DNA of 53,338 bases from Hyphomicrobiales bacterium (GCA_016744975.1 JADGDI010000006.1:1-53338); one strand, 5' to 3'. Shown: positions 1-53,338, counted from the stretch's first letter. A program made the numbers and translations. The notes: generated by a model not told the origin, from the sequence alone.

Positions 1-109
1 CACCTGCGGGTTGCACAATATTAGGTTCAACATGCCGATAACCAAGCTCGCTTGCTAATGCAGTTACGCTTTCATTGATATATTTTTCGTAATCTTTTTT
101 ATCATTCAT
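1..109 (-). CDS. N-terminus of a CDS truncated by the window edge; possibly ATP phosphoribosyltransferase regulatory subunit (HisZ)
   Basis: Reverse-strand ATG at 109 gives MNDKKDYEKYINESVTALASELGYRHVEPNIVQPAG, open to the window edge. The VEPNIVQPAG segment resembles the HisZ N-terminus (..VIQPA..), and it lies just downstream of hisS. Confidence 0.45.
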   Translation of the reverse strand, partial: MNDKKDYEKYINESVTALASELGYRHVEPNIVQPAG

Positions 110-150
110 TATCTTCAACCTTTCATCATCATATTTGGCATTTTTAAAAC

Positions 151-1653
151 TTAATTTTGATGATGGGGTTTTGCCAATATTTTTTTGACATTTTCGACCA
201 ATGTTTCTGATTTAACTAGCATTTGTGCAACTTGTGAGCTGCGCCATTCTTGATTGTCTGCAATATCTTTAGAGGCTTGTGAACCAATGACTAAATCTTT
301 TATGGTAATCTGGCCATTATTGCGTTCATCTTCACCTTGAATGATCACTAGTGGCGCGCCGCGCTTGTCGGCATATTTAACTTGGGCTTTCATGCCGCTG
401 CTGCCCATATAAACCTCGGCGCGGATACCAGCTTGGCGCAATTGCATTGCCATATTGTGGTAAACTGCCCGCTCGGATTTATCCATTACGGTAATAATAA
501 CTGGTGGCATGACCTCTGATTTTTTATGCTTGCCAAGTTTCTGAAGTGCAGCATAGAGCCTACTCACCCCAATTGAAATGCCGGTTGCAGGGATTTCAAT
601 ACCCTTAAAGCGCGCAACCAACCCGTCATAGCGGCCACCGCCGCCAACCGAACCAAAGCGTACTAAATTGCCTTTTTCATCTTTAATCTCAAAGGTTAGC
701 TCCGCTTCCATCACTGGCCCTGAATAATAACCCAAGCCCCGAACAATAGATGGGTCAAAACATATACGATCTTCGCCATAACCTGCGGCGCTGACAAGGG
801 CATTAATTTCGGCCAACTCGGCAATGCCTTCTTGCCCAATTTCGCTGCCTTCAATTAATACTGAAAGGGCATCAAGTGTTGCTTCGTTGGTGTTTTTTCC
901 AGCTTCAACAAAGGCAATGACTTTATCAATCGACGCGGCATTAAGACCAGCACCTTTTGTATAATCACCGCTTTCATCTTTACGGCCATCACCTAGCAAT
1001 AAACGCACACCCGCGCTGCCCAATCGGTCTAGCTTATCCATAGCGCGCATGACGGTGAGGCGACTCTTAACCGATGCATCATCCTCGCCAAGTAGGTTGA
1101 TTTTATCCAGAACACCGTCTAAAATTTTGCGGTTATTCATGCGGATCACATAATCTCCGCGCTTAATATCGAGCGCTTCCATGACATCAGCCCACATCAT
1201 CGCCAGTTCAGCATCCGCTGCCATTTCGGCACTGCCAATTGTATCGGCATCAAATTGTACAAATTGCCTAAAACGCCCTGGCCCTGGTTTTTCATTGCGC
1301 CATACATTACCTGTTTGGTAGCGTCTAAAGGGTTTGGCCAAATGGTCATAATTTTCAGCTACAAATCGTGCGGTTGGGGCCGTTAAGTCATAGCGCAATG
1401 ACATCCATTGCTCATCATCATCTTGTAAGGCAAACACCCCTTCATTTGGGCGGTCTGCATCGGGTAGAAATTTGCCCAAACATTCAGCAAATTCCATAGC
1501 TGGGGTTTCGAGTGGCTCAAAGCCATAAAGTTCATAAATATCGCCAATTTTTTTAATCATTGCTGCCATAGTACGCAATTCATGGGCATGCACATCACCA
1601 AAGCCACGTGGTAATCTTGCTTTTGGACGGAATGATTTTTTCTTTTTGCTCAT
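151..1653 (-). CDS. hisS: Histidyl-tRNA synthetase
   Basis: ORF 151..1743; likely start at internal Met ([20 protein letters not shown]). Class II motifs [55 protein letters not shown]. Confidence 0.95.
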
Positions 1654-1791
1654 GATAGGCCTGCTGTTGATTATATGCACACGACTTTTAACCCAGCAGG
1701 GTGAGGCTGTAAACCATAAAAGCAGATTTAATCGCTGGCGCATAAGCTAGGGTTAAGTGCTTATCAAGTATAGATGGCTCGGGCTTGGGTT

Positions 1792-2763
1792 TTAGAAGTT
1801 CTTAGAAGCAGTCATAATCGTCGGGCCAAGGATAACCACAAAAATAACGGGTAAGAAAAATAAGATCATCGGCACTGTGAGTTTGGGTGGTAATGAGGCG
1901 GCCTTTTTTTCGGCTCGGGTCATCCGCGCTTCGCGATTTTCGGCTGATATTACGCGTAGTGCAGAACCCAATGGTGTACCATATTGCTCGGCCTGTACCA
2001 AGCTGGTGGTGAGAGATTTAATCTCTTCAAGCCCTGTTCGACGTGCAAAATTTTGATAAGCCTTTTTGCGTGATGATAAATAGGATAATTCTGCAGTTGT
2101 AAGGGCTAGCTCTTCTGACATTTCTACGCTTTGAGCAGCAATCTCTTGGCTTACTTTATTAAACGCACCTTCGATTGCCATACCCGCTTCAACGCAAATT
2201 AGCAACAAATCCATCGTGTCTGGAAATACCATGCGTAATATTTCTTTGCGTTTGGCAATGGCATTAGAAAGGTAGATATTGGGTACATAAAAACCAATAA
2301 TGGTAATGCCAAAAGAATATACCAATTTCATTGTGGTTGTATTGTTACCTTTGCTTAGTGAGAAAAAGTAGATTAATGAGGCAATTAGCAATAAAATGGG
2401 TACTGCTAAACGGAAGAAAAGAAAAACATGAATGGGTGTTTGACCACGAAACCCTGCATTGCGTAATTTATAGACGGTTTCTTCATCTTCAAAAGCTTTG
2501 CGCAAGTTGAATTTTTCAACCACTTTTTTGACAAAGTTGGCCTTGCTTGAGGGCTGTTTTGCTAAGGTTTTTTTGTTCATTTCATCAAGCTGACGCTCGC
2601 GTAGCCGTTTACGCTCATCGGCGACCGACTTCATTCGGGTGTTGAGGTTGTTGTTGGCAAACATTGGCCCTGCTAATGCCATAACGGTAATAAAGCTCGC
2701 AATTCCAACGACGATCATTACGATATTTTGGCTATTGGTCATATAGGCGATAATCGTATCCAT
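1792..2763 (-). CDS. tadC: Tad pilus inner-membrane protein TadC (type II secretion F family)
   Basis: T2SF-type membrane protein with PDTMDLLLICVEAGMAIEGAF; follows tadB in the tad gene order. Confidence 0.9.
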   Translation of the reverse strand: MDTIIAYMTNSQNIVMIVVGIASFITVMALAGPMFANNNLNTRMKSVADERKRLRERQLDEMNKKTLAKQPSSKANFVKKVVEKFNLRKAFEDEETVYKLRNAGFRGQTPIHVFLFFRLAVPILLLIASLIYFFSLSKGNNTTTMKLVYSFGITIIGFYVPNIYLSNAIAKRKEILRMVFPDTMDLLLICVEAGMAIEGAFNKVSQEIAAQSVEMSEELALTTAELSYLSSRKKAYQNFARRTGLEEIKSLTTSLVQAEQYGTPLGSALRVISAENREARMTRAEKKAASLPPKLTVPMILFFLPVIFVVILGPTIMTASKNF

Positions 2764-2772
2764 AATGCGCTC

Positions 2773-3768
2773 CTAAATTTTCATATTGATCATTTGACGC
2801 ATTACCAAAACACCACATAGCATCCAGAAAGCTGAGCCGCCAATCATAAAATGCCCTGTGCTGGTGTTGAATAATGGATCCATATAATTGGGGTTCATTG
2901 CACTAATGCCACCCATAATTAAAATAGGCAGGGAGCCAATAATTGCCGCACTGGACTTGGCCTCTGTTGACATAGCATCAATTTTTGCACGCATTTTCTT
3001 GCGCCCTCGAATAATTGTAGATAGCCCCGCTAATGTTTCTGATAAGTTGCCACCCATGGTTTGTTGAATGGAGATAACAATGGCTAAAAAATTAAGCTCA
3101 GACAGCTCAATGCGGTCATTCATCCGAAATAGGCCTTCTTGAATGGTAATGCCCATTTTTTGCTCATCGATTAAAATACCAAATTCACTGCGCAGCGGCT
3201 CTGAACTTTCTTCGGCAATCATTCTAATCGCATCATTTAATGGTAGGCCAGAACGAACTCCGCGCACAACAACGTCGATGGCATTGGGAAATTCACTAAG
3301 GAATTTTTTTTGCCGTCCAGATTTCATTTTATTGAGTACCAAACGTGGAAAGCCTAAGACGCCTATGAATAAAGCCCCTAACGCCACTATTAATGATGCA
3401 TTGAAAATTAAAGCGCCTAAAAAAAACATCACTCCACTCACCAATGATAGGGCGTAAAAAGTGGTCGTTGAAATACCAACACCTGCTTGTAATAGACGTT
3501 GCGGCAAGGTTATTTTTTTGTTGGCCTTATCTTTTTCAGCTTGTTTTAGTTTATTCTGAATTTCTTTACGCTTTTGGTCGCCTTGTTTTACCGCATTGAC
3601 TGACTGGTTGCCATTTGGTGCAACCACACGGTTATTGGAAATATTTTTTTGCCGAACATCTGCTTTGGACTTAAAAAATAATTCATTTAATATGGTGTAA
3701 ATGATTGCTAGCACAGCAAGGCTAATAATAATGGTGGTCGCGATTTTGATAAGTTCGGGGCTAAGCAA
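2773..3768 (-). CDS. tadB: Tad pilus inner-membrane protein TadB (type II secretion F family)
   Basis: FPNAIDVVVRGVRSGLPLNDAIRMIAEE and QQTMGGNLSETLAGLS motifs; overlaps the 3' end of cpaF. Confidence 0.9.
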   Translation of the reverse strand: MLSPELIKIATTIIISLAVLAIIYTILNELFFKSKADVRQKNISNNRVVAPNGNQSVNAVKQGDQKRKEIQNKLKQAEKDKANKKITLPQRLLQAGVGISTTTFYALSLVSGVMFFLGALIFNASLIVALGALFIGVLGFPRLVLNKMKSGRQKKFLSEFPNAIDVVVRGVRSGLPLNDAIRMIAEESSEPLRSEFGILIDEQKMGITIQEGLFRMNDRIELSELNFLAIVISIQQTMGGNLSETLAGLSTIIRGRKKMRAKIDAMSTEAKSSAAIIGSLPILIMGGISAMNPNYMDPLFNTSTGHFMIGGSAFWMLCGVLVMRQMINMKI

Positions 3769-5254
3769 AGTTACCTCCTACAGTGCTTTCAGCAGCGCTA
3801 TTGGTGAGTGCTTCGGCTAATTTTTGATCCTCATTATAATATTTGGCTTTATCCCAGAAATGTGGTTTTACAATACCCGTACTTTGATGCTCGCCAATTA
3901 GTTTGCCATTCGCATCTTCGCCCATAATAACATAATTAAATAAATCCTGTAGAACAATGACATCGCCCTCCATACCGACCACTTCGCTAATGTGGGTGAT
4001 ACGCCTTGAACCATCGCGCAGCCGTGCAGCTTGCACAACAATGTCAACGGCACCTGCAATCATCTCTTTTATAGTAACGCTAGGCAGGTTATAGCCCATC
4101 GAAATCATACTTTCCATCCGCGACATTGCTTCGCGTGGGCTGTTGGCATGCAATGTGCCCATTGAGCCATCATGGCCTGTATTCATCGCTTGCAATAAAT
4201 CAAACGCTTCGGGGCCACGCACCTCACCAACAATGATCCGCTCTGGGCGCATCCGCAAACAGTTTTTAATCAGTTCGCGCATGGTTACTTCGCCTTCGCC
4301 TTCCAAATTGGGTGGACGAGTTTCAAGGCGCACAACATGGTCTTGTTGCAATTGTAATTCGGCTGTATCTTCACAGGTAATTACCCGCTCATCCGCTTCA
4401 ACAAAGCTGGTCATGCAATTAAGCAAAGTCGTTTTACCAGAGCCCGTACCGCCCGATATCAGAACATTACAGCGTGAACGCCCGACGATTTGTAAGATGG
4501 TTGCGCCATCTGGTGTAATGGTGCCGAAATTAACCAAATTAGCCAAGGTCAATTTATCTTTTTTAAATTTACGAATGGTAAGAGTTGGGCCATCAATTGC
4601 CAGTGGTGGCGCGATAACATTTACCCGAGAACCATCAATCAGACGTGCATCACATATTGGGCTGCTGTCGTCAACCCGCCTACCAACTTGGCTTACAATA
4701 CGCTGGCAAATATTCATTAATTGGTCATTGTCTTGAAATCTTATATTGGTCAATTCCATCCGACCTTCGACCTCAATATAGGTTTTTCCTGCGCCATTTA
4801 CCATGATGTCTGCAATGTCATCACGGGCTAATAGTGGTTCTAATGGGCCATAGCCTAATACATCATTGCAAATGTCTTCGAGCAATTCTTCCTGCTCAGA
4901 AATTGACATGACCCCACCTTGAATGATCAAAATCTCATTGACTATGTCTGCAATTTCGGCACGGGTAGAATCGCTGTCCAGCTGCGCCAATTGAGACATG
5001 TCGACGGTCTCAATTAGGGTTTCAAAGACGGTTCGTTTTGTCGCATAATATTCGTCGGTTTTATCACTAATAATTTTTGTAGGGTTTATATCTGGCACAG
5101 GTGTTGAAACTGGGATTTTTGGTGCGCTGGGCGTTATAATTGCACCACTTTGTGCATTAGCCATATCTTGCGAGCCAGCTGTGCTTGGCATAGCCGCAGG
5201 GTTGATTTGTGGTTTTTTCGGTGCGTTACCAAATTCATTACGCTTTCCAAACAT
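3761..5254 (-). CDS. cpaF: CpaF/TadA family pilus-assembly ATPase
   Basis: Walker A ISGGTGSGKTTLLN, GEVRGPEAFDLLQAMNTGHDGSMGTLHANSPREA typical of TadA/CpaF. Confidence 0.95.
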   Translation of the reverse strand: MFGKRNEFGNAPKKPQINPAAMPSTAGSQDMANAQSGAIITPSAPKIPVSTPVPDINPTKIISDKTDEYYATKRTVFETLIETVDMSQLAQLDSDSTRAEIADIVNEILIIQGGVMSISEQEELLEDICNDVLGYGPLEPLLARDDIADIMVNGAGKTYIEVEGRMELTNIRFQDNDQLMNICQRIVSQVGRRVDDSSPICDARLIDGSRVNVIAPPLAIDGPTLTIRKFKKDKLTLANLVNFGTITPDGATILQIVGRSRCNVLISGGTGSGKTTLLNCMTSFVEADERVITCEDTAELQLQQDHVVRLETRPPNLEGEGEVTMRELIKNCLRMRPERIIVGEVRGPEAFDLLQAMNTGHDGSMGTLHANSPREAMSRMESMISMGYNLPSVTIKEMIAGAVDIVVQAARLRDGSRRITHISEVVGMEGDVIVLQDLFNYVIMGEDANGKLIGEHQSTGIVKPHFWDKAKYYNEDQKLAEALTNSAAESTVGGNFA

Positions 5255-5265
5255 AGTATTAACCT

Positions 5266-6729
5266 CTAACCTTTAGCCTGTTTTTTTCTTTTAAACATAT
5301 CCATGAGGCTTGACTTACCTGTGGATTGTTGTAATTTTTTCCCGACTATTATTTGTGCCAAATCGTTAAATTGCTCTAATATTCGATCGCTCTTGGTAAA
5401 CTCTTGTATCATTTGACCATTATTTGCTGCAGTACCAAATAATCTAGGGTCATAATTAATCTCGGCACTAATCATCACCCCAACCGTATCTGCAAAATCT
5501 TTTGACTTTATCTCTGGTTTTTTGGTCATTCCGACTTGATTCATGATGATAATTGGATCAACATCATGGTTGCGATTGGCCTTTAGATAGTCAACCAAAT
5601 TTTTGGTGTTGCGCAAACATGCAAGGTCAGGTGTTGCAGTGATGACGATTTGATCGGCCTGGACCATGCAAGTTTTCACCCATTCATTCCAAACATGTGG
5701 CAGGTCAACAATAGAGTTGGAAACGGTTTGCGACATGCAACTAAGCAATTGAGTAATGGCATCAACGCTGATATTATTACCCTTTTCCATATTACCACTA
5801 TTGGCTAGCAGGTTTAAATGGCCCCCATGCTTTAATAACATTTTGTCAATTGTACCTTCATCAATACGTTCAGGGGTTGATAAAAGGTCGGCAATGTCCT
5901 GCATTGGGTCTTGATTGAAATTTAAACCCAATGTGCCAAAAGCGAAATCCAAATCGGCTACGGTTACGCTATCTTGGATGTTATAAGCAATGGTATAGCC
6001 TAAATTATGGGCAATGCTACTTGAGCCAACGCCGCCTTTGGCGCCAAAAAATGCAATTTTTTTACCAAGTGGTGCGCTTTCGGGGTCGTGGTAAATATTA
6101 TACACGCTCTCAATAAAATTAATGGGTGAGGTGGGCAAGACCATATAGTCACTAACCCCCTTTGAAACCAAACCGCGATAGAGCCGAATGTCATTTTCAT
6201 GACCCATGATAAAGACTTTTGTACCACTATCACAAACAGCAGCCAATTCGTCCAACTTTGCCAATAAATCGCTGTATGCCAACCGGCTTTCGATAACGAT
6301 TAAGTTTGGTGTGGGTGCGCTTTGATAAAAGTTAATAGCGGCCACAATACCACCAGCTTGCATGGTAATATGGCTTCGCGACATGCGCCGATCCGCGGCA
6401 CTTAATTGCAATAATTTAGCCGTTGCGGGGGTTTCAAAAAAAGCCTGTAATGATATCTGCGGAATATGCAATGCTTTTTGAATATTCTCTTCTTCAAAAC
6501 TATTATGATCAAAAGCCGGTTCTTGTAGTGCTTGGCGCAGTGGTTCTAGCGTAGCTGTTGAAGTAGCTGATGTAGCGGCGTTAACGCTTTGATCGCCCAG
6601 CGGTGTGCTTTGCACTATGCTAGACTGCTCAACGCTGTTTTCACGAATAATTGGCTCAGCCTGTTTGTTGTTGCTGAGGGAAATATCCATATCACCAGGT
6701 AGATTATCAAAAAAATTATGATCGCTCAT
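5266..6729 (-). CDS. cpaE: CpaE/TadZ family MinD-like pilus localisation protein
   Basis: Deviant Walker A FFGAKGGVGSSSIAHNLG, receiver-like N-terminal part, position in tad operon. Confidence 0.9.
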   Translation of the reverse strand: MSDHNFFDNLPGDMDISLSNNKQAEPIIRENSVEQSSIVQSTPLGDQSVNAATSATSTATLEPLRQALQEPAFDHNSFEEENIQKALHIPQISLQAFFETPATAKLLQLSAADRRMSRSHITMQAGGIVAAINFYQSAPTPNLIVIESRLAYSDLLAKLDELAAVCDSGTKVFIMGHENDIRLYRGLVSKGVSDYMVLPTSPINFIESVYNIYHDPESAPLGKKIAFFGAKGGVGSSSIAHNLGYTIAYNIQDSVTVADLDFAFGTLGLNFNQDPMQDIADLLSTPERIDEGTIDKMLLKHGGHLNLLANSGNMEKGNNISVDAITQLLSCMSQTVSNSIVDLPHVWNEWVKTCMVQADQIVITATPDLACLRNTKNLVDYLKANRNHDVDPIIIMNQVGMTKKPEIKSKDFADTVGVMISAEINYDPRLFGTAANNGQMIQEFTKSDRILEQFNDLAQIIVGKKLQQSTGKSSLMDMFKRKKQAKG

Positions 6730-7511
6730 TTTGCCACCTTACTAATTGCTACTTTTTCATCTGAACTTCTTGTTGCACCAGTTGGCGTGCCTTTAATATA
6801 TTTGTTCCATACAATTCTGCGTCGCTCAGCAGAAGCTGGCCCCATTGAACCTGGAGATAATAGATCCCGAGGGTTGGACACCATTGCTGCAATATTATTT
6901 TGATAGGCACAACCAAATGTAGAATAATTTCTATTCGAAAAATTGGTAGCCATATTTTTTTGTATCTTGCCACATTGTTTGGTGGTTGCAACATAGCGGC
7001 CAAATTTCAGGCCAATAGGTGCAGCATCATTGCCGTCAGCATCATATTGATGATAGTCAATCTGCGTGCTAGCAACACCCGCATCATAGAGAATTTTACG
7101 AAGTTTTTTGTGTGCGCTTTTGACTGCTGCACCGTTTAAATGGCCACGAGGTTGCCAAATTTCAAACTTACCTTCGCCTTTATTGACATAGTCCAATATA
7201 AATTGTGCGCTGGCACCCACTTGATTATTGCTTAAACCACCAGATTTTTTTGGTAAAATTAAATCTATCTCTGCCAGTGATTTGTTGACTTTTATTGGAT
7301 GTGTTGCACGGTAATCGGTTAATTTTGTTGCCTTTTGGGAGTTAGCGGTTTGCATGCATGCGCTAAGGCCAATGCTAATGAGGGCGACTGAACTGACTTT
7401 AAACATTTTACGCAGGCCTTTTGACGGCTTAATATCTGAATTTGGCACTTTATTTCCTAAGTGTATTTGCGATAATTTTTTGAGTGTTTTTAAATGCATA
7501 TCATTCTCCAT
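6726..7511 (-). CDS. cpaD: CpaD family pilus assembly (lipo)protein
   Basis: Signal sequence ISIGLSACMQ, C-terminal GCAYQNNIAAMVSNPRDLLSPGSMGPASAERR typical of CpaD. Confidence 0.9.
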   Translation of the reverse strand: MENDMHLKTLKKLSQIHLGNKVPNSDIKPSKGLRKMFKVSSVALISIGLSACMQTANSQKATKLTDYRATHPIKVNKSLAEIDLILPKKSGGLSNNQVGASAQFILDYVNKGEGKFEIWQPRGHLNGAAVKSAHKKLRKILYDAGVASTQIDYHQYDADGNDAAPIGLKFGRYVATTKQCGKIQKNMATNFSNRNYSTFGCAYQNNIAAMVSNPRDLLSPGSMGPASAERRRIVWNKYIKGTPTGATRSSDEKVAISKVAK

Positions 7512-8976
7512 CCACTAGGCCAAAGTTGCCAGATAAGTGATTTGCGCTATCAGACCCGCTACGATCACCATCGCCATAAATCGCGTTAATTTGCCCCATA
7601 AAGCTAGACTCAAAATCATTGGCAGTTTTAAAGCCTGTATCAGGGCGTTCAAGTTCTTGCTCATTCACAGGGTCAACCAAATATGGTGTTGCAATAATCA
7701 CTAATTCTGTTTCATTATTTATGAAATCAACACTGCGGAATAATGTGCCTAAAACTGGGATATCCTTAAAGAATGGTATGCCAGAAATTGATCGTTTGGT
7801 TGATTCTTGAATTAATCCAGCAAGGACTAAAGAGCCACCTGTTGGTAGTTCAACCGTTGTGGTTGCGCGCCTTACTTTTATAGCAGGCAGTGATAAATTT
7901 TCATTGATGGCAAATGACCCTTCAGAGGATAATTCACTCACCTCGGTATTTACTTTTAAGCTAATTCGCCCACCCTCAAGTACCACAGGAGTAAACGTGA
8001 GGCCGACACCAAACGGCTTATAATCTACTGATACTGAACGGGTTTCTTTATCATAACCCGCTGGGATTGGGAATTCTCCGCCCGCTAAGAAATTGGCCGA
8101 CTCGCCAGATATTGCAGTTAGCACTGGCTCAGCTAAAGTTTTTACCACGCCAATGGTTTCAAGCGCTTTAATAATAGATGGCGTGCTACCAGCAGAATTT
8201 TTAAAGCTTGTAGAAAGTCCGCTTGTATTGGCGCCAAAAGCGAATGGGTTGCTGTTTGCAAAAGACACAATGGATGACCCAATATTGGCAACGCCGCTTA
8301 TATCAACCCCAAGTTTTTTAACACTACTACGCTGCATTTCAACAATGGTTACTTTCAACATAACTTGTTCACGGGCATTATAAGTCAGCATGTTGATGAC
8401 ATTCTGAGTATCTCCATTCTCACTCGCCAAAGAACCACGGTTGATATATTTGCCAGCAATTGTGACCGCGCGGCCAACTTGTGATGCTGAGCTAACACGG
8501 CCAGATAATACAACATTACCGTTAATGGCCTCCACCTTGATGCGTGAGCCTGGCATTTTACTAGAAAATAATTTAGATAATGCAGCTACATCTGGTTCGA
8601 TGTTTAAAATGATATTGGCAATGCGATGGTTGCGGGCATCAAAATAAATGATATTAGTTGTGCCATGCTTTTTGGCAATGATATAGGACTTACGTGCACT
8701 TCGAGCCACAACTTCTGCAATTTCTGGATTTCCGATTAAGATATCACGCGCGTTGCGCGGCAAATCAATGATAATGCTTTTGTCTTTGCCAAGGTTAATG
8801 GTTCGAGTTACCACATTTTTTGAGCTGGGAATTTTAATAAAACTCTCATCTGCAAAACTAGAACTCACAAAGAACGAGCAAAATAAGCCAAGTAAACTTA
8901 GTAATATTATATTACTTTTCAACCTTCGAAAGCCAGTTGCTGTAATAATATCGGGATAATTCATAGATTTCACCAT
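7501..8976 (-). CDS. cpaC: CpaC/RcpA family pilus secretin
   Basis: N-terminal pilus-type domain, BON-like region, secretin domain (VPTGGSLVLAGLIQESTKRSISGIPFFKDIPVLGTLF). Confidence 0.93.
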   Translation of the reverse strand: MVKSMNYPDIITATGFRRLKSNIILLSLLGLFCSFFVSSSFADESFIKIPSSKNVVTRTINLGKDKSIIIDLPRNARDILIGNPEIAEVVARSARKSYIIAKKHGTTNIIYFDARNHRIANIILNIEPDVAALSKLFSSKMPGSRIKVEAINGNVVLSGRVSSASQVGRAVTIAGKYINRGSLASENGDTQNVINMLTYNAREQVMLKVTIVEMQRSSVKKLGVDISGVANIGSSIVSFANSNPFAFGANTSGLSTSFKNSAGSTPSIIKALETIGVVKTLAEPVLTAISGESANFLAGGEFPIPAGYDKETRSVSVDYKPFGVGLTFTPVVLEGGRISLKVNTEVSELSSEGSFAINENLSLPAIKVRRATTTVELPTGGSLVLAGLIQESTKRSISGIPFFKDIPVLGTLFRSVDFINNETELVIIATPYLVDPVNEQELERPDTGFKTANDFESSFMGQINAIYGDGDRSGSDSANHLSGNFGLVDGE

Positions 8977-8979
8977 TGT

Positions 8980-9735
8980 TTATGACTTTCCATGACGAAG
9001 AATGGTCAGTTTCTTCTTTTGTTTTAAGCCTTGATCGCCGACTATATTGCGATCAGCTAGCGAACGTAAGCTTAGTGTTAAACTGCCTTCATTATTTGCC
9101 ATTGCCAATATTTCGCTTTGTGAGCTACTTAATTCAAGCGTAGCTGTTTTCCCAACCACCACCTGTTGGCCATCTTCTTCTCTAATGGTTTGGTCAATTG
9201 CTAATACTTTGATATTGACTAAAATGGTTCGGGTTTTATTCTGATTTTGTTGGTTTTGCATGGTTAATAAAACGTCAACTTTATCATTGGGTAAAATAAA
9301 CCCACCAGCGCCAGTCTCTGGCGAGATCGGTGTTGATATGGCCCGCATGCCAGGGGCTAACAATGCTGATAATAAACCGCCACCTTTAGGGTCTATCAAT
9401 TTTGAAAATCGAATAGGGTCCCCTTCATCTATTTGAGTTTTTACAACAGAGTCAACGGCTTCTTGCATTTTATTTTCTTGTTCATTGCGTACAATCATAT
9501 TGTCATAAACCATATCTTTTGGCCATTTTTGCCATTTAATATCATCAACACCAACTTTATGACCCATTAACATCATCGTGCTGGCCACCAAAATATCGAC
9601 TGTCTCTGTCTCTTGTATGACCGTCTCAACCTGCGCGATAGGTGCTGGCGTTGAATTTAGGCTATTTGCAAGCATCATTGCGCCAATCGCTGCACCTAGC
9701 GCGACAATAATAATGATTATTTTTGACATATTCAT
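8980..9735 (-). CDS. cpaB: CpaB/RcpC family Flp pilus assembly protein
   Basis: SAF-domain type protein (ILVASTMMLMGHKVGVDDIKWQKWP; GMRAISTPISPETGAGGFILPNDKVDVLLT). Confidence 0.92.
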   Translation of the reverse strand: MNMSKIIIIIVALGAAIGAMMLANSLNSTPAPIAQVETVIQETETVDILVASTMMLMGHKVGVDDIKWQKWPKDMVYDNMIVRNEQENKMQEAVDSVVKTQIDEGDPIRFSKLIDPKGGGLLSALLAPGMRAISTPISPETGAGGFILPNDKVDVLLTMQNQQNQNKTRTILVNIKVLAIDQTIREEDGQQVVVGKTATLELSSSQSEILAMANNEGSLTLSLRSLADRNIVGDQGLKQKKKLTILRHGKS

Positions 9736-9782
9736 TGTAAAACCTTTATTCCTCTGTGCCTATCTGGCGGTCAATTATTTAT

Positions 9783-10298
9783 TTATAAAATCCATTTATC
9801 TGGGGCATATAAAACCAACCCAGCTGCACCAATTGCAACACCGTAAGGCATGCGCATTTTTGGTGTAATGATGGCATTGACCCATGAAATATCGTTTATT
9901 TTTTTAGGCAATATGGCTTTTATATTGAGCAAGCGAATAAGCAATAATATGCCAGCGAGAATTCCACCAAAAATTGCCATTATTAACATGAAATAGATTA
10001 TATCCAATTCCCAGCCAACCCATGCGCCGATAGCCGCCACGCTCTTTGCATCGCCGCCACCAAAAAAATTAGCAGCAAATACAGCAAAACCGATCAACAA
10101 CAATATTGCAGCTGTTAATAAATGCCAGCCAACTTGCTCATAGGGCATTTTTACTAAAAATGCGGTTCCAATAAACCCAATAAACAATAGTGCATTAAGC
10201 CAATTGGGGATAATCATTGTAAAAAAGTCGAACAAAATTATCGCAACCATAATGGCAGGGAAAAAATATTGGATTATAAAGCTACTTAAACTATTCAT
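9783..10298 (-). CDS. cpaA: Prepilin peptidase, CpaA/TadV type
   Basis: Multi-TM protein with GxGD-type motif FFGGGDAKSVAAIGAWVG. Confidence 0.9.
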   Translation of the reverse strand: MNSLSSFIIQYFFPAIMVAIILFDFFTMIIPNWLNALLFIGFIGTAFLVKMPYEQVGWHLLTAAILLLIGFAVFAANFFGGGDAKSVAAIGAWVGWELDIIYFMLIMAIFGGILAGILLLIRLLNIKAILPKKINDISWVNAIITPKMRMPYGVAIGAAGLVLYAPDKWIL

Positions 10299-10421
10299 TT
10301 TCTAGACCCGTGACTCATTTAGGTCAAAAGATCGCATGTTATGGTAAATCATTCCTTAACAATCTAAATAATGTCAGTTTACTGACTCATTTATTCTAGT
10401 CCATTAGTCTAAGCCACAAAA

Positions 10422-10452
10422 AAAACGGCTCTAGCATCGCTAGAGCCGTTTT
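10422..10452 (-). terminator. Strong hairpin with U-tract downstream of flp, upstream of cpaA
   Basis: Perfect 14-bp inverted repeat AAAACGGCTCTAGC-ATC-GCTAGAGCCGTTTT; on the minus strand it runs into a T-run (CCGTTTTTTTTGTG). Confidence 0.88.
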
Positions 10453-10483
10453 AAACTTTTAAATAATACGAGTGATCTCGTTG

Positions 10484-10651
10484 CTATTTTTTAAGTTCAG
10501 TATTGATTGATGTAAATTTGGTATTTAAAGTTGAACCAATTAGGTTCACAGCACCAATAATAGCAACAGCAATACCTGCAGCAATTAGGCCATATTCAAT
10601 AGCAGTTGCACCAGACTCGTCATTTACAAAACGTTTTACTAAATTCTTCAT
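10484..10651 (-). CDS. flp: Flp family type IVb pilin
   Basis: MKNLVKRFVNDESGATAIEYGLIAAGIAVAIIGAV: Flp prepilin cleavage motif G/ATAIEY. Start placed at the internal Met of ORF 10484..10669. Confidence 0.95.
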   Translation of the reverse strand: MKNLVKRFVNDESGATAIEYGLIAAGIAVAIIGAVNLIGSTLNTKFTSINTELKK

Positions 10652-11163
10652 AATATACTCCATACACAATATTTAATTTAAGCACCATTCTCTGTCATTC
10701 AATAACATCGAATTAACAACAATATATACCTCAAGTATTACCGAGTTATTAATGCGAACTTTTAAATATATATATACTTTAGGCTTGTAGACAAAAAGTA
10801 TTATTAAAATTATTACTAGAAAAAATTAGAATATCATAGTTACTTATTTATTAAGCTAAAATTATTACTAAGGTTATTATAGTTAATAATTTATTAAAGC
10901 AAATATATACTAATTTATATACAATAAGCCGGCAACCAAAAGGCATGGAATGATTTGATTAAACTGCTGATATTATGTGCCCGACCTGACAGATTTATCC
11001 AATTTGTTTAGCTCTGTATTATTATGATACGAAAATTTTAAATATTTGCAATTCGTTCACCTTTAATGCGTATTGTTAAGGAAAGAAAACACGCCTTTAT
11101 TTTTTTGAATTTATTATGGTTAATAAATAAAGGCATTAAAACCCAAATTAAAGCGAGTGATTA

Positions 11164-11799
11164 ATGTCCATTTTAAAGCTGTCCTTGTTTCAAAGTCATG
11201 TTGCCAAATATCTGATCAGTGTAATATTCATTGTAATATACCTTTTATGGTTTGCAATGGCGCCCAGCGCACAGACCATTCGGATAGAGGTTAATAAGGC
11301 AAGTATTTTAAAACTTACCCAAACCCCTTCAACGATTATCATTGGCAACCCCGCACTTGCTGACATTACCCCACAAGACAACAATGTCCTTGTTTTGGTT
11401 GGAAAAGCCAGTGGCCGCACTAATATTATTATATTAGATGACGCAGGTAATGTGATGCACAATTATGATATTGCCATTCAAGAGGAGCAATCTGGCAACT
11501 TAACCATGTTTAGAGCTGGTAAGCAGTGGAGCTATTCTTGCGCGCCTTATTGTGAACGGGTAATCAACCCGAATGATGATAGTGATGCATTTGGAGCCAA
11601 CTTAAGCCAAGTCCAGGCAAAAGCTGACCAAATGAGCGGAGCAGCAAACAGTGAAAATACCACCGAGGACGCAGGATTTGGTGGATCTCTTAGTGGTGCT
11701 CCCACCAATGGTGCAGCATCAGCTGGTTTTGGCACACAAGGTAATGGCATGCAAGGAATGGGCGCTCAAATGTTTAAGGTTTTGCCACCGACTAACTAG
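11164..11799 (+). CDS. Secretin-N-domain-like (pilus formation protein N-terminal domain) exported protein
   Basis: RIEVNKASILKLTQTPSTIIIGNPALADITPQDNNVLVLVGKASGRTNIIILDDAGNVMHNYDIAI resembles the N-terminal domain of CpaC; signal peptide; Gly/Ala/Asn-rich low-complexity C-terminus; no secretin domain. Confidence 0.8.
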   Translation: MSILKLSLFQSHVAKYLISVIFIVIYLLWFAMAPSAQTIRIEVNKASILKLTQTPSTIIIGNPALADITPQDNNVLVLVGKASGRTNIIILDDAGNVMHNYDIAIQEEQSGNLTMFRAGKQWSYSCAPYCERVINPNDDSDAFGANLSQVQAKADQMSGAANSENTTEDAGFGGSLSGAPTNGAASAGFGTQGNGMQGMGAQMFKVLPPTN

Positions 11800-11968
11800 C
11801 CATTGGTTAACTTCCAAAATCAAGCCCTTTTAAACCTGTTTAGTCATTATAAACTTGTTTGAGAGGGTTTTTATTTGCTTCCTGCTGGCCTTAGCGATAA
11901 GAAATATTATGTGCTCTAAACACAATTTGACAAAGCCAATTTTGACAAAGCCAATAAGGATAAAGTAA

Positions 11969-12706
11969 ATGCCGCGATATAAACTAACCATAGAATATAA
12001 TGGGGCGGGCTTTTATGGGTGGCAAATTCAGGCAACGGGAAAAACTGTTCAGGGGCAAATAGAGATTGCGCTAAGCAAATTCACCAAACAAAAACCTAGA
12101 GTTAACGGCTCTGGACGCACGGACTCAGGCGTACATGCACTGGGGCAGGTTGCTCATCTGGATTTAGACAAATCATGGCCTGTACAAAAATTGCGTGAAG
12201 CATTAAATTTCCATTTAAAACCAGACTTGATTTCGATTTTAAATGTTGAGTTAGTGGATGAGCAGTTTGATGCTCGGTTCTCGGCCATCAGGCGACATTA
12301 TATATATAAGATTGTTAATCGCCGATCACCGCTTGCCATTGGGGCGGGATTGGCTTGGCATGTTCGGCAACCGCTTAATGTTACCGCAATGGCTGAGGCA
12401 GCAAAATATTTAGAAGGCCTGCATGATTTTACAACATTTAGATCGGTCCATTGTCAGGCGAAATCCCCAATTAAGACGGTTGACTGTCTTGTGGTTAGCG
12501 CATGTGCAGAACAAATAGAAGTTACCGTTTCGGCCCGTTCTTTCATGCATAATCAGGTAAGGTCATTTGTTGGAAGCCTCAAGAATGTTGGCGAAGGGCG
12601 CTGGCCTGCAAAGCAAATGCAGATAGCGCTAAAAGCCCAAGACCGCCACCAATGTGGCGAGGTTGCACCAGCTCATGGGCTATATTTTGCCAATATTGAA
12701 TATTAA
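11969..12706 (+). CDS. truA: tRNA pseudouridine(38-40) synthase
   Basis: MPRYKLTIEYNGAGFYGWQIQ..., GRTDSGVHALGQVAH catalytic motif, SFMHNQVRSFVG. Confidence 0.95.
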   Translation: MPRYKLTIEYNGAGFYGWQIQATGKTVQGQIEIALSKFTKQKPRVNGSGRTDSGVHALGQVAHLDLDKSWPVQKLREALNFHLKPDLISILNVELVDEQFDARFSAIRRHYIYKIVNRRSPLAIGAGLAWHVRQPLNVTAMAEAAKYLEGLHDFTTFRSVHCQAKSPIKTVDCLVVSACAEQIEVTVSARSFMHNQVRSFVGSLKNVGEGRWPAKQMQIALKAQDRHQCGEVAPAHGLYFANIEY

Positions 12707-12740
12707 TGTAATTTTTATTTATTTATCCAATGCGTTCGCG

Positions 12741-12780
12741 CTCACATTAATGTGTTAGTACTCACAATAATGTATTAGTT
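12741..12780. repeat. Two tandem imperfect 20-bp units
   Basis: CTCACATTAATGTGTTAGTA followed by CTCACAATAATGTATTAGTT (17/20 identical), then a partial third unit TTCACAATA. Confidence 0.75.
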
Positions 12781-13125
12781 TTCACAATATAGATTGACCA
12801 TTTTACACATATTCAGATTAGATTTGGTCAATATTTCTTTTAAATGGTTGCTTAATGTATACTGATATTGGTTTTTGTTAAGCTCAACCAGTAAATAAGC
12901 CTCTTTTCCACTTTGGCAAATTACTTTTTTAAGCGCCATTGTATTATTCTTAATATAGTTTTTATCGATTATATTCCAATATTGCGAAATGTAAGCGATT
13001 GTTTGGCAAGTTTCATATTCTGGTAATTTAGCATCATCTGCATGTGGTGAAAAAGTTAGCATTGCAGAAAAGCTGCATATGATAACGCGTAACCCTCGGT
13101 ATAAATTCTTGTACAAAAATGTCAT
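12775..13125 (-). CDS. Hypothetical exported protein
   Basis: 116-aa ORF with N-terminal hydrophobic signal-like segment and Cys residues; no recognised family. Confidence 0.55.
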   Translation of the reverse strand: MTFLYKNLYRGLRVIICSFSAMLTFSPHADDAKLPEYETCQTIAYISQYWNIIDKNYIKNNTMALKKVICQSGKEAYLLVELNKNQYQYTLSNHLKEILTKSNLNMCKMVNLYCEN

Positions 13126-13219
13126 AATAGTTTCGCAAAGTTAAGTCTTAAACTAAAGTATGAAATATTATTGTGTCAAGATTAAGGATGAAGCAATTTA
13201 TTACCCATGAGTTAGATTA

Positions 13220-14008
13220 TTAACCCTTAGAACGAATTTTTTTAATCTGCGCGATGTTGGCCTCGACTTGATTTAATGGCAAATCCTGCATGAATATTTT
13301 TTTAGATTGTTCATATTTACCTTGTAGGCCAAGTATAAATGCATAATTTTGGCGCATTTTGGCAGTCGCATTTGTGTGCTTTACTGCGATTGCTAGATGT
13401 CGTTCAGCAAGGATGAGCTGTTTATTCATCATATAGGTAACACCTAAATTGGTGTGGATTTGCGGATTATTAGGGCTAAGTTTAATTGCTTTTGTATAGC
13501 TCGCTACGGCAAGCTTTTGCTCGCCCATTTTACTATGTAAACCACCAATATCATTATATATACGCCAATCATTTGGGGCATAATTAACCGCAACTAATAA
13601 TTTTCGAAGTGCAGGGCCGACTAACCCTTGGCTGGACAATATTTTGGCATGCACCCGGATTATTTCTGCGCTTTTTTTATGTATCTGCGCGCCATCATTG
13701 AGTATTTTTGTTGCGTTGCTGGTTGAGCCGATGGAGGCTAATGCTTTTGCATAGCCAATGATATTGGCTAATGAAGTTTTATCAGCCTCATACGCATCCC
13801 CCCAAATTTGAACATTGCGAAAAGCCTTTGCTTGGCCATCCACAACAGGGTCACCCGTTAGTTTGATTTCACTTCGTTTGTCATTTAATGGGCTGTTGGC
13901 GTTGTTAAAAATATTGCTACTGCACCCACCAAGCCATAAAATATTTAGCAATATAAGGGCTTTAACACTGTTTTTTAGATATGTATGATATTTTTGATTG
14001 AGCGGCAT
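13220..14008 (-). CDS. TPR-repeat lipoprotein, TadD-like
   Basis: Lipobox-like LWLGGCSSN; TPR segments (GEQKLAVASYTKAIKLSPNNPQIHTNLGVTYMMNKQLILAERHLAIAVKH); proximity to tad genes. Confidence 0.8.
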   Translation of the reverse strand: MPLNQKYHTYLKNSVKALILLNILWLGGCSSNIFNNANSPLNDKRSEIKLTGDPVVDGQAKAFRNVQIWGDAYEADKTSLANIIGYAKALASIGSTSNATKILNDGAQIHKKSAEIIRVHAKILSSQGLVGPALRKLLVAVNYAPNDWRIYNDIGGLHSKMGEQKLAVASYTKAIKLSPNNPQIHTNLGVTYMMNKQLILAERHLAIAVKHTNATAKMRQNYAFILGLQGKYEQSKKIFMQDLPLNQVEANIAQIKKIRSKG

Positions 14009-14137
14009 ATTGAGTATCTTTGATTATAACAGATTGATTCGTGCAGAAACATAGAAGCCTATAATGCTGTGTGTTTGTCAATAAAGCGTTAACCATATTT
14101 ATAAATCCCGCTATAATAGTAATATGAGGAGAAACCA

Positions 14138-15538
14138 ATGAATTTACTTAAATCTGCCAATAATGCCATTTCAATAAAACTAATATCAACGGATGATTTT
14201 CAGCAAATGTCATCAATACCGAGGCATCATAAAAAATGGATGCAACTGCACCAGTTTGAAGCCAATGAAGGTGATTTAATATCTATCGCTAGCGCAAGTG
14301 GTGACGTGGAACAGGTATATTTTGGTGTTGGAAAGCAAGGTAGCGATGTATTTTTGCTTCAAGATCCGTTTAATTTGGCCAAATTAAATCAATTACCGCC
14401 AGCAACATATAAAATAGAACAAAAATTAACCAACGCTGAGATTGCATATTTTGCATTTGCTTTAGCAGATTACAAATTTGATCGTTATAAAAAAACAGAT
14501 GTAAAGTTAGAAAGTGAAAAAGTCTTACTGGTAATTGAGCCAGGTTTGGACTTCAATGATATTGAAAATCAAATTGCGGCAATTGGCCTGACGCGGGATT
14601 TAATAAACACGCCTGCGAATGATATGGGGCCAGAAGAATTGGCATTTGCCATTCAAAATTTGGCCGATAATTTTAATGCGGAATATCGAGATATTATTGG
14701 TGACACGCTTTTAGAACAGGGCTTTAATTTGATCCATACTGTCGGCCGAGCAAGTGACCGTGCGCCGCGTTTGGTTGAATTGAAATGGCGATCTAACAAA
14801 CAGGCCAATTTACCGAAATTAACTTTAGTGGGTAAGGGGGTTATATTTGATACAGGCGGGTTAGATTTAAAGCCAGCTGCTGGTATGTTGCTTATGAAAA
14901 AAGACATGGGCGGCGCTGCCAATGTCATTGGTTTGGCCCAAATGATTATGACGGCAAATCTTCCTGTGGAACTGACATTATTGGTTGGCGCAGTTGAAAA
15001 CTCAGTTTCATCCAATGCATTTAGACCTTCGGATATTTTAACGGCCTATAATGGTACAACGGTTGAAATTGGCAATACGGATGCGGAAGGGCGGCTAGTG
15101 TTAGCCGATTTATTAGCCCTAGCAGATGAAGCGCAGCCAGATTTAATGATAGATATGGCGACTTTAACAGGCGCGGCGCGGGTAGCCGTTGGGCCAGAAA
15201 TTGCAGCATTTTTTACCGATGATACAGAATTGGCACAAGATTTAGTCATTCATAGTGCAAAAACTGAAGATGCCATTTGGCAGTTGCCACTTTATCAGCC
15301 CTATTTAAAGACTATGAATAGTAAAGTTGCAGATATGAATAATATTTCATCCATGCCATTGGCGGGTGCGACCAGCGCTGCTCTATTTTTAAAGCATTTT
15401 GTAAAAAATACCAAAAGTTATATACATTGGGATATAAATGCATGGAACATTAGTGAGCGCTTAGCACGGCCTATCGGCGGTGAAGCAATGGGAATTAGAG
15501 CAATATTTTCTATGCTGAAAAGCAAATATGAGGTTTGA
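14138..15538 (+). CDS. Leucyl aminopeptidase family (M17) metallopeptidase
   Basis: LVGKGVIFDTGGLDLKPAAGMLLMKKDMGGAANV, NTDAEGRLVLADLLALA signature. Confidence 0.92.
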   Translation: MNLLKSANNAISIKLISTDDFQQMSSIPRHHKKWMQLHQFEANEGDLISIASASGDVEQVYFGVGKQGSDVFLLQDPFNLAKLNQLPPATYKIEQKLTNAEIAYFAFALADYKFDRYKKTDVKLESEKVLLVIEPGLDFNDIENQIAAIGLTRDLINTPANDMGPEELAFAIQNLADNFNAEYRDIIGDTLLEQGFNLIHTVGRASDRAPRLVELKWRSNKQANLPKLTLVGKGVIFDTGGLDLKPAAGMLLMKKDMGGAANVIGLAQMIMTANLPVELTLLVGAVENSVSSNAFRPSDILTAYNGTTVEIGNTDAEGRLVLADLLALADEAQPDLMIDMATLTGAARVAVGPEIAAFFTDDTELAQDLVIHSAKTEDAIWQLPLYQPYLKTMNSKVADMNNISSMPLAGATSAALFLKHFVKNTKSYIHWDINAWNISERLARPIGGEAMGIRAIFSMLKSKYEV

Positions 15539-16000
15539 TTTAGCCTAATATCATGGTTAATAAATTCTTAACTTGCTAGCAAGCTTCGAGTCTTGCTAGC
15601 GGGTGAAGCCTCAAAAATGTTGCTTGGTCATAAAAATACCCAGATATTTGTCGCGACTTAGCGTATATTAACAAAACCCATTTAAATAGTTGCTGAAGGC
15701 AAGCTATTGTTGATATTTATTGATGTAATGGATGGCGCGCTCAATTCATTTTGATATATTTTTTTAATAAACCATTCAATTTATGCGGCTGTAAGCGCCG
15801 ACCTGTGCATAAAACACGATGAATTATGAGCTTTTTCAGCAATATGATTCGATTCTTGGGTTTATTTGGGGAAAACGACTTTATTTACCTGCCCGACCTT
15901 GCCACAGATTCACCATATGGTGTAGTTTACTATTTGTTAACCACATTATGTGGGGTGATGGTTGGCTAAATTGCGGAATTTAGTTAAATGAGGAGGCTAC

Positions 16001-16522
16001 ATGGCGTGGACAGATGATAGAGTCGAACTGCTTAAGAAATTGTGGAATGACGGGTTAAGTGCGAGTCAAATTGCAAACCAAATGGGCGGTGTAACCCGCA
16101 ATGCGGTAATTGGTAAAGTTCATCGTTTAGGACTATCAGGTAGAGCGACATCTACTCGAGGTAGAGCAGCAAACAAGGCTGGCAAAACTGCGGCATCTAA
16201 ACAGCGCAGTCAACGCCGTGAACCCAAAATGCCTTCTATGGGTAATGCTGCATATAAAGTAGCGCCTGAAACCAAGGCAGAAGCCATTATTGAACCAAAA
16301 GTTTCACCAGTAAAATTGGTTGAAACGCCAACAGGTAATAATATCGGTATTTATGATTTAACCGAATATACTTGTCGCTGGCCTGTTGGTGACCCAACTG
16401 AAAATGATTTTCATTTTTGTGGTGGCCGAAATAACGGCAGTGGTCCATATTGTGAAAGCCATGCCCAAGTTGCTTATCAGCCAGCAATTCGACGTAAGAC
16501 AGGTAAGAAAAATGTTGCTTAA
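16001..16522 (+). CDS. gcrA: GcrA family cell-cycle regulator
   Basis: MAWTDDRVELLKKLWNDGLSASQIANQMGGVTRNAVIGKVHRLGLSGR N-terminus and C-terminal CRWPVGDPTENDFHFCGGR...GPYCESHA. Confidence 0.95.
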   Translation: MAWTDDRVELLKKLWNDGLSASQIANQMGGVTRNAVIGKVHRLGLSGRATSTRGRAANKAGKTAASKQRSQRREPKMPSMGNAAYKVAPETKAEAIIEPKVSPVKLVETPTGNNIGIYDLTEYTCRWPVGDPTENDFHFCGGRNNGSGPYCESHAQVAYQPAIRRKTGKKNVA

Positions 16523-16563
16523 CCAATAATGTGCAGCAACAGTAAAATATATGATACATCAAG

Positions 16564-16590
16564 GCCTCATTTTTTAATGGGGCTTTTTTT
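16564..16590 (+). terminator. Rho-independent terminator downstream of gcrA
   Basis: GCCTCATT-TTTT-AATGGGGC stem (one G-T wobble) followed by TTTTTTT. Confidence 0.85.
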
Positions 16591-16621
16591 ATAGGGTGTT
16601 TTCAATATCAATTTATGTCGG

Positions 16622-17347
16622 TTAAAACTTATCGTCAAAACTATAGCCAGCACCGCGAATGGTACGGATTGGATCGGCTAATTTATCTGGGTTGTTTTTG
16701 TTCAATTGCAAGGATTTCCTCAAACGGCCAATATGGACATCAACGGTTCGTTCATCTACATAGACATCTTGACCCCAAACATTGTCGAGCAATTGTTCCC
16801 GGTTAAAAACTCGACCTGGTTTTTGCATAAGAAATTGCAATAATTTAAACTCGGTTGGCCCCAAATCCAGCTCAATATCAGCACGGCTAACACGTAGATT
16901 TTGGTTGTTCAATATAATATCCCCAAGTTTGATTTCATCATTCATTGTTGCTGGGATGGTGCGTTTGAGCAATGCTTTTATCCGAGCGATCAATTCTTTC
17001 ATGCTGAATGGTTTGACTAGGTAATCGTCAGCACCAACATCAAAGCCGCGCAGTTTTTCATCTTCCGCGCCGCGCGCTGTGGTCATGATAACTGGAATAT
17101 TTCGAGTGTTAGGATTATTGCGTAAACTTTTACAAATTTCAATTCCCGATTGTCCTGGCAACATCCAATCTAGTAGGATTAAATCGGGCAGTTTTTCAGC
17201 GATATAAATACCAACTTGGTCACCATGATTGCACAAACGAATTTCAAAGCCCGCTTCTTGCAAATTGTACACAAGTAAGATACCGAGTGCCTCCTCATCT
17301 TCAATAACCAAAATTGAAACGCGCATGTCAGACCCTAATATTGCCAA
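16622..17347 (-). CDS. phoB: Phosphate regulon response regulator PhoB
   Basis: Receiver domain (DLILLDWMLPGQSGIEICK, MTTARGAEDEKLRGFDVGADDYLVKPFS) plus OmpR-type wHTH (DVYVDERTVDVHIGRLRKSL, IRTIRGAGYSF). Confidence 0.93.
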   Translation of the reverse strand: MAILGSDMRVSILVIEDEEALGILLVYNLQEAGFEIRLCNHGDQVGIYIAEKLPDLILLDWMLPGQSGIEICKSLRNNPNTRNIPVIMTTARGAEDEKLRGFDVGADDYLVKPFSMKELIARIKALLKRTIPATMNDEIKLGDIILNNQNLRVSRADIELDLGPTEFKLLQFLMQKPGRVFNREQLLDNVWGQDVYVDERTVDVHIGRLRKSLQLNKNNPDKLADPIRTIRGAGYSFDDKF

Positions 17348-17350
17348 ATT

Positions 17351-18043
17351 TTAGCTAATTTTGATTAGATCAGATTTTGGTCGGTCATCACTAAGCATTT
17401 CGCCGCGTACCATATAATGAATATTTTCGGCAATATTGGTTGCATGATCTCCAATACGTTCAATATTTTTTGCCGCAAAATGCAAATGGGTGCAATAATC
17501 AATATGGTCGCCATTTTTTTTCATATGCTCGGTAATTTCCTTAAATATGCTATTATAAAGCGCGTCTAAATCTTTGTCATTTTGCCAAACAATAATAGCC
17601 TTGTCGACGTCGCTAGCCGCGAAAGCATCAAGGATATTTTTGACGGATGTTTTTGCCAGTTCACCCATTGCAGAAAAGCCACTAACCAGACTTTTAGGAG
17701 TGCGGCCATTAATTTTAATCACCCGCTTGGCAATATTTTTTGCCAAATCGCCGATGCGCTCTAAATCAGAACTAATTCGGATAGTAACAATGATACGGCG
17801 CAAATCCAGTGCCATTGGTTGGCGCTTGGCAATCATTAAAATTGCTTCTTCCTCAACCTCTAACTCCAGCTTATCTATGCTCTTATCTGACAAAATAGCC
17901 CGTTTAGCGAGTTCATAGTCGTTGTTTTCTAAAGACTTAATCGCCATTGTCAGCTGATTTTCTGCCAAACCACCCATTTTAGAGATTTTTTGACTAAGGT
18001 TTTGAAGCTCTTCTTCAAAAGCGGTAACAATATGTTTTTGCAT
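17351..18043 (-). CDS. phoU: Phosphate signalling complex protein PhoU
   Basis: Typical PhoU four-residue patterns (RRIIVTIRISSDLERIGDLAKNIAKR; NIERIGDHATNIAENIHYMVRGE). Confidence 0.95.
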   Translation of the reverse strand: MQKHIVTAFEEELQNLSQKISKMGGLAENQLTMAIKSLENNDYELAKRAILSDKSIDKLELEVEEEAILMIAKRQPMALDLRRIIVTIRISSDLERIGDLAKNIAKRVIKINGRTPKSLVSGFSAMGELAKTSVKNILDAFAASDVDKAIIVWQNDKDLDALYNSIFKEITEHMKKNGDHIDYCTHLHFAAKNIERIGDHATNIAENIHYMVRGEMLSDDRPKSDLIKIS

Positions 18044-18058
18044 GCCTATCTCCTAAAA

Positions 18059-18832
18059 TTAACCGTAACGGCCTGTTATATAATCCTGAGTTTGTTGATT
18101 ATGTGGGTTGGTGAAAATCTGATCGGTATCGCCAAATTCTACTAATTTACCCAGATGGAAAAACGCCGTTTTTTGGCTAACCCGCGCTGCTTGTTGCATG
18201 CTATGGGTCACTATTACAATGGTAAACTTTTCTTTTAGCTCATCAATTAACTCTTCAATCCGCGCGGTAGCAATTGGGTCAAGCGCGCTACATGGTTCAT
18301 CCATTAAAATTACTTCAGGGCTAACTGCAATAGCCCGAGCAATGCACAATCTTTGTTGTTGTCCGCCTGAAAGGCCGGTGCCAGGCGAGTCTAAACGATC
18401 TTTCACTTCTTCCCACAGTCCTGCGCGTTTTAAGCTGGTTTCAACAATCTCATCGCCATCACTCTTATGTTCTATCATACCATGAATTTTAGGGCCATAA
18501 ACCACATTGTCGTAAATTGATTTTGGGAAAGGGTTGGGTTTTTGAAATACCATACCAACCCTTGCTCGCAGCTCCACCACGTCAATTTTTTTGCTATAAA
18601 TATCTTGGCCATCAAGCAAAATATCACCGCTAATTTTACAAACATCAATCACATCATTCATGCGGTTAAGGCAGCGTAATAAGGTTGATTTACCGCAGCC
18701 TGAAGGGCCAATAAGCGCGGTTACTTGGTTTTCTAGAACATCGACTTCAATATTAAACAATGCTTGTTTGTCGCCGTAAAAAACATTGACATCGCGGACT
18801 TGGTATTTGTTGGCAATTTTATTTTCAGACAT
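18059..18832 (-). CDS. pstB: Phosphate ABC transporter ATP-binding protein
   Basis: [62 protein letters not shown]. Confidence 0.96.
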
Positions 18833-18865
18833 ATTTTAATCCAATTTTTAAATCTCTAATCATGG

Positions 18866-20152
18866 CTACCATCTTCTTTCATAACGGCGGCGTAACATAA
18901 CTGCAATGGCATTCATTACGACTAAGAAAAACAGCAATACTAAAATGGCTGCGCTCATTTTTGCTTGAAATGCCCGCTCTGGGCTATCGGCCCAAATGTA
19001 TATTTGTACAGGTAAAACAGTTGCAGGATCGGTTACCCCTTGGGGAATGTCGACAATGAAAGCCACCATGCCGATCATCAGCAATGGTGCGGTCTCGCCA
19101 AGTGCTCTGGCCATACCGATAATGGCGCCAGTGAGCGCACCTGGCATTGCAAGTGGCAATACATGGTGCAAAATTGTTTGCATTTTGGAAGCACCAATGC
19201 CAAGGGCGGCCTCGCGAATAGAAGGTGGGACAGATTTTAAAGCAGCGCGAGTAGTGATGATAATTGTTGGCAATGTCATCAGCGATAATACCATACCACC
19301 AACCAATGGCGCACTACGCGGCATGTTGAAGAAATTTAAAAATAATGCCAGACCGAGCAAGCCAAATACGATAGAGGGCACAGCGGCCAAATTGTTAATA
19401 TTCACCTCAATAAAGTCAGTAATTTTACTCGGTTTTGAAAATTCTTCTAGATAAACAGCAGCTAAAACACCTAATGGAAAACTTAGCACCAAGGTAATCA
19501 ATAAAGTGAAAAACGAGCCCACCACTGCACCTCTTATGCCAGCATCTTCTGGCGACCTGCTATCAGCAAAAATGAAGAAATCCCAATTAAAACGGCGTTC
19601 TAGGCGGCCATCGGCTTGTAACTGATCAATCCATGTGATTTGATTGTCCTTAATGCGCCTTTTATCCTCATCAATATCGCGGTTAATAAAACCCTTGATA
19701 AAACTATCCACATCATCGGATGACTTTACCCATATTTCGCGCTTTGTATCTATAAAGCCCAAATCTGGTTTGTCGCCCGATAATAATGCGCTGCTAATAT
19801 GATAGCCCGCTTCGCTAGACAGTAAGGTTTTAAGTTTCTTTTTGGCCTTGCGTTTTGTCACCTCTGGAAAAAGGTCGTAAATCCCTTGGCGGATAATTTT
19901 TTGAAAATCGCTTTTACGCATTTCAACCACGTTGCGCTCGCCACTTTTATCAATCACCTTTTGGTCAAATTCTACATTCAATTTAATGTAAGTTTGGGTA
20001 AAGGCAGGAATAGCGCTAACGGTAATGGTAACCAGCATGATTGCTAAAAAGCCAAGTGCAAAAATAATTGCCGCAAGGCCATAGGCTTTAAACCGCCGTT
20101 CGGCTGCATAACGTTTTTGTAAATGCTGGTGTCGCTGTTGCAAATCAGTCAT
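18866..20152 (-). CDS. pstA: Phosphate ABC transporter permease PstA
   Basis: PstA permease signature (GIGASKMQTILHHVLPLAMPGALTGAIIGMARALGETAPLLMIG) with an extended N-terminal periplasmic region. Confidence 0.93.
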   Translation of the reverse strand: MTDLQQRHQHLQKRYAAERRFKAYGLAAIIFALGFLAIMLVTITVSAIPAFTQTYIKLNVEFDQKVIDKSGERNVVEMRKSDFQKIIRQGIYDLFPEVTKRKAKKKLKTLLSSEAGYHISSALLSGDKPDLGFIDTKREIWVKSSDDVDSFIKGFINRDIDEDKRRIKDNQITWIDQLQADGRLERRFNWDFFIFADSRSPEDAGIRGAVVGSFFTLLITLVLSFPLGVLAAVYLEEFSKPSKITDFIEVNINNLAAVPSIVFGLLGLALFLNFFNMPRSAPLVGGMVLSLMTLPTIIITTRAALKSVPPSIREAALGIGASKMQTILHHVLPLAMPGALTGAIIGMARALGETAPLLMIGMVAFIVDIPQGVTDPATVLPVQIYIWADSPERAFQAKMSAAILVLLFFLVVMNAIAVMLRRRYERRW

Positions 20153-21551
20153 ATTTTTCTCGATATTTATTCACCACTTTAAGCGCTAAAATATTTAGCC
20201 CCAATGTGATGATGAATAGAACAAAGCCTAAGGCAAATGCCGCTAGGGTTTTGGGGCTATCAAACTCTTGATCGCCAACCAATAATGTTAAAATCTGCAC
20301 CGTAACTGTGGTTACAGCTTGGAACGGATTGGCGGTAAGATTGGCCGCTAAACCAGCAGCCATTACCACAATCATCGTCTCGCCAATTGCCCGCGATGTG
20401 GCCAGTAAAACTGAGCTCACAATGCCCGGCAAGGCAGCAGGTAGCAGCACCAACTTAATCGTCTCGCCGCGCGTTGCGCCAAGTGCATAAGAGCCATCTC
20501 GCATGGTTTGCGGTACAGCATTAATCACATCATCTGATAAGGATGATACAAATGGGATGATCATCACGCCCATCACCAAACCTGCGGCCAATGCACTTTC
20601 ACTTGAAATTTCCAAACCAAGTTCAAAGCCCCAACCTCGCATTAATGGCGCAACGCTTAATGCCGCGAAAAAACCATAAACCACGGTTGGGATCCCCGCT
20701 AAAATCTCCAGCAAAGGCTTGGCAATATTACGAAATTTTGGACTGGCATATTCGGACATATAAATGGCTGAAAATAAACCAATTGGTACGGCGATTAGCA
20801 TTGCGATGAAGGTGATTAATAATGTGCCTGCAAAAATTGGCACGGCACCAAATGAGCCACTACTAGCCACTTGGTCTGCACGCAAAGCAATTTGCGGTGA
20901 CCAATGTAGCCCAAATAGAAACTCGCTAACTGAGACATGGTCAAAAAACCGAATGGTTTCAAACACTAAGGAAACCACCACGCCAAATGTGGTCAGCACC
21001 GCTACCAAAGAAGATAGCAGCATGATAACAGCAAATATATATTCAACTTTATGACGCGCCATAAACCGCTGCGCAATATTGCGCTGGCTGATTAAAAGCC
21101 CGATAATGGCGGCAGAAACAATCAGCACCATGCCGGCAATATTGGCTTGGTTTTGGATGTTTTTATAACTTTCAACCACGGCTAGTAAGGCTGTATCTAC
21201 AGGGAATTGGCTATTTTCGGCCGCGCGCCTTATAGAAGATTTGAGCAGCTCAACTTTGCCGTCAGCCATCCCAGAAATTTGCTCGCCCAACTGTTTTTCA
21301 AGCAATAAAGACAAAATATTTGGCTCTAAAAACAACCACACAAACATCAATATAAAGCTAGGAATACCGCACCATAAAGCCACATACGCGCCATGAAAAC
21401 CTGGCAATGAATGTAATTTATGTTCGGGCAATTTGCTGTTTAATTTTGGTTTGACAGCCTTGGCGCGCCTTTGGCCGATTTGATAGCCAGCAACAATCAA
21501 GCCAAATAGTATAATGAGTAGGGTTAAATATGACATAACATCATTCCGCAA
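20145..21551 (-). CDS. pstC: Phosphate ABC transporter permease PstC
   Basis: ALGATRGETIKLVLLPAALPGIVSSVLLATSRAIGETMIVVMAAG; overlaps pstA start. Confidence 0.93.
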   Translation of the reverse strand: MRNDVMSYLTLLIILFGLIVAGYQIGQRRAKAVKPKLNSKLPEHKLHSLPGFHGAYVALWCGIPSFILMFVWLFLEPNILSLLLEKQLGEQISGMADGKVELLKSSIRRAAENSQFPVDTALLAVVESYKNIQNQANIAGMVLIVSAAIIGLLISQRNIAQRFMARHKVEYIFAVIMLLSSLVAVLTTFGVVVSLVFETIRFFDHVSVSEFLFGLHWSPQIALRADQVASSGSFGAVPIFAGTLLITFIAMLIAVPIGLFSAIYMSEYASPKFRNIAKPLLEILAGIPTVVYGFFAALSVAPLMRGWGFELGLEISSESALAAGLVMGVMIIPFVSSLSDDVINAVPQTMRDGSYALGATRGETIKLVLLPAALPGIVSSVLLATSRAIGETMIVVMAAGLAANLTANPFQAVTTVTVQILTLLVGDQEFDSPKTLAAFALGFVLFIITLGLNILALKVVNKYREKYD

Positions 21552-21612
21552 TTAATTTTCTTGACCTTTTTACGCATGTTTCATCAAAAAATCAATTTCA
21601 TATGAACATGCA

Positions 21613-21645
21613 GTGGGCAAAAACTGTATATTGGCTCTTGCCCAC
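21613..21645 (-). other. Intercistronic stem-loop between pstS and pstC
   Basis: 8-bp perfect arms GTGGGCAA (21613-21620) / TTGCCCAC (21638-21645), no long T-tract. Confidence 0.6.
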
Positions 21646-21651
21646 CGATTT

Positions 21652-22728
21652 TTATTCACTATCTAGATTAACGGGTATTTGCTTCTCGGCCGTTTCAATG
21701 ACCAGCTCTAGCGTATCGTCATCTAATGGAATAAGGCCTTTATCAAGTAAATAGCCGTCTTCGCCGATGGCTTTTTCGCTTAAATACTCTTCAGTAAATT
21801 CTTTAAGCCCAGGAATTATACCGATATGTTGCTTTTTAACATAATAATATAACGCCCTTGATATACCATAAGAGCCATCGGCAATATTATCAAAATCAGG
21901 TTCAGCACCATCGATGATTGCGCCTTTAATTTGGTCTTCATTTTGATCTAAAAATGAAAAACCAAAAATACCCAATGCGTTGTGATTGGCTTTTAACTTT
22001 TGCACAATCAGATTGTCATTCTCGCCAGCTTCAATAAATGCGCCATCCTCGCGGATGCCATGTGCGACGGCTTTAAACTTTGTTTTATCGTTTTTCTTAA
22101 GGGCTGCAAGTGATGGAAAATGCTTAGCCCCGCCTTCCATAGCCAATTCTACAAAGGCATCCCGTGTGCCAGAAGTTGGCGGCGGGCCAAGTATTTCGAT
22201 TTTAATATTTGGCAATGATGCGTCAATGTCTGACCATTTTATATAGGGGTTAGCAATTAATTTGCCATCGGCATCGGGTAATAACTTAGCCAAGGCCATA
22301 AAAATTTGTTTTTTGGTTAGTTCAAACGCATCGCCTTGTGCTGCGTTGGCGAGTACTATGCCGTCAAAACCAACTTTAATTTCAATGGCATCAATTGCAT
22401 TTTTTTTGCAATTTTCAATTTCTTTTGCCTTAATACGCCTAGATGCATTAGAAATATCTGGGTAAGCATCGCCAATGCCAGAGCAAAATAACTTCATACC
22501 GCCGCCTGTGCCGGTTGCTTCAACCACTGGGGTTTTAAAACCGCCAACCTTACCAAATTTCTCAGCCACCAAAGATGAGAATGGAAATACGGTGGACGAG
22601 CCAACAATTTGGATTTGATTGCGGGCAAATGTTGTGCTTGCCATTAATGGAATGCTTAGGCTAAATACGGTCATTAATGTGAGCGATTTTTTAATCTGCT
22701 TGCTTAACCGCTTTTTATATATATTCAT
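21652..22728 (-). CDS. pstS: Phosphate-binding periplasmic protein PstS-like
   Basis: Signal peptide, IQIVGSSTVFPFSSLVAEKFG, GTGGGMKLFCSG, PPTSGTRDAFVELAM; upstream of pstC with a Pho box. Confidence 0.92.
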   Translation of the reverse strand: MNIYKKRLSKQIKKSLTLMTVFSLSIPLMASTTFARNQIQIVGSSTVFPFSSLVAEKFGKVGGFKTPVVEATGTGGGMKLFCSGIGDAYPDISNASRRIKAKEIENCKKNAIDAIEIKVGFDGIVLANAAQGDAFELTKKQIFMALAKLLPDADGKLIANPYIKWSDIDASLPNIKIEILGPPPTSGTRDAFVELAMEGGAKHFPSLAALKKNDKTKFKAVAHGIREDGAFIEAGENDNLIVQKLKANHNALGIFGFSFLDQNEDQIKGAIIDGAEPDFDNIADGSYGISRALYYYVKKQHIGIIPGLKEFTEEYLSEKAIGEDGYLLDKGLIPLDDDTLELVIETAEKQIPVNLDSE

Positions 22729-22798
22729 AAGAGTCTCCTATCGACTATATTATGAGAATAATCTGTCTAACGAACAATATTGAATATATAGGTCATAT

Positions 22799-22816
22799 AT
22801 TACAGTTTTATGACAG
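22799..22816 (-). promoter_or_regulatory. Pho box upstream of pstS
   Basis: Minus strand CTGTCATAAAACTGTAAT, two CTGTNAT direct repeats separated by 4 nt, near-exact to the PhoB box consensus. Confidence 0.9.
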
Positions 22817-22835
22817 GCTGTATTTATAAAAGATA

Positions 22836-24107
22836 TTATAAAACTTTGTTAAAATATAGTGAAACCTTTGTACCATCGCCCAACTTGCTTTGGAATTTTA
22901 TCTCTCCGCTATGGCGTGCCACAATATGTTTAACAATGGCTAAACCAAGCCCCGTTCCACGGGTTTTATGGGCGCTTGAAATTCGGTAAAACCGTTCGGT
23001 CAAACGTGGTAAATCTTGCTCAGCAATGCCGCGGCCAAAATCTGTAACGCTAATGGTAAATTGGTTTGTATTTGGCGCTTGAGTTAAGCTGAGTATCACT
23101 TTATTTTCTACCCGCGTGGCAATTTGGCCATATTTAAATGCATTGTCTAACAAATTATTGAGCAATTGAACCAATTGGTCATGATCACCTTTAATCATTG
23201 CAATTTTTATTTCGGCATTAAATTCTAGTGTGATATTTCTTTCTTTTGCCAGTAATTCAAGGCTGTTAAAACATGAATAGCAAATATCATACAGGTTGGT
23301 GCTTTGTTGCGGTTTGATGTGTAAATTCATTTCCAATTGTGATAATGATAATAAATCATCGATCAACCGACGCATCCGTTTTGCTTGTTCTTGCATGATG
23401 CTTAAAAACTGTGTTCGCGCGTTGATATCATCTTGTGCGGGGCCTTGTAAGGTTTCAATAAAGCCGCTGATCGAGGCGAGGGGGGTTCGAAGTTCATGGC
23501 TGGCGTTAGCAACAAAATCTGCTCGCATTTGATCCAATTGTTGGTCTTTGGTTAGATCACGAAAGGTAAAGCAGTATAATATCTCAGAATCTGTAATTTT
23601 TATAGGCTTGATGTTTAGTGAAAAATGTCGCTCGACATGATTGGTTAGCTCAAAGTCAAATTGTGCCGCCATGCCGTCACGCTTTACCTGTTCATAAACT
23701 GTGATTACTTGTGGAATGCGCAATAGGCTTGAATAATGTGCGCCAATATAGTTGGGCAGTTGCGCATCACTAGCATTTTCGATAAATGCATTTAATAATG
23801 CCAGATTTAAATGGGTTATCTGGTCTTGTTGATTGATCAAAAGCGTCGGAAATATTTGCGCCTTTATATAATGACTAAGCACTTGATTTGACTGATTAAC
23901 AGATTCTATCGGCTTTAAACTTTCTTTCAACTTTTTACGTTGAATATGATAAGCCTTATAAAAAACATAAGTTAATTGACCCAATATGCATATGATAATG
24001 GCAATATACCAATGGGTAACGCCAATATAATAAGCGCCAATTAGCAATAGGGCGGCAAGCCCTAAAATTTCTATAATCGATTTCTTTATGATTTGATAAA
24101 TTTCCAT
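22836..24107 (-). CDS. phoR: Phosphate regulon sensor histidine kinase PhoR
   Basis: PAS-like region, H-box DFVANASHELRTPLASISGFIETLQG, N-box LDNAFKYG, G-box GTGLGLAIVKHIVARHSG; adjacent to pst genes. Confidence 0.92.
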   Translation of the reverse strand: MEIYQIIKKSIIEILGLAALLLIGAYYIGVTHWYIAIIICILGQLTYVFYKAYHIQRKKLKESLKPIESVNQSNQVLSHYIKAQIFPTLLINQQDQITHLNLALLNAFIENASDAQLPNYIGAHYSSLLRIPQVITVYEQVKRDGMAAQFDFELTNHVERHFSLNIKPIKITDSEILYCFTFRDLTKDQQLDQMRADFVANASHELRTPLASISGFIETLQGPAQDDINARTQFLSIMQEQAKRMRRLIDDLLSLSQLEMNLHIKPQQSTNLYDICYSCFNSLELLAKERNITLEFNAEIKIAMIKGDHDQLVQLLNNLLDNAFKYGQIATRVENKVILSLTQAPNTNQFTISVTDFGRGIAEQDLPRLTERFYRISSAHKTRGTGLGLAIVKHIVARHSGEIKFQSKLGDGTKVSLYFNKVL

Positions 24108-24258
24108 CGTCTCACCAAATTGTTGGGTTTTTATAGCTTAAATGCGCTAATTTACCAATCCTATTTCCATGAAGCCAAGCTTTAAACGAAGCTTTTTTTG
24201 ACATATACATTACTTCAAAGCCCTTCTTGAAAAAATGTTTAGCAGCTAGAAGTCACAT

Positions 24259-25404
24259 CTATAAATTCTTTAAAAGCTCAGATCGAAAATCACTTGGGGT
24301 TTTACCTGTATGCTTCTTGAATGCAGTATTGAATGTTGATCGAGAGTTAAACCCTGATTCATAAGCGACTTGGAGTAGGTTAATATTTTTGTTTTCAAGT
24401 TTTGAGGAAGCGTCTTTAATTCGCCAACTATTTACGAAATCATAAAAATTTTGTTTCATAACTTGGTTTAAAACTTGTGATATATTATTTTCGGTAATAC
24501 TGGTTTTCGTTGATAGTTTACCTAGAGTTAACATCGGGTCACGATGTAATTGATGATTTGCCATAGCATTGACCAGCTTTCGCTCAATTCGCAATCTATC
24601 TTCAATACCAATTTTGGATTTTAAGTATGCTCTTTTTTTGGCTTGCTCATTGGTTTTGTTTGGCACGTTGATGGGGCTTTGTCGCATCGCAAGATGGCCA
24701 AATGAAGCAATCCAACACAGCTCTGTTATCGTGAAAACTGTTTTATCAATGCCCACACCCAAAATATTTTCAGGCAAAAACCAATAAAGTGTAGAAACAG
24801 CAAAGGCCAAAGTTAATACTAACATCATCCAGCGTATCCATGACAGGTCTTTGTTTTTTAAGTTAGAAAAATAGGCTTTAATGTTAACAAGGTTTTTCGT
24901 TAAAGCCATGAATGTCAGACACAAATATGTGAATGAAAACGGGATATAAATAATCAGCGCAAATATTGGCAAATATGTAATATATGATAAATGCTGCAGA
25001 CTTCCTTTTTGTTCACTTAACCGTTCAATTTTAATTTCGTTATCCAATAGAAAATAAGGGAGGCATAAAAAAGCTGCAACGAAAAACCCTCCCCATAATT
25101 TTATATATTTCTGAATTTTTGGCTCTACCTCGGCATTGGTTAAAATACGGATATAGTAGTAAATGGATGGGGTAAGTAAAAAAAGAAATGGAATATAAGC
25201 ATTGACAAGCCATGGGCTATATTTCCATAAATCATGCATCCAAATTAAATCATCAAGCTGGCTAATTGTATTACAGGTAAAAAAAGTGGCTAGATACCTA
25301 AAGCGAGGGGTGTTTGACAGTAAGACTGATTGATATGTCAAAAATGCTGTCATCCCTATCAGGGCGCATAATAGACCAAAGTTTATCGCTTCAATAAAAT
25401 GCAC
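24259..25404 (-). CDS. Membrane-anchored AraC-family transcriptional regulator
   Basis: Multiple hydrophobic N-terminal segments; C-terminal AraC HTH (NFYDFVNSWRIKDASSKLENKNINLLQVAYESGFNSRSTFNTAFKKHTGKTPSDFR). Confidence 0.88.
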   Translation of the reverse strand: MHFIEAINFGLLCALIGMTAFLTYQSVLLSNTPRFRYLATFFTCNTISQLDDLIWMHDLWKYSPWLVNAYIPFLFLLTPSIYYYIRILTNAEVEPKIQKYIKLWGGFFVAAFLCLPYFLLDNEIKIERLSEQKGSLQHLSYITYLPIFALIIYIPFSFTYLCLTFMALTKNLVNIKAYFSNLKNKDLSWIRWMMLVLTLAFAVSTLYWFLPENILGVGIDKTVFTITELCWIASFGHLAMRQSPINVPNKTNEQAKKRAYLKSKIGIEDRLRIERKLVNAMANHQLHRDPMLTLGKLSTKTSITENNISQVLNQVMKQNFYDFVNSWRIKDASSKLENKNINLLQVAYESGFNSRSTFNTAFKKHTGKTPSDFRSELLKNL

Positions 25405-25423
25405 AGAAATCCCAACAAATAAT

Positions 25424-25445
25424 GTCCTATCCGACTGGTTAGGAC
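25424..25445. promoter_or_regulatory. Inverted repeat in the AraC/CPBP divergent promoter (candidate operator)
   Basis: GTCCTATCC-GACT-GGTTAGGAC, 8 of 9 arm positions complementary, centred in the 103-bp divergent intergenic region. Confidence 0.6.
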
Positions 25446-25507
25446 GACAATATCAACTTACCAAAGTATTTTTTCTTTTCTGATAACATATTGAAAAGGA
25501 AAAATTA

Positions 25508-26335
25508 ATGAATAGATTTAACTTACAAACCACTTGTGATCAACAAAAGGAATTTAGAACGATAAAAAAGGCACGGTTTTGGAGTCAGCTATTGCTTTTT
25601 GTAACGGCACTTTTATTGATAGTCATTTCAAGAGAGTATTTTTTAAATCAGTTAATTATAGCAAAAGTTGAATCTTATCAAACGCATACATTTTTAGGGA
25701 TTGGTGCAAATATAGTTTTAATTTTTGTTTCACTATTTTTCATAAAAACAAACGGACTTTCAAAAGTTGCAGGAATAAGTGATGTGAGTTTAAGCAGGTG
25801 GCCTTTATTGTTGTTTCCATTTTTATATTTAGTGCTACTTAACGCCTTAACGATGGATGCCTTAAATTTTGAATTGATTTTACCCAATTTATTAACGCTA
25901 ATAGTTTATGTAATTTCAGTTGGAATAGCTGAGGAATTAAGCATCCGAGGTTTCCTCCAGTCACATTTGTTAAGTATATTTAGTAAGACCAAAAGGGGTG
26001 TTGTTTTTTCTGTATTCATTGCTTCCTTATTCTTTGGGGTTATTCATTTGATCAATTTTGATAAGGGACTTTATGGTGAAATATCCCAAGTGTTTTATGC
26101 AACTTTTATTGGCTTAACTTTTGGGTTTCTACTGATCATAACTAAAAGTATTTATCCCTTAATTATTATTCACGCCATAAACAACTTTATAGCAGGTTTG
26201 GATTCGGCAGGCGCTCCAATTATAGAAAAGATAAGCAACCCGACATCACTCGAAAATGCCATTTTGATAGTTTTTTTAGCATTGCCATGTTTTCTGTATG
26301 GGTTATTTTTAATTAGAAAAATGGATAAAATATAA
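25508..26335 (+). CDS. CPBP family intramembrane glutamic endopeptidase
   Basis: Multi-TM protein with EELSIRGFLQ (EExxxR) and FFGVIHL (FxxxH) motifs. Confidence 0.88.
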   Translation: MNRFNLQTTCDQQKEFRTIKKARFWSQLLLFVTALLLIVISREYFLNQLIIAKVESYQTHTFLGIGANIVLIFVSLFFIKTNGLSKVAGISDVSLSRWPLLLFPFLYLVLLNALTMDALNFELILPNLLTLIVYVISVGIAEELSIRGFLQSHLLSIFSKTKRGVVFSVFIASLFFGVIHLINFDKGLYGEISQVFYATFIGLTFGFLLIITKSIYPLIIIHAINNFIAGLDSAGAPIIEKISNPTSLENAILIVFLALPCFLYGLFLIRKMDKI

Positions 26336-26455
26336 ATTTATTATTGAAAAGACTGTAGATTAAGGCAAATGTTCGCTGGCGGGGCATTATTCGGTGAGGG
26401 GCGCATTATAAGAATTGTTTATTGTGCAATTATTTGGATATGTTGCTGGGTTTTA

Positions 26456-26482
26456 AGTGTCCGCTTAATTTAAGTGGACACT
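26456..26482. repeat. 27-bp near-perfect palindrome
   Basis: AGTGTCCGCTTAA-T-TTAAGTGGACACT, 12 of 13 arm positions complementary. Confidence 0.8.
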
Positions 26483-26724
26483 ATCTACGGTCAAAAGAAC
26501 CTTATTTTTATAATGTTTAAACTTGATCAATCATCATCATATTTTAATAGGCTGCCCAACCATAGATTATAAAAATTCTAATAATGCGGCTAACTGACTG
26601 ATTTGTATTTGCTGATTTTAATCAAGTAAACCTAAGTTAAGCATATGATATAAATATATATTTTTGAATCATTATAAACTAAAACTTATCCCAAGTTTTT
26701 TGGTTGGGTATGCACGATTCATCT

Positions 26725-26739
26725 TGCATATCATTATCA
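26725..26739 (+). promoter_or_regulatory. Candidate Fur-type box upstream of the imelysin operon
   Basis: TGCATATCATTATCA matches 11/15 of TGATAATNATTATCA (right half perfect). Confidence 0.45.
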
Positions 26740-26804
26740 ACATCAAATATGATGCGAACAATTCTTAATTGCTATTTGCTAATTATAACCAACAGGATAA
26801 GCCA

Positions 26805-28064
26805 ATGAACAAACTCACCTTAGCCGCAGCCATCGCCGCTTCGCTCTTTTCGACCAGTGCCATAGCAGGTACTGCGCCAGATGCTAAAGCAGTATTAAAC
26901 ACTTATGCAAATATTGCATATGCAGGTTATGAAGACAGCCTAAACACTGCAAAAGCTTTAGAAGCTGCAATTGGTGCATTGGTTGCAAAGCCTTCTGACG
27001 TAACTTTGGCGGCTGCAAAAACCGCATGGCTTGCAGCGCGTGTACCCTATCAACAAACTGAAGCTTACCGTTTTGGTAACGCCATTGTTGATGATTTTGA
27101 AGGAAAGGTGAATGCTTGGCCGTTAGATGAAGGTTTGATTGATTATGTTGACGCCTCTTACGGAACAGAATCAGACGAAAACCCATTTTTTAATGCCAAT
27201 GTAATTGCGAATGCAAAATTAAACGTGGCTGGCAAAATGGTAGATGCAAGTAATATCACTAAAACGTTATTAGCAGAAACATTGCAAGAAGCCGATGAAG
27301 TTGAAGCAAATGTTGCGACAGGCTATCATGCAATCGAGTTTTTGCTTTGGGGCCAAGATTTAAACGGTACAGATGCTGGTGCAGGCAACCGCCCAGCTTC
27401 TGACTATGACACAGCCAATTGTACAGGTGGCAATTGTGATCGCCGCGCACAATATTTAACCTCTGTTACTGCTTTGCTAGTGGATGATCTGGTTGAGATT
27501 ACTGCCGCTTGGGCAGAGGGTGGTGCTGCTCGTGCTGAACTTGCAGATAATGGCGTTGCAGCCATATTTACTGGCCTTGGTTCTCTGTCATATGGCGAGC
27601 TTGCAGGTGAGCGCATTAAACTTGGTTTGATGGTGCATGACCCAGAAGAAGAGCATGATTGCTTCTCTGATAACACGCATAACTCCCATTATTATGACAT
27701 TCTTGGAATGCAAAATGTTTACACTGGTAGTTATACACGTGTTGACGGCAGTGTGGTTGAAGGCCCATCGGTTGAAGACTTACTTGCTGCAAAAAATGCT
27801 GATTTGGCCAAATCGCTTACTGCCAATATCGCAGCTTCCGTAAAAGCCGGTGCTGACATGGTTGCGCGTGCTGAAGGTGGTGAAGCCTATGACCAAATGA
27901 TCGGTGAGGGCAACACAGAAGGCAACCAAGTGTTGCAAAATGTAGTAGATGCTTTGATTGTACAAACCAAATCACTTGAAAAAGCAGTTGCGACGCTTGG
28001 CCTTAAAGCCATTGAATTTGAAGGGTCAGACAGTCTGGACGCACCAGAAAAGGTTGCTGGCTAA
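26805..28064 (+). CDS. Imelysin (M75) family iron-regulated protein
   Basis: Signal peptide MNKLTLAAAIAASLFSTSAIAG; GxHxxE motif in TGYHAIEFLLWGQDLNGTDAGAGNRPASDY. Confidence 0.93.
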   Translation: MNKLTLAAAIAASLFSTSAIAGTAPDAKAVLNTYANIAYAGYEDSLNTAKALEAAIGALVAKPSDVTLAAAKTAWLAARVPYQQTEAYRFGNAIVDDFEGKVNAWPLDEGLIDYVDASYGTESDENPFFNANVIANAKLNVAGKMVDASNITKTLLAETLQEADEVEANVATGYHAIEFLLWGQDLNGTDAGAGNRPASDYDTANCTGGNCDRRAQYLTSVTALLVDDLVEITAAWAEGGAARAELADNGVAAIFTGLGSLSYGELAGERIKLGLMVHDPEEEHDCFSDNTHNSHYYDILGMQNVYTGSYTRVDGSVVEGPSVEDLLAAKNADLAKSLTANIAASVKAGADMVARAEGGEAYDQMIGEGNTEGNQVLQNVVDALIVQTKSLEKAVATLGLKAIEFEGSDSLDAPEKVAG

Positions 28065-28148
28065 ATAATTTTTTCCAACATTTTGTTGGCAAGAAGTTAT
28101 TCAGGCAATTTACGAATGTAGTATTCGCTAATAAATTGTCTTAATATT

Positions 28149-28193
28149 CGTGTTCAAATGCATTGTGGGGGTGCGTTTGAACGCGATTTTTTT
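28149..28193 (+). terminator. Hairpin plus T-tract between first imelysin gene and di-heme oxidoreductase gene
   Basis: 14-bp stem CGTGTTCAAATGCA / TGCGTTTGAACGCG with two G-T wobbles, followed by ATTTTTTTG. Confidence 0.8.
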
Positions 28194-28208
28194 GTTTAGA
28201 GCTAGGAG

Positions 28209-29723
28209 ATGTTGATGCATATCAATATATCAAACAAACTGCTACTGTTGATAAGCTTGAGTGCTGTAATCATACCTATTTCAAATTCTACAAATGCTGA
28301 GATATTAACCAAACGCCAACAGCTCGTTGTCCCGACACAAGACTTTAACCAAGCAGAGAAATTTGAGCATTACCCTGGTGGTACAGTTGGTAAATTTATC
28401 AAACAAGGCCGCAAAAGCTTATCGCAACCCTCAGCAGGATTATCTGCAGATGACGCGATGGATTTTAACATTGGCCGCAGCATGTTTAAAAAGCTCTGGG
28501 CGCCAGCGCCTGCGGCAACCCAGGCATCCAATGGTTTGGGGCCATTATTCAATGCTAGGTCATGTTTGTCCTGCCATATCGGCAATGGGCGCGGCCATGC
28601 GCCAGATGTTGGTTTTCCCAATGAAGATGCCAATTCGATGCTCATTCGTCTCAGCATAAAACCGCAAAATAAAGCAGACGAAGCTTTGCTGAAATCTGGC
28701 AAAGTAACTTCCATTAATGAGCCAACTTATGGCGGCCAGTTGCAAGATATTGGTATTACTGGTTTTGCTCCAGAAGGTAAGATATCGGTTAACTGGGCGT
28801 ATAGTTTGGTTGAACTGCAAGATGGACAAAAAGTAGAGCTTAGAAAACCTGAGTTTTCAATCAACAATTTGGCATATGGCCCGATGCATAAAGACATGAT
28901 GCTGTCCCCGCGTATTGCAACGCAAATGGTTGGCATGGGGTTGATTGATACAATTGACGCGTTGGATATTATGGCAAATGCTGACCCAGATGATCTAGAT
29001 GGTGATGGCATATCAGGCAAGGCCAACATGGTGTGGGATGAAGACCAACAAGAAACCATGCTTGGTCGATTTGGTTGGAAGGCAGGGCAGCCCAATTTAC
29101 ACCAGCAAGTTGCTGCCGCATTTTCTGGTGATATCGGCATTAACAGCCCGTTATTCAAAGCGCCATCAGGGGATTGTACGGTAAACCAACAAACATGTTT
29201 GGGCGCGCCAAATGGCAACACAGATATTATGGGGAAATTAGAACTTTCTGAAGAATTACTACGTCTAACCAGTTTTTTCAACGCCAATTTAGCGGTGCCG
29301 CATCGCAAATCAGCAAACCAAGAAAATATCCTATTAGGCAAACAAGCTTTTTATCAATCAGGTTGCATATCCTGTCACAAACCGAAATTTGTCACTGGCG
29401 AAACCTCACCTTATAGCAACTTGTATAATGAGCTAATCTGGCCATATTCAGATTTTCTATTGCATGATATGGGCAGTGGGTTGGCAGATAACCACCCCGA
29501 AGGTAAAGCCACTGGCACCGAATGGCGCACCGCACCATTATGGGCGCTGGGCGATTCTAAATATTTGGGAAAAAGCTGGCAATTATTACATGATGGCCGC
29601 GCCAGAAACATTGAAGAAGCTATATTATGGCATGATGGTGAGGCGTTAAATGCCAAAGAAAACTATAAAAGTTTGAATAAAATTGAGCGGAAAGCACTTG
29701 TTGAATTTGTAAAATCACTTTAG
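28209..29723 (+). CDS. Di-heme c-type cytochrome oxidoreductase family protein
   Basis: Two CXXCH motifs (ARSCLSCHIGNGRGHAP; QSGCISCHKPKF), signal peptide, DIMGKLELSEELLRLTSFFNANLAVPHR; between two imelysin genes. Confidence 0.9.
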   Translation: MLMHINISNKLLLLISLSAVIIPISNSTNAEILTKRQQLVVPTQDFNQAEKFEHYPGGTVGKFIKQGRKSLSQPSAGLSADDAMDFNIGRSMFKKLWAPAPAATQASNGLGPLFNARSCLSCHIGNGRGHAPDVGFPNEDANSMLIRLSIKPQNKADEALLKSGKVTSINEPTYGGQLQDIGITGFAPEGKISVNWAYSLVELQDGQKVELRKPEFSINNLAYGPMHKDMMLSPRIATQMVGMGLIDTIDALDIMANADPDDLDGDGISGKANMVWDEDQQETMLGRFGWKAGQPNLHQQVAAAFSGDIGINSPLFKAPSGDCTVNQQTCLGAPNGNTDIMGKLELSEELLRLTSFFNANLAVPHRKSANQENILLGKQAFYQSGCISCHKPKFVTGETSPYSNLYNELIWPYSDFLLHDMGSGLADNHPEGKATGTEWRTAPLWALGDSKYLGKSWQLLHDGRARNIEEAILWHDGEALNAKENYKSLNKIERKALVEFVKSL

Positions 29724-29742
29724 AATAAAGGTTAAAAATATA

Positions 29743-30858
29743 ATGGGACATATTATGACATATTACTTTAAACATTTGATAAAAATTAATAAAATTCTAT
29801 TGTTGCCATTGATGTTAATTGGGTTAAGTGCTTCTACGCAGGCAGACGAAGCACTTAGTCGCAAAGTTCACAAACAATTTATTGATCAATATATTTTAGC
29901 AAATTTGGAAATACTTAATGTTGAAGCAACCAATTTTGATGACATCGCTTTGGATGCTTGCAATGAGCAAGAGTTGGGCTTTATTCGTCCCATATTCGAG
30001 CGGACAGTAGCGGCTTGGATGCCTTTGCAATCCTTTAGATTTGATGCGTTTGAAAAAAACAACCGCGCATTACGGATATATTTTTGGCCAAATAGTCGCG
30101 GTGAAAAACAGGTCAAAAAGTTTTTACTAAAAATGGATGCTACAAAAATTACACCTAAATATTTCCCCAATATAAGCGTTGCAGTTCAAGGGTTGCCAAT
30201 TGTTGAATGGTTGCTTTTTCATAAAGACTCGACTTTAAACAGTGCAGATAAAGCCATTAGAACTTATTCTTGCCAATTTTTAAAAGCAATTAGCCTAAAT
30301 ATGAAATTGCTGAGTGAGGCGCTAATCACTGAATTACAGCCATATGGTAAAATGCGGCTAAAATTGTTAAATCCCTCTGCAAATAATGCCGATTATAACA
30401 CCATACCAGAAGTAACATTGCAGTTTTTTAAAGCCATTCATGCCATGGTTGAGTTGGTGCATGGTCAAAAACTAAGTCGCCCAATTGGCAAAGAGTTTAA
30501 CAACTTACGCCCCAAACGGTTCGAAATGTGGCGATCGGGCCTGACTAAAAATAATTTAATGTCAAATATCTCAGCCATTGAACATGCTTATGATATTTTC
30601 TCTCCGCTTATTATTGCAGGTCATAATGGCCAACAGACCAACCAACAAGTCAGGCAAGAATTTGCAGCAGTCATAACGCAAATTAATCTGTTGCCAGATG
30701 ATTTATATCATGCCTTATCGAGCCCAAAAGCCAAAAACACTTGGATATTAGCCCGCGATTTGATTGCAAAATTAGAAAAGTTACAAAAAACCTTGGCAAT
30801 AAAAGTTACCGATGCATTGGGCATTCCGTTGGGGTTTAACGCATTAGACGGCGATTGA
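29743..30858 (+). CDS. Imelysin family protein (second copy)
   Basis: VQGLPIVEWLLFHKDS region and overall imelysin-like layout; operon position. Confidence 0.85.
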   Translation: MGHIMTYYFKHLIKINKILLLPLMLIGLSASTQADEALSRKVHKQFIDQYILANLEILNVEATNFDDIALDACNEQELGFIRPIFERTVAAWMPLQSFRFDAFEKNNRALRIYFWPNSRGEKQVKKFLLKMDATKITPKYFPNISVAVQGLPIVEWLLFHKDSTLNSADKAIRTYSCQFLKAISLNMKLLSEALITELQPYGKMRLKLLNPSANNADYNTIPEVTLQFFKAIHAMVELVHGQKLSRPIGKEFNNLRPKRFEMWRSGLTKNNLMSNISAIEHAYDIFSPLIIAGHNGQQTNQQVRQEFAAVITQINLLPDDLYHALSSPKAKNTWILARDLIAKLEKLQKTLAIKVTDALGIPLGFNALDGD

Positions 30859-30859
30859 T

Positions 30860-31999
30860 ATGCAAATTAGCAGGCGTGGATTACTAAAGTCAGCGGCACG
30901 GCAGGCATTGATCGTGCCCGCCATTGGTCTATTGCCCAATATGGCATGGGCAGAAGACGAAAAGCAGCGCTTGAACGGTCAATATATGTTATGTGCAAAG
31001 CATAGTGACGGTGGGCATGTGGCGGTAAGAATTGGTGGAAATGGCGAAATTATTCAGCAATTTAAATTACAAGATCGCGCTCATGGCCATGCTAAAAATG
31101 CAGCAGGTGATGTGGTTGTTTTCGCTCGACGGCCAGATAATCAGCTCTACCACATTCGCCAAAACGGTTTATTAACCACGCTATATGCACCAACCGGTCG
31201 CCACTTTTTTGGTCATGGTGTATTTTCACATGATGGAAAATTACTGTATTGTGCAGAGAATGATTTTGACCATGAAGACCCAAGGCAAACAGGAAAAATT
31301 GGTATTTGGGATTTGACCAAAGGTTTGAAAATAGGCGAGTTTTTATCAGGCGGCATCGGAGTGCATCAAATTAGACTACTGCCTGATGGAAAGACGTTAG
31401 CGATTGCCAATGGCGGTATTTTAACCCACCCAGATTTGCCAAGGCAAAAACTCAATTTATCCGATATGCGGCCAAATTTAGCCTTGGTAAATGTTACTAA
31501 TGGTGAATTAATCAGCAAACTGACACTGCCAAAATCACTGCACCAATTGTCAATAAGGCATATTGATGTCGCGCTAAATGGCGATATATGTGTTGCGATG
31601 CAATATCAAGGGGCTAAGGCAGATCAGGTTGCACTAATTGCAATGGTTGATAATCGCCGCCAATTAAAAACCCTCTCAATGCCTAATGATATATTGGCAC
31701 AAAATCGCCAATATATTGGCTCAATTTGTTATGACATTAGCGGTCAGTTTTTTGCGGCAACCTCACCTCGGGGCAATTTGGCAACATTTTTTAGCAAAGC
31801 AGGTGACTATATTGATCAATTTAATATACAAGATGTTTGCGCCGTAGCGCCTAGTAAATATGCTGGGAACTTTATTTTAGCTTCTGGTGAAGGTGCGGTT
31901 GTTTCATATAATATCATTAAAAAGACTCATAAAAACCTATTTATTATGCAGGATAGTTCGCCTAAATATCAGTGGGATAACCATATGATGGCAATCTAA
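30860..31999 (+). CDS. DUF1513 domain-containing protein, Tat-exported
   Basis: Twin-arginine leader QISRRGLLKSAARQALIVPAIGLLPNMAWA; beta-propeller-like repeats (GHGVFSHDGKLLYCAEND; GVHQIRLLPDGKTLAIANGGILTHPD). Confidence 0.88.
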   Translation: MQISRRGLLKSAARQALIVPAIGLLPNMAWAEDEKQRLNGQYMLCAKHSDGGHVAVRIGGNGEIIQQFKLQDRAHGHAKNAAGDVVVFARRPDNQLYHIRQNGLLTTLYAPTGRHFFGHGVFSHDGKLLYCAENDFDHEDPRQTGKIGIWDLTKGLKIGEFLSGGIGVHQIRLLPDGKTLAIANGGILTHPDLPRQKLNLSDMRPNLALVNVTNGELISKLTLPKSLHQLSIRHIDVALNGDICVAMQYQGAKADQVALIAMVDNRRQLKTLSMPNDILAQNRQYIGSICYDISGQFFAATSPRGNLATFFSKAGDYIDQFNIQDVCAVAPSKYAGNFILASGEGAVVSYNIIKKTHKNLFIMQDSSPKYQWDNHMMAI

Positions 32000-32392
32000 T
32001 CGAACCTAAATATCAAGCATTTAATATTGATTGTTACGGTTAAAAACGCTTAATTGCCGCACTTTATAAGCCATTGGCAGCTTGTTGGATTCTTTCCACA
32101 ATTTTTTAACTAAATTTTTGTTTAGACCTAAATCGGGCAAAATTTTTGATAAACTATAATTATAAGCTATGCTTTTTTTGCATATAGTTTGTGGAACCCG
32201 ACTTAACGGTAGTTGCGGGTAATGGAATTTAAATATTGTTTTTATCCGGTTTAAAGTGGTTTCTACTGTAAATTGGCCAAAAATGACGGCTGTGGGGCTA
32301 AACTATCTAAAGACAAGCGAATATTGGTTTGAAGAAAATAGACAAATAGAAATATTTTTGCTAGTTAATAGCCATAAGATTGTGGCATGGGT

Positions 32393-32409
32393 AATGCATA
32401 TTATGCATT
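32393..32409. repeat. 17-bp perfect palindrome upstream of gltB-like gene
   Basis: AATGCATA-T-TATGCATT. Confidence 0.75.
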
Positions 32410-32429
32410 TAGCATGCGTCCATAGGCAA

Positions 32430-32450
32430 TTTGGTTTACGATAAACCAAA
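32430..32450. other. Perfect 9-bp stem, 3-nt loop hairpin upstream of gltB-like gene
   Basis: TTTGGTTTA-CGA-TAAACCAAA. Confidence 0.75.
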
Positions 32451-32693
32451 AGATGCAATGCAACATGGGTGAGTTTATTAATCACCACAATTATTATCTG
32501 ATTGGTTGGGATATTTCTGAAACCAAACCCATGACCAGATGAGCTTGACTGTATCGGCGCTAGGCTATTGCGCCACTGATAAAAGTCTGAGCAAATGTTA
32601 TAGAATTTATGCAGTTTGATATGCTTTTATTTGGGCATTATTCACTGTCTATCGCTAAGAAAAATAGAATATCTTGGTAGAAGGAAGAAATGG

Positions 32694-35600
32694 ATGAGTA
32701 ATTTTGATACTGATTTTGTTGCTGATGTTGAAGATCGTAAATTATATGATCATGAGAAATATAGCGATAGTTGCGGCGTAGGCTTCATCACCAACAAAAA
32801 ATCCATTCAAAGCCATGATATTTTAGTTAAAACTCATGAAGCATTATGCACCATTCCCCATCGGGGCGGCATGAGCGCTGAAGGCATTGGCGATGGCGCT
32901 GGGGTGAATATAGATTTGTCGCAACGGTTTTTTCGCAAATTAACCCAAGATAATAAACTTGAATTGGGTCAATTTGCAGTGGCAAACTTTTTCCTGCCCA
33001 AAGATTCAAGCTTTGATGATGATGCCGTAAGTTTGGTTGAAGAAAAGTTACGAAAATTCCGGTTTCCGATTATCATGTGGCGCGATATGCCCGTTAATAA
33101 CAGCATTTTAAGTGACGCATCTGTGCGCGCTCAACTTTCAATCAAGCAAGTGATATTTGAGCGCTCTAGCAAATTAGCGGATGCTAGTTGGCACGAATTT
33201 GATATGGAAATTGCCCGTTGTTTGGCGGCTATTGAAGGTGAATGTTATGACATTAGCGAATTAGATGGTTTTTACCCCTGCTCCATGTCTGCACGCACAC
33301 AAGTGCTAAAGGGGCGATTAAATTCCAACGAGGTCATCCCATATTTTGAAGATTTACGTGACCCTGACCATGAAATTCATTCAATATTTTTTCATACCCG
33401 TTATTCAACCAATACAGAGCCTGCTACCATGATGGCGCAACCTTTTAGGCGCATGGCACATAATGGCGAACTAAATACCGATAAGAAAAACCGCTTATCT
33501 GAAGCGTCAATTGCCAAACAACAAGGCCGAAAATTAAATTTCCCCAAAGGCCAAAGCGACAGTGCGCGGCTTGACCAAACCATTGCACGGCGCATTGTCG
33601 ATGATGGTTACACCGTGGTTGAGGCAATTGTCGCTATGATGCCCCCTGCGTGGGAGAACCAAACCAATATTGACCCTAATATAAAGGCAATGCTCGAATA
33701 TTTCAGCCTTTATGAAGAGAAAAATGACGGCCCAGCAGCGATTATATTTGGCAATGGTCAATATGTTGGTGCGCGGCTTGATCGCTTGGGTTTGCGCCCA
33801 CTTCGCAGCGTTGAAACGGAAGATTATCTTGCGGTTATGTCTGAGGCAGGGCAAATTAATTTCTCTGCCGAAACGATTTTAAACCGAGGCCGTATTGAAG
33901 CGGGTGACATGCTGTTTTGGAGCCATGTTGAAGGCCGCGCCTATACAGGTGTGCAATATTTAACCAAACTGGCAGCCCGCCATGACTATATTGCCATGCT
34001 GAATGCCGCAAAAGTTGATATTGAACATCTTGAAACTGCCGATGAAAGCTTGCTTGGCAAAAATGATGATCTTAGCCTTGACCAGCAACATATTGCATAT
34101 AGTTTAAATGATGAGAGCTTTCGGTTTTTGTTAGACCCAATGTTGCAAAATGGCGCTGAACGCGTTTACGCAATGGGTTATGGCTTAACCCCTAATGCCT
34201 TGTCCAATAAAGAAGGCGGTATGAGCCAATATTTTAGTCAGAGATTTGCTCAAGTCACCAACCCGCCATTAGACAGCATTCGTGAAGCCGACGGCATGAC
34301 GTTAAGGGTTGCTTTAGGCGGTAAGCCGGGTTTTGTTGAAGGTCAGATGCAAATCATTTTGCAATCGCCTATATTATTGCAACAAGACTTAGCCAAATTA
34401 TTATCGCAAAAAACCGTTGCAACGCGGGTGCTAGACATTAGTTTTAACCCCAATTATGAGCAAGAAAGACGCAATGCTAGCCGTTTGGAATTAGCCATTG
34501 ATGAATTATGCGACGAGGTAGAGGCAGCAGCGCGGGATAATGTTGGCATTATCATTTTAAGCGACCGCAAAATTTCCGTAAAAAAAGCAGCTATGCCATT
34601 GCTTTTATGCATCGCAGCTGCCAATCAAAGGCTGATTAAATGTGGTTTGCGCTTCAACTCAAGCATTGTGGTTGATAGCGGCCAGTTGGTATCCACCCAC
34701 GATGCCGCAACGGCATTAGGCTTTGGTGCATCGGCACTATTTGCACTTACTGCACAAAATCGTGCAGGCCAAATGGATGCTGAAAATCAAACAAATTTGA
34801 TGAAGAATTTCAAAAAATCGATTGAAAAATCTCTAATGAAAACCATGGGTAAGTTTGGTTTATGTACTGCTGAAAGCTATATTGGCGGTGAATTTTTTGA
34901 AAGTAGCTTTTTAGACACCAAAGAGCCGCGCCTAAAACGCACTTTCCCACATATCGATAGCCCCGTGGGCGGTGTGCATTTTAGTGATATTGCCACTTCT
35001 GCAGCAAAATGGCATCATCAGGCTTGCCAGTTAGACGGTGAAAATATGCCAAATATTGGCCTATTTAAAGAGCGTGGTGATGGTGGTGGCCATAGCTTTG
35101 GCGTGGCATCGGTGCGTGAATATGGCCATATGTTAGATGAAAAGATCACTTATATAGAACAAGATGAACCGACGCATTTGCGCTTGTTGGGTGATGAGGC
35201 AGATGAATTGGGTTCCGATTTAGCCTATCGTGATTTTGGTTATGAAGCCCGCAGCCCTGAGCAAATTGATGCCCATAAAATTACCCAAGGCTATCATCAA
35301 TTTAGCCAAGAAATGCAAAAAGAACGGATGCAGCGCCCTGCAACTTTGCGTGATGTGATGGCTTTGCCTGTAGATGTATCAGATGCCCAAACGCGTGAAG
35401 AATTTGACCAGATTTTAGGCGCTCAGCATATTAAGGGCAATTTAAACTATTTTATTTGCGGTTTGGTGATTGCCCCTCAAAGTTCCGGTATTTATAAAAT
35501 TTCATTTGCGAATGACGCTGATGAGAAAAATAATGCAAAAAACAACTCCCGCAGCCGCTTAAAGCAGCTGGCCGAGCATTTTAAAGCGCGTTTCTCTAGT

Positions 35601-38225
35601 GCCGATTATAAAATTAAAGTTCAAAGCGACCATCTATATGTCGCAGCGGCTCATACATTCTTACATTATCTTAGCCAAATAAAGACAGCGCCTGGCGCTA
35701 TAGGGCTTGATAAGGTGCAACCAGCTCATCAAATTACGCGCTACTTCTCCTCAGGTGCTATGAGTTATGGAGCGCTTGTCAAGCCCGCCCATCGCGCGGT
35801 TGCGCAAGGCACAAACATTGTTGGCGGCCTATCGAATTCAGGTGAGGGTGGCGAGGAGTTTGCTCGTGCTAACTCTATATTATCCAGCCGAATAAGGCAA
35901 TTTGCTTCAGGCCGTTTTGGCGTTTGGGCAGGGTATTTGGCCGACCCGCTACTTGAAGAAGTTGAAATTAAAATCGCCCAAGGCGCGAAACCTGGCGAGG
36001 GTGGGCAGCTGCCCGCCAAAAAAGTAACCGTAGAAATGGCATCAATGCGCGGCGGTACACCAGGTGTTGAACTGGTTTCACCGCCCCCACATCATGACAC
36101 TTATTCGATTGAAGATTTGGCGCAATTAATCCATGATTGTAAAGCCACGCGCCGCAGGGTGATCGTTAAATTAGTATCCTCAGAAGGCATTGGCACTATT
36201 GCGGTGGGTGTTGCCAAAGCAGGTGCCGATGTGATTAATGTTGCTGGCGGCACAGGCGGCACGGGCGCGGCGCAAGTTACCAGCTTAAAACATACTGGCC
36301 GTGCTGCTGAAATTGGCATTGCCGAAGTGCATAAAGCATTGTCGCAAAATGGCCTGCGCGATAAGGTTATCCTACGCACCTCTGGCGCACATCAGATTGG
36401 TTTAGACGTGGTTAAATCTGCAATTTTAGGTGCAGATAGTTTTGAATTTGGCACGGCAGCATTGATGATGCTTGGTTGTGTTCAGGCCAAAACTTGCAAC
36501 ATTAAATGCCCTGTCGGTCTGACCACAAACCCAGAAGTTTATGACGGCGATGCCCGCATTCTGGCACAATATTATATGAGCCTTGCCCATGAAGTGCGCC
36601 AAATATTAGCTAAAATCGGTGCTGAAAGCTTGGCTGCCATTCGTGGTCGCACCGATTTACTGCATTTGCTGGACCATGATAAAATGGTTGGCGCGTTAGA
36701 TTTACGCGGCCTATTGCAGCAAGTGCCTATCGTTAAAATTGACAAGCCGATTTATATTGAAGCAGAGTTTAAACATGATGATAAGGCTTATGCTCTTGTT
36801 CAGAAACATATTTTTTCTGGCGATGTGGCTAACATTAACATTGACGGTAAAAAGTGGCGCTTGAATAACCGCCATAAAACCGTCGGTGGGCAATTAGCCA
36901 TTGATATAGAACGGGCGCTAAATCATGAGCTTGATGATGGTGCACGCAGCAAAATTAAATCATTATACCGTGGACATAATGGCCGTTATCATTTGGGTGA
37001 AAATACTGTTAACATTATCACGACAGGCAGTGCAGGGCAAAGCTATGGCGCATTTAACATTGTCGGCATGAATTTGTGCCATCAAGGCACCTGCAATGAT
37101 GGCGTAGCGAAAGGCATAAGCGGCGGCACCATTGCTGTAACGCCACCCAAAAATGACGGTGTAAAGCTGGGTGTTCAAAATACATTGATTGGTAATTTTG
37201 CATTATTTGGCGCCACTGGCGGCATGGTATTTATCAACGGTGAGGCGGGAGATCGCTTTGCTGTGCGTAATTCAGGCGCGATGTCGGTGGTTGAAGGCGT
37301 GGGAGATTTTGCTTGTGAATATATGATCAATGGCATGGTGCTCAATATAGGCACTTATGGCAAAGGCTTTGCCAATGGCATGTCTGGCGGTAATGCATAT
37401 CAATATGACCCAGATAAAAAGTTTGAGCTTCTGCATGATGCCTCATCCATCCGCTATGGCTATTTGAAAGATGAAGGCTCCGTAACAAAAGACGAGGTTT
37501 TAGCGCATCAAGATATTGTAAAATATATGCTGGAGCAGCATATTGAGGCCACACAAAGTGCCCATGCAAAACAATTATTAGCCAATTGGGATATAGAAGC
37601 AGCTAATTTTGTTTATATGCAACCATTGGCGCTCGAGCAAACCCAATCTGCAAGCCACTTAGAAACACTTGGCCGTAAAACTTTGGTGGAAGAATTAAGC
37701 CATGCCATGGCAGAATATCAGATTAAGCCATTGCGTGACGCATTTACACAAGGCAAAGCTGTGTTAGCGGGGCGTGTGCCAGCCTATCAAGAAGTGGATA
37801 CTGAGCTGAGTTTTGAATTGCTAAACGCTTATGGCGTGATGCGCATTGCCAAACAAGTTGTACATTCGTTGGCCAAAAAACAAGGCGTTGAGGTGAACCC
37901 AATATTTGAAACCAAAGCCGCTAAAAATTTGGTTAAAACCGAAGATTACGCCCTTGTTGATGCCCTTGCTAAAGAATGTAAAAAAGCACTTGATAAATTT
38001 AGTGAGCAAGAATTGGCCATCATGCTGGCTGATAAACGCATTCGGGATTATAAAAAGAGCTTAATTTTGCGCGACGTGCAATCAATCTACTCGATGGGGT
38101 CAATGGCATGGATTATCGCACAAGATCGCCAAAACCGTGAAAAGATGGGACATATCCCAGATTTTAGCGAAACATTAGCTGAACAATTGGTAAAAACTAT
38201 GTTAAAAGCCAAGCAAGCAGCGTAA
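32694..38225 (+). CDS. Long divergent GltB-like glutamate synthase (class II amidotransferase + FMN-binding + GXGXG domains)
   Basis: N-terminal amidotransferase (YSDSCGVGF; HTRYSTNTEPATMMAQPFRRMAHNGELNT), synthase domain (SSGAMSYGALVKPAH; QGAKPGEGGQLPAKKV; SPPPHHDTYSIEDLAQLIHD), Fe-S cysteines GCVQAKTCNIKCPVGL, GXGXG-type C-terminal domain. Start taken at MSNFDTDF. Confidence 0.92.
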   Translation: MSNFDTDFVADVEDRKLYDHEKYSDSCGVGFITNKKSIQSHDILVKTHEALCTIPHRGGMSAEGIGDGAGVNIDLSQRFFRKLTQDNKLELGQFAVANFFLPKDSSFDDDAVSLVEEKLRKFRFPIIMWRDMPVNNSILSDASVRAQLSIKQVIFERSSKLADASWHEFDMEIARCLAAIEGECYDISELDGFYPCSMSARTQVLKGRLNSNEVIPYFEDLRDPDHEIHSIFFHTRYSTNTEPATMMAQPFRRMAHNGELNTDKKNRLSEASIAKQQGRKLNFPKGQSDSARLDQTIARRIVDDGYTVVEAIVAMMPPAWENQTNIDPNIKAMLEYFSLYEEKNDGPAAIIFGNGQYVGARLDRLGLRPLRSVETEDYLAVMSEAGQINFSAETILNRGRIEAGDMLFWSHVEGRAYTGVQYLTKLAARHDYIAMLNAAKVDIEHLETADESLLGKNDDLSLDQQHIAYSLNDESFRFLLDPMLQNGAERVYAMGYGLTPNALSNKEGGMSQYFSQRFAQVTNPPLDSIREADGMTLRVALGGKPGFVEGQMQIILQSPILLQQDLAKLLSQKTVATRVLDISFNPNYEQERRNASRLELAIDELCDEVEAAARDNVGIIILSDRKISVKKAAMPLLLCIAAANQRLIKCGLRFNSSIVVDSGQLVSTHDAATALGFGASALFALTAQNRAGQMDAENQTNLMKNFKKSIEKSLMKTMGKFGLCTAESYIGGEFFESSFLDTKEPRLKRTFPHIDSPVGGVHFSDIATSAAKWHHQACQLDGENMPNIGLFKERGDGGGHSFGVASVREYGHMLDEKITYIEQDEPTHLRLLGDEADELGSDLAYRDFGYEARSPEQIDAHKITQGYHQFSQEMQKERMQRPATLRDVMALPVDVSDAQTREEFDQILGAQHIKGNLNYFICGLVIAPQSSGIYKISFANDADEKNNAKNNSRSRLKQLAEHFKARFSSADYKIKVQSDHLYVAAAHTFLHYLSQIKTAPGAIGLDKVQPAHQITRYFSSGAMSYGALVKPAHRAVAQGTNIVGGLSNSGEGGEEFARANSILSSRIRQFASGRFGVWAGYLADPLLEEVEIKIAQGAKPGEGGQLPAKKVTVEMASMRGGTPGVELVSPPPHHDTYSIEDLAQLIHDCKATRRRVIVKLVSSEGIGTIAVGVAKAGADVINVAGGTGGTGAAQVTSLKHTGRAAEIGIAEVHKALSQNGLRDKVILRTSGAHQIGLDVVKSAILGADSFEFGTAALMMLGCVQAKTCNIKCPVGLTTNPEVYDGDARILAQYYMSLAHEVRQILAKIGAESLAAIRGRTDLLHLLDHDKMVGALDLRGLLQQVPIVKIDKPIYIEAEFKHDDKAYALVQKHIFSGDVANINIDGKKWRLNNRHKTVGGQLAIDIERALNHELDDGARSKIKSLYRGHNGRYHLGENTVNIITTGSAGQSYGAFNIVGMNLCHQGTCNDGVAKGISGGTIAVTPPKNDGVKLGVQNTLIGNFALFGATGGMVFINGEAGDRFAVRNSGAMSVVEGVGDFACEYMINGMVLNIGTYGKGFANGMSGGNAYQYDPDKKFELLHDASSIRYGYLKDEGSVTKDEVLAHQDIVKYMLEQHIEATQSAHAKQLLANWDIEAANFVYMQPLALEQTQSASHLETLGRKTLVEELSHAMAEYQIKPLRDAFTQGKAVLAGRVPAYQEVDTELSFELLNAYGVMRIAKQVVHSLAKKQGVEVNPIFETKAAKNLVKTEDYALVDALAKECKKALDKFSEQELAIMLADKRIRDYKKSLILRDVQSIYSMGSMAWIIAQDRQNREKMGHIPDFSETLAEQLVKTMLKAKQAA

Positions 38226-38251
38226 AGAATAAAAATCTAATAAGGTTAGAT

Positions 38252-39994
38252 ATGTCTGAAAAAAGTAAAATTGATCACCCGTTTAATGAAGATCAACAAC
38301 AATGGTTGAGCGGTTTTTTTGCTGGTGCAAATACGCGCCTGTTGCAAGATGGCGGCCAAGAGCTTAGTAATCTACGCCCGTTAACTGTGCTGTTTGGAAC
38401 ACAAACAGGCAATAGCGAAACCATTGGCGAAGGCATTATATCGATGGCCGCTGACTATGGCTTAAGCGCAACTTTGGTCGATATGGACGATTTGGAAGTT
38501 GAAGATTTAGCTAAAATTGAACGCTTATTACTGATTTGTGCTACCTATGGCGAGGGCGAAATGCCTGATAATGCTGAAATATTATGGGAGGCGATCAGCG
38601 AAGATGATGCGCCAAGGCTTGAAGCTACAAATTTTTCAGTACTGGCATTAGGTGATAGCTCTTATGATGACTATTGTAAAGCAGGCATAGATTGGGATAG
38701 CCGCTTAGCTGAGCTTGGCGCTAAGCGCATTCATAACCGCGTTAATTGCAATGTAGATTTTGAAGATGATGCCGATAAATGGTGTGCTGCTGCCTTAGAT
38801 GCCATTAAAGACACGGGTTCTGCCCCAGAAGCAGGCGCGGCAATTACTGCAAAACCAACATTAAAAGCAGGAGCCAGTGACAAACCAAAATATGACCGTA
38901 AAAACCCATTCCCTGCTACCATGCTTGTTAATCGCCGCATATCTGGTGAAAATTCGAGCAAGCAAATCATGCATTATGAGCTTAGCTTAGCGGGTAGTGG
39001 CCTTCGCTATGAGGCAGGCGATGCGCTTAATATTATTGCCCAAAATGACCCAGAATTGGTGCAGTTAATTTTGGCACATTTAGGCCTAAGCGGTGATGAA
39101 ATGATCGATGGCTTAAAGCTTAAAACAGTTTTGCAAAATTTTTATGATATTAAATTGCCAACAGGCCCGTTCTTAGATGCTGCAGCTAAAAAATCAGGCG
39201 ATGAAGAATTAAATCGCTTGCTTGAAAATGCCGACAGAGAAGCCTTGAATGCCTATCTATGGGGTCGTGATGTGTCTGATTTTATCATCGATTTAAAACT
39301 AACCTTTGGCGCAGATGAATTTGTGCAATTGTTGCGCAAATTACAACCGCGGGCTTATTCCATCTCAAGTTCTGCCAAAGCCCATCAAGATGAGGTGCAT
39401 CTGACCATCAGTTCTGTGCGTTATAACAGTTTTGGCCGCAAACATGAAGGTTTGGCCTCTTGTTATTTGGCCGACCGTTTGGGGAAGAATGGTAAAGTCG
39501 GGGTATATTTTAGCCCCAATAAAGCATTCAGAGTGCCCAATGATGGTGATTTGCCGATCATTATGGTTGGCCCAGGTACTGGCGTTGCGCCATTTAGAGC
39601 CTTTTTAGAAGAGCGCGAAGCAACGGGCGCAACAGGCGATAACTGGCTAATTTTTGGCGATAGAAACGCCAAAGACGATTATATCTACCAAGATGAGATT
39701 GAGGAATGGCAAAAATCAGGACTTTTAAACAAGCTAGATTTGGCATTTTCGCGCGATCAGGCGGAGAAAATCTATGTTCAAACCCGCATGAAAGAAAATG
39801 GCGCAGAGCTGTTTAACTGGCTTGAACGCGGTGGTTATTTTTACGTTTGTGGTGACGCAACCTATATGGCCAAAGATGTTGACCAAACTTTGCAAGATAT
39901 TATTGCAGAACATGGAAAACTTGACCCAGCAGGGCTAAAAGATTATATGAATAGCCTAAAAAAATCCAAACGTTATGTGCGTGATGTTTATTAG
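38252..39994 (+). CDS. CysJ-like diflavin reductase (flavodoxin + FAD/NADPH ferredoxin-reductase domains)
   Basis: FMN site TVLFGTQTGNSETIGEGI / ATYGEGEMPDNA / LALGDSSYDDYC; FAD site RAYSISSS; NADPH site MVGPGTGVAPFRAFLEERE; C-terminal YVRDVY typical of CysJ. Confidence 0.92.
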   Translation: MSEKSKIDHPFNEDQQQWLSGFFAGANTRLLQDGGQELSNLRPLTVLFGTQTGNSETIGEGIISMAADYGLSATLVDMDDLEVEDLAKIERLLLICATYGEGEMPDNAEILWEAISEDDAPRLEATNFSVLALGDSSYDDYCKAGIDWDSRLAELGAKRIHNRVNCNVDFEDDADKWCAAALDAIKDTGSAPEAGAAITAKPTLKAGASDKPKYDRKNPFPATMLVNRRISGENSSKQIMHYELSLAGSGLRYEAGDALNIIAQNDPELVQLILAHLGLSGDEMIDGLKLKTVLQNFYDIKLPTGPFLDAAAKKSGDEELNRLLENADREALNAYLWGRDVSDFIIDLKLTFGADEFVQLLRKLQPRAYSISSSAKAHQDEVHLTISSVRYNSFGRKHEGLASCYLADRLGKNGKVGVYFSPNKAFRVPNDGDLPIIMVGPGTGVAPFRAFLEEREATGATGDNWLIFGDRNAKDDYIYQDEIEEWQKSGLLNKLDLAFSRDQAEKIYVQTRMKENGAELFNWLERGGYFYVCGDATYMAKDVDQTLQDIIAEHGKLDPAGLKDYMNSLKKSKRYVRDVY

Positions 39995-40303
39995 TTAGTG
40001 CGCTGGGCTAGTCACCAAGCCAAATAACAAAATATCAATATTTTCTGACAGCCAAAAATTTCGGTATTTGAGGTTGCCAATAATATTTTCTTCGACATTT
40101 TTGTCTAAAAGCGATGCATGCAAAATCTGATTGCCCAATCGATCAAGCAAAAAACCCGGTATCATTACAATATTTAACGTTGGGCGCAAATGCCCTGCTT
40201 GCTTGCAGATAGCGAGGCGGCGATGGGGGATATGTTTTCTGGTTCTGAAATCACCTCCATGAAAGACGTCGTAAACGCGTATTGCCATTGTGTTATGGGG
40301 CAA
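39995..40303 (-). CDS. Hypothetical protein (uncertain)
   Basis: 102-aa ORF between convergent genes; no recognised family; could be spurious. Confidence 0.3.
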   Translation of the reverse strand: MPHNTMAIRVYDVFHGGDFRTRKHIPHRRLAICKQAGHLRPTLNIVMIPGFLLDRLGNQILHASLLDKNVEENIIGNLKYRNFWLSENIDILLFGLVTSPAH

Positions 40304-40382
40304 TTGAATGAGAAAATTTTAAGGCTTTACCGATCAATCTAATAGTTAGGCGGAAGTAATTATATGGTTTCCGCCCAATATG

Positions 40383-40913
40383 CTAAAGAATATCAAATTC
40401 TTGATAAATAATTCCATTATCGTGAATTTTAGTATCCGTTAAATTGGCGGAAATTCTTGTGCCATTGCCACCAAATAATTGAACACCATAACCTAATAAA
40501 ATGGGCGCACGCTTTAACCGTAATTTATCAATAGCATTGTTCGCAAGTAACCAACCTGCCAATTCGCCACCACCACACAAATAAATTGGGGCAGAACAGT
40601 TTGCCTTGAGCTTGTCGATTTCGGTTAAGATGTTGCTCGATATTTGTTTAACATCGGAATTTGAAGGCAGTTTGACAGAACTAGAAACAACTAAAGATTG
40701 CATACTAGGATATGGGTTTTGACCTGCTTCTAAACCATATTGATAGCCAAACTCATAGGTATTTCGACCCATGATGCAATGCGAATAAATTGATAGGCGT
40801 GCTATATAATCATCGACAATACTGCCTTGATGTGGGAATAGCGAAATATCGCCCTTAATGCCAGAAATAAAGCCATCTGCTGAGACCGCGACATCGTAAA
40901 TAAGAGGTTGCAT
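40383..40913 (-). CDS. Dihydrofolate reductase family protein (RibD C-terminal-like)
   Basis: YDVAVSADGFISGIKGDIS, IMGRNTYEFG, IYLCGGGELAGWLLANNAIDKLRLKRAPILLGYGVQLF. Confidence 0.88.
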   Translation of the reverse strand: MQPLIYDVAVSADGFISGIKGDISLFPHQGSIVDDYIARLSIYSHCIMGRNTYEFGYQYGLEAGQNPYPSMQSLVVSSSVKLPSNSDVKQISSNILTEIDKLKANCSAPIYLCGGGELAGWLLANNAIDKLRLKRAPILLGYGVQLFGGNGTRISANLTDTKIHDNGIIYQEFDIL

Positions 40914-41025
40914 AAATGCTCCTGATAATAATTGAATTTATTGTTTAATATTTTCAATTATTTGTTCATTATCAGGATCCTCCTATTTTTGACTATTTTA
41001 ACTTGCATGTTAAGATTGTCAAGAT

Positions 41026-42468
41026 TTAGATATGGATGGCGTGACCAAGTGCGGCCATGGCGCTTTCCATAAAAGCTTCATTCATGGTAGGGTGCACATG
41101 AACGGTGTCTGCAATATCCTCTAACCGTGTACCCATTTCGAGCGCCAACGCAAATTCCCCGCTCATTTCACTAATATGCGGCCCAACGGCTTGAATGCCA
41201 ATAATCACATGATTATCCGCCCGCGCAACCACCCTGATAAAGCCGCCCTCTTTGCCAATTTGTTGCGACAATGCGCGGCCATTGGCTGCTAGCGGAAATT
41301 TACCAATTTTAACCTCAATATTTTGTGTTTTGGCATCATTAGGCGACAGGCCAACGCTGATAATCTCAGGCTCAGTAAAGCAAATTGCCGCAATCGCAGC
41401 TGGTTCAAATTTTCGTTTTTGACCTGCAATAATCTCGGCCACCATTTCGCCTTGTGCCGAAGCCTTATGCGCTAACATAGGCTCACCAACAATATCGCCA
41501 ATTGCCCAGACATTGCGCATGCTGGTATGGCATCGCGCATCGACTTTAATGAAGCGGTTATCATCAAGCAGATCAACACCCATTTTATCCAGCCCCCAGC
41601 CATTCAAATTGGCTTGCCTGCCGACCGTTACTAGAATTTTATCCGCATCAATGATTTCAACCTTGCCATCTTTGGTTTCAAATTCAAACTCACCATGCTT
41701 GTTTAACCCCTTTGCCTTGGCATTTAAATGCAGCGCAACATCATGGGATTTTAACCAATTGGCAACGGGGCGGGTTAGCGCTTTATCAAAGCTTGGTAAT
41801 ATTTGCTTGCCCGCTTCAATGAACGTTACCTCACTGCCAAATTTTGCAAAGGCAATGCCCAATTCTAGGCCAATATAGCCCGCGCCAACCACTATTAATT
41901 TGTTTGGCAACTGTTTAAGGTCAAGCGCTTCGGTAGAGCCGATGACTTTGCCGCCAAACGGTAAAAATGGCAGCTCTGTGACTTTTGAACCGGTTGCTAA
42001 TATCACATGTTCAGCAGTGATTTTAAATTCTTCAGCCTCACCATTGGCGTTAGAAGTTTTAACCACGCATGTTTTGCCGTTTCGAAATGTTGCCCAACCA
42101 TGCACTATTTGCACATTGGCTTTTTTAAGCAGCATCTTAACACCGCCGCTTAATTGTTTAACAATGCCGTCTTTCCATGCGGATGTTTGGCTTAAATCTA
42201 AACTTGGTTGATGGCTTAAACGAATACCCAACTCACCGTCAACATTTGTGGCAATTTGCTTAATCTCATCAAATTTACTGGCGGCGTGGATGAGTGCCTT
42301 GGAGGGGATGCACCCGCGGATTAAGCATGTACCGCCAAGTTTTTGGTCTTCTACCAAAATAACATCGAGGCCTAGCTGACCTGCTCTTATGGCCGCCACA
42401 TAACCACCAGGGCCACCACCAACCACTAAAACTTGGCAATTTTTACGGCTTAAATTGACATGTGTCAT
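41026..42468 (-). CDS. lpdA: Dihydrolipoyl dehydrogenase (E3)
   Basis: VVGGGPGGYVAAIRAGQLG, GGTCLIRGCIPSKALIHAA redox-active disulfide, VHVHPTMNEAF; end of bkd cluster. Confidence 0.93.
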   Translation of the reverse strand: MTHVNLSRKNCQVLVVGGGPGGYVAAIRAGQLGLDVILVEDQKLGGTCLIRGCIPSKALIHAASKFDEIKQIATNVDGELGIRLSHQPSLDLSQTSAWKDGIVKQLSGGVKMLLKKANVQIVHGWATFRNGKTCVVKTSNANGEAEEFKITAEHVILATGSKVTELPFLPFGGKVIGSTEALDLKQLPNKLIVVGAGYIGLELGIAFAKFGSEVTFIEAGKQILPSFDKALTRPVANWLKSHDVALHLNAKAKGLNKHGEFEFETKDGKVEIIDADKILVTVGRQANLNGWGLDKMGVDLLDDNRFIKVDARCHTSMRNVWAIGDIVGEPMLAHKASAQGEMVAEIIAGQKRKFEPAAIAAICFTEPEIISVGLSPNDAKTQNIEVKIGKFPLAANGRALSQQIGKEGGFIRVVARADNHVIIGIQAVGPHISEMSGEFALALEMGTRLEDIADTVHVHPTMNEAFMESAMAALGHAIHI

Positions 42469-43820
42469 GCGCCATCTCCCATAAATAATGTTGCAGGTAC
42501 TTCAAGTAAGCTTTTAATATATTGAATCATTAATGCCCCATCATAACCATCAACAATCCTATGATCAAACGAGCCAGAAATATTCATCATTTTACGAATG
42601 ACAATTTCACCATTGATGACCATCGGTCGTTCTACCAACTTGTTATTGCCAATGATGCACACTTCAGGGGCATTGATGATCGGCGTGGTAACAATGCCGC
42701 CAATTTTTCCCAAACTGGTTACTGTAATGGTTGATCCAGTAAGTTCATCACGCGCTGCGCTGCCGCTTCTGGCTTTTTTAGCGAGCTCTTGTACTTTGCT
42801 TGCATATTGCCAAATATCTAAACTTTCAGCATGTTTGATCACAGGAACCATCAGCCCATTTGGGGTATTGGCCGCCATGCCGACATGCACCGCATCAAAT
42901 TGGGTAATCATGCCTGTTTCACTATTATAATGAGCATTGCATTGGGGGTATTTAGCAGCTGCTTTAACAATTGCCTTCATTAAAAACGGCAGTAAAGTGA
43001 GCTTTGGCTGATCAAGCCCATCTCCTGAACAAGCGCGGCGCTCGGAATTTAACTGCCCACGCAATTTTTCCAAATCGGTTAGATCGACTTCCTCAACATA
43101 GGTATAATGCGGAATATTGCGTTTTGAAAATGCCATAGCTTCGGCGATTTTGCGCCGGATACCGCGCAGAGGAATTTCTTTTACCCCTATTTTCTTCAGC
43201 CCAGATTTTGAAGGCTTTGCGACTCTAGTTGCACCATCGGTTTTAGAGCGGCGATCGACATTCGAGATATACGCCCCGCCAGATGCGATAAACCCATTCA
43301 AATCATCATGGGTTAAACGCCCAGCTGGCCCAGAGCCAACAATTAAACCCAGTTCAATATTCAATTCTTGCGCGCGGCGACGCAAGGAAGGTGATGCCAA
43401 AATATCGGTATTTATAGGCGGCTCATCGGTATTTATAGACGGCTCAATTGTAGTTCTTGCAGGAGCAGAAGACGCTTGCATGGGTGTGACAGCTTCTACG
43501 GTTTTGGTTTTTGGACTGGGTTGAGTGTTGGTTTTTTGGTTAGGTTTAATGTCTGAAGGTTGCGCAACTCCGCCCTCAACGTCAAAAGCAATTAAAACAC
43601 TGCCAACATTGACAATATCACCCACATTACCTGCAATTGAGGTGACAATACCATCGACAGGTGAAGGCAGTTCAACGGTGGCTTTATCGGTCATCATGGC
43701 GATAAGAATGTCATCTTCTTCGATTTTTTGGCCAAGCTTCACATGCAGTTCTACAATCTCTGACGTCACAACCCCTTCACCAAGGTCGGGTAATTTAAAT
43801 TCATATAGTGCCATTTTCAA
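42465..43820 (-). CDS. bkdB: Branched-chain 2-oxoacid dehydrogenase E2 (dihydrolipoamide acyltransferase)
   Basis: Lipoyl domain (LIAMMTDKATVELPSPVDG), peripheral-subunit binding domain (ASPSLRRRAQELNIELGLIVGSGPAGRLTHDDL), catalytic SFDHRIVDGYDGA. Confidence 0.92.
   Translation of the reverse strand: MKMALYEFKLPDLGEGVVTSEIVELHVKLGQKIEEDDILIAMMTDKATVELPSPVDGIVTSIAGNVGDIVNVGSVLIAFDVEGGVAQPSDIKPNQKTNTQPSPKTKTVEAVTPMQASSAPARTTIEPSINTDEPPINTDILASPSLRRRAQELNIELGLIVGSGPAGRLTHDDLNGFIASGGAYISNVDRRSKTDGATRVAKPSKSGLKKIGVKEIPLRGIRRKIAEAMAFSKRNIPHYTYVEEVDLTDLEKLRGQLNSERRACSGDGLDQPKLTLLPFLMKAIVKAAAKYPQCNAHYNSETGMITQFDAVHVGMAANTPNGLMVPVIKHAESLDIWQYASKVQELAKKARSGSAARDELTGSTITVTSLGKIGGIVTTPIINAPEVCIIGNNKLVERPMVINGEIVIRKMMNISGSFDHRIVDGYDGALMIQYIKSLLEVPATLFMGDGA
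43405..43446 (-). repeat. In-frame 21-bp tandem duplication in the E2 linker
   Basis: Plus-strand TCGGTATTTATAGGCGGCTCA / TCGGTATTTATAGACGGCTCA, one mismatch; encodes the repeated SINTDEPPINTD segment. Confidence 0.9.
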
Positions 43821-44830
43821 GCCTCCATAATGCGGTTAATGGCATCAACAACACGGTGTGGCCCAGGGAAATATTCCCATTCAAACGCGTGCGGGTAAGG
43901 TATATCCCAGCCCGTTACGCGCTCAATTGGGGCGCGTAATTTCCAAAAACAATTTTCTTGAATAATCGATAATATTTCGGCTCCGAAACCACCTGTCTTT
44001 GTTGCTTCATGCGCAATGAGGCAGCGGCCTGTTTTGTTAACGCTGTTGATAATGGTATCATAATCAATCGGTGATAAGGTTCTAAGGTCTATAATCTCCG
44101 CATCAACTCCAGTTTGTTTAACCGCCGTTTCAACCACGTGTACCATGGTGCCATAGGTGATAATGGTCATCGCATCGCCGCTGCGGCAAATATCAGCCTG
44201 ACCCAGTGGAATGCTATAATAACCTTCAGGCACTTCGCCTTTATCATGGCTATCCCAACCAACAGAGGGTGTGTCAGGGTTACCGTAAAACGGCCCATTA
44301 TAAAGCCTTTTGGGTTCGAAAAACAATACAGGGTCATTGCTTTCAATTGCGCTGATTAACAAGCCCTTGGCATCATATGGGGTCGATGGCATGACCACTT
44401 TTATGCCAGAAACATGGGTAAAAATCCCTTCGGGGCTTTGGCTGTGAGTTTGTCCGCCGCGAATGCCGCCCCCGCAAGGTGTGCGAACGGTAATATTGGT
44501 TGAAAATTCACCCCCGCTTCGGTAGCGCAAGCGCGACGCTTCGGATACAATTTGGTCAAAGGCTGGGTAAATATAATCGGCAAATTGAATTTCAGCCACA
44601 GGCCGGATGCCGTTAACGCTCATGCCAATCGCGGTGGCAATAATGCCATTTTCTGAAATTGGCGTATCAAATACCCGCTCGGTTCCAAATTGTGATTGCA
44701 GGCCGTCAGTCGCGCGGAACACCCCGCCAAAATAACCAACATCCTCACCGAAAATCATCACTGCATCATCACGTTCTAACATGATTTTTTGCGCCGATAA
44801 AATTGCTTCTAACATATTCATTTGTGCCAT
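43817..44830 (-). CDS. bkdA2: Branched-chain 2-oxoacid dehydrogenase E1 beta subunit
   Basis: MFGEDVGYFGGVFRATDGLQSQFG, PISENGIIATAIGMSVNGIRPVAEIQFADYIYPAFDQIVSEASRLRYRSGG. Confidence 0.93.
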   Translation of the reverse strand: MAQMNMLEAILSAQKIMLERDDAVMIFGEDVGYFGGVFRATDGLQSQFGTERVFDTPISENGIIATAIGMSVNGIRPVAEIQFADYIYPAFDQIVSEASRLRYRSGGEFSTNITVRTPCGGGIRGGQTHSQSPEGIFTHVSGIKVVMPSTPYDAKGLLISAIESNDPVLFFEPKRLYNGPFYGNPDTPSVGWDSHDKGEVPEGYYSIPLGQADICRSGDAMTIITYGTMVHVVETAVKQTGVDAEIIDLRTLSPIDYDTIINSVNKTGRCLIAHEATKTGGFGAEILSIIQENCFWKLRAPIERVTGWDIPYPHAFEWEYFPGPHRVVDAINRIMEA

Positions 44831-44832
44831 TT

Positions 44833-46113
44833 TTATAACCCCAATTCTTGACGCTGGCGAACAAGGTTTGGCGTCATTTCTTCAAACACATCTTCAAACA
44901 TCGTGGTCACATCGGGGCGGCCACCACCTTTTAATGTGCCATAGCTTTCAGCCTCTTTATACTGGCTTTTTATCATGGCCGTATAATCTTCAATCAGTGC
45001 CTTATGTAGCACCTCACTCCATGCGCCAGTTTTTATTAAATGTGCCTTTAGCCGCTCAATTGGGTCGCCCAATGGCCATGTTTTTTCTTCATCGGCTGGG
45101 CGGTATGCAGAGGGATCATCAGAAGTTGAATGCGGCGCAACCCGATAGGTGAAAAATTCAATCAACGTTGCCCCATAACCTGATCGAGCGCGGTCAGCAG
45201 CCCATTTAGAGGCTGCATAAACTGCCAAAAAATCATTGCCATCTACCCGCAGGCTTGGCAAACCAAAACCGATGCCGCGCGCGGCAAATGTGGTGCGCTC
45301 CCCCCCAGCAATACGTTGACTGCTAGAGATTGCCCATTGGTTGTTGACAATGTTTAAAATAACGGGCGGATTATAGGTAGCGGCAAAATTTAGCGCACTA
45401 TGAAAATCCAGTTCAGCGGTGCTGCCATCGCCAACAAAACTGGTTGCAAGGCGATTGCCGCGTTTACGCGCCTCGGCCATTGCCCAGCCCACTGCTTGGC
45501 TAAATTGAGTGGCTAAATTACCTGAAATTGAAAAAAAGTTTAAATTCTTAAAACTATACATAATTGGTAATTGGCGGCCTTTGCAATTGTCTTTAACGTT
45601 AGACAAACACTGGCACATCAAATCAATTAACCGCTGACCGCGCGAGATTAAAATACCTTGATTTCGGTAAGATGGAAATACCATATCTTCATCATCAATT
45701 GCCAAGCTATGTGCCACGCTAATGGCTTCTTCGCCAGTGCATTTCATATAGAATGAAATTTTACCAACTCTGTGCATCAGCTGCATTCGCTCGTCAAACA
45801 TGCGCGTTAGCAGCATGTCTTTTAAACCCTTAATTAGAATGTCATCTTCTATGTTGATGTGCCATTCGCCCCCCGCATTGGCATCTTCATCCAACACACG
45901 AATTAAGCCATAGGCAAGGTCGGTAATATCATTCGGTTTAGCGGTAAAAGGCGGCATTTTGCTAGCACTAACAGGCGGAATATAAACATGGCTGAAATCA
46001 TTAACCTCGCCAGGTCGATAAGGCGGTTCAGGAACATATAAGCCTTGATGTTGGCCAATATCGCCAATATGTGTGTCATTAATTGTCTTATTATGCATGT
46101 TGCCCTCATTCAA
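44833..46113 (-). CDS. bkdA1: Branched-chain 2-oxoacid dehydrogenase E1 alpha subunit
   Basis: ThDP region SFVGDGSTAELDFHSALNFAATYNPPVILNIVNNQWAISS; GYGATLIEFFTYRVAPHSTSDDPSAYR. Confidence 0.93.
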   Translation of the reverse strand: MNEGNMHNKTINDTHIGDIGQHQGLYVPEPPYRPGEVNDFSHVYIPPVSASKMPPFTAKPNDITDLAYGLIRVLDEDANAGGEWHINIEDDILIKGLKDMLLTRMFDERMQLMHRVGKISFYMKCTGEEAISVAHSLAIDDEDMVFPSYRNQGILISRGQRLIDLMCQCLSNVKDNCKGRQLPIMYSFKNLNFFSISGNLATQFSQAVGWAMAEARKRGNRLATSFVGDGSTAELDFHSALNFAATYNPPVILNIVNNQWAISSSQRIAGGERTTFAARGIGFGLPSLRVDGNDFLAVYAASKWAADRARSGYGATLIEFFTYRVAPHSTSDDPSAYRPADEEKTWPLGDPIERLKAHLIKTGAWSEVLHKALIEDYTAMIKSQYKEAESYGTLKGGGRPDVTTMFEDVFEEMTPNLVRQRQELGL

Positions 46114-46226
46114 ACCTTAATAATAAGACATAATAGCTTACCTAAAAGAAACAGCTTCCCTAATTGACTTGTCGTTGATATTATATTGGAACAGAATCAC
46201 GAAAATATAATAAAAAAGAGAATGAT

Positions 46227-46709
46227 GTGCCGAGTATAACTGAACTGGATAGAAATATCCTTAAAATATTACAAAATGATGCAACAATATCAATTGCAGA
46301 TATTGCGGAAACTATTGGCTCATCCAAGTCTGTTTGCTGGCGGCGCATTCAAAGAATGACTGAAAAAGGCATCATCAAGCAAAAAGTAACCTTGCTAGAT
46401 GCCGAAAATCTTGGTTTGCGCGTGGTGGTGTTTGCCAATGTGAAACTAACCAGCCACGGCCGAAAAAACCTTTCGGATTTTATGACCAAAATTAAATTAT
46501 ACCCCGAAGTGGTGGAATGTTATACGATGATGGGCGGTATTGATTTTCTGCTTAAAATAGTGGTGCGTAACGTTAAAGAATTTGAAGATTTTTACTGGCA
46601 TCAATTGTCCCAAATAGAAGGGGTGCAGGAAACTAGTTCCCACATTGCCATGACTGAAGTTAAACTAACCACACAGTTACCTCTTAGCAATTGTGACACG
46701 GTAGATTAA
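46227..46709 (+). CDS. Lrp/AsnC family transcriptional regulator (BkdR-like)
   Basis: LDRNILKILQNDATISIADIAETIGSSKSVCWRRIQRMTEKGIIKQ HTH plus RAM domain; divergent from bkdA1. Confidence 0.9.
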   Translation: MPSITELDRNILKILQNDATISIADIAETIGSSKSVCWRRIQRMTEKGIIKQKVTLLDAENLGLRVVVFANVKLTSHGRKNLSDFMTKIKLYPEVVECYTMMGGIDFLLKIVVRNVKEFEDFYWHQLSQIEGVQETSSHIAMTEVKLTTQLPLSNCDTVD

Positions 46710-46820
46710 GCAATTTACTGTGAGATTGATCAAAGTTATTGAAGCATATATCAAGCAATTTCACTGGACAATTTGGTAAAATAGATGCATTTTGCAGCCT
46801 TTCATTGTCAATGAGGTTAT

Positions 46821-48038
46821 ATGTTTTCGCTTACCAAGCAATTTAACAAAACCATTTGGTTGATTATTATTTCGACCTTTGCTGCGCGATTTACTTTTTT
46901 TATGATTTGGCCATTTATGGCACTGATCTTACATAACAAATTTGCGTTGGATGAATTTGAAGTTGGGTCATTTTTAGCTTTTTCAGTATTCATTGGCATC
47001 AGTTGTGGGTTTGTGGTTGGTAATATCTCGGACAGAATTGGCCGCCGAAAAATCATTATTCTTGGTCTTATATTACAGGTAATTTCATTAATATTATTGG
47101 GTATTGCAGATGGTTTGATATTAATGCTATTGGCATCGACCTTGCAATCCATCGCCAGAACCATGACTGAAAACCCAGGTAAAGCACTAATGACCGATAT
47201 GATGCAAGACCGCGACGTGAAAGATATGGCGTTGCATATGCGTTATTATATGCTTAATGTTGGCGCGGCTTTAGGCCCTGTAGCGGGTGTCTTTATAGGG
47301 GTAACAGGACAACAAACCACGTTTTTTATTGCAGCGGCAATGTATGGCCTATATCTCATTGCGGCAGCAGTTATTTTCAACATTGAGAAACCTATTAAGC
47401 GTAGCAAAATGTCTGCTGACCATTCATTTGGGCATTTGTTTAAGCTTTTGCGCCAAGATTATGCCTTTCTATTATTTGTTTTGGCAAGCCTTTTAGCTTT
47501 TGTTACCTATGCGCAAATAGATGTCGGTCTTTTGCAATATTTACAACAAGAAAACATTTCAAACATAACGCAATTATTTGCGCAACTATTGTTCATTAAC
47601 GGCTTAACCATTATAATTTTTCAATTTCCAATGTTGAAATTGCTAAGAAATACTGAGCCCATGAGACGTGCAATATATGGTGTAGTGCTATTTTTTATTG
47701 CCCATTTAATTTTTGCATTTTCCTCTGCAAATCAAACCTATATGCTTATGCTGGCGATATTCACTTTAAGCTTTGGTGAGGTCATACTATTTCCTACCAT
47801 GACCATATTGGTTGACCGCATGGCGCCAGAGCATCTAAAAGGCAGCTATTTTGGAGCCGCAGCGTTGGGCGGTTTAGGTTTTTCCTTAGCGCCATTATTG
47901 GGTGGTTTAATGTTGCATCAATTTGGGGGCTTTATAATGTGGTTAAGCATGGCTGGTATTACGGTTATTGTAGGTTTACTGCTTTATATTGCTCAAACTG
48001 CCAAACGGCCTGAGCTTTTAAAACAAAAGGTGGGTTAA
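46821..48038 (+). CDS. MFS transporter (tandem paralog 1)
   Basis: 12-TM-like profile, GNISDRIGRRKIIILG motif, VDRMAPEHLKGSYFGAA. Confidence 0.9.
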   Translation: MFSLTKQFNKTIWLIIISTFAARFTFFMIWPFMALILHNKFALDEFEVGSFLAFSVFIGISCGFVVGNISDRIGRRKIIILGLILQVISLILLGIADGLILMLLASTLQSIARTMTENPGKALMTDMMQDRDVKDMALHMRYYMLNVGAALGPVAGVFIGVTGQQTTFFIAAAMYGLYLIAAAVIFNIEKPIKRSKMSADHSFGHLFKLLRQDYAFLLFVLASLLAFVTYAQIDVGLLQYLQQENISNITQLFAQLLFINGLTIIIFQFPMLKLLRNTEPMRRAIYGVVLFFIAHLIFAFSSANQTYMLMLAIFTLSFGEVILFPTMTILVDRMAPEHLKGSYFGAAALGGLGFSLAPLLGGLMLHQFGGFIMWLSMAGITVIVGLLLYIAQTAKRPELLKQKVG

Positions 48039-49267
48039 TGTTTGCGCCGGTCAAATTTTTTAATAAATCGGTATGGTTTATTTTACTGTCGGGTTTTTGC
48101 ATTAGCTTTGTTTCCCAAATGGTTTGGCCATTTATGGCGCTCATTTTATATCGAAAATTTAACCTTAATGAGTTTGAAATTGGCCTATATTTAGCTTTTG
48201 CAGTGACAGTAAGGGCGATTTCTGGCTTTTATATTGGCAATCTGTCAGACCGAATTGGCAGGCGGGTGATTATTTTAATTGGCTTTATGATCAGTACAAG
48301 TGGTGCTTTTATATTAGCCTATGCCGATAATTTATACTTTATGTTGCTTGGTTCAACTTGCGTGACTGTGGCATTTGGTATGGTTCAAAACCCAAGCAAA
48401 GCTTTAATGACTGACATGATGGAGAACCGAGATGTCAAAGATTTGGCGCTACAATTAAAATTTTTCTTTCATAATGCAGCACTTGCACTTGGCCCTGCGA
48501 TTGGCGCCTATCTTGGCATTGCCGGGCAGCAATCTACTTTTTACTATACGGGAACTGTGGTTTTCATCGTATTTTTGGTAGGCCTTTATATATTCAACAT
48601 TGAAAAGCCGCCCAAGCGCACAAAAAGTGGCCAAGATCAGTCTTTTAAAGCGCTATTTGCATTGCTTGCAAAAGACCATGCATTTATGATTTTTGTATTG
48701 GCCTACGCGCTCAGTTTGGTGGCATATATGCAGGTTCAGGCGGGTTTGCTGCAATATCTTCGTTTAAGTAATATAACGCCGATAGAACAAATTTATGCAA
48801 ATTTATTGATGATAAACGGTTTGGTTATCATTATTTTTCAATTTCCAATGATGCATTTATTGCGCAAACTTAAACCGATGGACAGGGTTAGTATTGCGGT
48901 TTCCTTATTCTTCATTTCTTATATGCTATATGCATTATTCACCCAAAATGGTGGCTACATGCTCTATGTTGCTATGCTATTTTTAGCGCTTGGCGAGGTC
49001 ATTTTGTTTCCAACCATTATGATCTTAGTCGACCGTATGGCACCAGAGCATTTGAAGGGCAGCTATTTTGGTGCTGCTGGTCTCACTTCATTTGGTGTTG
49101 CCGCCGCACCACTAATTGGTGGCTATCTATTGCAAAATTATGGCGGTATGATTTTGTGGCTCGCTATGGCGGGAATTTCTATTATGGTGGGGCTTTTATT
49201 TTATATTGCCCAACATGCCAAACGGCCAGATTTTGCATTAAAACGAGACCAAAATAGCCGCATATAG
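48038..49267 (+). CDS. MFS transporter (tandem paralog 2)
   Basis: GNLSDRIGRRVIILIG motif, VDRMAPEHLKGSYFGAA; overlaps previous gene by TAATG. Confidence 0.9.
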   Translation: MFAPVKFFNKSVWFILLSGFCISFVSQMVWPFMALILYRKFNLNEFEIGLYLAFAVTVRAISGFYIGNLSDRIGRRVIILIGFMISTSGAFILAYADNLYFMLLGSTCVTVAFGMVQNPSKALMTDMMENRDVKDLALQLKFFFHNAALALGPAIGAYLGIAGQQSTFYYTGTVVFIVFLVGLYIFNIEKPPKRTKSGQDQSFKALFALLAKDHAFMIFVLAYALSLVAYMQVQAGLLQYLRLSNITPIEQIYANLLMINGLVIIIFQFPMMHLLRKLKPMDRVSIAVSLFFISYMLYALFTQNGGYMLYVAMLFLALGEVILFPTIMILVDRMAPEHLKGSYFGAAGLTSFGVAAAPLIGGYLLQNYGGMILWLAMAGISIMVGLLFYIAQHAKRPDFALKRDQNSRI

Positions 49268-49315
49268 CTTTTTAGTGGGATTGCTTCTAGATCAGTTATC
49301 TTAATAAAACCCTTA

Positions 49316-50569
49316 TCATTGGGTTAATGCCATGCCGCCAGCTTTAACAAACTCTACAAATATACTATCAAATGCTTTGTTAATATCACTAACATTGCGG
49401 GTTTGGTAAAAGCTATTTGGCGACGCGCATTTGCGCATATCAGGCTCTAAATTTCTTGCATGAGGTCGAACCAACCTTCTATATGCCCAGTGATTTATAT
49501 ATTCATAGGTTGTGTAAATCACCATTAACCGAACTTTTTGAGCCTTTATACCTGTGTTACAATCTGCTACGCGCATTGTGTTGGTTCGGTAAACCCAAGG
49601 TGGCATGTCATATAACCCATCGGATAAAAATACCACCATTTTTTGGCGATCATCTTTTGAACTGCCAGTGCCTTGTTTCCCAATCACACTTCTTAAATAA
49701 CTCATCGCTGCGCCTAGATGGGTGTGCGCATTTTGCACGCCTGCTCTGCTTAAAGCGCCGTTAACTGCATCCATATTACCTGTAGGTGATAATATTGTCC
49801 AAGCTCTATGAGTGAAGCCATAAAGGCCAATACGATATTGATCAGCAGTCTCAGAATCAAGTTTTTTAATTTTTTTGGCTATATCATTGACAGCGCGTTT
49901 AACCACATCCATACGCAAGTCAATGCCATTTGCTTTGGCTATTTTCGCATAGTTTGAACCATCATGGCAGGTGAATGCACAACCTGCCTTTTGCGTTAAT
50001 TGAGTGATACCGCTAGGTGTTGCGGCAATTCCCATTGAGGATGAAAAATCCATCATAAAGTATAAATCAATATATTTAGCCTGACCAATTGGCAGCTTTG
50101 CCACAACAGTGTTGGATAAAGGATAGGAATCTATACCAAATAATGAAGTGAAATAAGCAGGGCTTGTGGCCTTCCAATTTACCCTTGCGGAATAGGACTT
50201 TTTACCATCCTGAGAAAACGCCACATTAAATTTATCGAGTTTAATCCCCTTGTCAAATAAGTTAGCTTGTAAAATATTCAAAGCCGCTTTGTTTGCCTTT
50301 GCTTTGCGGTCTTTTTTTAAATCTTTATTACCATAAACTTTTAAGCCAGCCAGAATAGCGGTGTCGACAGCGTTTGAAATTCTGGCGTTGTTTAAGAATG
50401 CGGCTGATAAATCGACACTTGCGCCAATAAACCCAGCGATCACGGGTAGTAATAAAGCAAACATAATAGCGATATTGCCATTTTGATTGCCAATAAATTG
50501 CCGAGATATGGTCATTATATTCGATATTGGGTGGATCAATTCATTCTCGATTCTAAATAAAAGTTGCAT
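49316..50569 (-). CDS. TadG-like pilus assembly protein with VWA domain
   Basis: N-terminal GNIAIMFALLLPVIAGFIGASVDLSAAFLNNARISNAVDTAILAG (TadE/G-type) and MIDAS-like DLYFMMDFSSSMG. Confidence 0.85.
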   Translation of the reverse strand: MQLLFRIENELIHPISNIMTISRQFIGNQNGNIAIMFALLLPVIAGFIGASVDLSAAFLNNARISNAVDTAILAGLKVYGNKDLKKDRKAKANKAALNILQANLFDKGIKLDKFNVAFSQDGKKSYSARVNWKATSPAYFTSLFGIDSYPLSNTVVAKLPIGQAKYIDLYFMMDFSSSMGIAATPSGITQLTQKAGCAFTCHDGSNYAKIAKANGIDLRMDVVKRAVNDIAKKIKKLDSETADQYRIGLYGFTHRAWTILSPTGNMDAVNGALSRAGVQNAHTHLGAAMSYLRSVIGKQGTGSSKDDRQKMVVFLSDGLYDMPPWVYRTNTMRVADCNTGIKAQKVRLMVIYTTYEYINHWAYRRLVRPHARNLEPDMRKCASPNSFYQTRNVSDINKAFDSIFVEFVKAGGMALTQ

Positions 50570-50804
50570 GTCATCTGGTTCAGAAAACTTGAAAATTATC
50601 AGCTTAAAACCTTAATAAATTAAATAAAAATAGCCTGTAATTCGGAAATCCTGCTAAACAATTAGTTCAATAACAGTTTTTTATTGAGCTTTAACAAAGG
50701 TTTATACCTTGGAGCAAATATCTAACCACTACCAATTGATTAGAGGGGAGGAAGCGGTTATGGCTTGTAATATATTTAAAAAATAATTGATTGTAAATAA
50801 TATT

Positions 50805-51468
50805 GGCTCTGTTGCAAATAAATTGAGTTTGATGTAGATTTTAATTCTGTTAAGTTTTATATGAATTTGTTCAAGCATCGCCACTTTCAATATGACATCA
50901 TCATATGGGCAATCCGCTGGTATTGTAAATATGGCATCAGTTATCGAGAACTAAAAGAAATGCTCCATGAACGTGGTGTTACTGTTCATCATTCAACAAT
51001 TTATCGTTGGGTTCAGAAATATGCACCTGTGATGGAAAAACGTCTAAAATGGCATTGGCATCCAAAGTTTGGTATCAGTTGGCAAGTCGATGAGACTTAT
51101 ATTAAAGTCAAAGGCAAATGGGTGTATTTGTATAGGGCTATTGAATAATTAAAGATGGAAGGCAAGTGTCCCAAGGATTTAGAGCACAGACAAGTTAAAT
51201 ATTTAAACAACAGAATTGAAGCGGATCATGGCAAATTGAAACGATTGATTAATCCTGTTAGAGGCTTTAAATCCTTGAAAACTGCTTATGCTACAGTCAA
51301 GGGATTCGAAGTGATGCATATGTTTAAGAAAGGCCAGTTTAATGTTTGGTTGCATGGAAATAAGGTCAATGCAGAAATCCGTCTAATAACCAATGCCCTT
51401 TTAGATTTCTAGAAAAAATAGTGAAAACCCGAATAAACTCGGACTAAATTATTATTTGAAACAGAGCC
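50805..51468 (+). mobile_element. Decayed IS6-family insertion sequence
   Basis: Terminal inverted repeats GGCTCTGTTGCAAA / TTTGAAACAGAGCC (13/14) bracket IS6-type transposase remnants. Confidence 0.88.
50861..51412 (+). pseudogene. IS6-family transposase with internal deletion and in-frame stop
   Basis: N part MNLFKHRHFQYDIIIWAIRWYCKYGISYRELKEMLHERGV...WQVDETYIKVKGKWVYLYRAIE, TAA stop, then same-frame LKMEGKCPKDLEHRQVKYLNNRIEADHGKLKRLINPVRGFKS; the central catalytic region is missing. Confidence 0.9.
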
Positions 51469-51476
51469 CTAAAAAC

Positions 51477-52136
51477 TTATTGTGTCAAAAATATATGAGG
51501 GTCAAGATAGTATTTTTTACGAGAACCATGAGTTTCATTGGTCGCTGCCCAAGGCCGCGGATATAAGGTTTTTATAGTATAGTGCAAATGGGCAGGCTTG
51601 CCCTTTGCATTGCCACTATTTCCAACCGTGCCAATCTTTTGGCCAGAACGAACCCACTGCTGCTTGCTAACCAAAATACTGTCTAAATGCGCGTAATAAT
51701 GGATACGCCATTTCGGTCCGATAATGAAGATATGTTTACCAGCCTTTTTCCAATTGCCGACCTTCCACACAAACCCATCAACGCTAGACAGTAAATCTGT
51801 GCCCTTTTTTGCGAAAATATCGATGCCCTTATGGGTTTTAGAGCTGCCCCACGGTTCAAACCAAAAGCTGTTTTCTGCCCAATCGGCAGTGGTTGCACCT
51901 TTAACAGGAATGGTTTTTGTTTCAGGCCAAATAAAACCTGCCGCGATCAATATTATTGGCAAACTCACTATAAAAGCCACTATATAAGCAGCATTGGTAA
52001 TATTTATATTTTTATATTTTAGGCTCTTACCTCTGCCGACCGCTTCTGGTGGCATTGGCTCGTTATCCTTTTCAATGTCTCCAGCCAAAGGTAAGTTTTT
52101 GTCTGGTTGAATATTGTTTTTATCAGAATCAGTCAA
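51477..52136 (-). CDS. M23 family metallopeptidase, membrane-anchored
   Basis: HKGIDIFAKKGTDLLSSVDGFV, YYAHLDSI, GTVGNSGNAKGKPAHLHYTI motifs; one TM segment. Confidence 0.9.
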   Translation of the reverse strand: MTDSDKNNIQPDKNLPLAGDIEKDNEPMPPEAVGRGKSLKYKNINITNAAYIVAFIVSLPIILIAAGFIWPETKTIPVKGATTADWAENSFWFEPWGSSKTHKGIDIFAKKGTDLLSSVDGFVWKVGNWKKAGKHIFIIGPKWRIHYYAHLDSILVSKQQWVRSGQKIGTVGNSGNAKGKPAHLHYTIKTLYPRPWAATNETHGSRKKYYLDPHIFLTQ

Positions 52137-52138
52137 TT

Positions 52139-53176
52139 TTAAAATATCTCAACAAATTGATCAATAATATCAGCATGATCATTATACAATTGCATTGTCT
52201 TAATTTTATCAATAGGCATCCAAATTGCGTCCTTTAAATGGCTTGTTTTATTTAGTTTCGGTAAAGATTTATCATTGGTGTTACCCAATTCACAATAATA
52301 GGCCATACATGCCCTATTGACGCCGATATTTCTGCTGGTTAGGTCAAATAACTGTTGCGATTTTATAGCATTTTTAAGATTCAGGCCATCCATTAAAATA
52401 ATTTCTTGGATTTCGAGTAAATTTACTAACGCTGCTTCCATATAGCTTTGATCTGTTTTGACATTTCCTCCTGGCAATGCCCAGCAATCTTTACCAGGGG
52501 TTTTGAGCCTTTTGATAAGTAATATATGGCCTTGCGTAACGATAACAATACGACAGGAAAGAAATTTTAAATAATCAGAAAAAGCACAATCTATAACAAG
52601 CTGCTGTTCATTTTGGTAATATAAATAATCATCGAGTAAATTACGATGGGCGGGGCAGGAATTTGACAGATCATTTATAACATTTTGAGGTAAATATTTT
52701 TTAACGGTGCCAATATTTTTAAGATGAGCGGAAAACCAAGCGTTGCGTATGGTTGTAGCGCTTATGCTTATGCTTTGCGCGATACCCTCAGACGCCCATT
52801 GCGGGAAGCTTTTTAAATAGTAGGATGACTGATCTTTTTCATGGCCGACTAATGTTACAGTATCGGAGTGAGTAATTGCATTTTGAACCTTTTTTTCAAG
52901 TTCATTTTCCCATTTTTGCTCTCTGTAACGATAATCATTCAAAGGCAGAATTGTAAGTTTTGGCACTAGCTGCTTTTTTGCAGCCATTAATTTGTAACAG
53001 GTTTCAATCCAACTTTTTCGTAGTTCAAAGTCAAAAGGGTTTTTAATCGAGGCTGCTTGATTGACCGAACCTACCATGACTATGATGTGATGATAATGCG
53101 ACATCATATGTTCAATTACAGTCAAATGACCAATATGCAGTGGTTGGAATCGACCAATATAGACACCAACTTTCAT
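52139..53176 (-). CDS. Bifunctional NMN adenylyltransferase (NadM-like)/Nudix-fold protein
   Basis: GRFQPLHIGHLTVIEHMM and ISATTIRNAWFS nucleotidyltransferase motifs; C-terminal Nudix-like domain HILLIKRLKTPGKDCWALPGGNVKTDQ. Confidence 0.88.
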   Translation of the reverse strand: MKVGVYIGRFQPLHIGHLTVIEHMMSHYHHIIVMVGSVNQAASIKNPFDFELRKSWIETCYKLMAAKKQLVPKLTILPLNDYRYREQKWENELEKKVQNAITHSDTVTLVGHEKDQSSYYLKSFPQWASEGIAQSISISATTIRNAWFSAHLKNIGTVKKYLPQNVINDLSNSCPAHRNLLDDYLYYQNEQQLVIDCAFSDYLKFLSCRIVIVTQGHILLIKRLKTPGKDCWALPGGNVKTDQSYMEAALVNLLEIQEIILMDGLNLKNAIKSQQLFDLTSRNIGVNRACMAYYCELGNTNDKSLPKLNKTSHLKDAIWMPIDKIKTMQLYNDHADIIDQFVEIF

Positions 53177-53338
53177 ATTTCACTCCAGCTTTACAGATTC
53201 ACATTTTTAGCGCTATAAATTTATAGTATAGTTGCATATTGAATGTTATTATATAGCAAAAATAGCCAAATTAAGCATATTGCAATTTTTTACAAAATAC
53301 GCGTAAAGATTGAATTTATTTTTACCAATTAAAAGAAA

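Follow-up and report, generated by a model that had tools for sequence, protein, structure and literature searches.

A diflavin reductase gene downstream of gltB

The window, which is the whole 53,338-nucleotide stretch of DNA analyzed here, contains a complete gene for a long-type glutamate synthase large subunit (GltB), followed on the same strand and after only 26 bp by the gene for a CysJ-like diflavin reductase (Table 1). Both reading frames had been described in the original prediction, together with their strand and spacing, and the analysis confirmed them at the coordinates listed. The further claim that the window holds neither gltD nor cysI was also borne out, and the only sulfite reductase match in the genome as a whole is a cysI on contig C116. 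In bacteria, the large subunit of NADPH-dependent glutamate synthase (GOGAT) is normally reduced by the β subunit GltD, which carries FAD and 4Fe-4S clusters, and CysJ normally partners CysI. The start of gltB was assigned to the ATG at 32694, which fits the relatives, rather than to the TTG at 32616, where the mechanical reading frame opens.

Table 1. Features of the gltB-diflavin reductase locus, in window coordinates.
Feature	Coordinates	Strand	Evidence
Long-type GltB (glutamate synthase large subunit), 1843 aa	32694..38225	+	Pfam; 80-83% identity to orthologues in G002, G004, G005
Class-II glutaminase domain, aa 27-432	32772..33989	+	PF00310 (GATase_2), 302.6 bits
Glutamate synthase central domain (Glu_syn_central), aa 465-737	34086..34904	+	PF04898, 242 bits
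Extra alpha/beta domain ahead of the FMN barrel, about aa 890-1000	35361..35693	+	Alignment to E. coli GltB
FMN-binding glutamate synthase barrel (Glu_synthase), aa 974-1310	35613..36623	+	PF01645, 356.9 bits
Fe-S cluster motif C-x5-C-x3-C, aa 1262-1272	36477..36509	+	Alignment with canonical GltBs
GXGXG beta-helix domain, aa 1419-1586	36948..37451	+	PF01493, 161.5 bits
C-terminal all-helical extension, about aa 1650-1843	37641..38222	+	Alignment, AlphaFold2
NADPH-dependent FAD/FMN diflavin reductase, CysJ-like, 580 aa	38252..39994	+	Pfam, NCBIfam, tree
Flavodoxin (FMN) domain of the diflavin reductase	38387..38767	+	PF00258 (Flavodoxin_1), 97.2 bits; GTQTGN motif
NADP(H)-binding domain of the diflavin reductase	39563..39883	+	PF00175 (NAD_binding_1), 55.6 bits

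The Pfam domains of GltB occur in the order GATase_2, Glu_syn_central, Glu_synthase and GXGXG, which meets the criterion for a large subunit, and the protein scores just under the NCBIfam equivalog cut-off of NF008730 (1038.9 versus 1047 bits). The motifs of its glutaminase and FMN sites (SCGVGF, PHRGG, HNGE, GQSDS, GAKPGEGGQLP, SPPPHHD and VKLVS) are intact, with the catalytic Cys27 lying behind a 26-residue, propeptide-like leader. The diflavin reductase comprises Flavodoxin_1, FAD_binding_1 and NAD_binding_1, and the motifs of its FMN P-loop and of its FAD and NADPH sites are likewise intact, those of the NADP(H) domain being GPGTGVAPFR, SRDQ..K.YVQ and a C-terminal RDVY. For both proteins, these domain and motif assignments are read directly from the sequence.

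GltB from the window is approximately 330 residues longer than canonical GltB and only 31-39% identical to the E. coli protein, which lacks three of its features: the additional domain inserted ahead of the barrel, a C-terminal extension of approximately 190 residues, and an Fe-S motif that is one residue shorter. Three cysteines, the presumed ligands of an Fe-S cluster, are present in the long protein, but their spacing is altered relative to the 3Fe-4S pattern C-x5-C-x4-C. The C-x5-C-x3-C spacing was present in 88 of 88 long GltBs, whereas C-x5-C-x4-C was found in 26 of 27 canonical ones. In AlphaFold2 models, the C-terminal extension forms a well-defined, all-helical domain (pLDDT 90.6), and most ten-residue blocks of the inserted pre-barrel domain have pLDDT values of 94-97. 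Foldseek returned no confident PDB match for either domain, so that a docking fold cannot be named, and a profile of the C-terminal region matched, among PDB sequences, only a short part common to canonical GltB. The C-terminal extension, which canonical GltB lacks, is a candidate for the domain on which the diflavin reductase docks, a role that is inferred. Among 385 genomes of the class, the window's own aside, it matched strongly in only two (G369 and G163), with one further weak match; in both of the strongly matching genomes, the diflavin gene lies directly 3′ of the gene for the long GltB.

Conservation of the pair and its relation to sulfite reductase

A total of 85,000 species genomes were scanned for long GltBs, and the counts given here cover the best 80 loci. 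In 76 of these 80, the gene for GltB is followed on its own strand by a diflavin reductase gene, with a median gap between the two genes of 80 bp; the gap is no greater than 150 bp in 64 loci, and some pairs overlap by 4 bp. As for the four exceptions, GltB is itself cut by the contig end in two (L130 and L179), the contig ends soon after GltB in a third (L171), and a transposase-like ORF stands where the diflavin gene would be expected in the last (L170). In a few loci, the two genes are parted by other ORFs. Conservation of the pair across genomes, proposed at the outset as a check on its significance, is therefore directly observed.

The pair is carried by alpha-, beta- and gammaproteobacteria, including Methylococcales, Rhizobiales and their relatives, Pantoea/Erwinia, Alteromonadaceae and Lampropedia, and it is also found, with a 4-bp overlap, on a plasmid of the actinobacterium Tsukamurella. 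In Tsukamurella and Shinella, the two products are named in RefSeq as 'glutamate synthase-related protein' and 'sulfite reductase subunit alpha'. Three relatives from the window's own genus (G002, G004 and G005) possess an adjacent pair, at 80-83% identity.

Trees were constructed for both proteins, each as a quick build. The 43 pair diflavins form a single clade (SH-aLRT 98) that excludes other diflavins as well as the CysJ proteins linked to CysI, and the long GltBs form a single clade relative to canonical GltB (support 100). The distances in the two trees correlate with r = 0.96 over 42 pairs, a value that includes ordinary shared descent. In both trees, the window groups with Methylophaga-like gammaproteobacterial MAGs, while Lampropedia (beta) and Pantoea (gamma) fall among rhizobial sequences. 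Because these horizontal placements are common to both trees, the sequences suggest that the genes for GltB and the diflavin reductase were transferred together, as a unit.

The resemblance of the reductase to CysJ raises the question as to whether it is in fact the flavoprotein of a sulfite reductase, serving a cysI located elsewhere and adjacent to gltB only incidentally. The two proteins have the same domain order and about 38% identity (compared with E. coli CysJ), the best NCBIfam matches of the diflavin are cysJ models, RefSeq labels its relatives sulfite reductase subunit alpha, and the genus, which does have a cysI, encodes no further cysJ. Yet the diflavin falls below both cysJ cut-offs (616.7 versus 668.15 bits for TIGR01931, and 509.6 versus 838 bits for NF008197), the pair diflavins form a clade of their own, and cysI is absent from all 80 pair loci examined. 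Furthermore, a cysI that depends on this reductase would have counted against the original prediction, and the genus CysI does not do so: its identity to CysJ-free types in the order is 54-59%, against only 21-24% to CysJ-linked CysI from E. coli and other organisms. Being of the CysJ-free type, it gives no reason to need the pair diflavin, and a function of the diflavin as its reductase is disfavored. The genus cysI lies in a cluster separate from the pair, presumably of the form cysG-DUF2849-cysI-DUF934-cysH-like; in the window genome, the gene is truncated at the contig edge. It thus appears very unlikely that the diflavin is a CysJ standing next to gltB by coincidence. A second reductase encoded in the window genome, a PepSY-TM/flavodoxin/FNR membrane protein, is of a different kind.

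Absence of GltD and the position of gltBD

The assembly to which the window belongs (2.77 Mb in 191 contigs, 95% complete) encodes a single large GltB. A canonical gltBD, or a GltD elsewhere in this genome, had been named as a point to be checked; neither GltD (best match 30 bits versus a cut-off of 447.7) nor any other large GltB was found, nor was a glutamate dehydrogenase (GDH) of family PF02812, the only GDH family searched. Similarly, no GltD above the cut-off was found in the three genus relatives that carry the pair, and the seven genomes searched from other families of the order have a GltD over the cut-off, beside a canonical GltB. One further relative, G001, lacks both pair genes, any large GltB and a PF02812 GDH. 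Since it would be left without any large GltB or this GDH, an assembly gap or missing contig is the likelier explanation, and G001, which does have cysI, was dropped as proof that cysI is independent of the pair.

Beyond the genus, GltD was not found in 15 of 23 sampled pair-bearing genomes at a threshold of E ≤ 1e-60, at which the E. coli control was detected. Those among the 15 that were scanned with PF01645 hold the long GltB as their only large GltB, and many pair genomes without GltD are also without a PF02812 GDH. The absence of GltD is, in these genomes, an observation. Canonical gltBD coexists with the pair in about a third of the sampled genomes, for example in Agrobacterium, Ancylobacter, Lampropedia and Alteromonas, where the pair may have a specialized role. 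A search for sigma-54 sites produced only chance-level matches (55 versus 49 expected).

The replacement of gltBD can be seen in genome organization. The genes that border the Pantoea pair, as recognized from sequence, are arcB and mtgA to the left or right and, at the opposite end, sspB, sspA and rpsI. The E. coli gene order is arcB-yhcC-gltB-gltD, and the ssp/rps side is presumably also part of the gltBD neighborhood there. Judged by these flanking genes, the Pantoea pair occupies the position of E. coli gltBD. Moreover, three loci from Methylococcales (L141, L156 and L174) have a canonical gltBD right beside the pair, an arrangement as expected of an intermediate stage of replacement.

Genetic evidence is available from Pantoea ananatis. 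According to a 2025 paper, strain AJ13355 lacks a close homologue of the E. coli GOGAT, the product of its putative gltB is 64% identical to a large subunit from A. tumefaciens, and knockout of this gene leads to glutamate auxotrophy, the last being a second-hand report that cites Hara 2012 (PMC12364357). Its passages on the P. ananatis gltB do not mention a diflavin gene. When the long GltB of P. ananatis LMG 2665 was compared with that of Agrobacterium, the identity was 68%, which is near the quoted 64%, and on this comparison the gene that was knocked out is almost certainly that of the long GltB. Glutamate synthesis by the large subunit is therefore supported genetically, if only by one second-hand Pantoea report, while the catalysis itself is inferred.

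These observations also bear on whether the pair might instead be a glutamine-dependent amidotransferase or reductase acting on a 2-oxo acid other than 2-oxoglutarate. The low identity to E. coli GltB, the altered Fe-S spacing, the two extra domains, and the coexistence of gltBD in some genomes would all be compatible with such an activity. However, the long GltB is the sole large GltB in many genomes that have neither GltD nor a PF02812 GDH, the Pantoea pair is located where gltBD would be expected, and the P. ananatis gltB mutant is reported to be a glutamate auxotroph (PMC12364357). Another substrate is thus extremely unlikely, and the choice originally left between a GOGAT and a different amidotransferase or reductase leans strongly to GOGAT, as the pair is the only one in many genomes, stands in the place of gltBD in Pantoea, and includes a large subunit whose knockout in P. 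ananatis is reported to cause glutamate auxotrophy.

Proposed mechanism and implications

The pair is very probably a distinct NADPH-dependent glutamate synthase in which the diflavin reductase replaces GltD, the electron transfer from diflavin to GltB being inferred and undemonstrated. The original suggestion that the diflavin might be the dedicated donor of GltB gains support from the conserved pairing, the absence of GltD, and the CysJ-free type of CysI, three points on each of which it could have been refuted and was not. In such an enzyme, glutamine would be hydrolyzed at the N-terminal glutaminase site of the long GltB, the ammonia would be channeled to the FMN barrel, there to meet 2-oxoglutarate, and 2-iminoglutarate would be reduced to glutamate at the GltB FMN. 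This half of the mechanism follows the known enzyme (PMC8097209). Within the reductase, electrons would travel from NADPH to FAD and on to the FMN of the flavodoxin domain. This domain would then deliver them singly to the GltB Fe-S cluster, from which they would reach the GltB FMN. The diflavin, which may dock near this cluster with the two GltB-specific domains forming the contact, would take the place of both GltD and its two 4Fe-4S clusters. The role as donor, the docking site and the saving of the two clusters are all inferences.

GltB in other organisms can accept electrons from free ferredoxin or flavodoxin. It is conceivable that the long GltB, too, depends on ferredoxin (or flavodoxin) for its GOGAT activity, and that the diflavin has an auxiliary function, either regenerating a soluble carrier or reducing other acceptors, with adjacency reflecting co-regulation only. 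Ferredoxin-dependent GOGAT (Fd-GOGAT) likewise has no GltD and receives its electrons at the 3Fe-4S cluster (PMC8097209), and the few loci in which other ORFs separate the two genes would agree with a looser association. Conversely, the near-constant linkage of the two genes in different phyla, their joint transfer and the agreement between their trees indicate a specific partner, and the co-encoding of an NADPH reductase is itself an argument against dependence on ferredoxin. Diflavin reductases such as CysJ and P450 reductase possess a flavodoxin domain of their own and usually need no soluble carrier, which also counts against this possibility. A ferredoxin-type enzyme is therefore considered unlikely.

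The preferred interpretation, a glutamate synthase driven by its own diflavin reductase, combines elements of three known systems. Like GltBD from Azospirillum and E. coli, the pair has glutaminase, central, FMN/Fe-S and GXGXG domains, is encoded in a two-gene operon with NADPH as the expected donor, and in Pantoea shares the genomic position of the E. coli genes. Unlike GltBD, it lacks GltD, its partner being a flavodoxin-FAD-NADPH reductase without Fe-S clusters, and its GltB possesses the pre-barrel domain, the helical C-terminal extension, and C-x5-C-x3-C in place of C-x5-C-x4-C. With Fd-GOGAT from cyanobacteria and plastids it has in common a GltB-like protein that functions without GltD and in which electrons from outside enter at the Fe-S cluster, but it has a dedicated, co-encoded NADPH diflavin as opposed to reversible ferredoxin binding, and the insertions differ. 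Finally, the reductase resembles CysJ in its domain order, its motifs (including one of the WLSG.FAG type at the N-terminus), and a flavodoxin domain supplying electrons to a partner with a metal cluster, yet it belongs to a separate clade, scores under the model cut-offs, is paired with GltB, and is never beside cysI in the examined loci.

With less assurance, although still on the side of probability, the pair can be regarded as a third architecture for NADPH-glutamate synthase, comprising a GltB core, a dedicated diflavin and two new domains, possibly assembled as a stable complex docked via the helical C-terminal domain. This architecture would have spread as a unit between classes, displaced gltBD in place, and become the only GOGAT of many methanotrophs, of Pantoea and of the window's genus. 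A 2021 review recognizes only NADPH-dependent, ferredoxin-dependent and fused eukaryotic forms of glutamate synthase (PMC8097209). Neither a description nor a biochemical test of the GltB-diflavin pair was found in the full-text literature searched, which did not cover subscription papers, patents or preprints, and priority is accordingly uncertain.

Nitrogen enters biomass through glutamate synthase, and a diflavin-driven form would add another solution to this step in methanotrophs, in plant-associated Pantoea and rhizobia, and in the alphaproteobacterial genus of the window, all of which carry the pair. It looks like a widespread, overlooked form of the enzyme, whose partner is mislabelled in databases as part of sulfite reductase. 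If this is correct, the current RefSeq labels hide the main enzyme of ammonia assimilation in these organisms, and metabolic reconstructions that regard its carriers as GltD-less, or that credit them with CysJ, would be wrong. The reductase would also operate without 4Fe-4S clusters, and may thus be iron-sparing. The pair would also represent a natural experiment on the swapping of a redox module under a conserved catalytic core.

Gene neighbourhood of the pair

An operon-like run of genes precedes the long-type gltB and its diflavin reductase gene in the window, and DUF1513 and imelysin genes resembling those of this run also lie 5′ of the pair in two genus relatives (G004 and G005). The secretin and associated genes at the two ends of the window suggest a Tad/Flp pilus.

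Coordinates of features in the window and of a further diflavin-like reductase
Feature	Location	Strand	Content or remark
Secretin, AAA/CpaE-like and TadE/G-VWA genes	window 5266-8976 and 49316-50569	-	both window ends
Operon-like gene run, 5′ of the pair	window 26769-31999	+	imelysin (M75), di-haem DHOR oxidoreductase, second imelysin, DUF1513 protein
PepSY_TM-flavodoxin-FNR membrane protein, ~735 aa	own genome, contig C149; locus L126 5111-7318		second diflavin-like reductase, conserved in genus

Arrangements in other genomes

At two Methylococcales loci (L141 and L156) the pair is adjoined by gltBD, and in Crenothrix (L174, 15742-21754) an intervening canonical gltBD separates the long gltB from its diflavin gene. 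In a Methylococcales MAG (L170, 15409-16455) the long gltB has no diflavin gene on its 3′ side; that place is taken by two ORFs, one transposase-like and the other small and toxin-like. The pair and its neighbours in a record titled Enterobacter ludwigii EnVs2 (L204) resemble those of Pantoea, and that label may be wrong.

In a further genus relative (G001, 94% complete), neither a large GltB nor a PF02812 GDH was detected, and no GltD scored over the cut-off; either the assembly has a gap, or nitrogen is assimilated in an unusual way in this relative.

Diflavin partners of other enzymes

On a Sulfitobacter plasmid (L232, 1424-4955), a NirA-family gene is followed by a divergent diflavin reductase; this is a further case of a diflavin partner for a protein of the nitrite/sulfite reductase type.
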